DNA of 64,000 nucleotides from Allacma fusca (taxonomy: Eukaryota; Arthropoda; Collembola; Symphypleona; Sminthuridae): positions 70,645,508 through 70,709,507 of the forward strand of contig OX359246.1 of NCBI GenBank assembly GCA_947179485.1, written 5' to 3'. The position numbers were made by a program, and so were the translations under genes. The notes below the pieces were generated by a model. The model ran no database searches, was not told the DNA's origin, and was given only the letters and a program-made list of their open reading frames with translations. Below, piece by piece: positions 1 to 64,000 of the stretch (positions are counted from its first letter, which is position 1; every line of letters begins with the position of its first letter).

Positions 1-1399
1 CTCAAATTTCCTTCTTTTTGAATACATTGCCGCCATAGGGTTAATGCACTGTAGGATCCACGGAGATACATATGACCAATACATAGGGCCCTATAATCAC
101 ATGGGCCCAGGTAGGTTCCGCCAATGTGCCATGTGTGAGGAAATGCAATGGAATTATTTCATAGGGGAGGAAAAGAAAAGTGAGTTTGACATTTGCTTAA
201 GAGTATACAGGGAGCAGCCCATATACAGACACTTGATAGTGTGTAACATGTAAAGAGGGGAGGTGAAATATATATACACGCGTGTATGAGCCCCATATAG
301 CGTGACTCCCTCAGAAAATATTTTCCCTGTGTGTTTTGTGCCTCACATGAAATTTTCTATAGGGAAGAGAGGAAAAGTGGGCTGAAGGTGGAAAATTTTG
401 CAGTAAGTTCTCCCTGGTCTCGTCCGTCTTAATACGTGAATCGCCTTCCATAGCCACTATCACTTTTCTGTGATGACCCCAATAATTGTGCATGTCTTAT
501 ACGCAAGCATTGTGTGTCGGCGCCGTAAGTCATAAAAATTACAGTGGACGTTCATTATTTAGGATCCAACCCTAAAACCCTTAAATCTCCAGGGTCACAA
601 CTTTTGCAAAATTTAAGGGTCAAAATTTTAACATTAAAAAAAATTGGAAAAATATTCAAGAAATTTTACCCTTAATTGTTGGTTTTTAAAAACGGGTCTG
701 GCTTAAAAGGGAACCCCCGTATTTTATGGGATGAAGGAGACGCACTAATGAAAAGCCTTTCTCAACTGCCATAAGAAAAGCCATAGCTCTGTGAAGACCT
801 GTTGCTCGCAAATATTTTTTACACACACACACATGTGTGTGTGTTTTACGGGCGGACGTGTGTCTCTTCACGCTCAGTGACTGACCAGTGCAGATATTAA
901 ATTGTATTTGATGCCGTGCCCATAAATGATGTAAAAGCTGAGGATACAGGGGACTCTTGTTTTAATGGAATATTAAAACAAATATTGGGGCAAAAATTTT
1001 AACAAATTTAAAAAAAAATTTCCAACTTTACCCTAATTTTTAATTTTGTTGTGTTTTTTTTAAATCTGGCGCTCATACGAATATGCACCGTTAATAAATA
1101 ATAAGAGCATCTCTATAACGTGAACTCTGGTTGTAACAGACCCTTAGGGGTAAATTAATAATCTCATTAGAGACCAAAAAATTTTTGGGTAAATTTTAGA
1201 GGTAAATTCTCAACTTGCCCCAATGTAAATATTTTTCTTTGAAACTGAGTCCGTAACAAAATTTTCGATTTCAATATTTGAGGGCAAAAATATATTTACT
1301 CTATTTTGCTTTTACTATTTTGGAGGTATAGTTAAAAAGAGGGTGGACTGTAGGAAACAACTTGGTGATATAACATTGGGCTGCAATAAGCGTCTATAT
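1..1399. other. Intergenic stretch left of the LTR element
   Basis: No convincing gene. Short open frames (for example 44-253 on the + strand) have no recognisable domain. An alternating AC/TG run makes a perfect 22-bp palindrome at 823-844, centred on CATG. The rest is AT-rich sequence with many AAATTTT-type words. Confidence 0.5.
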
Positions 1400-1670
1400 T
1401 GTCACGACATTATTAGAATAACCATAGTTGTTATTATTGAGTCAAACAATTATTACTAGTTTTAGAAATAATGAATTTATAATATTACGAAAGATATTAA
1501 TCAATGCTTATTACACGATGCTTACCTAACTAAACGACTACCATCTATTCGGTTGAATAAATTAAGGGAGGTCATTCCTGGTTTAGCTCTTGGCATAACT
1601 TGACCTATCTTTACCACTCTACCACTGAGCCACCCTACACTATTTCAATCTTACATTTTACATTCTTACA
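1400..1670 (+). repeat. 5' long terminal repeat
   Basis: 271 bp, TGTCACGACATT at the left and ATTCTTACA at the right end. It matches 4359-4629 with no difference I could find. The base right after it begins AGGCGCCGGT, where a tRNA primer-binding site should start. The expected TGG is not there, so the primer is unclear. The 3' third contains an antisense tRNA-like half (see 1611-1637). Confidence 0.92.
1611..1637 (-). other. tRNA-like 5' half with A box, antisense inside the LTR
   Basis: Read on the - strand, this part of the LTR begins GGGTGGCTCAGTGGTAGAG, which looks like the acceptor stem and D arm of a tRNA. It contains an A-box match TGGCTCAGTGG (1622-1632). No B box (GGTTCGANNCC) follows at the right distance, so it is not a working tRNA gene. 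The same sequence is in the 3' LTR at about 4570-4596. It may be a captured tRNA/SINE piece or chance. Confidence 0.4.
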
Positions 1671-1900
1671 AGGCGCCGGTTTTTAGTGACCTGTCCTCTC
1701 ATTTCACGGTATTTATATTACTCTCTACCTTCGAGTGACATTTCACACCCCTTACACAGTGACGAAATACATTATTTACATATTTTTTTTACACAATTAC
1801 ATTTTTTTACAATCAGTGACACCAACCTCCATTTACACTACTCATCACGAGTAACGTTTTACGAATACAATTTACCTCCTTGTGTAATCTCATTTTTTCT

Positions 1901-2272
1901 CAACCTACGGTAGGTCAATACGACTTGCCGGGTTGTGAAAATTAATTAGTGTGTTATTTAGTGTGATATTCTACGGTTTGGTTTAACAACCTTTACCGGA
2001 ATATCGTGAAGTGATATTTATTCATAATCTACGGTAGGTCTTAACGACTTTCCGGATTATTGAATTTTTTATTTTCTATAATTTCCTACGGTTGGGTGTA
2101 AAAACTTTTACCGGGAAATTACTCCTCCTCCACATTTCTTTTATAACCTACGGTAGGTCTCTAGACTTTCCGGGTTATTTTTTTTTACAGTGAATATCCT
2201 ACGGTTTGTCACCTGACTTTCCGGGATATTATTATTAACCTACGGTGAATCTTCGGATTATTCCGGGTTATA
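1901..2272 (+). repeat. Array of seven covarying hairpins in the LTR-element leader
   Basis: Seven units share the pattern stem, TA bulge, CGG, inner stem and loop, CCG, stem. They lie at 1901-1935, 1965-2005, 2024-2060, 2079-2121, 2143-2178, 2193-2230 and 2236-2270. The outer stems differ in every unit but each pairs with its own partner: CAACC/GGTTG, GATATTC/GAATATC, ATAATC/GATTAT, TAATTTCC/GGAAATTA, ATAACC/GGTTAT, AATATCC/GGATATT, TAACC/GGTTA. The inner stem is AGGTC/GACTT in units 1, 3 and 5, GGTT/AACC in unit 2 and AATC/GATT closed by TTCG in unit 7. Such compensating change is the signature of selected base pairing. The array lies between the 5' LTR and the gag start codon, where packaging, dimerisation or translation signals are expected. 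Its function is unknown. Confidence 0.85.
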
Positions 2273-2331
2273 AAAAAAAAACAAAAAAAACAAAACAAAA
2301 ACATAAACAAAAAAAAACAAAAAGTGCAAAT
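2271..2331 (+). promoter_or_regulatory. A-rich leader segment upstream of gag
   Basis: About 60 bases made almost only of A with scattered C, directly after the seventh hairpin and about 150 bases before the gag ATG. Unstructured A-rich leaders can help ribosome entry or bind poly(A)-binding protein. This role is inference; the tract could also be simple-sequence expansion. Confidence 0.3.
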
Positions 2332-2477
2332 TTAGGGGGAACCCCTGCCCAATTTTTTCAAAATTTATAAACACTTAGAGAACTAGTGTGGAAGTCGCCG
2401 CGACCGGAAAATCTCTCACTGCCAACCCCCATAGTCCTCATCAATATAACCCTGACAGACAAGAGTAGATATTAACC

Positions 2478-3443
2478 ATGACTTCATTCTTACCTAATGA
2501 AATATTCTCCAACATTCCAACCTACGATGGACAATCATCATGCAAAGCTTGGCTCAAATCCCTGAACTACCGATGTACCCACTTCAAACTAACTGACAAA
2601 TGGAAATTTGAAAACATGGATTCTATATTACAAGGATCCGCTTTACATTGGTGGACCTTTTCTAATGATGTATTCCTAGAAAATCTGAATATTGCTAACT
2701 CCCAACTACGTTTCAAGGAATTTGAAGAACAAATCCAGAATGCATTTTCAGAAAAAGACGATAAAGCCATTGCTACAGCGGAAAATTCAACCACTATATT
2801 TCATGCTGAAACTGAACACGCTCGTGATTATATCTACAAGAAATTAAGTATATTCAAACGTATGGACCCCACAATGACTGACTCTTGTAAACTTGATTAT
2901 CTATACCAAGGACTACCTCAGGAACTAACCTGGAATATCCAACTGAAACTTGGAGCTGATGGTACCATCGACCAGTTCCAGAAACAGCTGGAGTTCTATA
3001 CTTCCAAATTACAATCTCAACACTCTCAACCCCCACAACAACAATCTTCAATGCCCATAACGAAACTTTATGAATACCCAATGACAAATGTCAACCAACC
3101 TCTACTACCAACACCGAATACATCAAATCAAATTCCAAACACATCTTTCCAAACAACAGCAACCACAGCGCATACTTGCTCATTCTGCAATACAAACACC
3201 CACACGCTACGAGATTGTCGATCTTTCAAACGTTGGCTAAATGAGATTAATATCGTTACCAGCAACCCAAATAATAACTATCAAAGACGAAACGACCCTA
3301 CAACTCAACAACAATTTGGACAACTCGAACAACAATTTCCTAATCGCAGCCTACATCAACTTAGTCATCTAAATACAATCTACGATTCAATCAGTGACCA
3401 CTACCCTTCAAACGAGGACCAATACTGGCGATCGGAAAACTAA
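2478..3443 (+). CDS. gag: Gag-like capsid/nucleocapsid protein of the LTR element
   Basis: 321 codons from an ATG to TAA, uninterrupted. Residues about 20-180 have the layout of the Retrotrans_gag capsid domain of Ty3/gypsy elements: an early W-L, then GSALHWW, a FKEFEEQIQNAF stretch and a DYIYKKLSIFKRM segment. A Q/N/P-rich linker follows (about 185-230). Then comes one CCHC zinc knuckle of the form CX2CX4HX4C at residues 234-247, and a 74-residue Q/N-rich tail. Gag would assemble particles and bind the element's RNA. A long intact frame fits a recent, possibly active element. It is cellular retrotransposon sequence; no envelope gene is present. Confidence 0.85.
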   Translation: MTSFLPNEIFSNIPTYDGQSSCKAWLKSLNYRCTHFKLTDKWKFENMDSILQGSALHWWTFSNDVFLENLNIANSQLRFKEFEEQIQNAFSEKDDKAIATAENSTTIFHAETEHARDYIYKKLSIFKRMDPTMTDSCKLDYLYQGLPQELTWNIQLKLGADGTIDQFQKQLEFYTSKLQSQHSQPPQQQSSMPITKLYEYPMTNVNQPLLPTPNTSNQIPNTSFQTTATTAHTCSFCNTNTHTLRDCRSFKRWLNEINIVTSNPNNNYQRRNDPTTQQQFGQLEQQFPNRSLHQLSHLNTIYDSISDHYPSNEDQYWRSEN

Positions 3444-4177
3444 ATAGCCTGGTGAAGAAGGGAGATCATCAGGCTACACAAGTCATCCCGGAAACCTCCC
3501 ACCGTATCAACAATTCCAAAACCAACCCAAAGCTCGTCCCATTAATGTCAATTGTATTTAATAGTCCTCCCACTCCCCCACGAAAACGGAAACATCCACC
3601 TTCGTTATCCCTTATTCCCAAAACGTTCCCCAACGCTCCATATACCCCAGATTATCCCCGTTACTTCCCGCGACAAGGATCTGATCCACGACACCACCGA
3701 ATTCATTCCACTACCAAGAAAAACATGTCTAACTCCCAACATCAAATGCCTGTTCTAGAAGATCTACACCGAAAAATGATCAAAATTCCCACACTACCCC
3801 GCACAGCATTCAAAAATGCAAAATCCAGCAAGCGAATAATTAATTACTCCTCATCTCCCAATAATTTATGCAGTCTTGCCCAAACAAATAGTTTCAGAGA
3901 ACTGAGCAAACAACTGAGATGGAATAGCCAACATAAATACCATCATAAGAACAACTGCAATAAAAGACATGTCAGTTTCCCAAGAAAGGACTTACAGCAA
4001 CGAAGACACTTTAGCAACCACTGTACAGAAAACAAGAATTACCCTACCTCCAATTCACCAAATGCCTCAAACACAACATTACCACCAACTTGTTCATTCT
4101 GTAATACTGGCAATCACAAACTGCGTGACTGCTCTGCCTTCAGACAATGGATAACAATGCAATCAAGAACACCATGA
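3398..4177 (+). CDS. Second zinc-knuckle frame of the LTR element, -1 relative to gag
   Basis: The -1 frame is open from just after a TGA (3395-3397) to a TGA ending at 4177, overlapping gag by 46 bases. There is no ATG near the start (first in-frame ATG 3545; GTG at 3452), so expression by -1 frameshift, reinitiation or not at all are all possible. The product is basic and rich in P, N, S and H. It ends with a CX2CX4HX4C knuckle (about residues 214-227 counted from 3452) plus F-R-Q-W, closely like the Gag knuckle followed by F-K-R-W. No protease or polymerase motif is seen. It may be a duplicated, diverged Gag 3' half. Confidence 0.5.
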   Translation, partial: PLPFKRGPILAIGKLNSLVKKGDHQATQVIPETSHRINNSKTNPKLVPLMSIVFNSPPTPPRKRKHPPSLSLIPKTFPNAPYTPDYPRYFPRQGSDPRHHRIHSTTKKNMSNSQHQMPVLEDLHRKMIKIPTLPRTAFKNAKSSKRIINYSSSPNNLCSLAQTNSFRELSKQLRWNSQHKYHHKNNCNKRHVSFPRKDLQQRRHFSNHCTENKNYPTSNSPNASNTTLPPTCSFCNTGNHKLRDCSAFRQWITMQSRTP

Positions 4178-4280
4178 CTACTACTAGAATAAACGTCAAT
4201 TAGTTAATTTCGAATCCATTGCTATGACCAGAAACCTACAGTGATAAGTGATTGACCTATAACACCCCCATGACGGAGAG

Positions 4281-4356
4281 ATGTCCCAGTCTCAAAACAC
4301 CCCACCCCGGGAAGGAGAATGTCCCAGTCTCAAAACACCCCACCCCGGGAAGGAGA
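4281..4356 (+). repeat. Tandem duplication (2 x 38 bp) carrying the polypurine tract
   Basis: Two copies, 4281-4318 and 4319-4356, each ending GGGAAGGAGA. The second runs straight into the 3' LTR. Confidence 0.9.
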
Positions 4357-4358
4357 AG
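4347..4358 (+). other. Polypurine tract (plus-strand primer)
   Basis: GGGAAGGAGAAG immediately before the TG of the 3' LTR, the expected site and composition for plus-strand DNA priming. An almost identical purine run lies 38 bases upstream in the duplicated unit. Confidence 0.8.
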
Positions 4359-4629
4359 TGTCACGACATTATTAGAATAACCATAGTTGTTATTATTGAG
4401 TCAAACAATTATTACTAGTTTTAGAAATAATGAATTTATAATATTACGAAAGATATTAATCAATGCTTATTACACGATGCTTACCTAACTAAACGACTAC
4501 CATCTATTCGGTTGAATAAATTAAGGGAGGTCATTCCTGGTTTAGCTCTTGGCATAACTTGACCTATCTTTACCACTCTACCACTGAGCCACCCTACACT
4601 ATTTCAATCTTACATTTTACATTCTTACA
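4359..4629 (+). repeat. 3' long terminal repeat
   Basis: Same 271 bases as 1400-1670. It is followed by ATATT, which matches the left flank. Confidence 0.92.
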
Positions 4630-4841
4630 ATATTGCCCTTATATCACTCATATGGTTACATGTGGGCCAGTGTTGGGGCTTGTGTGCTTTGTATAAATTT
4701 ATATAGCGATATAGGGACATATGTACGGCTGCGCTTGGACTGGACGTCCGTCACAAGCGAATTACATATATTAAATCTCGTGTGTCTCATTCTCTGCAGG
4801 GAAATCCACAATGAAAATTCCGGCTTTCTTTTTCCTCCTGA

Positions 4842-5273
4842 GAAGATCAAATGAAGGACCATTCATTGCACGAGATCCGCGTAACCTCTCCTATACTAGT
4901 ACCTACAGATTGTATGTACGTGGAATGGGCTTGGGCTGAAGGATCCTCTCAGTTGACATACTTATTGTACAAAATGGACAGTGTGCCTTTAACTAATGGC
5001 TATAAAAGGGGAGACGGACTGGTCGTGGGTCCCATCAAATTTCCGGAAATTAATGTATTTTCAGATGCATATAAAATCCAATGGATTTTCAAAACTAATT
5101 GCAAATTTAAGGGTAAAATAGAGATTTGTTTTTTTTGGGGTGACAAAAGAAACAATTGTAAGAAAGACTATATTTTGAAGGAAAACTGGTACAAATTTTA
5201 TGACATTTACAGCAAAATCCCAGGAACAATAATGCGCAGTTTTACAAATGAAATGTGTGAAGAATGTCAGTGA
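4842..5273 (+). CDS. Possible coding exon, unrecognised
   Basis: Open for 144 codons; the first ATG (4851) gives 140 residues. The composition looks protein-like: many W, Y and C, with spaced cysteines in the C-terminal half. A splice-acceptor-like CTCTGCAG ends at 4800 in another frame. No domain was recognised and no partner exon found. It lies just right of the LTR element and before a 23-bp minisatellite. Could be a stranded exon or a pseudogene fragment. Confidence 0.3.
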   Translation, partial: EDQMKDHSLHEIRVTSPILVPTDCMYVEWAWAEGSSQLTYLLYKMDSVPLTNGYKRGDGLVVGPIKFPEINVFSDAYKIQWIFKTNCKFKGKIEICFFWGDKRNNCKKDYILKENWYKFYDIYSKIPGTIMRSFTNEMCEECQ

Positions 5274-5329
5274 AAATTTCCTTTGCGATTTTGCACAAAG
5301 TTCCTCTAAAACTTTTGCACGTCAAAAAC

Positions 5330-5880
5330 AAAATGTCAGAGGAAGTTGTGCAAAATTTTAGAGGAAATTTGTACAAAATTACAAAGCAAATTCGCACAAA
5401 ATGTTAGAGGAAATTGTTGGAAAATTTTAGAGGAAATTTGTGGGCAGTTTTAGAGAAAATTTGTATACAGTTTTAGAGGAAATTCGTACACAGTTTTAGA
5501 GGAAATTCGTATACAGTTTTAGAGGAAATTCGTATACAGTTTTAGAGGAAATTTGTGGTCAGTTTTAGAGGAAATTTGCAGACAATTTTGGAGGACGTTT
5601 GTTCAAAATTTGAAAGAAAATTTGTGGAAAATTTGAAAGGAAATTTGTGAAAAATTTGAAAGGAAATTTGTGGAAAATTTGAAAGGAAATTTGTGGAAAA
5701 TTTGAAAGGAAATTTGTGGAACATTTAAAAGGAAATTTGTGGAACATTTTAAAAGTAATTTGTCGAAAATTTGAAAGGAAATTTGTGGAACATTTAAAAG
5801 AAAATTGGTAAATAATTTTAGATGGAATGTGTACAAACTTTCAAAGGAAATTTGTCGATAATTCAAAAAGAAAGTAAACA
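5330..5880. repeat. Minisatellite, 23-bp unit
   Basis: The left half repeats a unit like ACAGTTTTAGAGGAAATTCGTAT, the right half one like GTGGAAAATTTGAAAGGAAATTT. Both have the same period and a shared AGGAAATT core, so the array diverged into two subfamilies. The open frames across it on the - strand are repeat artefacts. Confidence 0.85.
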
Positions 5881-5889
5881 AAAATTTCA

Positions 5890-8460
5890 GAAATGTTTTG
5901 CGGAAACTTCAAGAGACAAATTTCTAAAACTTTCATGGAAATTTGAAGCAACTTTATGAGGAATTTCGAATATAAGCCCGCAAAATGTTATCAGGCCCAG
6001 AAGCGCAAGTCAAACGTCAGCAACAATTGTCAAATGATGATCGACTGGTATTCAAAAGAGATCGAGTGTGAATTGAACCATTGACCCTTTTCCAACCCCT
6101 CATCACAATCCCCAATCACATCCGGAATGTCATTCATTAAAAGCCAACGGGCGTACGTGTCATCGCACACGTTCATCCACAGTGTATAAGGGCAGGAGCA
6201 AAAAACACCAGGGAAATTTTAACAAACCTCAACTCAAATCTCACCTCAATTATGCATCCAATTTTCCCCCCTTAAAGACTTGTCTTCCACATATTACCAG
6301 TAATTTCACAATTCCCACCAAAGAAACAAAAACTCACTCTTGCTTTTTTTTCCTTATCTTCACCTCACACTTACATATAATATCGAGTCCATTCAGATCA
6401 AAAAGAATAAAAAAAATCCCCAATAAAAATAAGGAAGCCACAAGTGATTAAAGCGGAAATGAATCGGAACGCCAGGAAATGATTTATTCCAAATGTCAAG
6501 TTGCGTTTTTACCTCATTGATTTTCCGCCCCTTTATTTGTTTTCACGATCGAAATTGAAAGTTACCACACGCGTCTTCCCCCAAAACTCGAGCGAATTCT
6601 TTCCCAATGGGGCTGATATTGCGTAACCTATTAAATCACCACACTTATTTTGGCAAGCGTCTCTAAATTCCCTCAATTCCTTCAATTTTATCTTCGATAG
6701 GTTCCTCTAAGTAGCAATTTCCGCTCAGAACTATTTTTTTCTTTCCTAGGAAAAAAAAATTGCACTAATTCTGGCTCACGTTCAAATTTGACGCTTTTAT
6801 CCTTTTGAATCGAAGCACTCGTGTTGTTTGGAACGCTATTACAAATTTTGCGGCCCAGTTCGTTGGGAAATTTTACGCAAAATTGTAATTCCTTCAAGAG
6901 TTTTTTTTTGTCTATTTTGGCGCAAATATGTAGTAAAAAGTGACCCAAATTTTGGCAAGTTTGACTTCAAGTTTTGGCAATTTTTGATTCAAATGTTTTG
7001 CCAATTCTGCATCAAATTTGGGCAAGATTTGCCTCAAATTTTCGCAAAATGTTTTCCAAACTTTGGCAAAATGGTTGCCACAAAATTTGGGAAGATGTCT
7101 TCAAAAATGTTCCAAATTCTGGTTGAAACTGTGGTATTGGTTCCTGAAATTTGAAGAAAATTTTATACTTTTGCCCCAAATTTTGGAGCAAATTTTGTGA
7201 AGATTGAGGGCAGAGGCTGAACTGGCACTGAGGGAGCTGTAGCGTGGGTGATGTGTCTTTTCTGGACCACCATCACTCAGTCTCTTCCTGCCCCTTCAAT
7301 TAGTCAAAAAGGGGGAAGAGCACCTTCAAAAAATTCCACTATTGTTATTATTAAAGCCTCGCTCAAATGTAACAATCAACTGAGGGTTGAGAGTGAGCCT
7401 GAGCTGTAATATGGCTACAGAGAAGTGTGTGTATCTATCGTATGTGTGTATGTGTGCTTGAAATGTGTGAGTACAAGTCAGATTTCCTCACATGGCCAAG
7501 CGTCTTGGGAAACTGACTGAGACTCGCCAAGTGACTCAGGCTAACGATCCAAAGGCTCTTACACAGGAGAAGGAGTGAGGACTCGTAATACGGCCGTAAT
7601 AATTCCCAATGCTCTGGGGATTTACTAATCAACACTCCTTCATCTCAAGCAGGTGGACACTATACTTGATTTTCTGGGTTTTTAAACGCGTTTTTTACCC
7701 GCAAATACAGTCCACCCCATTTTCAAGAAAGCCCCTGGATTTGATCCTTCCAATTCAGCCCCTTCAAAAAACATTTTTTTCTTAGTCCCCCAAATTTTTA
7801 CCCAGATTTTTACAACTGGGTCCCTAAAAGGAACACAATTTCCTTAAAATTTGGAACCCTTAAAACTAAAAACGTTACAAAATTTTTTGCCCGCTTTTTG
7901 TAAGAAAAAGCCTAATTTTAAATTTTATTATTGGGGGATCCGCTTTGGCAATGGAAAACTGTACCAGGCAAAAATGACTGTATGACCAGGAGCACGTAGG
8001 CATTTGGGATTGTGATCGACTCTGACATACATAAAGAATTCAAACAGTGATCCTTAACTATAGTGGCATCCCAGGGAAAATTTATGCGTAAAATTTACGG
8101 GCAGAAAAAAATTTTATTTTGAGGGAAATGGCAAATGCTTAGATTCTTTTCATGGGGGATGAAAATTTTTTAGGGCGCATTTCCCATCCGGCGTCCACTG
8201 TACATGAAGATGGTCAGTTTCAAGTTACGGCTCATAGTAAAACATTGACTCCAAGGCAAACTGCTCTCAGCCCAGGTATCATTTGTTATTGCACCAAGTC
8301 AATGCATATGCCCAATGGCTAAATAGGGGCGGAAGGGAAATTTGATACTTAATTGTAGTCTGGCCAGGAATTGTAAGATTTCCACATTTTCAGGATTGGT
8401 TTTGTTGCGAAATATTTTGCGACAGTCAGGGATGCTGGGAGGGTTTAAAATTTTAAGGAA
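5890..8460. other. Noncoding stretch with a degenerate repeat at 6940-7200
   Basis: No supported gene. 6940-7200 is a degenerate run of roughly 24-30-base units containing TTTTGGCAAA/TTTGG words. The remainder is AT-rich with short open frames only. Confidence 0.5.
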
Positions 8461-8864
8461 CTTTGTTCTCAACTTTTGCAAACAAGATTTTTAGCCTTAA
8501 AATGAAATATTTTTTGAAACTGGGTTACTTTAATGAGTCCGGTTGTGGCGGACAATTTTTAAGCGAGATTTTTTGTTACATTTTTCTAAAAATGTTTTGT
8601 CATTCGGTTTGCCGGTCTGAAATTTTGGAGGAATCTGGGTTTTTCGTAAAAAAATTGGAAATTGATGTGACCTTAGAGGGATGGTAATTTTTGGGGACAT
8701 TTTGCAAAAATTAAGAGATTTTTTTCATGCAATTTTGCAAACAGGATTTAAAAAAAAATAGAAACCATGCCAGGAAATTTAGCAGTAAAACCGGAATTCG
8801 TCCAAGAGGTTTTTATCATTAAAATTTTTATTTAAGTTATCTCGGGAATTTTGACCTTTAGGAG

Positions 8865-9161
8865 ATGATGGTGGGATTTTATTTTAAAAAATCCTCGGAT
8901 AAAAATTCCCGATTAGAGGCAAAACAGCTTTTCCAAATAACTTGGAATTTACGGGCAAAATTAGCGATTGATAGAAGTTGTGGCATTAAAATGGGAGAAC
9001 AGGTGTTGGAAGACGTCTGCAATGAGATTTTTTACGGGGACTCGCAGAAAATCCTTGGGCTTTTGTCTCTGGAGGAGTTGTTTGAAGCAAATGGGGCTGC
9101 TTTAAAGAAAATATGCTTGTGCAATTTGAGTGATTTTTTGTACATTGTTATCGTCACATAG
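8865..9161 (+). CDS. Possible coding exon, unrecognised (98 aa)
   Basis: ATG to TAG. Residues about 20-85 have a globular, helical-looking composition (for example GIKMGEQVLEDV and LLSLEELFEANG), better than chance frames nearby. No family recognised. There are no clear flanking splice sites. Confidence 0.28.
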   Translation: MMVGFYFKKSSDKNSRLEAKQLFQITWNLRAKLAIDRSCGIKMGEQVLEDVCNEIFYGDSQKILGLLSLEELFEANGAALKKICLCNLSDFLYIVIVT

Positions 9162-9700
9162 GATCAAGTTATGACTTGACTGCAAATTGTTTCTAGGGGA
9201 TTCTATCTTGTGCAGAGGTTCATTGTAAAAAAAATCTCTCTTGAGACCATACATATGTAATACAATGGGTTGGGATAGGATGGACGTTCCATGCTAATGC
9301 TTGGGCACAATCAGGAGTCACTTTTAAGCAAAAGTCGTAAGGATTTATAGTTTTCACTTGGACTCAAATGTCCAACGTTATTGTTTACAACTTGAGAGGA
9401 CTAGTATAGTAGTTCCTGTATGTTTTTCTGTAACAAAAACATTTAGCCATGAGAAAATACATACACTTGAATTCTAATCAGTGTATTGTTTTGCTCATAA
9501 TTCATGGCTCCAAGATTCCAAATGAATGAATAATTTAAAATCATCTGATATACCAAAGATAATATTTTTTTAATGTTAATTATTTTGCATGGGCTGAGTT
9601 TCCTTTTTGAAATGTTTCTTGAACTGTTTTTTAAAAATTTACAGTTTTGCTGGTAAAAATTTGATGGGAAGAAAATCCTAGAAATTAGGAAAAATTCTGG
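9162..9700. other. Noncoding stretch
   Basis: AT-rich sequence with no gene or repeat I can support. Confidence 0.5.
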
Positions 9701-9714
9701 AAGTAGCACTAAAT

Positions 9715-10450
9715 TTGAGGGTCTTCGAAAATAAACCGTGGGAACTTCGACGACAATTTGCTGGATTTTCAGGAATATTTTGGGGATCTTTATTGAAATT
9801 TTGTGGATCTTTGAAGAAATTTTGTGGGATCTTTGTAAGGAAATGTAGGGATCTTCGGGGAAAATTAGGGGATTTTTGGAAGAATTTTGCGGGACCTTTT
9901 AAACAATTTTGGTCAATCCTGCAGAAAACTCTGGAAGATCTTTGCAGAAATGACCCGCCAGGAAAATGATCATTTGGAAAATTTGGGGGAACTTCGGGGA
10001 AATAATGCAGGATATTTGGAAGGCATTTGTGGATTTTGGGGGAAATCTGAGGAAATAATGTGGAATATTTGCGAACATTTTGCGGGAACTGAAAAATGTT
10101 TTCCAATCGTCGGGAAATTTTTTCTGATCTTCGAGGAATTTTGTTGTGGGACTTTAGGAAAATGTGGGATGTTTGGGAAAATTTTGGGGATCTTGAAGGT
10201 AGTATTGTAGGACTTGATATTTTAGGAATCTTTGGAAAAACTTGCGGGAAATTTTAACCAGTTTGGAAAATCTTGTGACAATCGGGCGGATTTTTGGGAG
10301 CGTTTTCTGCAAAATTTCTGGAAAAAGTTTCTCGAATTTTGCAAACATTTGACTCATGTTTTGGAAAATTTGGAAGGATGTTTCAGGAGATTTTAACGAG
10401 CCCTTTGGAATTTTGGCTGATCTTTGGAAATATTTTGATGGGAAATGTGC
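9715..10450. repeat. Degenerate minisatellite with GGATCTTTG / GGGAAATTTTG words
   Basis: Irregular repetition, roughly every 20-30 bases, of phrases such as GAAATTTTGTGG and GGGGATCTTTG. Old and strongly diverged. It keeps open frames on both strands, which I treat as artefacts. Confidence 0.55.
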
Positions 10451-13400
10451 CCTAGTGCCCATATCTCTTCCCAGACAATCATGTGCTTGCCCCAGCCCCT
10501 GAATATGTTAAATAGAATATCTTTAGTAACTTTGGGATGACGCAAATCCCACTCTGCAACTTCGCCCAATTAAATACAGGAGGAAATGTTAACTCGTCGT
10601 TATCTGTTAGCGAAAAACATTGACATTAAAGAATGCGGTTCACGTCACATATGTAGGTAAATAAATGAGTCACTAATGCGGTTGGATAACAATGATTTCA
10701 AATAGGGTACCTGGCCAATGAGTCTCAAAACATATACGTGCCTACAAAAAAGGCATAATCTCAAATCTTCCTCCCTTGTGAGTAATTCGCTGTCATAATG
10801 TGACTCTAATGTAAAAAAAATAGAAGCCGAACATACGTGCGTGTGTAAAAATCTGCAGACATTCCGCAATCTCCCTTTCGTTGACTGATCTCCCAGAGAA
10901 CCGGTTTGGAGTTCTTTCCCACAAAAACCATATCTCAACTTGTTGGTGTGGATCCAGCTTTTATTGACAAAGTACATACAACCACATACACTGCTGGCGT
11001 ACAAGGCCCTATGTATTTTCATATATGGGTTAGGAACACCATTGTCAATGTTTCCAATAGGAAATTTATTCCTTGTAGGGAAATTACACTCAAGCAACTT
11101 TTATAACTATATAGTCAATCCAAGTTTTAAATTTTCAGTTGGACACAATAATATTTTGATTTCACAATTTTTTGCCCAGCCAGATATTTAGGCATTTTTA
11201 TTGATACATAGGTGACAGTGTACTGACGTCCAGTAAAATTTGAAGGCTGGCCAGAAATTTTTTTGCCCCATTTAATCGCTTCCAGAGTCAGCCCAATCCA
11301 TAAATTTAATCGATATTTTCGTTTGCACACAAAAGTTTCTTCATAAATTTTATCTTTAGTTTTTTGTCTTTCCAAAAAAAAATTCTGCAATTTTGGGGTT
11401 ATACACCTCTAACTTTAGTTAATTTTTTTTAACCCACAGTTACAATTTCCGGGAACTTCTTTCAAATTTTTTCCAAAAATTTTAGCGAATTCCTTTCAAT
11501 TTTCAAGCAAAAAGTTTCCTCAATTTCAGTCAAACTTATCCCAAATTTTAAGCAGATTTTTGTACAACTTCAGACAAAATATTGCCCAATTTCATGCGAA
11601 TTTTTGGAACTTGATTTAATTTCTTATTAATTTTCAGCAAATGTTTTGTATCTTATTGTGAATAGGTTTTCCTAGCCCGAGTTCCAAATTTTGTTTCTGG
11701 TAAAATATTGCAACTCCGTTAAAATTGTAGACGTGTTTTCAAAAATATCCCCTAATTTTGTGTCAAAAACATTTAAATTACAAATGGTGCAGGTACATTT
11801 GAATAAAACCCCCGAAAAAAATTAGACAAAAATGTGACGCCCGTATATGAAGGTGTGAACAAGCTGTGGAACTAAAACTAAAGCTACGATTGAGGGAGAC
11901 AATCCTCCTAGAACCTGAAGCTTGGAAAGACCAGCCATGTACATACAAGTCAATGTAAAGACAAGCGGGGCCGAATTCCACTTATTTAATCATGAGACCG
12001 ATACCTGGCTCCGAGAAAAATTCCCCAATATTTGAGTCAATTGCAAATACAATTAAAGAGGATTTCTAATGCCGACTTTGCTATGGATTTTCCTTCAATA
12101 TCCTTAGCCTTGCCCCTTTCTGTAAGCGTATACACATAAACAATGAGCCCAGGTAATGGGCAAAAATCTCAATGGACAATAGACACATATATAGGAACGG
12201 AAGGAAATTACATGCATTGGGAAAAATACTTCCTCAAATATAAGGTCTTACATAAGTGTTTTAAATTTCCGGCTAATATTCTTTTTCTGTTGACAATTTT
12301 ACAATGCCCCGTATTTGTGCAAGATTGTTTTTGTATTGTTATCAGCCACAGGAATAATAATCGTACATTGGAAGCAATCCCTCATAAAATTTTCCCAACC
12401 TTGCTTAATCCTATGAGGGGATATGTTTGGAATTAAATTGGACGTTTGTTTTAGGGCACAATCAAATTTGCCCTTTGATTCCAGAAAATATCTTAAGCAT
12501 GCGAAGGTTTCCCATTATTATTTTCCCTGTCACAAGGTTTGGGGCTGAAGTGAAATTTTTATTGCGCTTGCAAGTTAAATTTTTGCCATAAAAATATTAA
12601 GTAAATCCACAAAATTTGAATAAATTTCCCACGGAAGCTTCAAGTATCGGAGTAACTCGTGGACAATTATTTATAATAATGTTTTGTCCACGTGATGATT
12701 TGAAGGATAGTTGTGAGAAAACAATGATATTTTTATTGGACCAAATGCATTTTCCCAGACAAATTCCAGAGTGATGCATCCAGTAAAATTTGTATCTCTC
12801 ATAATTCCAGATGTATTGTTATCGTATGCATTTCTTTGTAAATTTTTTTCTACCCATTTTACGGACATGGTCACGTTTTCTGTCCTCCATGAAACTGCGG
12901 GAATATTGAAGGCGTCGCATTAAAAATTTAATACGAGCAAAATTTACACACCACACCACTTTCCCTTAATTTAGGAAATTAGGACAGCAAATTAGCAAGT
13001 TGCAAAATATTTTTCGCACGAAAGGAGAAATATAGTTGGGACTTGTGGGCATTAAATTAACTGCAGCGTCATAAAAATACTGTAACGCTCCACGTAAGCG
13101 AACTTATGTTGCACTCAAGGTTTTCGTATTTTTCTGACGAAGCTCAAATCCCAGCACGCTTTACTTTTTTCTGACCGTTTAGCGGTTTTTTTATTTGTAT
13201 TGAGAAAGTCTTACAAGGAAATTACAAAGATTTTTTTTTGGACTGAAATTCATGTTAAACCCAAATATGAGCAAAAACTACGCAATCCCGTCAATTTTGC
13301 AAACCATGTGGTATTGGGATGACGCAAAATCTGTGGAATGATTGTTCCGTGCGGTTGTTACTCAAGATTTGCAGGGAGGACCGGTCGAGTCACTTTTTAC

Positions 13401-13540
13401 ACTTTTCCTCTCCAAAATTTCCCTTCCGGTCATTTTTTGCAGCACCAGGAAATTAACGGCACACTTTTCTGAAGGGACCTTTTTGACCCAGGAAAATTTA
13501 TTACTTGTCTGTAATTGTTTGCGAAATTTTCAAGAAGATT
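10451..13540. other. Noncoding stretch
   Basis: No supported gene. The - strand frame 10645-11097 (150 codons) has no recognisable domain and ordinary AT-rich codon content. 11400-11760 repeats AATTTTTCC/AAAATTTT words loosely. Confidence 0.45.
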
Positions 13541-13544
13541 TGGC

Positions 13545-13885
13545 TTTAATTTTGGGGGAAATTTTGGGCTTTAACATTCAAGAAATTTCGGGATTTAACA
13601 TTCAAGAAATTTTGAGCTCTGAAATTCGGGAAACTGTGGGCTTTAAATTTCAGGAAACTTTGTGCTTTAAAATTCAGGAAAAGTTGGGCTTTAAAATTCA
13701 GGAAAAGTTGGGCTTTAAAATTTAAAATAGTTTGGGCTTTAAAATTCAGGAAAAGTTGGGCTTTAAATTTCAAGATACTTTGGGCTTTAAAATTCAGGAA
13801 AATTTGAGCTTTAAAATTCCGGAAAATTTGGGCTTTAAAATTTAGGAAATTGTGGGCTTTAAAATTTCGAAAATTTTGTGCTTTA
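13545..13885. repeat. Minisatellite, about 24-bp unit
   Basis: About thirteen copies of a unit like GGGCTTTAAAATTCAGGAAAAGTT with point changes. Short frames here are repeat-derived. Confidence 0.85.
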
Positions 13886-16800
13886 ATCTTTTGAAATATT
13901 TTAATTAAATTTGCCCGAATCGATATAAAAAATTATTTTACTTCCACAAAAAAATTGATTTGCCCAATTTGCATGCGCCCAATTAAAGTGTTCTACATAA
14001 AATTGTGTAAGTCCCATTAGGAGCAGGAATTTTACAAAGTGTGCCAGCATTCGGAATAAAATTTGCCCTTGACTTGAAGAAAATTCTGGGTTTCGCGAAC
14101 ACTTTACAAATAGGGGAATTTTCTGGCTGTTAAAACTAATGGTGCAGAGAGTTAAGGATGATTTTAATGCGGGTAAATCTTAAAAGAGGAAAATAAATTT
14201 TTTTCTCAGGAGTTTTTATATCCAATTTAGTCTGAGAAGGGAAAGCCCAAGTTTTGCAACGTGCTTATTATGTAACGAGCCTCTATTTACGCCTCATTTG
14301 ACCTCCACAAATTCAGGTATAGAATTTACGAGGAGCATCATTTTAGTATCTTGTAAAATCTCACGTGTGGACGTATGCATGCATGCATGGAAAGGAATGG
14401 GCTGGGGATTGGGATATGAGAGTCGTGAAATTGTTGTCAACTGCCATTGCCATTGAGACTCGTTTCTCAAGCATTAGAAAGGTCTGTGGTAATTTTGCAG
14501 GATCTAAGATACAAGAAGGGCTATATAGTAACTTAATGGGATTTGTCTCCTGGTAATCTTCTGTTAAGTCATTTGTGCAATCCTCGTTTTTTTTTTCTGA
14601 GCGGACCTTAAAAACAGTTGTTAGCGTCAAAATGGAACATCATGTAATTATTGTTTAGAATGTAATTGGAGCATTTTTTATTTGTTACTTAAGTTTTGTC
14701 ATTGTCGAGAGATTCGTGTGCCGTTCACCCCAAATATTTAAAAAAAATCATATGTTAAACGTTTTGCTGCGAATTAAGACGCTAGAATAAAATAAGCGTG
14801 GGCTGATAAAAATATGATGAAATGAAAATGTTAAATTGATAAACCAGATTTAGAAATAATATTTGCCGTGGTTTTTTTCTTCTTGTAAATCTGTCTTAAA
14901 TTGGCCCATTTTGTATTTTATCAATCCATCAAATTTGGTCATTACTGTAGTCCTTGGGCTTCCACATTATTGGATACCATATTTATAAATTATTGGACAT
15001 TTCCTTCAGAAATTATGGCATGGCTTATTGTAACTGAAAAGTTAATTTAATGGAGTTAAATTGAAATATTACAACATTCATCCGAAAACATTATCAATAC
15101 AACTTGTAAATTCATGGGTTCAAGCTGTTACAGAACTGTGGGTATAGGAACTTACGGGAGGCAAATAAGTCTCCTTTTGACACCTCAATATACGAGACAT
15201 CAGGCTCATGTCGGTTTTTATTCATGTGACGTCATGAGTCTTTACACCAAAATATCTAGATCAAGATTAGCATTAGATCAAAAACAAGGAGCAAATAACG
15301 TCCTAATAATAAATGTTTCTTACTTCAAATGTGATGCAATGCAATGCATCTATAGACTAGTTCTGTATATGTAGTTCTGTAGGCTTGAAACGTTTTGAGA
15401 GAGGCCGAGAACGTTCCAAGTGCAATATATTGCATTGCTGTGGTTAAGTTTCCTATTCGTTGGAAGCTCCAAGTGTGTGATATTGTTCAGACAGCACTTT
15501 GGTTCCTCTTCAATACTTTTACAACTAGCTCATATTCATGGCACAAATATGTTTTAATTCATTTACTAATGTATTTCTTATTGTGAACAATATTTTCTCA
15601 GAATTTATTCCTTAACTATGAAATCATTATTTGCCATACCTAATTTATCAGAATCCTTTTGATTTTGGAAAAGTTCGAGTCAATCGCTAGATCCCGGGAA
15701 ATTAAAATAGATCACATTTAAATACATGATAGCAACGCTGTCCGAGGTGTGAAGGTCCTGTCGGAAAACGTTTATTGATGCATTACAATACAATATCGAC
15801 CGATAGAAGTCGCGCAAATATTTTTCATCTTGGTAACGCTGATTTCAAAGGAAATTCAAGAGTATTGCTGTGTGAGAAAGCTTTTGCAATATTGACACCA
15901 GACTGATATTTTAGAAAGACTTAACGTATCTTATTTAATACCCTATTTGCGGACATTATTTCGCACGGGATTTAAGCAGAAACATGGTGTTTGCGCCATA
16001 TCACTGAGACATGTGTATTAACATGTGTTTATATTTATTGTTGCTTTAATTTTTGCAGGTCTGAAAACCCCATGAAATCAAATTCTCAAATACTATAATA
16101 CATTGTTAGTGTTAGATTCCTTCGACGGAAATAATTTATCGTCCATATAAAACCCGAAATAGTCGAACATGGAGAGTTCCAGTGAATTTCAATCAGCTGG
16201 GCCCGACGAAACATATTACATGGCGGTAGATTTGATTCCTCAGTAAACGGGCGTCATGGAACTGGTGACTGAGCTCTTCAACAGGTGCAGACATACCGAC
16301 AGTTGTAATGACGTAATGATATCGTAACGTTGTTGAGTTGTTTGTGAAGCCGAAGATTTCAAATTCTTACAAGCAGTTCTTGTATCTCGTTAGATTCTCA
16401 GAATTATAAAGTGTTATGCTTATTCAAATAATAAATCAAATCTTTTTCAAGTGTCAGTTCACAATTGTGATACAAACATGTCCACAGAGCATGTATGTTT
16501 GCTAATATCCAGGAATAATTCTTCAACGCTGCGGGTAACTTTCAAAAGAATAAGAGCTGCAATTGGGTCTTAGGATTTTGGAGTCGGTCAGACCTAAAGT
16601 ACAGGGGACAGAAAGGCTAACTTGCCTCCGGTGAAAACCAACCTTTAGCCTTTAGCCAGCTTTAAGTATGTATGTGGCCGTCAATAACACTTGGATTCCA
16701 TTCTAAAATTAATATTACTTATTCCTAATAATAATAAACCAATAAAAAATACTTTTGTAAAATAATAGCAATTATTATTATTTCTGGAAAGATATTAGGA

Positions 16801-17588
16801 TTTGCTTCCATTAAATTGCAGACTTCCACAATGATTTTAATTTTTACTAAACTTTGTACGACGAATTTCAATCCTTTTCTGGAATACACTAAAAAAACCC
16901 AAACCCTGGGATAGGTTATTCACAAATATTTATTTGTTCTTTATTTTATTTACATGTCTCTTATTTGGCCTGATAAATAAGGACCTTGATCCAGAAGTCA
17001 ATTAATGAGTCCTACATAATAAATACCCTTCGGTTGGAGACATTACAGCCCAAGTTACCCTCTCAATGTCATTTGTATTCCTCCAGGCGTGAAGGTACCA
17101 CTCAGTTATTGACTGTTTGTTTAGAACTCAATGCCTCAAAATTTATTGATAATTTTGTCAGTAATATTCTTCACAAAAAAAATTCAACGACCCTTGAAAA
17201 TCCAATCAAAAGATGGACAATATCAAGATCAGGCGTTGTAAGTTTCAACGCGAGCATTAAAATAAATTATTATTGGTAATCCTACCAGGGACATTAAAAG
17301 TTGAATTGCACATTTTATTAACCGAAATTTTATCCCCCGTATTAATTTCCACCAGAAAATATATTGTCCCCATAAAATATTCTTTGTACTCAAATGCAGT
17401 CAAATAATTTTGAAGGTTTTATTTCCACAAGAAATTTCACCCTTAAATTTGAGAACCTATGGTTGCACATCATTGTATTAAATGAAAACATTTGACGAGT
17501 TTTTTGTTACCTTCATATTTTCACACTTTTTTTTGCCCCAAAATTCCCTTCGCAATTCATACCCGAAATACACGGAGATAACAGGCTC
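13886..17588. other. Noncoding stretch
   Basis: No gene I can support. A 26-codon ATG frame at 16169-16246 and a 97-codon frame at 16986-17279 have no recognisable features. A TATT/AATAAT-rich zone lies at about 16710-16800. Confidence 0.45.
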
Positions 17589-17936
17589 TCAACAGAACAT
17601 CAACAAAATATGTTCATCCCATTTGACACAATCTCCACAATTATAAAATATTTGACAGTTTTTATTACCAAACTTAAATAAATTGAGGGCGGAAAAACAC
17701 AGACGTGAGAGTAAATCTATACAGAAACCAATTTGGGGTCCCAGATATAATGAGTTCGCAAGTGTTTGAGAGATGTGTGCAATTTTTGCGTCAGCCTCTT
17801 TTAGGATTTTTTCCCATGAATTATTGCAGGATTTGCAAGATGCATTATAAGCATATAAACCCACGTACGTAACATCATCCGTCCCAATATACAAAAACCT
17901 CCCAAAATGTTTTCCCCAATGGGGCAGAAAATTTTC
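17589..17936 (-). CDS. Possible - strand coding segment, unrecognised
   Basis: Open frame without a good ATG, ending TGA. The predicted peptide has four or more spaced cysteines (including CKSC and a C-terminal NCGDC), a tyrosine-rich start and a leucine-rich middle, and looks more protein-like than neighbouring frames. No domain recognised and no clear splice sites. Confidence 0.25.
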   Translation of the reverse strand, partial: ENFLPHWGKHFGRFLYIGTDDVTYVGLYAYNASCKSCNNSWEKILKEADAKIAHISQTLANSLYLGPQIGFCIDLLSRLCFSALNLFKFGNKNCQIFYNCGDCVKWDEHILLMFC

Positions 17937-18409
17937 CAAAAATTCTCATTCAATTTTAAAAACAAAACATTTTTTTTTAATGAAGCGCATCCCGGGCTGT
18001 ATCTCCCTCAAAATTTGATGGTTTTCAGGGAAGATTTTACAAAAAGCCTGGAGTCTTCTCCCAATTGGGGGTAAAGTTGGTAACTAATTGTTTGCAAGTA
18101 AAAAAACAAGTGGACGGACGCTTTTTTAGAGTGGCGCAGAGCTAATGAATATTTACAGCCGTATTAAACCCTGATGATGCTCATGAGATGAAGGCGCCAT
18201 ATGGGAAAAACAATTTTTGTGATGAGCATCCTCCGCCAATAAAATTGATTAATTTTGTAAATTGAAAAACACTTAGTTTTTAGGGGGGATTTGACGGGGA
18301 ATGTAAAATTTTGAAGGTTTTTTTTACGGGTAAATTTTTTCCTGTCCCTTATAAAGACCTGGGACTGTACACAGGGCAAGAATATAGGGAAGGGAAATGT
18401 TGCAGTATT

Positions 18410-18680
18410 TCCCATCGATTTCCTTGAATGCCGTCATCCGTGGAGTTCCCGGGTTCTCGGTCGTTCCAGGCATCGCAGCTTGAGCTTTCCCATATCTATA
18501 AGCTCACGTTGCGTGTGTGGGGTTCGGGACTTGTAATAATTGTGCATTTTCTCTATGTATCTCATCCTTGAGCTTCTCCTATGACCATATATCCTCCGAC
18601 ATAGGGATTTGGGTCGTTCACTTCTCCGTCCATGGGGAAAGTAGAGTCTCGTTGAGAGGGACTTGATCTCCGAGATATAA
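18410..18680. other. Locally GC-richer segment, possible regulatory or exon sequence
   Basis: About 270 bases with visibly more C, G and CpG than the surrounding AT-rich DNA, and with no long open frame. It could be a promoter or untranslated exon of the gene downstream. Position and composition are the only grounds. Confidence 0.2.
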
Positions 18681-20435
18681 GATTATGGACTTCTCAGGGA
18701 AAATATTTTTCCCTAGAACCTGTGATTTATAAAATTTTTTAGTTTAAAATATTTTTTTTTTTGGGAGTATAAATTATTTTTAGGGGGATTACTACAAACG
18801 TGGGTGAGGTTTTTATAGGGAGAGATGACTGTATTTTTTTGTACATTGGATGTTTCCATATCCCAGCCCATGGCCTTTATATATATAGTGTTGCTTTCGA
18901 GCTAGGAGAGGGATTTTTAGCTCAGATTTTACCTGGCACGTCTTCCCCTGATTCGCAACCTTTTTTTCCTTTTTTGGCAGGGTTTTCTCAGCAGACCACC
19001 TGAGAGATTCCCTTCTCCTCGGAAGAGAGCCAGTGTTTAAAGACCAAGGTTGTGCAGACTCAATTGCTAAAATTTTACAGGGTGCTCTGGAGATGACGGT
19101 CTTTTTTTTTCTTGTATGGAAGCACATTTGAAGTTACGTTAGGTTCATTCATATTAAATTACCAATTTTATTTTTAGTAGAATTTATGGTAAAATTAGAC
19201 TCACAGTGCCCCAAATTTAATTCCACCCTTAATTTCTGTTATTTCCTCTGTGTAGCACAAAATTAGCCTCGGATATTTCAAAATTCAAATATTTTTTCCT
19301 GGGAATAAAATTTGACGTGAAGAGCGGTTCTCCAATTCTGACATTGGTTTTTCTGTGGAACATCCGTTGGAAATTTTTTTGAAGGATTGCCAATTTAATT
19401 TTCCATTCTCCAACAAGCAGGAACGTTGGCTATGTCCCAGGGAGGGACTGCAAATAGAAAATTATTATATTGCGAGGGAATGAGAAATACGTTACTTTTG
19501 GGGAAATGAATTTTTAATTAGAGAACCGTAACATGGTCGAAATTGGGGAAATAGGGAAGGGCTAATTTGTTCGGGCGGAAATTGTAAAACCAATTCGAGT
19601 CATTCCTTCCAAAAGGGACCTTCCCCACGGGCTCCTCTCAATCCAGCTCCTTCCGTATTGACAAAAATGAGTCGAAAAAACAGGGCGACTTTCAAAGGAA
19701 ATTCACACGAAAACGAAAACCAATTAACTTCCACACAAGCAATTATTATAACTCCCACCTGAATAATTTTCCACGCCACCCTGAAACAATTACCACTAAA
19801 ATTTTGCAAGCAAATCCAAAAACTTTAAACAAATTTTTCATGGAAACCAGACAAATTTCCAATCAAATTTTCCTCCAAACCACTAAAATTCCAACGAATG
19901 CATCTTCCCAACTGAGCAAACAATTTGCAACAAAATTTTGCAAGAAATTTAAAAAACTAATAATTATAACATTTGTCGTGTGAGCTACAAAAAAAATAGA
20001 GCGTATAGCTTTGCACGCCTTCAAAATTTCTAACTACCAAAACTTGACAAGACACGTATTTCCTGCAAAATCACAAAAATTGACGACATTTTCTACAGAA
20101 ACAGCATAATCTGGAAGGGAATTTTGAACGTTGCCACAAAGATTTTCACACGAAAATAATTGTTACAAAAAAATTGGTTTCACATATGTACGTACATTAA
20201 ATAACTGCAGGGACAGTTTTCATGAAAACCACAAATATTGACGACATTTTGCCCTTAAACAAAAAAAACCCGGAGCAGAATTTTCAGAACGTAAGCTAAA
20301 ACATATTTGCCACAAATGTTTGCACACACAAAAATTTCGAGAAAAAATTTTTGAGAAAAATACGGAATAAATTTTTGCACACAAATTAAAAAAACGATAG
20401 CAACAGCGTGGAAACCACAAAAATTTGCAACGAAA
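18681..20435. other. Noncoding stretch
   Basis: AT-rich, with loose repetition of AAAATTTTGCAA words after 19800. No gene supported. Confidence 0.45.
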
Positions 20436-20700
20436 TTTTGCAGACAGCTAAATGAATTTGCAACAAAATATTACAGACAAATAAATATTTTTGAAATAAC
20501 ATTTTCCTGACAAATTCATAAAATTGAAATAACATTTTGCAGACAAATACATAAAATTGCAGCAAAATTTTGCAGACAAATAAATAAATTTGCGCAACAT
20601 TTGTCAGACAAATAAATAAATTTGGGGAAACATTTTCCAGACAAATAAATAAATTTGCGGCGAAATTTTGCAGACAAGTAAATAAATTTGTTACAAATTA
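20436..20700. repeat. Minisatellite, about 33-bp unit
   Basis: Units like ACAAATAAATAAATTTG followed by a variable half ending CAG. The core ACAAATAAATAAATTTG is nearly constant in the last four copies. Confidence 0.8.
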
Positions 20701-20999
20701 CATGACATGAGACATGATTAGACCAAAGAATTGTGCATACATGGTCAAATAAGTTTGGATACAAAAGCCCGTCGGTCTCGAACTATAGTCCGGGGATGTA
20801 AAAAGGAAGGGAAAAAAACAGGGGTTTCCCTTTTGCAATTGCCCATAAATGTAAGAAGGTATCATTTGCCCTGATAAAGTTACTATATATGACAAGTTGT
20901 TACATCCCCATATATACGTCCGAGTTGTAAAAGTTGCAGGCAGAGAAAAAAAACAGTTGTAGATTTTTGGGATGTGTGCATGTGTAACGAAGGGTTTAC

Positions 21000-21191
21000 G
21001 CTCTGAACTGGTTCCTGTTCTGTGTAAAGGTTGCTTATTGCTCCAGCTCCGGGTTTTCTGTGTTTGGAGGAGCAATGTGAAAAGAAATCAATAGTTGGTT
21101 GAACTGGGTCTTGCGCCTCAAGATTTGCTCGGGCAAAAGAGAGCCGTGGATCGATGAGGAAGAGCAACTGGTTGTCATCGGATGAGCCCCC
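21000..21191 (-). CDS. Candidate - strand internal exon (64 codons)
   Basis: On the - strand, a pyrimidine-leaning acceptor TTGTTTCAG precedes 21191 and a donor GTAAAC follows 21000. The 192 bases between are open, phase 0 to phase 0, and GC-richer than the surroundings. The frame stays open beyond the donor. No family recognised and no linked exon found. Confidence 0.3.
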
Positions 21192-21239
21192 CTGAAACAA
21201 GTAGATTGTGTCAACGGTGTGGGACGTGCTCAAGTGTCT

Positions 21240-22860
21240 ATGTAATCAGTATAAACACTCTAGTCAATGTAAATATCCACACAAGGCAGACCCAAATTAA
21301 GGGCTAAGTAACGCATATCTCTGTCCCTTCGTTAAAATTCCTTCCCTGAAAAACAAAAAAAAAATCACCCAAATAAGTGAGATTTTACCCACAAAAAGAA
21401 GAGAATCCGCAAATCTCCCAATAAAAAAAACATTTTAGTGCATACAAAACAGATCTTCTCGCAAAAAAATTTTTTTTTGCCAGCAAGACACCTCAAAAAT
21501 TGTGCCCACACAAGAAATTTTAGCCAAAACGCAAATTGACATTAGAAGCCAAATTTTCCCGCAAAAAATTATTTTCCCTTTGAATCCCACCCAAGGAAAA
21601 AATTATACGCTAAATAATTTTATCAACAGCAGAGACGCTCAACAAATATTTTATAGAGGAGCAAAATCTTCAAAAATTTCACCCTTAAAATTACATTTAC
21701 CCCAAAGAGTATACCAAATATTCCCATCTAAGAAATTTCTCCACGCAAATTTTACAAGGGAACAGGAAAATTTTGCGGAAAATCCATTGGAAAATTTTGT
21801 AAAAAGATTAATTTAATGGAAATTTTTTTGAAAAGTTAAGCATTTTGTGCTTCGTCGGCCAAAAAAATATCCCGGAGCTGTGACATCGTGATAAAATTTC
21901 GAAATTCAACCGAATTATTACCGTACATCCTGAGTTTAAAATAGCATTCCACTTCCACATGTCCCAGGGCTCTAGTCCGGAGTCAGTGCTTCCGAATTAT
22001 CACCAGTTTTACCAGACTCTAAAAAAAGAGGTTGGGCGTCGAAAAACATTTCAAAATTTTTATATTTCATCCTGTCGACATACATCAGATTTATTCAAAT
22101 TTTAGAGGAATATAGTCCTTTACAAAAGTAAGACTGAATTCTAACGGACTACTAGTCAATACGTTCCAAGGAATTGGTTTACAGGTAATAATTTTCTAAT
22201 TTTTTAAATTCACATTTCAAAATCTTAATGCTGAAAAAACGAGTTTTCTTTTTTTTTTAAATGACACTTTCGTCCAACAAAAATTCAAATTATCAAAATA
22301 CGGATAAATGTTTTTCGCGAAAGTTAAACTGGAAGAAAGTTTCAGGCGCAATGGATATTTTAGGCATGAGCCCTTAAATTTCCAAAATGTTTGCAAATTT
22401 AAATTTCTTATCCAACTATTTTTAAGCAAATTGTCAGATTTTAGAAAACATTTTGTCTATCATGTATACTTTTTGTGGATTTTCCCCTAATTTTGTAAAA
22501 AATCAATGATCCCAAAATTTTACCCAGTATCTGGACAAATTTTGGAAGATACACCAATTTTGCGCTCCTTCGCAATAAATTTGAATAAAAAACTTAAAAT
22601 CCGAGTGAAATATTCAGGGAATTAGGAAAGCAAAAATTCAAGGAGCGCTGTTCAAAATTTGCGTAAATATTTTTTTTCGGGCGGATTCGCGAAAAATTTG
22701 AGGTTTTGCAATTAAAACCAGGATAGCTCATAAAAAAGCATTGGATTTCAAGGGGAAAGCATGAAGCCCGTCTCAAATCCCAGGAGGAGTAGAGGAGCGA
22801 GCTTAAATTAACCGAATTTCCTTTTCTTTTCCCGTATCTTCTGAACGGTTGAACTTTCCC
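21240..22860. other. Noncoding stretch
   Basis: AT-rich. Open frames at 21502-21816 (+) and 22217-22429 (-) have no recognisable content. A - strand open frame covering 22594-23040 overlaps the + strand candidate exon at 22864-22911 and is not supported by splice sites. Confidence 0.4.
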
Positions 22861-22863
22861 CAG

Positions 22864-22911
22864 AAATTCCAACGCTTTAAGTGGCTTGAGCAGCAAGGAC
22901 GGAGTCACCAG
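22864..22911 (+). other. Candidate 5' (probably untranslated) exon of the RasGRF gene
   Basis: A 48-base block with a textbook acceptor (ACTTTCCCCAG) before it and donor (CAG/GTAAGG) after it. It is the nearest such block upstream of the first RasGRF coding exon, which itself has a CAG acceptor ending at 24038. It is GC-richer than its flanks and open as 16 codons. It could be 5' untranslated sequence or an alternative N-terminus. Confidence 0.42.
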
Positions 22912-24038
22912 GTAAGGAAACTCGTTAGTTCCAGCAACCCTAAGCATATGCACTGGGTGGCCCCTATCATTTCCACCTATAAGCCTTTTACCCACAAATA
23001 AGGCCCAACTCATCAAAAATTGATTCCAGTCAATTTTCACCCCAAATTTTCAAAAGCCATTAACAATAAAAAAAAACTTTCCCAATTTTGAACCCAATAA
23101 AATAATTGTTTAGCCTTTAAAAATGGTTTAAAAAATGTCCTGGAAGAAAATGTTTTCTAAGATCTTGGTAAATTTTCATTAAACATTTGTTTTCTATAAA
23201 ATATTTTACCATTTGACAATACAAACCAGTTCAAAATTTCTGAGGAAAGCATGCTCTTTTAAATATTGGGAGTCAAACTTTACTGCAGAAATACCAATAT
23301 TTTCTTATTTTTATTTGAGGGCTGAGGAAATTTTGGGGATGTTTTAATAAAATTGAGGCAAATTTTTTTTGACGGATACCAGAATTCGGTGGAATGATAG
23401 GTTCTTTGGGTATTATTAGGAAATTATGTGACCGACCCTGTATTCATACTCCTTATGATGCTTTCGTATAGATTACCTCTGAACTTATACCCGAAAAAAT
23501 TTCCTGCCCGCATGAAGAAGCACAACCCTGAGATTTGCCTGGAAGGCCGTCAAATGTGTTAATATAAGTATTGCGAGTGAAGGTCAAGGTGGAATCGTCA
23601 CTTGTGTGTACAAAGGCGAGTTCTCCAATAGAAAATAAGGTTCGTGTCTCAGCTCAATGCTCCATTAAATGACTTTACAGTCATGTCTTGGACGGCTCAG
23701 AGTGACTAAATCCCAAAAGAGAGAGAGAGAGAGAAAAAAAATCCAAGGAAATCCCCGGACGCATTTATTTTTGGACAACCTGTCAAAATCAAAATTAACA
23801 AGTGTGTTAGATCTTAAAGACTGTCATATAAGGAATCATGAGATTTAAAAATTCAATTCGAGAAGACTCATCTGTGATTTGTGAGGAGGATTTTGGGGGG
23901 GAAGTTCTTTTATTTTTTGTGGCTTTTCAAAACCCGCAATAATTATCAAACAAAAAATTCACATTGAAGAATTTTTTAAGGGGAAAATTTTTTTAAAAGA
24001 AAACGTTAAGGGAAATATTTAACCTTTGGGCCAATCAG
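22912..24038. other. Noncoding (intron or 5' flank of RasGRF)
   Basis: No gene seen. A short GA repeat lies at about 23720-23735. Confidence 0.5.
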
Positions 24039-24054
24039 GATGTTATCTCCGAAG

Positions 24055-24198
24055 ATGCAACGATCCATCCGGGTCAATGAGTCCCAGATCCTCATGTTGG
24101 CGGAAAAGGCTCGTTTCGACCATGTCATGGCAGGCTATTTGTTTAAGAAATCCAACGGAGCCTCCAAATGGACCAGGAGATACTTTATTCTTTTTCAG
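24055..24198 (+). CDS. RASGRF: RasGRF exon 1: N-terminus and start of PH1
   Basis: 48 codons, donor CAG/GTCTGT, phase 0. Acceptor-like CAG ends at 24038, so the exon probably starts at 24039 with a short untranslated part. The first strands of PH1 ([18 protein letters not shown]) are visible. Confidence 0.9.
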
Positions 24199-27100
24199 GT
24201 CTGTATTTTTTCTAAATTGACTTTAAAATTTTTAAATGTAAATTCCCTCCCTTACAATTAGTTTAACACTTCACAAAAAAATACTCAACGGGGAAACATA
24301 ACACTTAATTCCCCAGACAAATTTCAAGTAAAATGCATACTTGAGCTCTAAATTTTAAATCAGTCTATAAAATTGAGCCCGGGAAAATTTGAACATAAAT
24401 TTCGATTCCGAAAATTCAAATTGAAGCGCTAAAATAAAAATTTTCATTAAAGAGCATATATTTAATGTTGGCAGTAAAAAAAAACAAAAATCTGGCCCGT
24501 AAAAGTTTAAATGATCAAAATGTATGAAAATGCAAATTTTAGCGGAAAGATTTAAAGGTTCGCGCCAGAATGTATTTGCGCTGATTAAAATTTTAGTGAT
24601 TCTGAATTTAAGACAATGAAATTTTTATAAAAAATATTTTCGAAAGTAGGTTTTGGGTACAGAACAGTCAGAAGCACCTTCAGGTTTGGTCCTTCGAGCC
24701 GGATATTTTTTAATGTTCTATTCGACTCAGGAAATAAAATTGTGACTGACGGAATGCACTTGCGCCTAAACCTGGACAAAATTTCCGGCTTAATTTTACA
24801 ACCCCCATTGGAAGAAAACCCATTACAGAAAAAACATTTCCGGTTTCGAGACACAGTCAAATTTTGAAATATGATTGTTATTTCTACCACTTAAGATTTT
24901 TTTCCCTAAGTTTATGGACTCGTGTGCCATTATGATTTTGATCCGGGATTGAAATATCTTACACACATATTGGTATTTGCTCTGTGAAAAGGGTTTTGAC
25001 AGCTTGAACATTCACATGTGTGTGTGTGTCTGGAAACACTAATGAAATAAAAGTGTCAAGCTCTTCAAAGCAGCCCTTTTCCTGGGTTTTCGGCCCTGTT
25101 GTTGTCGACCAGTCAGTTTTGATTAATCTTTAGGAAAGGAGTCATGCTATTTTCCTCTAATACATTTTTCCTTATCAACTTACGTCCATGGAACGGCATG
25201 GAAGGGGGAAAAAAGTGGAACGTCAGCGCTCCGCAGGTGGGTTGTAAACCGGAAAGTTAGACACGTATTGGACTCAAGGACCTTATATTCACACTATTTG
25301 TCTCCAGATTCTACATATTTTTTTTTAGGGCGTGTAGTTCAACATATACACACAAACACACACACACACAGAGCACAATATGTGTAGAATACACACGAAA
25401 ATTACATGTCAATCCTTATTTTTATCCAAGTAACAACAGGTACTGTAAATCCTGGGGTTACTCTTTCCCAGCCCATATGGGGCAAATTGAGAAAAAGTCT
25501 CTCATTGCCCCAAAATTGCTCCAAATTTGTTTCGAGTTGACGTAAATTATTTTTGGATTTTCTTGTCTTACGTGTGTGCAGAACCTCCTATTTTATTTCG
25601 AAGCGGAAGGAGGGATCCGACCCTCTGGCGTCATTTTCCTCGAAGGCTGCTACTGCGAAAGGCTCATCTTGAAGGAGAAACATGTGAGTGGGGATTTTTT
25701 TCTGGGTAAAATTTTTAACCCTTAATTTTGATCTCAAGCGTACTGAATCCATGCCCCCTTCCTATGTGCTCCATTTTGTGGGTTTTCATAAATAAAATTA
25801 ATTTCTTTGCGGGGTCTTCAAATTACAATTTTTTTTGTTCCGAACGATTTCAGTACTACTTTGGAATCACATATCGTAGGGAGAACCTCCGGCACTATGA
25901 ACTTAGGGCCGAGTCCGAATCTGACTGCAAGGCTTGGATTGACGCAATCCGGGTGGCAAGGTAACGTCAAATCCTTTCACAAAAATCCAGGAAGAACTTA
26001 CTTAAGTTTAGACAAGGGCTAGAATATCTGCAAAAGAAAAATTCCTACATTTTACCCAAATATTTTTATATTAGTTCTGAAGCCAAATATATGCCCCAAT
26101 TTCCTCCTTTTTGTCCTCATAACTGACTGTCACTGGATGTTCTTACAGAAATTTTGATTTGACCTAAAATTAAAAATGTGACACTCATTAAAAAATTTTT
26201 AAGGACACAAATGTTATTTCTTGGTTTTCTAGTTTCAATAAATTACTCCTCCAGAAAGAAGAGCTGGAGCAGAAGTACCTGCATTTATTACAGGTAATTA
26301 ATTACAAGAACAAAATTTTGCAAAAAATTGAAAAATACGGAGTAAAATCTACAGACGTGCCCTTGAAATTTTGAAGTTCAAAAATTTTTGACTGACCATT
26401 TCCAGATTGTAGAATCCGAGAAAACAGCAAAATGGCAATACACGGTGCAATGTGAGCAGCTGGCGTCTGAAATAAAAAAATTAAGATCTGAGGTAATAAC
26501 CTTTTTTTCTGCGATTATTGGTGGAATTTGTTTTTTTAATAAAAATTGTTACAAAAACAAATACCAAAAACGATTTTCAAATGTGAATGGTATTTCCAGT
26601 TATGTGCCCTGAAGAAAGAATGGCGCTTGGGAGGGGGGAGTGGGAATTCAGGCGGGAGTTCTACTCATACTTTGGAATCCGAAGACTTGAAAAAAATTAA
26701 AAAGGTCCAGAGCTTTTTTAGAGGGTGGCTTTGTCGTCGGCGATGGAAGCAGATCGTGGACGAATATATCAAATCCCCCCATGCTGAGGCAATGAGGAAA
26801 CGGAACAGGTATTTAAAAATTACGCAGCTGACAGCCCTTAAAAAATATGCTAACAAATTTTCGAAATAACTCACTTGCGTCGACATACGGAATTTAAGAC
26901 GAATGAAAAATCTCCCAAAAATTTCTTTAGAGCCCATAATTTTCGAAATGTTTCCAGGATGACCAGATATCAGATAAAACGGTCCCGTCAAAATTTTCAA
27001 ACACCCTGCAAGAAAAATTTAAAAATTTACTTGAAAAAACTTACAGAAGGCATCAAATCCCAAAATTACAATGATTATTTCTGCAGGGAAAATTTTTGGA

Positions 27101-30100
27101 TATTTTCGAAAATGTATAACCAAAATACTAGGAGATTTTCCAGGTCTTGTTTTCTCCTTTGAAGAAGAGTTTCGTGCGAACATTTTCGATGGTAAAAGTG
27201 GTATTGGAAGGTCCTACCAGGGCAGAGCGGGATTTTGATACTATAAGAGTCGGTTTCGAAATTTAATGATAGCTTTTAACCAATTAGTCAATTTTACTCA
27301 ACCACACTGAAACCCACAATCTCTCCGATTTTACGGACTTCCTCTCTGCTAAATTGATTTGTGGAGGGAAGGGTCTGTTTGAAGTGGATTGTATCTAATG
27401 TTAAAATTGGGAGGGATACATATTGTGGAGAATAGGATTGACGCGGGCTGTCAGGAATTATCACTTTGGTTAGGTTCCGGAAACTATAATTTCATTTAGT
27501 TACGCATCCCGAGCCGAGCTTTTAAGGTACGGACGGGGTTTCATTGGCTTAATTGAATTACCCATTATTTAGTAATAATTAAATCTGACCAATAGGAAAC
27601 AATGGTGGGGACCGTATACTCTAAATTACTGTCTACGCTACCCATATTTGGAAAACGCCCTACTCTTATGATTTTACATTGTTTTCAAAAGCCTACTAAT
27701 CCAAGGGGCTCAAGTTGTAGTTGAACCTTGACCTTTGACCTTGACTTGACCTAAAACTTCAAATTTAAGCTTTCCTTTACAGTTTATATCATCCTGTATA
27801 GGTATCAATTTGACTGAAGTCAATCCCTGATTTAAGAAGAAAGGTACTTCACATTTGACGGAATAACAAGTATCTCAAGATTGAACCTTAAACTTGACAT
27901 ATTTGTCTCGAATTTGACATTTACTTGATGGTTGACCTATTTTTTCGAAATTACTTCAATTCAAGTGATTTTTATTCGATTAATGACATACCGGTTCACA
28001 TAACTTACTTTGACATACGGCTTCCTTAAATCATTCTTACTTGACCCAGTGTTGACAGCTACTTGACCTTAAACCATTATTAATTGACCCAGTGCTGACA
28101 GCTACTTGACCTTAAACCATTATTACTTGACCCAGTGCTGACAGCTACTTGACCTTAAACCATTATTACTTGACCCAGTGGTGAGAACGAGTAGACCTTA
28201 AGCCAGCATAATTGACCCAGGCGTGAGAACTCCTATACCTTAAACCATTATTAATTGACCTAGTGGTGACATCTACTTGACCTTAAACCATTATTAATTG
28301 ACCCAGTGCTGACAGCTACTTGACCTTAAACCATTATTACTTGACCCAGTGCTGACAGCTGCTTGACCTTAAACCATTATTACTTGACCCAGTGGTGAGA
28401 ACGAGTAGCCCTTAAGCCAGCATAATTGACCCAGGCGTGAGAACTCCTATACCTTAAACCATTATTAATTGACCTAGTGGTGACATCTACTTGACCTTAA
28501 ACCATTATTAATTGACCCAGTGGTGAGAACGACCAGACCTAAAGCCATTATTATGGACCCGGTGGTGAGAACTACCAGACCTTAAACCATTATTAATTGA
28601 CCTAGTAGTCACATCAACATGACCTTAAGCTCTAATTAATTGACCCACTAGTGAAAACTACTTGACCTCATACCAAACCGTACACCATGTTAAATATAGA
28701 CCTTGACCCTGAACCACAACTGCTAGAAGCTACTATGCGAACCAATTCTTGACCCAATGTTGACCATACTTTGACCTTATAAACACCAACATGACCTACT
28801 GATCACCAGAACTTCATCTTCACCCCCCAGAACTTTGCCCGAATTGCAACCAGATTTTGACTGACGTTTCGGTCGAAATCTATATAATTTGACCCGAAAT
28901 TGGCTAAACTTTGACCTCAAACTACATAGAGGCTTAGCCTTCCTGTAAAAGGGACGGCTATTATTACACACGAACATTTCGGCCAAAATCGAAATACAAT
29001 TATCAAATTTAAAAAAAAACCAACTAAAATTTTACAACCCTTGTTTGTTAAAGCTTGGTGTTCCGAATGGTGGAGGCGGAAGAGGAGTACGTGGAGCAGT
29101 TGGAGGTGGTTGTTTCGGGATTCCTTCGACCGATGCGGATGGCAGCAAGTTCGAAGTCTCCGCCCGTGACCCATGAGGACGTCTCGTCAATATTTTTAAA
29201 CGTTGAAACAGTTCTTTTCCTTCACCAGATCTTCCTGAAGGGCCTCACAGCTCGAATAGAACAGTGGCCCACACTAGTCTTAGGTATAGGCAAGTACTCT
29301 TGAGGGAGGATGATGAATCATTTCTCACCACCTACCCTTTTATTTCTTCTTCTTGGCGTGCGTTTCGTAAGTCTGTGCATGATAAGCGTCGTCAGTCTCT
29401 TAAAAAAAAGGCTCCTTCTGCATAAAACGACTCTGCCCCAAAACCTCCCTCATAAATCATTCAAACTGTCTTTGGACCCGATGTCATCGTTCGTATCTCT
29501 CTCTTGTGTCTTCGTATATACTCGTGAGACTGTCTCAACTTCTCCTCTGTCCAGTCTGTCGTCTGCAAAAACAAAATCAAAATCTTTTTTAATCTTTGCC
29601 CATCCGATGTGTGTGTCTATGTCCAATTTTCCTCCTCAACCTAAAAAAATGTCAAAATCATTGCCATTCAATGTCGGTGAGGGTCATGGGAAATTCCGAG
29701 GCTTTTTTCAGCTTGGCTTTATCCTTAGAATTTATTCCATAACTACATTTATAGTCAATACATACAGAGCGAGAGGAGATTTTATACCGCTCGTGGAGTT
29801 TTTCCTATGACCATTACCGTTTTTGGCCTTTTCTGGATTTTTCTCTGTGTTTTTCTGAAGCTATGCAGTTCTTGCGTGGCTCATGAGCTCGTGGTTTTGC
29901 TTGTGCTTGATTGTTTAAATTGTAGATTTAAAAAACATGCTTGTGGAGCGAAGATCGTGTCAGGGTGGCGGGAATTCAATTTTGGTTATTTACGGTTAAA
30001 GTTAAAGGATTTCTAGATTTGAGGTAATTTGTCCCAGTTCCAGTAATTTTTTTTTCTTTAGAATTTTATGAAAGATTTTTTTTTTAGCTGAACCCGAGAT

Positions 30101-33100
30101 TTGTAGTTTTCCTCAGTGAATTTTATGCTTGATTCAGTGGATTATCATATTTAGTGTGAAACAATGATTTGTAGGTTTGACCCAACGATTTTTGAAATCA
30201 GCCCAATGATTTTTAGGTTTAAAGCAGGGAGTTTTGAACGTTTTGAAATTTGACTCCAAAATTTTGGAATTTGATCGTGAATTTTGATATTTGACCGTGA
30301 AATCTTGAAATTTGACTAACATTCTTTGAAATTGACCCAAACGTTTTGAATTTGACCGAGAATTTTCAAATTTGACCCAAACGTTTTGAATTTGACCGAG
30401 AATTTTCAAATTTGACCGGGAATTTTTAAAGTTAAACGAGAATTTTTGAATTTGACAGAAAATTTTTGAATTTGATCGCGAATTTTGATATTTGACCCTG
30501 AAATCTTGAAATTTGACCAAAAGTGTTTGAAATTGGCCGAAAAGTCTTTAAATTTGACCGAAAATTATGGAATTTTTAAATTTGAACGGGAATTTTTAAA
30601 TTTGAACGGGAATTTTTTAATTTGACCGAGAATTTTTGAATTTGACCGAAAATTTTAGAATTTGATCGTGAATTTTGATATTTGACCCTGAAATCTTGAA
30701 ATTTGGCCAAAATTCTTTGAAATTGACCCAAAAGTTTTAAATTTGACCGAGAATTTTTGAATTTGATCGTGAATTTTGATATTTGACCCTGAAATCTTGA
30801 AATTTGACCTAAGTTCTTTGAAATTGACCCAGAAGTACTGAAATTTCACTAAGAATTCTTCGAATTTGACCCAGAAATGTTAAAACCTATTTAAAATTGA
30901 CCCAGCGGCTCTTTGATTCGACAATTGCTACATTCTAATTGAACCCACGATTTTTTAACTTGAACTCAAAAAATTAGGATGACTAGAATTTCTCCATTTT
31001 GAACTTTACGTTACCGCAGGAAAGAATGTGCTAACTATTTTTGTTCTCAACTAATATTAAATATTGACCCCTTTCGGACCTCAAACATGAGACCTATATC
31101 GTAGATACCTCAATGTTTTCCCGTCACCATGTACAACAGTGCATTTGTTCTTGAACGTATGGACTCTTGACTGTTGTGATGGGATAGAGTGGATTTGGAG
31201 TCGTGTCATTGGTTTAAAAAAACCAATGAATGGTAACTGTGCTTGGTGGATGCTGGACATAAATGCTAATGTAATGCTACATGTATGTGAATATTGCATT
31301 GAATATCCTTGAAGACTTGTCCTTCAAAATTTATTTTTATTTCAAGTGTCACGTGACTTGCTGTACCCTTGCGTAGGTGTGAGTTACCTTTTTTAAAATT
31401 GACCCCCGAAGTAGATGAACCCACCCACAAAAATGATTCTTTTTCGGTCTTGCTGTGATGATAAAATTTTCCATTAAAATATTTTAAATTTATTTTTTCT
31501 CTCCTCATTAATCATCCTCGCGTTAAGAGTTTTGTATCAAATTTCTTAAAAAAATTATTACAATGTATAGTCTTAAATAGAAGTTGAGTAGCTGCGTTAT
31601 TATTAGTGCAGTAAAAATAGTTTGATGCGTTCAGAAAGCTATGGTAGCTCAAATGCACACATTTTTCTAGATGCGTTTTTTTATTAATTTATTCTTAATA
31701 TTGTTTCCTTTGACGCTATATCATTTGTGTGTGATTTTTTGGAAAGCAAAATTATGTGTGTATATTTTTTAATCTCTTGATATCTTTACCATATATTTTG
31801 ACATTTGTACATTTTGTGAGTATATATTTTCTGTTGTTTGTCAAATTTCTGTCTTCGTTTTATATTTATATTTGTCGAGGCTCTCGTTGAGTTTCTGTCC
31901 CGTTCCGATGTGGACTCTTTTATTAGATATTGCGTTAGTTTTAAGTTGTTTCGTATTTTACTCGTTCTGGTGGACTCCAACCATTTAGTATTTTAGATTG
32001 TAGATTGCAGTGGAGTGCAAATGCTGTCGTTAGAATTATAGGCTGCTGAATTAGTTAGTGAGAGTAGCATCGAGATTCCGATGTGAGACTTGCGAAATCT
32101 AACCATCAGTGACTATTCGTGCAGGTGACCTCTTCGACATGCTCCTCCCCATGCTTTCCATTTATCAGGAGTACGTCAGGAACCATCACTACTCACTTCA
32201 GGTAAGGATTCCTTCTTTCGTTAATAGCTTTTCTGTATCGATGCGCATCGGCTGGGATTTGAATCCTTTGAAATGAATCCGCATTGAATCGGAATTCCAG
32301 ACGGGATTTGATAGTTAAGATCCCTTCGGCAATATCAACTACGATACAAAGGGGTTGTTTTTGAAAATATTTTAAATAAGTGCCGATGCGATCTCCGATG
32401 TGATCTCCGATGGGATCTCTGATGCGATCTCCGATGCGAAAAGATGTAGTTTGAAAGTTCAAAAAGTACAAGAGGAACCCTTGTTTTGAATAATTTAGGT
32501 GCTGACTGAGTGCAAGCAACAAAGCACGTTCGCATCGATGCTGAATCGTCTCGAGAACAAGGCCGCTTGCCAGGGTCGATCCCTCGAGACATTCCTGACT
32601 TATCCGATGCATCAGGTGAGGGCGGATTTTGTTTTCGAATTACTATAGTTATAAGGTGTTTCAAGTAATTTTTGTAACCATGACAACCCCATCCTAATTT
32701 CGTGCAGATTCCCCGATACATCATAACCCTACACGAGCTTCTCGCGCACACTCCCTACGACCACGTGGAGCGGAAGAGTTTGGAAACAGCCCGAACGCAA
32801 TTGGAGGAACTCTCCCGTCAAATGCATGACGAAGTCTCCGAAACAGAGAATCTTCGGAAGAATTTGGCAATCGAGCGGATGATCGTGGAGGGATGTGACA
32901 TCTTGCTCGATGTGAATCAAGTCTTCGTCCGCCAGGGTTCCTTGATCCATTTGGCCGATGGGGGTAAGAAGCGGGCGAGGATTTTGAAGCCCGAGAAGGA
33001 CGCAGTCCGCCAAGCATTCCTATTCTCCAATCATTTAATTCTAACGACGAGGGCGACCAATGGCAGGCTCCATTTGGTCCCAAATATTGGGAAGATCCCC

Positions 33101-36100
33101 CTCGCCGATGCGACGCTCATCGAAGACCCTTCCGAGGGCTACGAGATAGATCCGAATACCGACGATGTCTCCATCTCCTCCCAGTCCAGCTACAGCGACT
33201 CCAGCAATTCTCAGCTGATCAAGAAGTCCATCGAGGCGGCCCACGGGGGTCTCGATTTTAAGATCATCCTCGATACGAAGAACGGTCCTCTAAGTATTCA
33301 TTTACTCGCACCGTCTGCTCAAGAAAAACACGCTTGGATCTCCGATATCTCCCAATGTATGGACAATGTCCATTTCAATGATTTGTTACACGGATCGGAC
33401 TCCGCATCGGTGGCAGTCCCTCACAGTGTCCGAACCGATCCGAAATTATTCAAGGACGATGTGGATATCCGATTTTCGAGGACCCTCAATTCCTGTAAAG
33501 TCCCCCAAATCCGATATGCCACGCCACAGAGGCTGTTGGAGAGACTGACGGACCTTCGCTTTCTATCCATTGATTTCCTCAATACCTTCCTCCTCACTTA
33601 CAGGGTCTTCACGGACTCGGTCACTGTCCTTGAGGCCCTAAAAAGGGTCTATTACAACGCTGAGCCCTTGGACTCTTGTGGGGATAAGTAAGATTTTTTT
33701 TTTTTTTTTTAAATATCTGCTAAAATATTTTTGTATCTGCTAAAAAATTTTTGTCGGTTACATCGATCAATTCTAGCGTGGATGGGATTGTAAAAGAAGA
33801 GGATGTAGTGAGGGTGGAGGGTTACCGTCGAATTTCGACAGCCTCCTCTGTCTCGGGCTACGGGACCGAGAGTGAGCGGGACCCAAATCATTTCTACGAT
33901 AATCGCGGGCCACACTGGCGTTGGAGCTTCCGGAAAAGTAAGTATTTGATTGGCCCATCCCATTACCCTTAACCATTTTGCATTTCTCCATTTTGTAATG
34001 CATTTTTTGGATTGTCCACCAAGTTCTGTACAATTACCATTTTGCCCATTGATTTTTTTGTAATGTTCCAAAAATCATTATTAGCTATTAGATCACTTAG
34101 GAGCAGATCGGGATTGGCAGTATCAGTGATATTTGGGAGATTTTTGTATTTTGTAAATTTTGGGGGTGGGGCATAAAAGCGGGAAAATTTAAATTGAGGA
34201 GGGGTTAAAAGAATAAATGTCATGGGAATAAAAAAAAATAGGATAATTATTGTCAAATATTTAAAAGGCCAGTAATAAATAGAGATAAATCCCCTAAAAA
34301 ATATTTTTGAGGCATGTAACCCAGCACTGGTAACTACAATCCCAGTACTGCTCTTTAACTTGCATTTTTGAAAATAAAATTGTGCGCTACAACAAACTGG
34401 ATTGTTTTTGACATGTTGAGTAGTGGAAGAGGAAGTTAAAAATTGTCACTTGATGCCCACCCCTGCAAGTCCACCTGCACGTAAGAAGTCAGTGACTCTG
34501 AGAGTAGAAGACATAGGTGGGCACCTGTTAGTTCCTCCTGGAGCAGCTGGCTGCTCCTCTAGTAGTGAGACACTGACTGAGCAAGTGAGTTGCACAAATA
34601 TCACAACCAAACTACATTTTTCTAGTTTTTTTTACAAAATTATTAAAAAAAAAAAAAATTTGCACGGAATCAATTTTTTTTCTCAATCAAATACATATGA
34701 AATTAATGGAATGCCATACAGAACGCTTCAAAGAAACAAAGACATTCGAGTGTAAACTCGGCTTCTTCGGACGCGTCCGAATCTGAGGAGGAAGTGCAAG
34801 CAGCCCCGAGCCCCAATGTTACTAATTGTAAGCCCACTATTGGTTAGTTTGTGAGTGTGCATGTTGTACCAAAAAAAAAACCATTTCCGATCGTAGCATT
34901 CATTTAGTGTAGATAATTTGAATGCCTGACTTACCATTTTGACTTGGTACCTGGTTTTTGCGGGGATTCAATATTTCAAGGGACCCGCTTCTTCTTGCAT
35001 GTGAAATCTTTGAGTTCCGGTTTTTCTGTTGTTGAGTAACGTCATAGGAAATCTGTGCAGGGGAATTTGGTTTTCCTCCAATTGTGGTTAGTTTTTGTGC
35101 AAAATAAAGTCTGGCGTAGATTTTTCAAAAAATTTGGGGTAAGTTTTTCAAAAAATTGAGGTAAATTTTTATATATTTGATTGAAATTTGGGGTATATTT
35201 TTCAAAAATTTACGGTACATTTTTATATATTTGACTGGAATATTTGGGGATCGATTTTCCCAAATTTTGTGATAGGCGTTTTAAAAATTTGAGATACATT
35301 TTTATATTTGATTGAAAAATTTCGGGGTAGATTTTCCCAAAATTTTGAGTAGATTTTATTAAAATTCGGGTTTGGTTTTATTAAAATTTTGGGCAGATTT
35401 TATTAAAATTTAGGGCAGATTTTATTGAAATTTGGGGCAGATTTTCTACGGATATTAAAAGATTGGGACGTGATGGATGGCTCAGTTGCTGGGCCGAAAT
35501 TGGCACAGAAAATGATGACAATGCGAGGAGAATGAAATTTGCTTGTGCAGAATGACTATGAGTGAAGTTGTTGTTGTTGCTGTTGTTGTTGTACACATAA
35601 TGTACCTTACAGACCCCAAAGAGTCCGGGAAATGGAGGGGACTTTCCGATGAGCAGAGTTCTCCCGTGCTGACGATGCATCGCGAGAGTTTCCAACAGAC
35701 TTCCCCTCCCTCACCTTTATTTGCGTACACGATAGAGTTTTGTTCGTAGGACTATGTTTCTGAGTTGAGTAATTATTCTCCACGGACCCTGTATTAAGCA
35801 ATGAATCCCTTACTTTTGCATGCACATTGAAGAGGTTCGGAACTCTCGGAGATTTCCCTTGTTCTTATCAATGCACACAGAACTGCACGTACGTACCATT
35901 TCCTAATTTCCATTCTTCGTATCTTCTCACACTCATTTATTACTACTCTTGGTATTTTCTCCTTCGCATGAAACCAATACTGCTTCAAGGCAGGTCAAGT
36001 CCATATTTACAGATACTTCAGCGTCTATTTCGAGTCTAAGTGTCTTAGGTTAATAACTCGGGTTTAAAATCATTGCTTGTAGATTTCAATTTCAAGTTTG

Positions 36101-39100
36101 AGTTCCAGTTTGAGTTAGAGTTTGGATTCCAGTTTGAGTTCAAGTGTGAATTCAAGTTTCAGTTCCAGTTTGAGTTCAAGTGTGAATTCAAGTTTGAGTT
36201 CAAGTTTGAGTTCAAGTTTGAGTTCCAGTTTGAATTCCAGTTTGAATTCAAGTTTGAGTTCAAGTTTGAGTTCAAGTTTGAGTTCAAGTTTGAATTCCAG
36301 TTTGAATTCAAGTTTGAGTTCAAGTTTGAGTTCAAGTTTGAGTTCAAGTTTGAGTTCAAGTTTGAATTCCAGTTTGAATTCAAGTTTGAGTTCAAGTTTG
36401 AGTTCCAGTTTGAGTACCAGGTTGAGTTCAAGTTTGAGTTCAAGTTTGAATTCAAGTTTGAGTTCAAGTTTGAGTTCAAGTTTGAGTTCAAGTTTGAGTT
36501 CAAGTTTGGGTTTCAGTTTAAATTCAAGTTTGAATTCAAGTTTTAATTCAAGTTTGAGTTCAAGTGTGAATTCAAGTTGGAGTTCAAGTGTGAATTCAAG
36601 TTTGAGTTCAAGTTTGAGTTCCAGTTTGAGTTCCAGTTTGAGTTCAAGTTTGAGTTCAAGTTTGAATTCAAGTTTGAGTTCAAGTTTGAGTTCAAGTTTG
36701 GGTTTCAGTTTAAATTCAAGTTTGAATTCAAGTTTGAATTCAAGTTTGAGTTCAAGTGTGAATTCAAGTTGGAGTTCAAGTGTGAATTCAAGTTGGAGTT
36801 CAAGTGTGAATTCAAGTTGGAGTTCAAGTGTGAATTCAAGTTGGAGTTCAAGTGTGAATTCAAGTTGGATTTCAAGTGTGAATTCAAGTTGGAGTTCAAG
36901 TGTGAATTCAAGTTGGAGTTCAAGTGTTAATTCAAGTTGGAGTTCAAGTGTGAATTCAAGTTGGATTTCAAGTGTGAATTCAAGTTGGAGTTCACTCATA
37001 TGTATTGGAAAAATAAAATTGATGATTTGTGTATTCTTTTTAATGTTAAGTGTGACTTGAACTCTATGTCACTCTATATTTGACGCTGATTTCAATTACA
37101 CAGCCTTAGAATCATCAGCTGGACTAAAAATGCACACTTGACTTGATTTTGAAGTTCTAGCATGAGTTTAAGTAACCGTATTAAACATTTGACCTTGGAG
37201 TAGTCACTTGACCCCGAATTTAAACTCAAATTTAATTACAAGTTTAAGTACCCAGGAAGCGCGTACTCCACGGACTTGACCTCTCTGTGGAGCCATAGAA
37301 TTGAAAGTAATTGGGAAAGGGCTGCAATGGACACTAATGGTATATTTTCCGTAGCTCCTTCACAGCTGAGGAAAGCCTCCTCGACGTCAATATACGCTTC
37401 AATTTTACAGCGCCGCGCGTCCAAGCAGCGCCCATCTTTTGTGGAGTCGGAAATGGGTGCCAGCTCCACTCCACGGTCTTCCTTCCAAACGCATGGCTCG
37501 GAGTCCCCTCAAATGAGCAGTAAAGCCGGAGTGGTGGTCACGAGCTCGCGCCAGTCCCAGAGGCGCTCGAGTAGCGCCTCGGCCGCCGCGGCTTTTGCCA
37601 TTGCCACAGCGGGCTCCACAAATTCCCGTCTTCCAGGACAAACGGAGATTGTGGTCCCGGAGAATGAGGAGCTCAAGTTCGTGAGGCCGCGGAAGGAAAG
37701 CGTTCTCTCGAGCGCTGCGACGATGCGCGTGCTGTCCGTACTCCGACATTGGGTCGCGAAACATTCCCAGGATTTCGAGGACCCCAAACTCCGGGACTTG
37801 ACTGTGTCCTTCCTCGAAGACATCCTTTGTTCGCCGGCGCTTCTCCCCGCAGAGAACAAGGCCGCATCGCAACTCCTCCGTCTCCTCACACGGGACGAGC
37901 CTAAGAAAGTAGACTTGGCCGTTTTATTAGCGCCCACACAGGTATCCGTCCTTCTTATTAAATACACTTTTAATCGGTTCGTAGAAAAATGCTCCGTGGA
38001 CAAAATTTAATTCCAGTCACTTGTGTCTACTATGACATTCAAAAAGTATGGATTGCTTCGGTATTGCCATTTGAAAAGTATGGATTGTTTCGGTAATGCC
38101 ATTTAAAAATTATAGATTGCTTCGGCGATGCCATTTAAAAAGTATAGATTGTTTCACCGATGCAATTTAAAAAGCGGATTGTTTCGGCGATGCCATTTAA
38201 AAAGTATGGATTGTTTCGCCGATGCAATTTAAAAAGCGGATTGTTTCGCCGATGCCATTTAAAAAGTATGGATTGTTTCGGTGATACCGTTTAAAAAGTA
38301 AATATTGCTTCGGCGATGCCATTTAAAAAGTATGGATTGCTTCGGCTATGCCATTTAAAAAGTATGGATTGCTTCGGCGATGCCATTTAAAAAGTATGGA
38401 TTGCTTCGGCTATGCCATTTAAAAAGTACGGATTGCTTCGGCGATGCCATTTAAAAAGTATGGATTGCTTCAACGATGCCATTTAAAACGTATCGATTGC
38501 TTCGGCGCTGCCATTTTAAAAGTATCGATGAAATTGGGAATGCCGTTTCAGGTGCATCGATATTTCCGTATTGATGCCGTCCCTAGAAATAAATACTGAT
38601 ATGCTGAAACCTTAGTCATCTGTTTTTCTAAAATTATTACATTATTGCTATGTCAAAAATTTAATCCTGATTTTTTATCAATGTTTTTACAGGCAGTGGA
38701 AAATATTGAGACGCTCTCGGCCTTGGAAATTGCTGAGCAGATGACGTACATTGATCACCAGATTTTTGTTTCGATACGATCGGAGTAAGTATTTTCAAAA
38801 GTCCAACTGTTGGATTTTGAGGTATTTAAAAACATTTCATATCTAACCAAAAATTTGTCTTGCAGGGAATTTTTGGGTCAGGCCTGGACCAAGGAAAATA
38901 AAGATCAGAGGGCGCCACATATCACAATGTTCTCCCGCCGCTTCAATGACGTCAGTCGCTTGGTGGTTTCGGAGATTATGAGACGCCCGTCCCAGGTAGC
39001 ACGCCTTCAGGCCATGGAGAAGTGGGCCGCCGTGGGCGACATCTGCAGGGTCCTTCACAATTTTAACGGGGTTCTTCAAATTTGTGCCGCTTTTACTAAC

Positions 39101-39710
39101 TCTGCTGTGTTCAGACTCAAGAAGACTCATGATAAGTTGTCCAAAACGGTAAACTTTGTCCCGCGAAAAATTTATGATTTTACATATTAAAGGATTTAAA
39201 GGGTATTTAGGGTCAATGAAGAACATGTGTGAAAATCTGGGAAAGAATTTACTTAAAAATGATAATTTTTTATGTGCGCAAGAGTTGCAAATTTTTTTAA
39301 AATATTTTGGCGGGAAATTTTTCCAGACCCGAGGGACTCTGGACCGATTGCACAGCTTAGTTGGAGGGGATGGGCGGTTCAGGGGTTTGAGAGATGCTCT
39401 TCATAGAGTGGACCCCCCAGGGATCCCCTACCTCGGAATGTACCTCAGCGACTTGACCTTCATCGAAGAAGGAACGCCCAATTTTACGCCCGATGGATTA
39501 CTGAATTTTGCAAAAATGCGAATGGTTGCTCACGTGATTCGAGAAATCCGACATTTCCAGCAGACCCCCTATAAAATAGAGTACCAGCATCGGGCAGCCA
39601 ATTACCTTCGAGACCCCGCCCTCCTCTTGGATGATGATCAACTCTACAAACTTAGCTTACTCATTGAGCCTAAGCAAGGACGCTTGAATTCTCAGTCTTC
39701 TACGAATTAA
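24055..39710 (+). CDS. RASGRF: RasGRF-type Ras/Rho guanine nucleotide exchange factor (18 coding exons)
   Basis: Spliced reading of 18 exons gives about 1335 residues with all junction phases consistent, close to the roughly 1270 of mammalian RASGRF1/2. Domain order: PH1 (about 26-117), coiled coil (118-175), IQ (about 200-220), DH/RhoGEF (about 240-425), PH2 (about 451-596), REM (about 641-700), Ser-rich linker, then the conserved AFAIATAG and VLRHWVxKHSQDF segments, and CDC25/RasGEF (about 1088-1325). The family loads GTP onto Ras through CDC25 and onto Rac through DH, at membranes, with Ca2+/calmodulin acting through the IQ motif. I start at ATG 24055 because the peptide from there matches the conserved family N-terminus; an in-frame ATG lies five codons upstream (24040). 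Least certain are the exon 14/15 junction and whether a linker exon is missing. Confidence 0.93.
25582..25683 (+). CDS. RASGRF: RasGRF exon 2: PH1 middle
   Basis: 34 codons between GTGTGCAG and GTGAGT, phase 0-0. Contains NLLFYFE and [11 protein letters not shown], both typical of the RasGRF first PH domain. Confidence 0.93.
25854..25960 (+). CDS. RASGRF: RasGRF exon 3: PH1 C-terminal helix
   Basis: Starts after GATTTCAG and ends AAG/GTAACG in phase 2. The end carries the PH signature tryptophan in CKAWIDAI. Confidence 0.92.
26233..26293 (+). CDS. RASGRF: RasGRF exon 4: coiled coil, first part
   Basis: 61 bases, phase 2 to 0. Encodes the charged helix ending KYLHLLQ, a conserved RasGRF segment. 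Confidence 0.9.
26406..26492 (+). CDS. RASGRF: RasGRF exon 5: coiled coil, second part
   Basis: 29 codons after TTTCCAG, donor GAG/GTAATA. Begins IVESEKT and ends with a Glu/Lys-rich helix. Confidence 0.9.
26600..26808 (+). CDS. RASGRF: RasGRF exon 6: Gly/Ser linker and IQ motif
   Basis: Phase 0 to 2. A short Gly/Ser-rich stretch precedes [18 protein letters not shown], the calmodulin-binding IQ segment, then [14 protein letters not shown] leading into DH. Confidence 0.93.
28030..28690. repeat. 43-bp minisatellite with TTGACC words, RasGRF intron 6
   Basis: About fourteen copies of a unit holding TTGACCCAGTG, a TGACAGCT or TGAGAACG variant, TTGACCTTAAACC and ATTATTA. A longer block of five or so variant units recurs (28025-28260 and 28265-28500), so there is a higher-order period. 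Looser TTGACC repetition begins at about 27720. Confidence 0.88.
29054..29283 (+). CDS. RASGRF: RasGRF exon 7: DH domain, N-terminal half
   Basis: Acceptor GTTAAAG (weak pyrimidine tract), donor TTAG/GTATAG, phase 2 to 1. Encodes [24 protein letters not shown] and the highly conserved [18 protein letters not shown]. Confidence 0.92.
30190..30900. repeat. Minisatellite, about 20-bp unit, RasGRF intron 7
   Basis: Tandem variants of GAATTTGACCGAGAATTTT with period about 19-21 bases. A longer block (GATATTTGACCCTGAAATCTT and neighbours) recurs at about 30285, 30486, 30676 and 30777. Confidence 0.85.
32125..32201 (+). CDS. RASGRF: RasGRF exon 8: DH domain, middle
   Basis: 77 bases between CGTGCAG and GTAAGG, phase 1 to 0. 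Encodes [21 protein letters not shown]. Confidence 0.92.
32380..32442. repeat. Short tandem repeat (GATCTCCGATGC)n, RasGRF intron 8
   Basis: About five copies of a 12-bp unit with point changes, ending some 55 bases before the exon 9 acceptor. Confidence 0.8.
32499..32615 (+). CDS. RASGRF: RasGRF exon 9: DH domain, middle
   Basis: 39 codons, phase 0-0, from VLTECKQ to [12 protein letters not shown], the start of the last conserved DH helices. Confidence 0.93.
32708..33687 (+). CDS. RASGRF: RasGRF exon 10: end of DH, whole PH2, REM
   Basis: The largest exon, 980 bases, phase 0 to 2, donor ATAA/GTAAGA. It encodes the DH end ([31 protein letters not shown]), PH2 with its [10 protein letters not shown] helix, and the REM segment ([34 protein letters not shown]). 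A Ser-rich insert ([13 protein letters not shown]) sits inside PH2 between the fifth strand and LDFKI, longer than I recall for vertebrate RasGRF. GC content is clearly above the introns. Confidence 0.95.
33777..33937 (+). CDS. RASGRF: RasGRF exon 11: linker
   Basis: Phase 2 to 1, acceptor CAATTCTAG, donor AAAA/GTAAGT. Acidic, then Ser/Thr-rich ([14 protein letters not shown]), ending with an aromatic and basic stretch. Low-complexity linker with likely phosphorylation sites; family alignment here is weak. Confidence 0.8.
34424..34584 (+). CDS. RASGRF: RasGRF exon 12: linker, with tandem acceptor
   Basis: Phase 1 to 0, donor CAA/GTGAGT. The acceptor reads GAGTAG: splicing after either AG (34420 or 34423) keeps the frame and adds or drops one codon. 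The peptide has [11 protein letters not shown], a basic/Ser motif like the RasGRF linker, and ends in a Ser cluster. Confidence 0.78.
34722..34827 (+). CDS. RASGRF: RasGRF exon 13: Ser/acidic linker
   Basis: Phase 0 to 1, acceptor CCATACAG, donor AATT/GTAAGC. Encodes [16 protein letters not shown], a typical acidic Ser cluster. Confidence 0.78.
35130..35450. repeat. Degenerate AT-rich minisatellite, RasGRF intron 13
   Basis: Alternating TTTTTATATATTTGA and GGGGTAGATTTT-like phrases, then 23-bp units like TTTTATTAAAATTTAGGGCAGA. Confidence 0.6.
35613..35745 (+). CDS. RASGRF: RasGRF exon 14: linker
   Basis: Acceptor TACCTTACAG. Two possible donors in the same phase: after 35724 (GC/GTACAC) or after 35745 (TTC/GTAGGA). 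Ser/Gln/Pro-rich, ending [10 protein letters not shown], which resembles the PLFSY segment before the second conserved block of RasGRF. Confidence 0.65.
36073..37005. repeat. 12-bp minisatellite (TTGAGTTCAAGT)n, RasGRF intron 14
   Basis: About 78 units. TTGAATTCAA variants form perfect 10-bp palindromes. A marked block with GGGTTTCAGTTTAAATTC recurs at 36508 and 36700, so part of the array has a 192-bp (16-unit) higher-order period. The right end (about 36740-36990) is a 24-bp dimer with GTGTGAATTC and GTTGGAGTTC halves. All six frames stay open because the unit is a multiple of three without stops. Confidence 0.95.
37371..37941 (+). CDS. RASGRF: RasGRF exon 15: conserved pre-CDC25 block
   Basis: Donor CAG/GTATCC at 37941, phase 0. 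The 5' edge is uncertain: AG sites at 37354, 37365 and 37370 are possible. Only 37371 fits exon 14's phase, unless a small exon is missing. Encodes a Ser/Arg-rich part, then [12 protein letters not shown] and [32 protein letters not shown], the most conserved RasGRF linker segments. GC-rich, almost stop-free on both strands. Confidence 0.85.
38040..38545. repeat. 32-bp minisatellite, RasGRF intron 15
   Basis: About sixteen units like GGATTGCTTCGGCGATGCC followed by ATTTAAAAAGTAT. Alternations GCTTCGGC/GTTTCGCC and TATGGATT/GCGGATT define subtypes. Confidence 0.93.
38693..38784 (+). CDS. RASGRF: RasGRF exon 16: start of CDC25 domain
   Basis: Phase 0 to 2, acceptor TTTTTACAG, donor GGA/GTAAGT. 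Encodes [17 protein letters not shown], the classic first helix of RasGEF domains. Confidence 0.93.
38866..39148 (+). CDS. RASGRF: RasGRF exon 17: CDC25 domain, middle
   Basis: Phase 2 to 0, acceptor TCTTGCAG, donor ACG/GTAAAC. Encodes [42 protein letters not shown] and SAVFRLKKT, all standard RasGEF blocks. Confidence 0.95.
39327..39710 (+). CDS. RASGRF: RasGRF exon 18: CDC25 domain end and stop codon
   Basis: Acceptor TTTTTCCAG, ends TAA. Contains [20 protein letters not shown] (the RasGEF signature region and catalytic hairpin base), [20 protein letters not shown] and a short C-terminus (KLSLLIEPK) of family length. Confidence 0.95.
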   Translation, partial: TRGTLDRLHSLVGGDGRFRGLRDALHRVDPPGIPYLGMYLSDLTFIEEGTPNFTPDGLLNFAKMRMVAHVIREIRHFQQTPYKIEYQHRAANYLRDPALLLDDDQLYKLSLLIEPKQGRLNSQSSTN

Positions 39711-41320
39711 ACATTAACATTTTGTTGTATTGATCTCAAAACCACCTGGGTATGCAGATTAGCTCGGATTGTTCCCCAAATATTGTTCCGCCCCCAAAAA
39801 GCGATAATGTCATGTTGTCTGTTCAAATTTAATTTTTGGATTTTAATTCATCACCAACAATTTCCTTGCAAATTTTCGTGTCACTGGCTTTTTTCTTGGC
39901 CTTGGTCAATATTTCTGGTCACAATGATAAAATAACTTATTGCAAAGGATTTTTTAAAGAATTTAAAAATTATTGAACCTTAAACAAATTCTGAATTTTG
40001 TTCCTAGCATTCCATTGGCTTGTGATTCATCTTGATCAAATTGCTATTTTTTTAATTGAAAAAAGCTGGCACTGTGACCAAATCTGTAGGTAAAAATTTT
40101 AGAATTAAATTTTTAAATTTTTTCACAACACATTTTGGCGGCTGATGTTATGTAACTCTAGGTTGGTTAATTGGTGAATTCGTTACATGGCCTGTGAAGA
40201 AGGTGCAGGGGATACGGGCTATCTTGTATATGAGTGCATATTTATTTTGTCCTGTAATTACCCGTTGTTTGTTATGTAATCCCATTTTTTAATAATTACG
40301 TGTATTGATATTTTCGGATTTTTTAAAATGTCGTGGGTTTAAAATTCAAGTAAGATTTAGTCAGTCTTGGGTGATTTGACTGGTAATGTCTTTGATTTAA
40401 AAAGTATTACAAAAGATGAAGATGAAGAGTCCGCTGGAATTTTCAACGCGTGCTTGAATTTTTTAATTATAATTTTCAAATTTTCAAAAAGCTGTATTTC
40501 TTATTCCAAAATCCCATTTCTCAAAATAATCGGACAACTTGACCCAGAATTATGAAAAAAAAACATTGTTTGCTTGCGTACAAATTCATATGAAATATAG
40601 AACATGAAAAAGTACAAGAGACTTTGTGATGTCCTTTGAGTATCAAATGAAAAACATAGTTGTAAATTTACGGGAGGGCGCTTATATATATATAATTATA
40701 TATATACAGTAGTTTGTGTCTAGTCGGATATATACCTTACACGTATGTTTATTGAATTATCATTATATACACAGTGTTCTCCTCTATACTGTACTTACCA
40801 AGCCATAAATACCTATAACTTTTGCTGTGAACAATTCAAAGGTTAAGACGCCTGTAGGTTTGTTTATAGGAGAGAAATGTTTATTCTCTGTGAATACGTT
40901 TTGACGTCTGTAGGATAGAATTTTTTTGGGAAAGGAGACTCTCAACCTTTTCAAGGACCCTTTGCACAAATTCACAAGTAAAATAATTATAGCAGTAGTT
41001 TAATAAACGCAATATCAAATGCGATCCCACTTTTGTGAGTGATGTCTCCACACTACCCCAGTGACCGCATCTGTATACATGATAACAATACTGCAATGTA
41101 CTTATAAATTCTACCAAGTGCCCATTGTTAGCCGTTTTTAGCCCTAAATGTGCATGTGTGGGATGAGTGGGTCCTTGGAACTATGTTGGATAACTTAGCT
41201 GTGTGTGTGTTGTATGGCGTAGAGTGGTGTGCGTACTATGTGCGTTGTAATTATACTACAGTGTGTGTAGTTTATTGTACTAGAAACACCAGGCGGTGAA
41301 TGTACCATGTTTTCAAATCC
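39711..41320. other. 3' flank of RasGRF
   Basis: Untranslated and intergenic sequence, AT-rich; no single polyadenylation signal stands out. A TATA microsatellite lies at about 40683-40710. Confidence 0.5.
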
Positions 41321-41329
41321 CACCCGCGT

Positions 41330-42175
41330 GTGGTTACTGTACCATGTTTTGAAGCACAAGCCAAGCGAGCTAACAGTTCCTTCCTCTGAGACACCGTGTA
41401 TTTGTGGTAACTCTACCAGGTTTTGTAACAAAAATTGTGTGGTAACTGTACCATGTTTTGTAACAAAAATTGTGTGGTAACTGTACCATGTTTTGTAACA
41501 AAAATTGTGTGGTAACTGTACCATGTTTTGTAACAAAAATTGTGTGGTAACTGTACCATGTTTTGTAACAAAAATTGTGTGGTAACTGTACCATGTTTGG
41601 AAACATAATCCATGTGTGGTAACTGTACCAGGCTTTGTAACCAAATCTGTGTGGTAACTGTACCAGGCTTTGTAACAAAATCTGTGTGGTAACTGTACCA
41701 GGCTTTGTAACAAAATCTGTGTGGTAACTGTACCTTGTTTGGAAACAGACCGTATGTGGTAACTACCAGATTTTATAACAAAATCCATGTGGTAACTGTA
41801 CCAGATTTTATAACAAAATCCATGTGGTAACTGTACCAGGTTTTGTAACACAAACCACATGTGGTAACTGTACCAGGTTTTGTAACAAACCACATGTGGT
41901 AACTGTACCAGGTTTTGTAACACAAACCACATGTGGTAACTGTACCAGGTTTTGTAACACAAACCACATGTGGTAACTGTACCAGGTTTTGTAACACAAA
42001 CCACATGTGGTAACTGTACCAGGTTTTGTAACACAAACCACATGTGGTAACTGTACGAGGTTTTGTAACACAAGCCACATGTGGTAACTGTACCAGGTTT
42101 TGTAACACAAACCACTTGTGGTACTGTACCAGGTTTTGCAACAAAATCCATATGTGGTAACTGTACCATATGTAT
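41330..42175. repeat. 35-37-bp minisatellite with GGTAACTGTACC and a palindrome
   Basis: About 23 units. The left part (41400-41600) has 35-bp units ending AACAAAAATTG. The right part (41825-42130) has 37-bp units with CACAAACCACATG, where unit junctions form the perfect palindrome ACCACATGTGGT. Long - strand frames through it only translate the repeat. Confidence 0.93.
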
Positions 42176-42179
42176 TGTG

Positions 42180-43700
42180 ACCTCTTCACGCACTACAGCG
42201 TTCTATTATACATGGTAAATTTACCACCCATTGTAACAACTTGCATGGTCCCCATGTCCCAAGTACTACATTCGAGATCTTACCAGATGTGGTTACCACC
42301 CACTGTGCGTGGTAAAAGGGATATGTCCCCACTACCTATTTCCCACTGCCTATGCGGTCCCTGATGGTGCAGGATCGTGTCTATGGTGTCCCCAAGGTAC
42401 ATACGTAATGCATGGTAAGTATGTAGAGTGTCTATTTCTAATTCCAACAAAGATGGCAGAGTAGATGCAAAGTGTCAAAAAAACCAGCCCCGAGAAACTC
42501 ACTCCTTAAATGTAATGGTTCTTGTGTATAGGCTGTTCTTGTGTGATAAATTCCCATTAGTGAAAAGAAACTTGTTCACCGAAAAAAAACTGGCTCTACA
42601 GTCGCAGTGTGTGATTCCTAAACGTATGAATTGGTATGATGTAGAGACAAATAGTCAAGTATATACCCAAATGCTTCTCCAAGACTTACTCAATACATAA
42701 TTATATATCTGCCATGTACCTGTCTTTCTCTTCAATGACTTCTTAACCTAATGGTCATGATATTTACTTAAAAATCTTATAACAATAAGTCTGTCAACTA
42801 TTAGAATCCTATATAATATGTAATGTACTAAATCATTTCATGCCTTTCCTTTAATTCACCATGTCACTCAAAACTATAATATTTGATAGTTTTTTTCTTA
42901 ACTTTTATTCCTAATGTTGCACGGGGATCCCTTAAATGCCTGTAAAAAAAACATTGAAATTTCTAAGTGAGCTAAAAACCGACAATCAAATCGAGAGTCA
43001 ACAAACGCCCACACAACAAACCTTATCAAATTATATCAAAACATTTTGAAGATTAATTATATCGGTCTAAACAAAATCCTTTTGTAACGTAATATTGACG
43101 TATTTTTAGGAATCCAGATTTCATTTATTTTGTGGCTGGCTGGCTATATGTATGTATCTATTATAATTACTTTAGAGTAATTATATAAGATACTAAATAA
43201 GAATTTAAAATATTAATTATTTAAAATATTTAAATGTAATTTAGTTAAATTATATATAATTAGTCACCTTAACTTATTTCAATTAGAAATGTCGGACTCA
43301 ATTTTGAACAGCGCAGATTCAAAGGTGTGATTTAATTTGTGACTTTTAATTATTAGCTTAGAATTTTCGACAGATCTTGAAGAATCCATATTTATTGTAC
43401 TTACGTAAATTACGTGCAAATTCCTGGAATCTTATATTAATTATTAGGAATTACTGAAAACCTGATTTGAATGTTACTCGTATTGTCATGAGTACCTGGT
43501 CATTTTACCAATAAATCATGTGTTCTATTTTAAAAAGAGTCAACTCTCCCTGAAATGCGTCCCGTACAATTCCTAGAGGCTCGTTAAACAGTGGGCAGTA
43601 AATTCTTATTTTTGCATTTGTTTTCTCATAATATTAACAGTACGCATCTTGGTTAGGCATTAACATGGAAAAATTCTGTAACGGCTCTAAAATCACTCGT
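42180..43700. other. Noncoding stretch
   Basis: No gene supported; a 90-codon frame (42428-42700) has no ATG start or recognisable content. Strongly AT-rich around 43180-43270. Confidence 0.45.
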
Positions 43701-43739
43701 TACAAGAGGAATAGCCAGCATAATGAAATATTTACATGC

Positions 43740-44900
43740 GTAATGATTTTTCAGTGAGCCCAATAGTAAGGATGAATTTTGATAATAGTTTCATTGCAGA
43801 AATTGCTACAAAAATACATGCTTTAGCTTTAATGTACAAACGATCTTTTGAACCAATTTCAAATTTTCAGGTATAATTTGTTGTGACTCTCAACTCTGGC
43901 TCTGCCACTTTCGTATCTCACAAGCTTTGTAGCAAAGGTGTCCGCCTATCCTACATATAGGCCTATTTGTAGGCTATTTATAGGGTGTAAGGATGTATCA
44001 AAAGTGAAAATTTTGTGACATTTTGACTTGTTATTCGCTGAAACCTCACAGAAATTAAAAGTTCAAAATATTCGGTAAAGTGGATAGGCTGCATCGACCA
44101 TCTGAGTGAATATTTATCTTTGAACGCAATTCGAATTTCAAACAGGATTTCCTAACAGTATATGTTTTCAGTCAGCTAATAGATTTCCGTTGTCATAATT
44201 GAGTTATTTTGCTAAGATTGAAAAATGTTTCCTGTGGTATTTAATTTGTGAAATCTTAAGTGCAACACTCAATTTGAACAGTTATAAAACTTCGGCACGA
44301 TTTCCAGCGTAAACCAAGGCGAGATCTTAGAAACTTCGGCCAGGGCGGCTAAACTCATACTATTTTAATCCGATCCAGTTGACTTCAGGCAGGGATTTTA
44401 ATTTAGAGAACCATAGAATGTCCTTATAAGTAGCCTGTCGGTAACGAAAAGTTTATAAGATGTAGGAAGAGTAGAATACGTTGAGCTTATTCGTCAATGA
44501 AATGTAGGCTTATATGCAAGCTTGATGTCCACCATATAGGAAGGATATATATGATAGGCTGATCTATTCGGTCGTTTAAATGTAGGCATATACATATGTA
44601 GGCTCGGTCCCAATATTAAATATAGGAAGGATATAGGGTAGGCTGAGTCAGTTGGACACCTTTGCTTTGCAGTGATAAGCAGAATGCCGTAAGTGGGCAC
44701 GTGGTAATAACGGAATACACGGACGTCCCTGGAATTAAATAAAAATTCAAAAGTAATATTCTTCATTCGGGTTGCACTCCTAGTAAAATACAGTTCAATA
44801 AATGACATTTCTTACTTTGATACATCAAATATAGTTTGTTTAAAATTTAAACTACTCCAAATGTTTACCCACATTGCTTGTGTATGTATATACAAGTACA
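43740..44900 (+). repeat. Orphan 5'-flank copy 1 of the receptor-like gene family
   Basis: Contains words found upstream of both receptor-like genes: TCTGCCACTTTC (about 43902), matching 47764 and 59659, and TACCCACATTGCTTG (about 44867), matching 48683 and 60650. The block 43735-43870 is paralogous to 45060-45210. No receptor coding sequence follows. Confidence 0.6.
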
Positions 44901-45059
44901 AAATCACGTCAAATTTCTATTATAAGATTTAACTCAGCATAATTGGAACTTCCAAATGTCTGGGATTTACAAAAAAGGCATTTATGGTGGTTGACTTGTA
45001 ATTTTCCCCAGTGTCATTAATTACGTAAATTATACGTTAAAAGTAATAATAAATTATAT

Positions 45060-45980
45060 GAAATATTTGCATACGTGAGGATTTTTCAGTCAGCCCAATT
45101 AATAAGTATGAATTTGGATATTAGCTTCATTGCAGAAATTGTTACAAAAATACATGCATTGGTTTTAATTTTTAATGTGCAAGCGATCTATAGAACCAAT
45201 TTCAAGCAAAGGTGTTCTCCTACCCCACATGTAGACCAATTTTCAGACTATTTGCAGCGTCCAAGGAATTTTTTGAAGAATCTTGTAAGCAAAATTGGGT
45301 GCAGGAATATCCACTAAAACCAAGCCTACAAAATAGTTTAGTTTAGCCGGGGTAGAATTATAGATATGTATGCATTGCTATTGCTATTGAAGCATGCCAT
45401 GTTCATTTACTGACATTTAGGGCGGGTTCAACTAAAAATGGTAGGATGTAGTATAGGCCGACCTATTGGGTCGTTAACATGTACTTATGCAGATTTTGTG
45501 GGCACGGTCCGAATTTGAAATGTAGGATGGACATATATGCTAGACGAAGTCACGTGGACATCTTTGATTCCAAGTATAATTGCTTGCGATGGTCAGCTCT
45601 GGCTCTGCCACTTTCGTTTCTCCAAACGCAACCTCTCAAACTCTCAGCCTTTCTAGTAATACGCTGACTTAACCGTAAGTGGGTACGTGGTACTATATTG
45701 GTATGCACTAATGTTACTTAAAAAATAACAATTTAAACATAATATTCTCCGATCGGGCTGTACTCATGTTACAATAAAATTACCCTAAATAGTATTAAAT
45801 ATTTTTGATTGATTTTCTACATTAAATGTAGTTGGCCTAAAATTTAAACTACCCCAAATGTGTACCCACATTGCTTGAGACATGTTATTAATGCACGTGT
45901 GTATATACAAGAACAAAATAATGTTCAATTTGATTACAAGGCTCAATATAAATCAAACTTCGAAAAGTCTAGAAGGACAC
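45060..45980 (+). repeat. Orphan 5'-flank copy 2 of the receptor-like gene family
   Basis: 45060-45210 matches 43735-43870. TCTGCCACTTTCG lies at about 45603 and TACCCACATTGCTTGAGACATG at about 45863, only 260 bases apart against more than 900 in the other copies, so this copy has an internal deletion. No gene body follows. Confidence 0.6.
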
Positions 45981-46396
45981 CGCACAATCCTTACGAGAAT
46001 ATGCCCCCTGTTCGATCTCGATAAGAAAATTACTGAAGGGTGCACCTTGAAGATTAGATCATTTTTGATAATTGGCCCAAAGAAATCGTAATGCAGGATT
46101 CGGAGATATCCCGGGTTACAGTTACCGAAAAATGAGGGGGGGGCTCAAGGGGTACCAAAAATTTCAAACCGTGAAAATTAGCAACATAACTTCAAAAATG
46201 GGAAGAATAAAAATTAAATAACGTGTAAACAAAATTTCAGCGAGATATGACCTCAACTTTCCAAGATACTGACCTCAGGAGGTCAAAGAACGTCGATACC
46301 GGTTTCATATTCTAAACGCTAAAGAAACTGGCCCAGATTAGAACTAGGGCTTTCATTAGACATATATTCAACGTGTGCCGAGTTTGGTTCCAGTTT

Positions 46397-46601
46397 GTGA
46401 CACGATGACCCAGCTGTGACCTCCGAGGTCAATACCTTACCCATACCGGATTTGGTGTCTACAAATCATTTGAATTGCCCGCAAATAGACTAGAACTTTT
46501 AGTTTAAGCCCAGATAAGTTGCCTGTCAAGTTTTATTCCATTTAGTGACACGATGACCTAGCTGTGACCTCCGAAGTCAATACCTTATCCATACCGGATT
46601 T
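46397..46601. repeat. Direct repeat, 2 x about 57 bp, spaced 148 bp
   Basis: 46397-46453 and 46545-46601 share GTGACACGATGACC, AGCTGTGACCTCCGA and TACCGGATTT with few differences. Probably part of a dispersed transposon; no ends identified. Confidence 0.6.
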
Positions 46602-46924
46602 AATTAAGTGCTTTTTAGTCCTTTCCTTTTTGATTCATGCTTTATACATGGTAATTTAGGACTATTAAAACATAGTGGACATCCCTGAAGAAATGCCCAC
46701 TAATGTTGAACCTGAACAATGTTCTGTATAAAAGTCAAATGGGCCGGCCTAATCTTGATTCAATTAATGCATTGGAAGCGTATTTAGCTTCGTCCAGTGC
46801 CGCTTCCTCATCTCTGAAAAATGAGGTGCTTTGGTGGTGGAAGTTTATTATTTAAATTAGAAATAATACACAATAAATAAGTTAAACTGTTTACTATTTT
46901 AGCAGCTTTTAACTTGTTTTACGA

Positions 46925-47119
46925 CATTTATGACCTTATTTGACAGGTGTTTGACGTCTTGTAGAGAAATTATTTTCCCAACAGGGATATTGAAAATCGT
47001 TGACCTTTATTTCAGCAGGGATTTTTGAAATCATTGAAGACCTTCCAGCAGGGACGTTTGGTTCAGCGGGGAAATTCAGACAGGATATTCCAGGGAGATT
47101 TGCAAAAATCCGAAAATTA
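46925..47119. mobile_element. Truncated relative of the 57968-58412 hAT element
   Basis: Shares CAGCAGGGATTTTTGAAAT units and the right-end phrase CCAGGGAGATTTGCAAAAATCCGA, but stops before the terminal CCCCTG and lacks a clear left end. Flanked on the right by ATGTTATTAATGCACGCGTG, part of the receptor-flank repeat. Confidence 0.6.
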
Positions 47120-47394
47120 ATGTTATTAATGCACGCGTGTATATCCGAGAACAAAATGATGTCTGATTTTACTATAAGACTTAACTCACAATCTGCATAA
47201 TTGGAACTTCCAGATGTCCGGGATTTACAAAAAAAAAGGAATTTACGGAAGTTGTCTTGTAATTGTTTCCAGTGTTATTAGTTAAGTATAAAAAGTATGG
47301 ATCTTAAATCATACTTATTAAACTTACATTTGTAAATTACTGGAGATAGTCATGACAAAACCTGTTAATTCATTTCATTTCATTGAAATTAGAG

Positions 47395-49074
47395 TTAGAC
47401 CATTTTGCGATTATGCTTATATGTTACTATATTGTCATTTATATTATTATTTTATTTTATATCATAGGATTGTGCGTCAACTAACCCAAATACTGTTACC
47501 ATCAATTGACAGATACATATAGAATCATCAGGGCATGTAGCATGGAGCAAGTAGTAATTTTTTCACCTTTTTGGGGATAATGCTAAAAATAAACTATACC
47601 ATACAGAATTTAATTTTTCAATAACGGTTAAGCAGAAATCCGTAAAAAATTGAAATAGAACACGAGTAATCATTAATCTTTGATTGTACGTCCAGACAAT
47701 CGTGATTACTGACCATTTATAGAATTACCTTTATTATTTCACATCATTTCTATACTCCAGTGAGCCACTTTCTTTTCTCCAAACTTAATCTCTCGACTTT
47801 TGTAGCAATATAAATGGTGACTCAAAACAGTTTCCTATCCCTAGCCCAAAGAGGGGGCAAGGGCAAATACAACATTTGATTTTGTTCCAACAGTCGGACA
47901 GATTTTAAAAAATTAGTTGTACCCTCGCAGCTTGAAAACACCGGGATCATCGGTCAAGGATTATGATGCTAAGTTTGAGAATTTTTAAAATATTATTTCA
48001 GAAATTTTGAATGTTTTTGAATTGTCATACGAGTCCGATCGTTGTAATACTGCATTCTGAACGATTCATCTCGAATAGAAATTTGTCATAAGAAAACACA
48101 TCGATGATTTTGTGTGAAGCAGATAGGAGCAGTTACATCCGATAGAATTGACGAGGTCAAGGGGTACTCGAATTTTTTAAATTGAAACAAGCGTATTGAC
48201 ACAATTTAAATTTTTCGATTGATGAAGCGGATTTATAATTTTGTGGCGAAATATTGTTTCATCCTATTGCGGCCTGGCAAAATTCAAAATTTCGGTTTCC
48301 CTTAAAATTTCCAACTTTGCCACAGCTCCCTGACCGCTGAGTTTGTTCAAACAGCGGGCACGGGAAAAAATTGTTTCGAAAACAAATTCTTACAACATGG
48401 GTTTGAGCAGACTGTTTTTTTTGTCCTTTCTGTTACAAAGGGGTGGAAAATTATTTTCCGGCATTCTTTCCACAAAATCATTAAATGGTACATAACATGC
48501 TATCATAATGGTACACTCCAGTTTTGCACAAACTTTCTACACAAAATTCGTATGTTCCATTCTGTTCGTACTCCCGGCACCATGCAATTTCCCACAATGG
48601 TCCTCATTATTTTTTGATTAATTTTCTACATCAAATACATACATAATTGGACGAGAATATGCTGCAAACGATTTAAAATGTTTACACACATTGCTTGAAA
48701 CATTTCATTATTGCACGTGTTGAAGAACTAAGTAATGTTTTTTCAACGTGGGTCTTTACCCAACAAGTTATCAACTTCAAATTGGATGAAATCGAAAAAA
48801 TTATTGATACAATTTAATGTATCGTATGTGGTGGGCAAATACTACACGCGTCTCATTTCGCTGATATTTTGCATGTCTGTCAGGACTTGAATGAAATTTA
48901 GTATAAAGTACATCACACAAATAATGAAATAGTAAATAACACGTGGGCATTATAAATTAAGGAGATGTATGCTCATAGAATAACTAATGGGGGCCAAAAT
49001 TTCCAAGTACAGACTTAGCAAAGGACTAGAAGATTTATAGACCAAACACTTTTGACTCAACTCACATTTCACCG
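47395..49074 (+). repeat. 5' flank of receptor-like copy A (paralogous to 59280-61060)
   Basis: Near-continuous similarity to the flank of copy B, beginning about 47395 (ACCATTTTGCG) with scattered small indels. This is a tandem duplication of gene plus at least 1.7 kb of upstream DNA. Confidence 0.8.
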
Positions 49075-49587
49075 ATTTCAAAAACGTTTTATTTCTCAGC
49101 CTTTTGGTGGAACAAAATATTTTATTTACTTCCTTACGATTGGAATTGGAAACGAAAGGAACTTAGAGTACGGAAGGGCTTGAAGGGTTGGTTCGGTTGG
49201 TACATCAACATCAGTATATTTTCGTTGGTTTTGATCTGGGGCGTAGTCCGAACCATTCACGCGTATGGAGACCTGGACGGAAGCGAAAAGCAAATGCACT
49301 ATTACGTCGGAACATATTTTTGGACACTCAACATGGTTTTCCATGTGGGTTTGCAAGCGAGTGTATATTCAACTGTTGATGAATTCCCGCGCTATTTTTT
49401 CAACGACTTTAAGCTTTCCAGCACATTTAAAGGTAAATCTAGGACAATATATAATACAACTCTTGTGTTATTCAACTTTGAAATTGTCACCTGTGAAGTA
49501 TTATCAATCTCTATATTACTGGGCTGCTGATCTGTGTCCATTTAAAACTGCGCCAAACCTGTTCCAAATGCCAACTAACCCGCCGAA

Positions 49588-49920
49588 CGGTTTTTATTGG
49601 ATAGTGGATTTATTTGGATAATATTAATTATGACCGTTTTATACCAACCTACACAACAGGTCCAGGCCGGTTAGAACCAATTTTAGCAAATAAAGACCAG
49701 GCCATTTCTGGCCATTTGACAACCCTGTGTTCATGCATGCGTAATTTTAACCAATCAGGTGGTGCATTTTGGTTAAAACCGGTTTTTATTAGACAGTGGA
49801 TTTATTCGGATAATATTAATTATGACCATTTTATACCAACCCATACAACAGGTCCAAGCCGGTTAGAACCGGATTTTAACCAATAATGACCAGGCCATTT
49901 CTTGCCACTTGCCAACCCTG
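49588..49920. repeat. Tandem duplication, period about 192 bp, intron 1 of copy A
   Basis: Two copies (49588-49730 and 49780-49920) share GGATAATATTAATTATGACC, TATACCAACC, ACAACAGGTCCA and GGCCGGTTAGAACC. Absent from copy B. Confidence 0.85.
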
Positions 49921-49922
49921 CC

Positions 49923-50710
49923 TAGTGGTCGGAACAATTCAATTCAATTCAAAATTTACAATTCAATCCAGTTCGAATACTGAACTGGATTAAAATTTGG
50001 GTTTCAATTTGGTTCAGTAAAAAACAATTCAATTCAATTCAGTTCACTCTATGAACTGAACTGAATTGTAAACCATTTGGTTCGCAGAGCATATTTAAAT
50101 ACTGCCAAGGTGGCTAGGGTGGCGCGTCAGCTAAGGTCATCTCTCCTTAACCTTTTTATAGTATTATGTTGAGCTCATAAAATTCAAAATTTTGAAAAAA
50201 TAAAATTTTGATAATTTTTGAAAAAATTATTCTAGCAGTACTGACTGGTAAGTGTAAAAAAAATCTGTTGAAATCGGTGGAACAGTTTGTCGTTGTTGTT
50301 TTTTTTACGTACAAACACGCATTCCGATTTCAACCAATAAAGAACACCTCCAAGATAGTGACCTAAAGAATGTTCACAAAAAGTTTGAACAAATTTGGTT
50401 CGGAGTATCCACGGACAACACTATCATATAAGGGGCCTGACGCCACGCTAAAAATATTAACACATGTTTTAATGTTCGTTATATTGGCACAAGATGGTGC
50501 TAAACTTATCCTTACAATATCGGTTTTGATTCAGCCTAAAATTGTTTTGAATTGGAATTCAAAGAAAACAATTCAATTCGATTCAACAGGTGAATTGAAT
50601 TATTCGGTTCAGAAAACGATCGAATTGAATTGAAAAATCCCTGAATTGAACTGAACTGAATTGAATTGAATTGTAAAATTTCAATTTAAACTGAATTGGT
50701 CCGACCACTA
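49923..50710. mobile_element. Non-autonomous hAT-type DNA transposon (788 bp)
   Basis: Terminal inverted repeats begin TAGTGGTCGG at the left and end CCGACCACTA at the right. They extend imperfectly through CAATTCAATTC-rich subterminal sequence for about 60 bases. An exact 8-bp target duplication ACCCTGCC flanks it (49915-49922 and 50711-50718). No transposase frame inside. It is missing at the matching place in copy B, so it arrived after the gene duplication. Confidence 0.93.
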
Positions 50711-50734
50711 ACCCTGCCCAACTACATTGCAAGC

Positions 50735-50960
50735 TCAAATTCTTTTTGCAAGTTATCTAGGAAGCTCACATTTGTTTTTACCAACTACCTTGGTTGGCCC
50801 AATTGCTTTTATTTGCCCAATATTTTGGCTCAACTACCCAGGTTGGTCATGTTGTTTTGCCCAACAACCTAGGAAGTCCAAGTTTGTCTGCCCAACTACC
50901 TCGGTAGGCCAAAATCTTTTCTGCCCGAATACCCCGGTATTTTGTCTAACCCCTTGGTCC
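50735..50960. repeat. Degenerate CCCAACTACC repeat, intron 1 of copy A
   Basis: Units of about 30-38 bases built on CCAACTACCTNGGNNG, alternating with T-rich halves. A related array is in copy B's intron 1 (61610-61950), so it predates the duplication. Confidence 0.7.
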
Positions 50961-52471
50961 ATTTGTCCAACTAACCGGGTTTGTAAGTTGGGAAACTTTC
51001 CCACATTCCGCCTCACACAACGCACAAAAGATGACCGCTGGACGAACACACGCAGGAGATTTAGATTCGAAAGTAATTTCGAATCGAGCGCAATCCACGA
51101 TGACATTAAATCTCTACGCGAAACCTATTTGACATTGCCCATGCAGAAGCTGATTGTGTCAGCACATGTACCCCATGAAGAAGTTTCGATGCGAAAGTAA
51201 GTTCGAATCGAATAATTTTACAATACTTAGCGATATGTGTAAAAGACAAGAGCTTAAGTAAAAAGATTTTTCTAGATTCTTCCAAACCAACACTCCCCTC
51301 AAAGTAACCACCCCTGTCAGTTCAATACAATCAATTGAAATATATTAAATTAACAGTAGTTGGCATTCGTCGAATGTTTGGCATTCCCTGAATACCTGAT
51401 TGTGAGTATTAGTTAAGATATCCAAAGTAGTGGGAGCGTTTTCAACAACTAGTGTGCAATCAGTGTTTTAATTTTAAAATTCCACGGTTTTGTAGCAAAA
51501 TATTTACCAAAGGTGGACGGCGGTTGGAAGTCTAGTTTGAGGGATCCAATTGAGCTGTCATATGCTTGTATCTGGCTTGCTACGTCTGCTCCAGTAATTG
51601 TGGTCCTAATATTGGCATGGATGTTTCCGAAAATCCACTTCCTACCTACATCGCTCATAGAACTTACCCCGGGGGTTTTATCATTTCTTATCACTTTCGT
51701 GCAACTGGGATTGGTATTTTATATAGCGGGTAGTGGAATGTGCATCCTTCTTCTGTTCGGTTTGACTGGGCTTTCGTATCCTTACATGTCGGCCTTCGTC
51801 ACCCGGGAACTCAGGTGTTTAATTATTATTGCAGTTGAAATTATAACGTGACGTTGTAGTGTTCGTAAATATTGACTTCATATAAGTATATAAGTATAAT
51901 AATCAATAATGGATTTCTGCCAGCCTCGCCTTGGACCAATACCAAACCAAGGACAATCTTCGAACACCGGAAGGGTTTCAGAAAATATATCGGCAACTTC
52001 ATGTTTTGCACATTCTGAACGTGGAACAATTCTCGGCAATACCGACACCCTTATTCTTCTGGACTTGTATTGTACAGCTATCTCACTTTTGTGTTACATG
52101 TGCATTCGATTTACGGGGGCCGTGGGGTTTTCAAGTCTGGTCCTCGGTTTATCTATGCTGGGCTATTTAATTTTTGCATCGAGGAACATGGCAAATGTAC
52201 ACACTTCATCTCAAGCCATGCTGGAGAGCTGGAGGGCCAAACAGCACTGCCGATATTTTCAAATGTTTTTGAAAAGTTGCCAACCACTTAAGCTTAAAGT
52301 TGGATCTTGGTAAGGTAATAATGCAAACGGTAAAGTTTCGTTTTTCAGAATGGGCTACAGTCAACAAGTGGAAAACACAACACCGTCATTAAAGAACTGT
52401 TGTAGGTTAGGCTCTCAGGTATGGAATATATATGCACGAAGATATGTACATATCTACCTAGGATGTGGGTA

Positions 52472-53335
52472 GGGATTGTCGATTTGAATATGCCATGGCA
52501 TATTGGGCATCATGCCTGTCCAAAATGCCAGGGCATTTTGGGCATTTTCATTCCTGGGCATATTCGGCATTTTTGGCATATTCAGGTCCAATTTTCGGGT
52601 ATATTCCTTTTTCCAGACGTTATTGGTCGCTGCTACTGCTTCCACTTGCTACAACAGCACACTACCCCGCTCACATAGTTATAACTAAAAACCATTACTC
52701 GACGGTTTTAGCACACAGGTAAATAAATCTAGTTAGTAGACAATTGTAGGAGTTGTAGTTTTTAAAACCTCGAACCATTGTTACTACTGGACAAGACTCA
52801 CACTTTGAGAAATTTATTTATGCTGGAGGCGGAGCAAATGCTACTGAGGATGAAAGTTCTACAAATCGAAGTTCTGATGGGGAGGATTTGTTGATGACGT
52901 ATTTATCACTCGAGTCTTCTGATTAACTTTATACAAAATGCAACAAAATTGCATTCGTCAAAAATTCAATATAAAGTGTGTGTATGATACACAGCGAGTA
53001 TTTTTTGAAATATAATACATTTAAACAAAATTGCCATATACGCCTTTAATAGGATTTCATTTTAATAGTGAATAGTGGCATTTTTGACTCGATTGTATTA
53101 CTGAGTTTTACCAACCAGAAATGCCGAATATTCCCGACTGAAAATGCATAAAATGTCGAATATGCCCAAAATGCCGAATATGCCCAAAATGCCGAATATG
53201 CCCTGCCGAAAATGCTCAAATTCAGGGCATTTTCTTAATTGCCAATATGTCCAAAAATATGGCACGTTGGCGGGCATTTTGGACATATTAAGCTTGGCAG
53301 GCATATATGTGAGGGCATTTTCAATCGACATTCCC
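52472..53335. mobile_element. TA-flanked inverted-repeat element (864 bp)
   Basis: Left end GGGATTGTCGATTTGAATATGCC. The right end, read on the - strand, is GGGAATGTCGATTGAAAATGCC. TA dinucleotides flank both sides (52470-52471 and 53336-53337), as for Tc1/mariner-like MITEs. Both arms carry runs of ATGCC/GGCAT words (for example TGCCGAATATGCCCAAAA at about 53170), making long foldback arms. An open stretch at 52759-52926 may be a transposase tail. Superfamily not certain. Confidence 0.72.
52759..52926 (+). pseudogene. Open remnant inside the TA-flanked element
   Basis: 55 codons between TAG and TAA without a starting ATG. Gly-rich, then acidic/Ser-rich, ending SLESSD. It could be the acidic C-terminus of a lost transposase; no motif proves this. 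Confidence 0.25.
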
Positions 53336-53789
53336 TAGTTGCAGGTACTATCGATGTTTTTGGAGATACTCAAATACGTAACGTGTAGCAAAACAAGCTC
53401 ATTTCAAGAAAAATGCACTCAATACATTTGTAATATAATACAATACGTCTACAAAATATTGCAGCAAAACTAAACGAGAAGTGGTGAATGATACAAATTC
53501 CGTCAGGAAATATTAATAAAATATATTAATGGATGGCCTCGGCCATATTATATGCGTAAAGGCCAAAAAACATATTGCGAGGCTAGGGCCAGGGTAAGAA
53601 TTGTTAACAATCTACCCCTGCTAACTCCGATCCTCACAATAAATGCAAAGTACCAGATAGGGAAATTAAATGTAAACAAACATCGCACAAAACAAGAGGA
53701 AAGAGTAAAACAATGCATGGACCGAGTGATATACGGGCGACACTGGTCATGCTAATAACTGTAACGCTAGCAAACACTAACAATACGTA

Positions 53790-54590
53790 AAGTACCGTAC
53801 TATGGAGCATGTACTTTATACAAATTCCCGACATTGTATTGCAATTGAAAAGAATCTGAACTTGCGAAGCGCGTCGCCTCGAAATTATACGATGCAGCCG
53901 ATGCGATGCTCATGTTCATCTATTTTTCAATGTTATCAGAAATAATATAGTTGCAAAAATTTCTTTTGATTGTGACATATATAGTTTTAAGTATATACAT
54001 ATATATTACGTAGTTATGTATAGAGTTTTATGTATTTGATACACACTATTACACACACTAATTCACCTCACATTCATACGGTCTTATGGGTGAAAGGAAA
54101 TGTGTATGTCCAAGTGTATTTAATTCCTTGGTAAATGTTATTGTCTGGTGTAACGCGTAACTCTGTATCATCCCTTTCTACGTAATATTTTCAATCCTAT
54201 ATCAGTATCTAATTTTTTGTGAACACTCATTATTCAAATTTATTCTACAAATACTCACGTTGCTTTGGACCGAAAAACATATGTATTGGAATTTCTTCGT
54301 GCATGTGAAACTATTTTTATAATGTATTACCCCTTTTGAGCTGAATAGTGTTTTGTAGTTTTGAGAGCTCAAAAGCTCGATTTTAATGTTTTTTGCTGAT
54401 AGTTTTACACTATATATTTTCCATGTTCGATGTCCTTTTTCCGAAAATGCAACTTTTAAACAACTTATTATCACATTTTCATATTGTTTGGTCACTACAT
54501 TTTAATGATTGTAGATAATAGTTGAGCAAAAGCAAATATCTGTAATATTAATGATTGAAATTTCAAGGATGCCCAGGTCTAGGTAGAGGG
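53790..54590. repeat. Direct duplication, left copy (with 55685-56410)
   Basis: Both copies run from CAAATTCCCGACAT through AACAGTATTC/GAATAGTGTT-type text to ATGCCCANGTCTAGGTAG, with many substitutions and small indels. No gene seen. Confidence 0.75.
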
Positions 54591-54594
54591 GGTA

Positions 54595-55440
54595 GGAGCG
54601 GGTTAAAACTTGCGGATAAACCCGTAAAACGCCGGCCCCACACACTTTGGGCAGATACGGGTAAAAATTATTACGCTTGAAGGGTTGAGGTCATTTCATC
54701 GCGATTAAAAAAGACCGTGAAAGCCCGTGAAAAATGCCATGATTTTAGCATGCAGGAACAACGGTTGTTGTTCGACCTTTAAAACAAAGTCGACTTGATG
54801 TGGGTACGTCTAGCAATTATTGTTTTATTGCATGTCTGCATTTATTTAGTGATAGTTTCATTTCGCTATTCATTGCTGGGGAAAATATATTTAGTCTAAA
54901 AATGAATCCTGCTAGCAAATTCACGTATTGGAAATGAGAATCCAGAAGTTAACACTGCAATGAAATTAGCAAAATCACCAGAAGTGTTTACCAAAAACGA
55001 AATTAAATTCACAGGAAGTAGTAGGAATATCGGAAGTTTGGAAAACATTTAAACAGATCCTGGTTGACCAGGTTGCCGTAAATTATGTCGAGTGTAATGA
55101 GTGCAGGAATATTTTTAGTAGCCAATCAGGCCAAGGAGAGGTATCAACTCTGGCCAGACATAATCCTACGAATTTTGCAATAGGAGCAACCCTAACTATT
55201 ACAGAATTTCATTAAAAAAGGCGATATATATACTTATATAGAATAAGGTTGTGACGGAGCAAACTTGATAGAGCAATTAGCAACTACAAGCAAAATAGTA
55301 TTTACGGGCGGGCTACGGGCTTATTTAAATTTTACGGACCGAGCCGAACTTTGTCGTTGAATTTCAATTTCGGATCGGGCGGATACGGGTAAAAAGTTAC
55401 GGCCCACGGGTGGACACGGTCCTAAAATATCCCACGGGGA
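54595..55440 (+). mobile_element. hAT transposon remnant with BED finger
   Basis: An insertion between two duplicated blocks, with GGATACGGGTAAAA-type subterminal words near both sides. It holds a BED-finger-like open stretch (next entry). Exact ends and target duplication were not resolved. Confidence 0.5.
55033..55215 (+). pseudogene. BED-type zinc-finger fragment of a hAT transposase
   Basis: 60 codons ending TAA. It reads EVWKTFKQI, then CNEC, then a Ser/Gly/Gln stretch, then TLARH. This is the order W-F, CX2C, S-x-L-x-x-H of BED fingers. The open frame extends a little upstream without an ATG, and the catalytic domain is absent. Confidence 0.6.
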
Positions 55441-55684
55441 GATGCTCTACTGCACTGACGAGTGCTAACTGCTTTTCTATTAACAGTAACAAAGGCATAC
55501 ATGAATTTCTGCATCCTCCAGCGTTTTGGAGACCACAGAACTACGTAGTGTTTGCGCCCACCGCTAGAGCGAACGATATCGTAATATTGCGATAAATCGT
55601 TTGGACAGAACGATTATTATCGTCGAAGATAGTTCCTCAAAAATGGACGATATTAACGAGAATATCGTTTCGTCTTATCGTAAT

Positions 55685-56410
55685 GAACATGCCTATAGTA
55701 CTTAATTTATGCAAATTCCCGACATCGTATTGCATTTGAAAAAATCTGATCGGACTTGCAAAGTACATACTAAATTGTAAGCCTCCAAATACAGTTATAA
55801 AAATTCCTTTTGATTGGAACATATAAGTATATATATTACGTAGTTATGTATCGATTTTTATGTATTTGATATACACACTAATTCACCTCCATTTCATACG
55901 GTCATATGGGTGAAAGGAAATGTGTTTGTCCAAGTTTATTGATTCCGTTGTAAATGTCATTGGCTGGGGCTGGGGTAACGCCTTAACTCGGTGTCAGCCC
56001 TTTCTACGTATTATTTTCAGTCCTGAAATATTTAATTTTTGTGAATACTGATTATTCAAATTTATGCTACAAATAACCACGTTGCTTTGGATCGAATAAC
56101 AAACATATATATTGGAATTTCGATTACGAAAGTATTTCTATAATGTATTACCCCTTCTGAGCTGAATACTGTTTTGTAGTTTTGGGAGTGCAAAAGCTCG
56201 ATTTTAATGTTTTTTTGCTGATACTTTTATACTAAATTTTTGCTTTGTTTGATTTCTCTTTCTGAAAATTCAATGTTTAAGCAACTTATTACTGCATTTA
56301 AACAATATATGGTCACTACTTGTACGAACAATGTAAAAGCAAAAATAAGTATTAATAATTATTGAAATTTCAAGAATGCCCAAGTCTAGGTAGCCGGGGT
56401 AGGAGAGGGT
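55685..56410. repeat. Direct duplication, right copy (with 53790-54590)
   Basis: See the left copy. Followed by an AT-only run (56425-56507) of ATTATT/TAATTA words. Confidence 0.75.
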
Positions 56411-57072
56411 ATGGGTATCATCAAGTAAACAATAATTATTATTATTATAATTATGTAATTAATAATTAATTAAAAATAATAATTAGTAATTATTATTATA
56501 TTCTATAACCAACTAGAGCTGTGCCTTGCAAAATACGAAATACAATCCACTGAAAACACTCTTCTTTTTGTTTCATGGAGAAAAATATTTCCATTAATTT
56601 TCGTATAACATAGAGGCTGCACATTAGTATACATTTGAAGAAATAAGACACAAACTTGATGGCATAAGTTCATTTTCTTTGAAGCTCAATTTATGAATGA
56701 CAGACCGTCCGAGAAAAAATAATGTGGTCAGAAATACTGTCCATTTCCGCATATGAATGAACATCCGTCCCAAACGTTGCTCTGTTTTGTCCTACCTGCA
56801 ATTGTCAATCACGAGACATGACCAGTAATAATTTATGAATTACTTTTTTATGTGGGCTAGGGAGAGAAAAAGTAATTCAAACACACGGTGCATAATATTG
56901 CACCTGAAAATGAAGACGTTATGGTAGGGGTAGGGTTTATGAGAGATTGCTGTTCCAAGGATTTTGGGACGAGGCGGAATCTTTTGCGGGACAAATATTT
57001 TTGTTCCCAGTATTTCGAATTGGAACGGAATGTTTTGCTGGAGAAATATAAACCCAAAAACATGTCATATGA

Positions 57073-57234
57073 AAAACAAATTTGTGGCTACTCCGAATCA
57101 ATTTTGTGATGATAATGAATAAAAGTCAAGGAAAAACATTTGATCGACTTGGAATCGATTTGCCATCACCAGTTTTTAAACATGGTCAGATGTATGCGGC
57201 ATTTTCTAGAGCTACAAAAGTTGCCCCCGTCTGA
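57073..57234 (+). pseudogene. Helitron helicase fragment (Pif1-like motifs V-VI)
   Basis: The open stretch contains MNKSQGKTFDRLGIDLPSPV followed by KHGQMYAAFSRATK, the diagnostic C-terminal block of Helitron Rep/Helicase proteins. A TGA comes soon after and a stop lies shortly upstream. No Rep or other helicase motifs are next to it, so this is a degraded fragment of a rolling-circle transposon. Confidence 0.85.
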
Positions 57235-57750
57235 AGCATAGAGTGGGATCATGCTATTTTGTGGACACGGGAATGATTATAACCATGCTCCAAACAATGT
57301 TGGATTGTATAATGGGTTTAGTAACATTACATTATATTGCTAAAATACAATTACAACACAGTAATAAGTGTAGTAGTATAACATACAATGGTATATTAAA
57401 GTTGAAAAATTAATTAATTGAATTAATTTAAGCGCTATCAATAATAAAATGTGTGGGTCGCTATCTATTCAACTACAATGTATATTAAAAAAATCAAAAT
57501 TGAGATACGCTTCAGTGCAATTTAATTATTTATATTTGGTTTTCATGTTCCGAGGAAAACTTGCTGATTCTAGTTTCAAAATATTGAATGGGCTTCTCCG
57601 TGTCTGAAAATACAGTTACCCTGATTCGTTTGGATCTTCGCAAAAATCTAACCAAGTATAATAAAGCAAGTGAAAAACATTTCACTATTCTTTCATTGAT
57701 TCTATAGAAATTAAGATTCTTATGATATAATTTCATTAATAATTATTAAA

Positions 57751-57906
57751 GCTTCGAATAAAAATGCAGCTAGAGCATTTCGTACTAAAGCTTTTTCTTG
57801 GAGTAATGAAACAACTGTTTGGAAAACAAAATCTGGAAATATTTGTCTGATTAAACTAGAAAGACCGTCCGAATTTCTAAAAGATTGGTGGTGCTTTACA
57901 CGATGA
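57751..57906 (+). pseudogene. Unrecognised open fragment
   Basis: 51 codons, protein-like (two W-W/W-K clusters), no ATG at the start, ending TGA, just left of a hAT element. Probably a transposon coding remnant; family unknown. Confidence 0.25.
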
Positions 57907-57967
57907 TCCGCCAGGACTAATTCGGTAGCCGTGGTATTGCCGTCACTGTTTTTTAAATGCTTGAAAC

Positions 57968-58412
57968 CAGGGGTCGGATTTATGTAGGAAGACGGGAAGA
58001 ATCTTTCCAGGGAAAAAAAATTTTCAGCAGGGAAATTTTCAAACGGGATTGCAAACAGGGATTTTCAAATCTGTTGAAATTTTTGTCAGCAGGGATTTTT
58101 GAAATTGTTGCGGTGTTTTACTGAAAACAATTTTTGTCAGCAGGGATTTTTGAAATTGTTGAGGTGTTTTACTGAAAATGATTTTTGTTAACAGGGATTT
58201 TCGAAATTGTTGAGGTGATTTACGAAAATGATTTTTTTTCAGCAGGGATTTTCAAATTTGTTGACCTTTTTTTCAGCAGGGATTTTTGAATTTGTTGGGG
58301 TGTACTACAAAAATTGTTTTGTCAACAGGGAGTTTTAAACTTGCTTCGAATAGTGACCATCAGGGACAATGAAAAAAATCTTCCAGGGAGATTTACAAAA
58401 ATCCGACCCCTG
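57968..58412. mobile_element. Non-autonomous hAT-type element (445 bp) with internal minisatellite
   Basis: Perfect 14-bp terminal inverted repeats (CAGGGGTCGGATTT / AAATCCGACCCCTG) and an exact 8-bp target duplication CTTGAAAC (57960-57967 and 58413-58420). The interior is a tandem array of about 60-bp units with TCAGCAGGGATTTTTGAAATTGTTG. No coding capacity. Confidence 0.95.
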
Positions 58413-59094
58413 CTTGAAACCCGGACAAACTAGCTTGACTCATGCACTTACATTTAGCGTTTGTTTTCTGATTCGTGATTCCACCATTAGCATAACTTGC
58501 ATCATATCTACAAGTGTTGCAGCAAAAATACTTGTCTCCTTTGGTGATACAATTAATTCAGGAAGGCACCACTAACTAGTTAAACAACATTAAAATATTC
58601 AAACATAAAATATTGTATTTTAAAAACAAGATACTTTTTCTCAAATATCCTCCTAATGCTCACTTTTCGGTTGCAAGAAAACGACCAGCTTTTACAAGCA
58701 ATCATTTAAAAACATAAAGCTACTAACTTCAAGGGCTGCATATATGTGACATGTAAAGTAACAAATTGTTCAATTGATGCCGAATGGGTCAGTTCATAAT
58801 TAGATTTGTGGTTAGTAACTTACTGGTTAAGTTACTTGTTTAGTAGTACTTTGTTTCTTATTAGTGCTTTGAAATATTTTAAATTAATTACTAGTTGCTT
58901 TTAATCATCATAATATAATTATTAGTTCTTTGCAATAACTCAAATAATTTAGTAATGATTAGTCTGAAGCAGAAAAAATTAGTGATTATTTTTAAAAAAG
59001 TTTAAAATAACTGATTTTCAATAACGTATATAAGTGAAACTTTGTCGGATTCGTGATGGTATGCCTGGATGTGTATGTATTTATATAGTGACCC

Positions 59095-59184
59095 CTGACC
59101 ACTATATACTAATACAATGGTCCCTGTCTACAGTGTTTAAATTTGGCGTCCCTAGGAAAATCATTATATACAGGTTTTACTGTA
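59095..59184 (-). mobile_element. Pogo/Tigger-like element end (fragment)
   Basis: Read on the - strand from 59183: CAGTAAAACCTGTATATAAT, then CCTAGGGACGCC and GACAGGGACCATTGTATTAG. This resembles the terminal region of pogo-like elements. The other end is not visible. Confidence 0.5.
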
Positions 59185-59279
59185 GTTAAAATATAATTAA
59201 GGCACGTGGAAGGAATCCTCCCTCGAAAGCAATAAGTGCAGACAAAATAGAGAATCAAATATTAATCAAAACGTTAACG

Positions 59280-61060
59280 AGTTCGACCATTTCGCGTTTA
59301 CTCGGAAATGGTTTTCTAGACTATATTATGTGTCATTTAGAAGGAAAATAAGATTGTACGTCAACTACCCCAATACTGCCAACATAAATTGACAGATACG
59401 CATATATTCATCAGGGCATGTGGAGTACGTAGTAATTTTTTTCATTTTTGTGGGTAATGCTGGATAAAATATAAAATATATCGTACAAAATTAAATGTCT
59501 CTATAACGGTTAGGTAGAAATCCGTAATTGTAATAGAAGACAAGTACATTATACGAATCTTTGATGGTAGGTCCACACTCCACATGATCGTGATTACTCG
59601 CCATTTATAGAAGCACCCATTATTTCACGTAATTTCCTCCCACGGTCAATACTGGTTGTGCCACTTTCTTTTCTCCATACTTAATCTCTCAACTTTGGTG
59701 GGAATATAAAGGATGACTCAAAACAGTTTTCTAAGGCTAGCCCAAATAGAGGGCAACTGTTAGTACAATATTCGATTTTGCTGCAAACTTTCTGCTAGGT
59801 TTTCAAAAATTAGTGACATCCCCGTATCTAAAAAAACGGGTTCAGTGGTCAGGATGTCAAGAAATATGATACTAAGTTGGAGAATTTGTAAAATATTTTT
59901 TTCGGAAATTTTTAATGTTTTTGAGTTGTCATTCATACTACAAGTCCTAACGTTGCATTCCTACCTTCTGAACGAATCATCTCTAACAGAAATTTGTCAT
60001 AAAGAAAACACACGAAGATAATTGTGGGTGGAGCTGATAAGGGAGAAGGCAGTTACTTCCGACAGGATTCGCAAGGTTATGTCATTGACCCTATGAGAAG
60101 TTGAGGGGTGAAATTTCTTAAATTGAAACAAACATAGAAACATTTGCGTTTGCACGATTTAAATTTTTCGTTTCATGAAGCGAATTTATTATTTTATGGC
60201 TAAACATTGCTTCACCCTATTGAGGCCTGGCAAAATTCAAAATTTCAGTTTCCCTTAAAGTTTCGAACTTTGCCCCAGCTCCCTTACCGTTGAGGTTTTT
60301 CAATCCACGGGGACGGAAAATTACTGTCTCGAAAAAAAATCTGGAGGAGACTTACAAAATGGGAGAGTAGATGTTTTTTTCATTATTGAGCGATCTGTTG
60401 CCTAGGGGCGGAATATTATTTTCGGGCATCATTTAAACAAAAGCATAAAATTATTATGGTACACTAAAGTTCTTTAATATATGTACTTGCTACACAAAAT
60501 TCTTATATGTTAAATTCTGCTATTCGTACTCCCGGCACCATACAATTTCCCACAATGGTCCTCATTATTTTCTACGTCAAATACATACATAGTTGGACGA
60601 GAATATGCTGTGATTCACAGCCTGTGAACGATTTCAAATCCCCCCGGTTTACCCACATTGCTTGAAATATGTCATTATTCCACGTGTTGAAGAACTAAAT
60701 AATGTTTCTTCAACGGGAGTCTTGCCCCAACAAGTTCTCAACTTCAAATTGGATGTAATTTAAAAAATTATTTGAATTATAAAATTTAATGTATCGCATG
60801 TTGTGGGCAAATACTACACGCGTCTCATTTCGCTGATATTTTGGATATCTGTCAGGACTTGAATTAAATTCAGTATAAAATACATATCACAAATAATAAA
60901 ATAGTAAAAATACTTGGACAATAAAGTACGGACATGTATGCTCATAGAACAGCTAGTGGGGGGCAAAATTTCCAAGTACAGACTTCAGACAGAAAGCACG
61001 CTTTTTTGAATCACCTCACATTTCGTTAAATTCATTTGGTCACCAATCATCACATTCAAT
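59280..61060 (+). repeat. 5' flank of receptor-like copy B
   Basis: Paralogous to 47395-49074. It includes the shared words GTGCCACTTTCTTTTCTCC (59658) and TACCCACATTGCTTGAAA (60649). The promoter should lie here; no single TATA or initiator can be picked. Confidence 0.75.
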
Positions 61061-63292
61061 ATGCTAGGGCCAATTTCAAAAACGTTTTATTTCTCAGCCT
61101 TTTGGTGGAACAAAATATTTTATTTACTTCCGTACGATTGGAATTGGAAACGAAAGGAACTGAGAGTACGGAAGGGCTTGAAGGGTTGGTTCGGTTGGTA
61201 CATCAACATCAGTATATTTTCGTTGGTTTCGATCTGGGGCGTAGTCCGAACCATTCACGCGTATAGAGACCTGGACGGAAGTGTAAAACAAATGCATTAT
61301 TACGTCGGAACATATTATTGGACACTCAACATGGTTTTCCATGTGGGTTTGCAAGCGAGTGTATATTTAACTGTTGATGAATTCCCGCGCTATTTTTTCA
61401 ACGACTTTAAGCTTTCCAGCACATTTAAAGGTAAATCTAGGACAATATATAATACAACTCTTGTGTTATTCAACTTTGAAATTGTCACCTGTGAGGTATT
61501 ATCAATCTGTAAATTACTGGCCTGCTTATTTGTGTTCATTTAAAACTCTGCGCCAAACCTGTTCCTAATGCCCTAACGAACCCGCCCGATTAAATAACCA
61601 ATAACCCGCCGGGCTAATCACCCAGCTACCTAGAAATCCAAACTTACTTTTGGCCCAACTTATGTACATATGAAGCTCAAATTCGTTTTGTCAACTATCT
61701 AGGAAGACCAAATTGCTTTGCCCAGCTACCAACGATGCCCAAATTAGTTTTGAACAACTACCTTGGGTTGGCCCAATTGCCTTTCCTTGCACAATTTTTA
61801 GACCCAACTACCCAGGTTGGTCATGTTTTATTTCCCAACTACCTAGGAAGCCCAATTTTGTCTGCCCAACTACCTCGGTAAGCCAATATCTCTTCTGCCC
61901 GACTACCCTGCCCTTTTGTCTAACCCCTTGGCTCATTTGTCCAACTACTCGGGTCCGTAGGTCAGGAAACTTTTTCCACATTCGTCTCAAACAACGCACA
62001 TTAGATGACAGCTGAACAAACACACATGTTGGTTATGTCAGCACATGTATCCCATGCAGAAGTTTTGATGCAAAAGTAAGTTCGAATCGAATACTTTTAC
62101 AATGTTTAGCGATATTTGAGCGAACGAACTATGTGTAAAAGACAAGAGCTTAAGAACAAAGATTTTTCTAGACAGGAATAGCCCGGTAAGTATGTAACCT
62201 CCAACACACCCCTCCCCTCAAAGTAACAATTGGCAGTTCAAAACAATCAATTGAAATATATTAAATTAACAGTAGTTGGCATTGGTCGAATGTTTGGCAT
62301 CCCTTGATTACCTGAGTATTAGTTAAGATATCCCAAGTAGTGGGGGCGTTTTCAACAACTAGTTTGCAATCAGTGTTTTAATTTTAAAATTCCACGGTTT
62401 TGTAGCAAAATATTTACCAAAGGTGGACGGCGGTTGGAAGCCTAGCTTGAGGGATCCGATGGAGCTGTCATATGCTTGTATCTGGCTTGGTACGTCTGCT
62501 CTAGTAATTGTGATCCTAATATTGGCATGGATGTTTCCGAAAATCCACTTTCTACCCACATCGCTCATAGAACTTACCCCAGGGGTTCTATCATTTCTTA
62601 CCACTTTCGGACAACTGGTTTTGGTTTTTTATATAGCGGGTAGTGCAATGTGCATCCTTCTTCTGTTCGGTTTGACTGGGCTTTCGTATCCTTACATGTC
62701 GGCCTTCGTCACCCGGGAACTCAGGTGTTTAATTATTAATACAGTTGAAATAATGTGATGTTGTATTGTTAGTAAATATTAAATTGATATAGGTAAGTAT
62801 TATAATCAAAACTAAATTTCTGTCAGCCTCGACTTGGACGAATACCAAACCAAGGACAGTCTTCGAACACCACAAGGGTTTCAGAAAATATATCGGCAAC
62901 TTCATGTTATGCACATTCTGAATGTGGAACAATTCTCGGCAATACCGATACCCTTATTCTTCTGGACTTATTCTACAGCTATCTCAATTGTGTGCTACCA
63001 GTGCATTCGATTTACGGGGGTCGTGGTGTTTTCAAGTATGGTCCTTGGTTTTGCTATGCTGGGTTATTTAATTTTTGCATCGAGGAACATGGCAAATGTG
63101 CACACATCATCTCAAGCCATGTTGAAGAGCTGGAGGGCCAAACAGCATTGCCCTTATTTTCGAAAAGTTCTGAAAAGTTGCCAACCACTTAAGCATAAAG
63201 TTGGTTCTTGCTATTGCGTTGACAAGGGAATGATTTTAACAATGATGCAAAGCATATTGGATGGCACAGTCGGTTTACTCAACATTTTGTAA
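61061..63292 (+). CDS. Seven-transmembrane chemoreceptor-like protein, copy B (3 exons)
   Basis: Exons 61061-61430, 62406-62724 and 62827-63292 join in frame (phases 1 and 2) with donors AAAG/GTAAAT and CAG/GTGTTT and acceptors TTTTGTAG and TTCTGTCAG, giving 384 residues and a TAA. Hydrophobic segments: two in exon 1 (WYINISIFSLVSIWGVV; YWTLNMVFHVGLQASV), two in exon 2 (ACIWLGTSALVIVILILAW; a long one around VLVFYIAGSAMCILLLFG), three in exon 3 (FFWTYSTAISIVCYQC; SSMVLGFAMLGYLIF; MILTMMQSILDGTVGLL). Size, seven segments and the C-terminal VDKxMxLT..xxI pattern suggest a gustatory-receptor-like family that I recall as expanded in springtails. Ligand unknown. Intact, unlike copy A. Confidence 0.72.
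61610..61950. repeat. Degenerate CCCAACTACC repeat, intron 1 of copy B
   Basis: Counterpart of 50735-50960, with units around CCAACTACCTNGGNNGNCC. Confidence 0.7.
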
Positions 63293-64000
63293 TTCATCCC
63301 TCTTGTCCCATGAATTGGTTTCAGTGAACATTAAAATTGTAAAAGCAAAGGTAGATTGTGAGGTTTGGTAATGAAAGATAAAAATACAATAGGGGCAAGA
63401 TGATAAAAAGTACGATTTAGAGTAGGAGAGTAAGCCCGGAATGGGACAAGTAGAAATAAAGCGAGTACCGTTGAGAGTCATGGGACGAGCTCAACAAAAA
63501 GAACAAGAAGAGTCTGAGCTGTCGAAGTGGAAGGAAGTGAATTAGGAAGCATCTTGATTTTAGGATAATGGACTTGTTAAAAATAGTAATTAGATTTTAT
63601 ATAATAGGGGACTATTTTTAGGATTTAATTAAACTCAAGAATAAAAGTCGTGAAGGACAATAAAAGGTAAAAGTGTTTGGAAAAGTGTTTTAATTGAAGG
63701 AATCACCCAAATTAGCAATACGAAAAGACATCAAAATTAGTTTTATTTCGCCACCCGTAAGACTCGCAAGAATCAACCCAAGCTAGAGTGAATGCTCACG
63801 CCTAATGACAATTACCCTAATTAGAAACAAAGAACTAAGTGCATCATCTAATTGTAGAAATAAATAAAAGGACTAAAAACATCATCGTTTCATGGTGGAA
63901 GTTATGCCGGTCGATTTTTGTTTTGTGGGAAATACCTGAAAAAACGTGTGCATGGTCTACCCACGATGGAGAAGATGGTCGTTAAAATATTGACCGTTGA
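63293..64000. other. 3' flank of receptor-like copy B
   Basis: No gene. An AATAAA at 63455-63460 is a plausible polyadenylation signal about 165 bases after the stop codon. Confidence 0.5.

What the first reader, a model, noticed from the sequence alone, without database searches (positions are those of the whole stretch)
1901..2272. Seven tandem hairpins with compensating stem changes in the leader of an LTR retrotransposon
Each unit keeps a fixed core (CTACGG...CCGG with a two-base TA bulge), while its outer stem has a different sequence that still pairs fully with its own partner. Inner stems also covary, and one ends in a C(TTCG)G tetraloop. Plain tandem duplication would give identical or randomly decayed stems. 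Seven distinct complementary stems point to selection on RNA (or single-strand DNA) structure. The place, between 5' LTR and gag, fits a packaging, dimerisation or Gag-binding array, or a translation element. I know of no described retrotransposon leader with this architecture.
Basis: partly seen in the sequence, partly recalled or inferred. Interest (0 to 1): 0.88.

Follow-up and report, generated by a model that had tools for sequence, protein, structure and literature searches.

The report
Hairpin arrays in a retrotransposon leader
The untranslated front part of an arthropod-type jumping gene carries a row of seven small RNA hairpins whose shape is kept while their sequence changes, and many relatives in the same genome carry other hairpin rows in the same place, probably as docking sites for a protein that handles the element's RNA.

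Summary
Seven CTACGG...CCGG hairpins with a TA bulge lie at 1901-2270, between 5' LTR and gag. The window copy is a young gag-only element of a Ty3/Gypsy family; three pol-bearing relatives carry the same array. Over 87 distinct units, stem pairs change together beyond a tree-preserving null (summed score 235; null maxima 112 and 143; 0 of 500 on each tree), although no single pair is significant alone. In 16 type-A copies bulge, core and outer stems vary at 1.5-1.8%, linkers at 7.5%. Wobbles favour the sense RNA. The leader is ATG-poor: 27 seen, about 152 expected in 19 copies. The window-type unit is absent at E<0.01 from 20 of 20 sampled leaders of more distant gag relatives, but 15 of the 20 carry other tandem arrays there, 13 with a stretch folding at z<=-3. 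Several share a GGU-U.../...U-ACC core, seen on the sense strand only. The architecture lasts longer than the sequence. Best reading: a multivalent protein-binding element of the genomic RNA, most likely for packaging (inferred). Export, translation and DNA-binding roles remain open.

The parts
1400..1670 (+). 5' LTR (TG...CA), flanked by ATAT at 1396-1399
   Evidence: 100% identical to 4359-4629 (272 bp shared including one following A); target duplication read from the sequence
1672..1677 (+). GGCGCC just after the LTR, putative start of the primer-binding site; conserved in relatives, primer tRNA not identified
   Evidence: of 16 copies with an LTR end, 11 show GGCGCC after it, 4 show GGCGC at the end of the print, 1 print stops before it
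1901..1935 (+). hairpin unit 1
1965..2005 (+). hairpin unit 2
2024..2060 (+). hairpin unit 3
2079..2121 (+). hairpin unit 4
2143..2178 (+). hairpin unit 5
2193..2230 (+). hairpin unit 6
   Evidence: not listed for the window, presumably because its flank overlaps that of unit 7
2236..2270 (+). hairpin unit 7, C(TTCG)G loop; weak on its own
   Evidence: not better than shuffles alone
2272..2323 (+). A-rich stretch after the array
   Evidence: TRF, period 1, 52 copies of A, 72% matches
1672..2477 (+). 806-nt leader without any ATG
   Evidence: 0 ATG, order-1 Markov expectation 7.2, 13 CAT
2478..3443 (+). gag ORF (321 aa) with one CX2CX4HX4C zinc knuckle
   Evidence: knuckle cysteines and histidine invariant in 7 Gags; no Pfam match
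3434..3440 (+). GGAAAAC, putative -1 slippery site just before the gag stop
   Evidence: slippery-site reading recalled
3398..4177 (+). ORF2 frame (-1 to gag), ends with a second CX2CX4HX4C knuckle; no pol
4347..4358 (+). polypurine tract GGGAAGGAGAAG
   Evidence: read from the sequence
4359..4629 (+). 3' LTR, followed by ATAT at 4630-4633
   Evidence: sequence

Best explanation
The array is a cis-acting RNA element of the genomic transcript of a Ty3/Gypsy family: a row of bulged hairpins on the sense strand, each offering the same small internal-loop site (C-UA-CGG/CCG-G here; more widely GGU-U.../...U-ACC) held in helices of free sequence. It most likely works as a multivalent docking platform for an RNA-binding protein. 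The likeliest partner is the element's own Gag with its invariant zinc knuckle, so that gag-only and autonomous relatives are packaged by the same particles. Supported here: the structure, its conservation, its sense orientation (by wobbles and core), its sharing by pol-bearing and gag-only copies, and its replacement by other arrays in sister lineages. Inferred: protein binding. Inferred and less certain: that the protein is Gag and the purpose packaging.
For: Covariation: 36 distinct units, score 0.321 against 0.179 shuffled, 0 of 500, slid versions 0.09-0.16; 87 distinct units, 0.337 against 0.179. Phylogeny-preserving null: summed APC-G 235 against maxima 112 and 143 on two trees, 0 of 500 each; the two best-scoring column pairs of all are both in the structure. 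Constraint in 16 type-A rows: bulge 4/222, core 16/889, outer stem 13/892, apical part 90/1927, linker 141/1871 cells off the majority; gaps 4.9% in linkers, 0.4-0.9% elsewhere. G-U over A-C cells: 108 to 40 in all, 41 to 9 in outer stems. The array is in three pol-bearing copies, one with 100% identical LTRs, and in gag-only copies of two gag clades 63-64% alike in nucleotides. Sister lineages: leader windows with z<=-3, 26 of 90 (overlapping), against 4 of 60 background windows; shared core hairpin 25 sense, 0 antisense, 0.2 shuffled in 24 leaders (16 of the 25 in 12 of the 19 distant leaders), 1 in 59 kb of background over both strands. Zinc knuckle CxFCNTNTHxLRxC invariant in 7 Gags down to 53% identity.
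Against: No binding, probing or expression data. No single pair is significant against the phylogenetic null (best E 0.09); the alignment used is fitted to the structure; two of five measures do not exceed shuffles. Antisense folds about as well as sense (z -4.97 against -5.08; 5 of 7 antisense units form at 0.81-0.99), so strand rests on wobbles and the core; without the one near-invariant G-U column the wobble excess shrinks to 53 to 38. In the whole leader units 2, 4 and 7 form at only 0.37-0.57. The core motif was defined on sequences that it was then counted in, and related leaders were counted apart. In sister classes the own-against-swapped arm test is significant only for inner arms of class C (0 of 2000), not for class C outer arms (444), class E (inner 283, outer 87) or class D/F (599, 1541 of 2000). 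No conserved unpaired G, the usual zinc-knuckle target (recalled), is seen.
Confidence: 0.5

Rival explanations
1. The hairpins bind a host factor for nuclear export or localisation of unspliced RNA, like a constitutive transport element with repeated internal loops.
For: The conserved part is an internal loop in a helix, repeated; transport elements are known in simple retroviruses (search listing with abstract starts only; their repeated loops recalled). The array is shared by elements with different Gags.
Against: No test of export was possible. Replacement of sequence class between lineages in one host is odd for a fixed host factor, unless only the GGU/ACC core is read.
Confidence: 0.2
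2. The array tunes translation of gag: the 43S scans an ATG-free leader and moderate hairpins slow it or recruit a factor, balancing translation against packaging.
For: 27 ATG seen against about 152 expected in 19 copies; A-rich stretch after the array.
Against: ATG loss suggests that the leader is scanned, not what the hairpins do; unit energies are only -8 to -21 kcal/mol; a conserved bulge is not needed for slowing.
Confidence: 0.15
3. A DNA-level array of protein-binding sites (insulator or enhancer) like those in the 5' UTRs of gypsy, ZAM and Idefix, or the palindromic CGG-CCG motifs of Sireviruses.
For: 19 of 49 tested Drosophila LTR-element 5' UTRs have tandem repeats, some acting as insulators (PMC8872304, passages); Sirevirus motifs have a CGG-CCG core (PMC2829016, passages).
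Against: DNA sites would not need varying flanks to stay complementary; the TA bulge is on one side only, so no DNA palindrome; G-U exceeds A-C; half-site spacing varies by 3 bases.
Confidence: 0.07
4. No function: hairpin repeats made and kept complementary by template switching or quasi-palindrome correction during reverse transcription.
For: Leaders are mosaics and one relative holds 14 CTACGG in near-identical units (L047), so units duplicate easily.
Against: A mutational process does not explain why bulge, core and outer stems change 4-5 times less than linkers, nor the shared one-strand core in unlike arrays.
Confidence: 0.08

Closest known systems
Packaging/dimerisation leaders of retroviruses and of Ty1/Ty3
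   Same: Structured RNA between LTR/PBS and gag, presumed bound by Gag
   Different: Known ones are a few unlike stem-loops (recalled); here 6-7 like units with one bulge motif. For Ty3, packaging sequences are not precisely defined (PMC11381356 and PMC4974528, passages)
Tandem 5' UTR repeats of Drosophila gypsy, ZAM, Idefix, Tirant, accord
   Same: Tandem array in the leader of a Ty3/Gypsy element (PMC8872304, passages)
   Different: Those are described as DNA sites (HP1 in ZAM, RpL22 on the shared motif; Su(Hw) in gypsy recalled); these are bulged hairpins with covarying stems
Sirevirus palindromic repeated motifs with CGG-CCG core
   Same: Repeated inverted CGG..CCG in an LTR retrotransposon (PMC2829016, passages)
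   Different: Plant elements, symmetric palindromes, placed in the LTR and at the 5' side of env, read as DNA cis-elements
TR-GAG type gag-only LTR elements (recalled)
   Same: Window copy keeps LTRs, leader and gag without pol
   Different: Here pol-bearing relatives with the same leader array are in the same genome

Membership tests
Ty3/Gypsy (Metaviridae) LTR retrotransposon | pol order PR-RT-RNase H-IN with Ty3/Gypsy-type domains | tested here: met
   Three consecutive 300-aa pieces of L011 pol: RVP and Peptidase_A2B (Ty3); RVT_1; RT_RNaseH then Integrase_H2C2. The window copy itself has no pol
Ty3/Gypsy (Metaviridae) LTR retrotransposon | LTRs TG...CA, target duplication, polypurine tract | tested here: met
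   window copy; ATAT on both sides
Ty3/Gypsy (Metaviridae) LTR retrotransposon | Gag recognised as a capsid by profile or fold | tested here: inconclusive
   No Pfam match to E 10; model pLDDT 38.7; zinc knuckle present
Retroelement packaging signal | lies in the RNA leader and is structured | tested here: met
   by computation:
Retroelement packaging signal | bound by Gag and needed for encapsidation | not testable with these tools
   no experiment available
gypsy-type 5' UTR insulator | tandem DNA sites bound by an insulator protein | not testable with these tools
   no binding data; covariation and one-sided bulge speak against a DNA site
Sirevirus repeated motif | symmetric palindrome in LTR or env side | tested here: not met
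   asymmetric unit in the 5' leader
Any Rfam family | covariance-model score at gathering threshold | tested here: not met
   0 matches in the window
Constitutive transport element | NXF1 binding and export activity | not testable with these tools
   no experiment available

The most novel reading that the evidence does not exclude
A whole Ty3/Gypsy family carries a packaging code defined by architecture rather than sequence: rows of hairpins sharing only a small GGU-U/U-ACC internal-loop core, whose helices are replaced lineage by lineage in one host genome and swapped between Gag clades by recombination, perhaps under pressure to tell own from foreign RNA or to escape small-RNA silencing.
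Probability: 0.3. Interest if true: 0.82.

Novelty: new variant of a known kind. Interest (0 to 1): 0.7.

Why it matters
The packaging sequences of Ty3/Gypsy elements are not precisely defined even for yeast Ty3 (PMC11381356, PMC4974528, passages). A repeated, compact, covarying hairpin gives a concrete candidate that can be tested unit by unit, and the coexistence of several array classes in one genome gives a natural experiment on how an RNA-protein recognition code changes while the architecture stays.

Tried and rejected
Known RNA family: no Rfam match. tRNA origin: ARAGORN none, although the LTR minus strand reads like a pol III A box (recalled). Relatives in named collections: pattern scan of viral contigs 0; Gag in viral contigs and genome contigs and the RT piece in viral contigs gave no relative; Gag no homologue at 1e-3 in the protein database; the RT piece has 1902 relatives at 1e-40, the 120 listed 41-56% identical, one named from the springtail Allacma fusca. 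Kissing-loop dimerisation by the units: loops vary. Structure of Gag: model too poor to search. 'The array defines the family': rejected; in 20 sampled distant leaders the window unit has four hits at E<=1, best 0.036, none below 0.01. Leaders without a clear array: L050 has none visible (z +0.7 and +0.9); L044 is satellite; L039, L040 and L045 unclear. Single-pair significance: not reached. Literature; at most 15 titles listed per search, open-licence library only.

Full report
WHAT IS THERE. The window lies in an unnamed 393-Mb genome. An LTR element occupies 1400-4629: LTRs 100% identical over 272 bp including one following A, ATAT on both sides, polypurine tract before the 3' LTR (read). 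It has gag (2478-3443) with a CX2CX4HX4C knuckle and, in the -1 frame, ORF2 with a second knuckle, but no pol. The 806-nt leader holds seven CTACGG..CCGG hairpins at 1901-2270 and no ATG.

IS IT MORE THAN CHANCE. Region z -4.59 against shuffles. Own arms against swapped arms: 33 of 35 Watson-Crick, 2 of 5040 permutations as good, the identity among them. Unit 7 alone is not better than shuffles (75 of 300). In the window's leader (1672-2600) units 1, 3, 5 and 6 form with mean probability 0.90-0.97, units 2, 4 and 7 with 0.37, 0.57 and 0.39; of the antisense units five form at 0.81-0.99 and two at 0.00-0.03.

OTHER COPIES. A DNA search of the same genome gave 29 matches at 27 loci (L001-L027; L001 is the window copy). 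Exact-pattern units occur in 25 of 27; 131 units, 69 distinct; 37 dissimilar ones were picked, one chance match in L021 dropped, 36 aligned. A covariance model from them gives 154 hits at E<=1 in the window and the 27 loci, the window copy counted twice. Core bases in the best 150, which were aligned: C 143, T 142, A 146, C 147, G 150, G 150 ... C 150, C 144, G 148, G 147; the hits were found with a model holding this core, so these counts lean to it.

COVARIATION. Thirty-six units: 81.5% of cells paired against 72.6% shuffled; covariation 0.321 against 0.179; 0 of 500. Eighty-seven distinct hits: 83.1% against 73.7%, 0.337 against 0.179; that alignment is fitted to the structure. The counts 'pairs with a change on both sides' and 'further pair types' do not exceed shuffles in either alignment (reached by 148 and 250, then 415 and 358 of 500). 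With a null that keeps a tree and the number of changes per column, on the same fitted alignment, summed APC-G is 235 against maxima of 112 and 143, 0 of 500 on both trees; paired fraction 0.831 is reached by 0 and 1 of 500; 6-7 branches carry a compensatory double change. No single pair passes E<0.05 (best 0.09 and 0.17). Within orthologous units of type-A copies there is little variation; examples of paired change are 1901-1935 C-G to T-A in one copy, and between subtypes 2194-2229 A-T to G-C and 2198-2225 C-G to T-A in 2 of 5 type-B copies each.

CONSTRAINT AND STRAND. Of the 27 loci, 20 and the window were aligned over the array (L001, the window itself, and L004, L016, L020, L023, L024, L025 left out as duplicate, interrupted or partial). 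In the 16 type-A rows, cells off the majority are 1.8% in core and bulge, 1.5% in outer stems, 4.7% in the apical part, 7.5% in linkers. G-U cells outnumber A-C cells 108 to 40 (41 to 9 in outer stems, 53 to 38 without one near-invariant G-U column). Fold energy alone does not tell the strand (z -5.08 sense, -4.97 antisense).

THE ELEMENT FAMILY. Copies L009, L011 and L013 carry pol after gag in the -1 frame, with GGGAAAC before the gag stop; L011 pieces match RVP and Peptidase_A2B, RVT_1, RT_RNaseH and Integrase_H2C2. A wider stretch of the L011 locus (L035) has 310-bp LTRs 100% identical and seven units; gag-only copies with 100% identical LTR pairs include L010 (over 244 bp), L028, L029, L031, L032; no LTR pair was found for L030 and L034. 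Gag clade 2 (L006, L008, L009, L014; 63-64% nucleotide identity to the first 600 nt of the window gag) has arrays 92-96% identical to the window's, while L019, L021, L022, L026 with gag 83-89% identical have a shorter type-B array 70-76% identical, counted from first to last model hit: leader and gag recombine. ATG is avoided: 27 seen, about 152 expected over 19 of the 20 copies listed (L015, with an insertion, left out: 38 against 42; four copies counted from the array start because no LTR was found in the stretch).

THE WIDER FAMILY. A Gag search gave 126 matches from 124 scored of 642 candidates. I chose 20, 49-83% identical or so, that the array search had not hit, and fetched their leaders. 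The window-type model gives 4 hits at E<=1, best 0.036: the array is missing there. But in 15 of the 20 the same place holds other tandem arrays: ACGGTTT..CACTACCG in L041, L042, L043, L046, L047, L056 (L047 with 14 CTACGG); GACC[AT]G boxes in L037, L038, L048, L049; GTACCA in L051-L054, with TGGTTA in L051-L053; GGTTGA/CTGACC in L055. Twelve stretches chosen for their repeats, and L050: ten of the twelve have z -3.2 to -7.6; L038 -1.6, L040 +0.55 (a stretch mostly of LTR and flank), L050 +1.0; eight background windows -2.4 to +1.3. L045 is among the ten, but its repeat (GTACCC) may be no leader array. In a scan of overlapping windows 26 of 90 leader windows reach z<=-3 against 4 of 60 background windows, of which the lowest, presumably in a repeat, is -18; per locus 15 of 20 (L044, satellite, and L045 among them) have at least one. 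Of the 15 loci with recognised arrays, 13 reach z<=-3; L037 (-2.5) and L053 (-2.3) do not. A core seen by eye, G(Y)GU-U, inner stem, loop, stem, U-ACC with an outer stem, occurs 25 times sense and 0 antisense in 24 leaders (L044 left out), in 17 of the 24; 16 of the 25 are in 12 of the 19 distant leaders. It was defined on these sequences, and related leaders were counted apart. Arm-swap tests are significant only for class C inner arms.

HOW IT MOST LIKELY WORKS. The kept features are a bulge or internal loop and the helices that present it, many times over, on the RNA that is both message and genome. That fits protein docking. Sharing by gag-only and pol-bearing copies and by two Gag clades with the same knuckle fits packaging into common particles. 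This last step is inference.

KNOWN OR NEW. Tandem 5' UTR repeats in Drosophila elements are read as DNA sites (PMC8872304, passages), Sirevirus motifs likewise (PMC2829016, passages). For yeast Ty3 packaging sequences are not precisely defined (PMC11381356, PMC4974528, passages). The listings (up to 15 titles with abstract starts each, often of more papers found) showed no retrotransposon leader with a covarying hairpin array; the library holds open-licence papers only, and I read no paper in full. Host: gene-like frames in the window look arthropod (recalled resemblance to chemoreceptor and Ras exchange-factor exons), not tested.

Noticed in passing
L029 (L003/L004), G000:C9:8168000-8177500: Two gag-only copies in tandem share a middle LTR; 3470 bases are repeated at 100% identity.
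   Followed up: partly
window 3434-3440 and relatives: Putative -1 frameshift site just before the gag stop: GGAAAAC in the window and eight other copies, GGGAAAC in the three pol-bearing copies and in L006, L007, L008, L014.
   Followed up: partly
window 1580-1650, minus strand: LTR minus strand reads TGGCTCAGTGGTAGAG, like a tRNA A box (recalled); ARAGORN finds no tRNA.
   Followed up: no
window 4275-4362: A 38-bp unit repeated 2.3 times just before the 3' LTR, overlapping the polypurine tract.
   Followed up: no
window about 2330-2440; L038, L056: Leader parts downstream of the array recur in lineages with unlike arrays: a GGGGAAACCCC-like and a GTCGCCGCGAC-like stretch, with differences; the second is near-palindromic and could be a dimerisation site (by eye).
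   Followed up: no
L035:543-1865 (-): Pol-bearing copy has a third, proline-rich 441-aa frame after pol; no env-like features seen by eye, no profile search done.
   Followed up: partly
L047: 14 CTACGG in near-identical hairpin units in one leader stretch, a recent expansion.
   Followed up: partly
L010 against window: Gag and tail 99-100% identical to the window copy but the leader before the array only 77% identical: a recombinant leader.
   Followed up: partly
window 36049-37068: Long tandem repeat coding for LEFKLEF-like periods in several frames.
   Followed up: no
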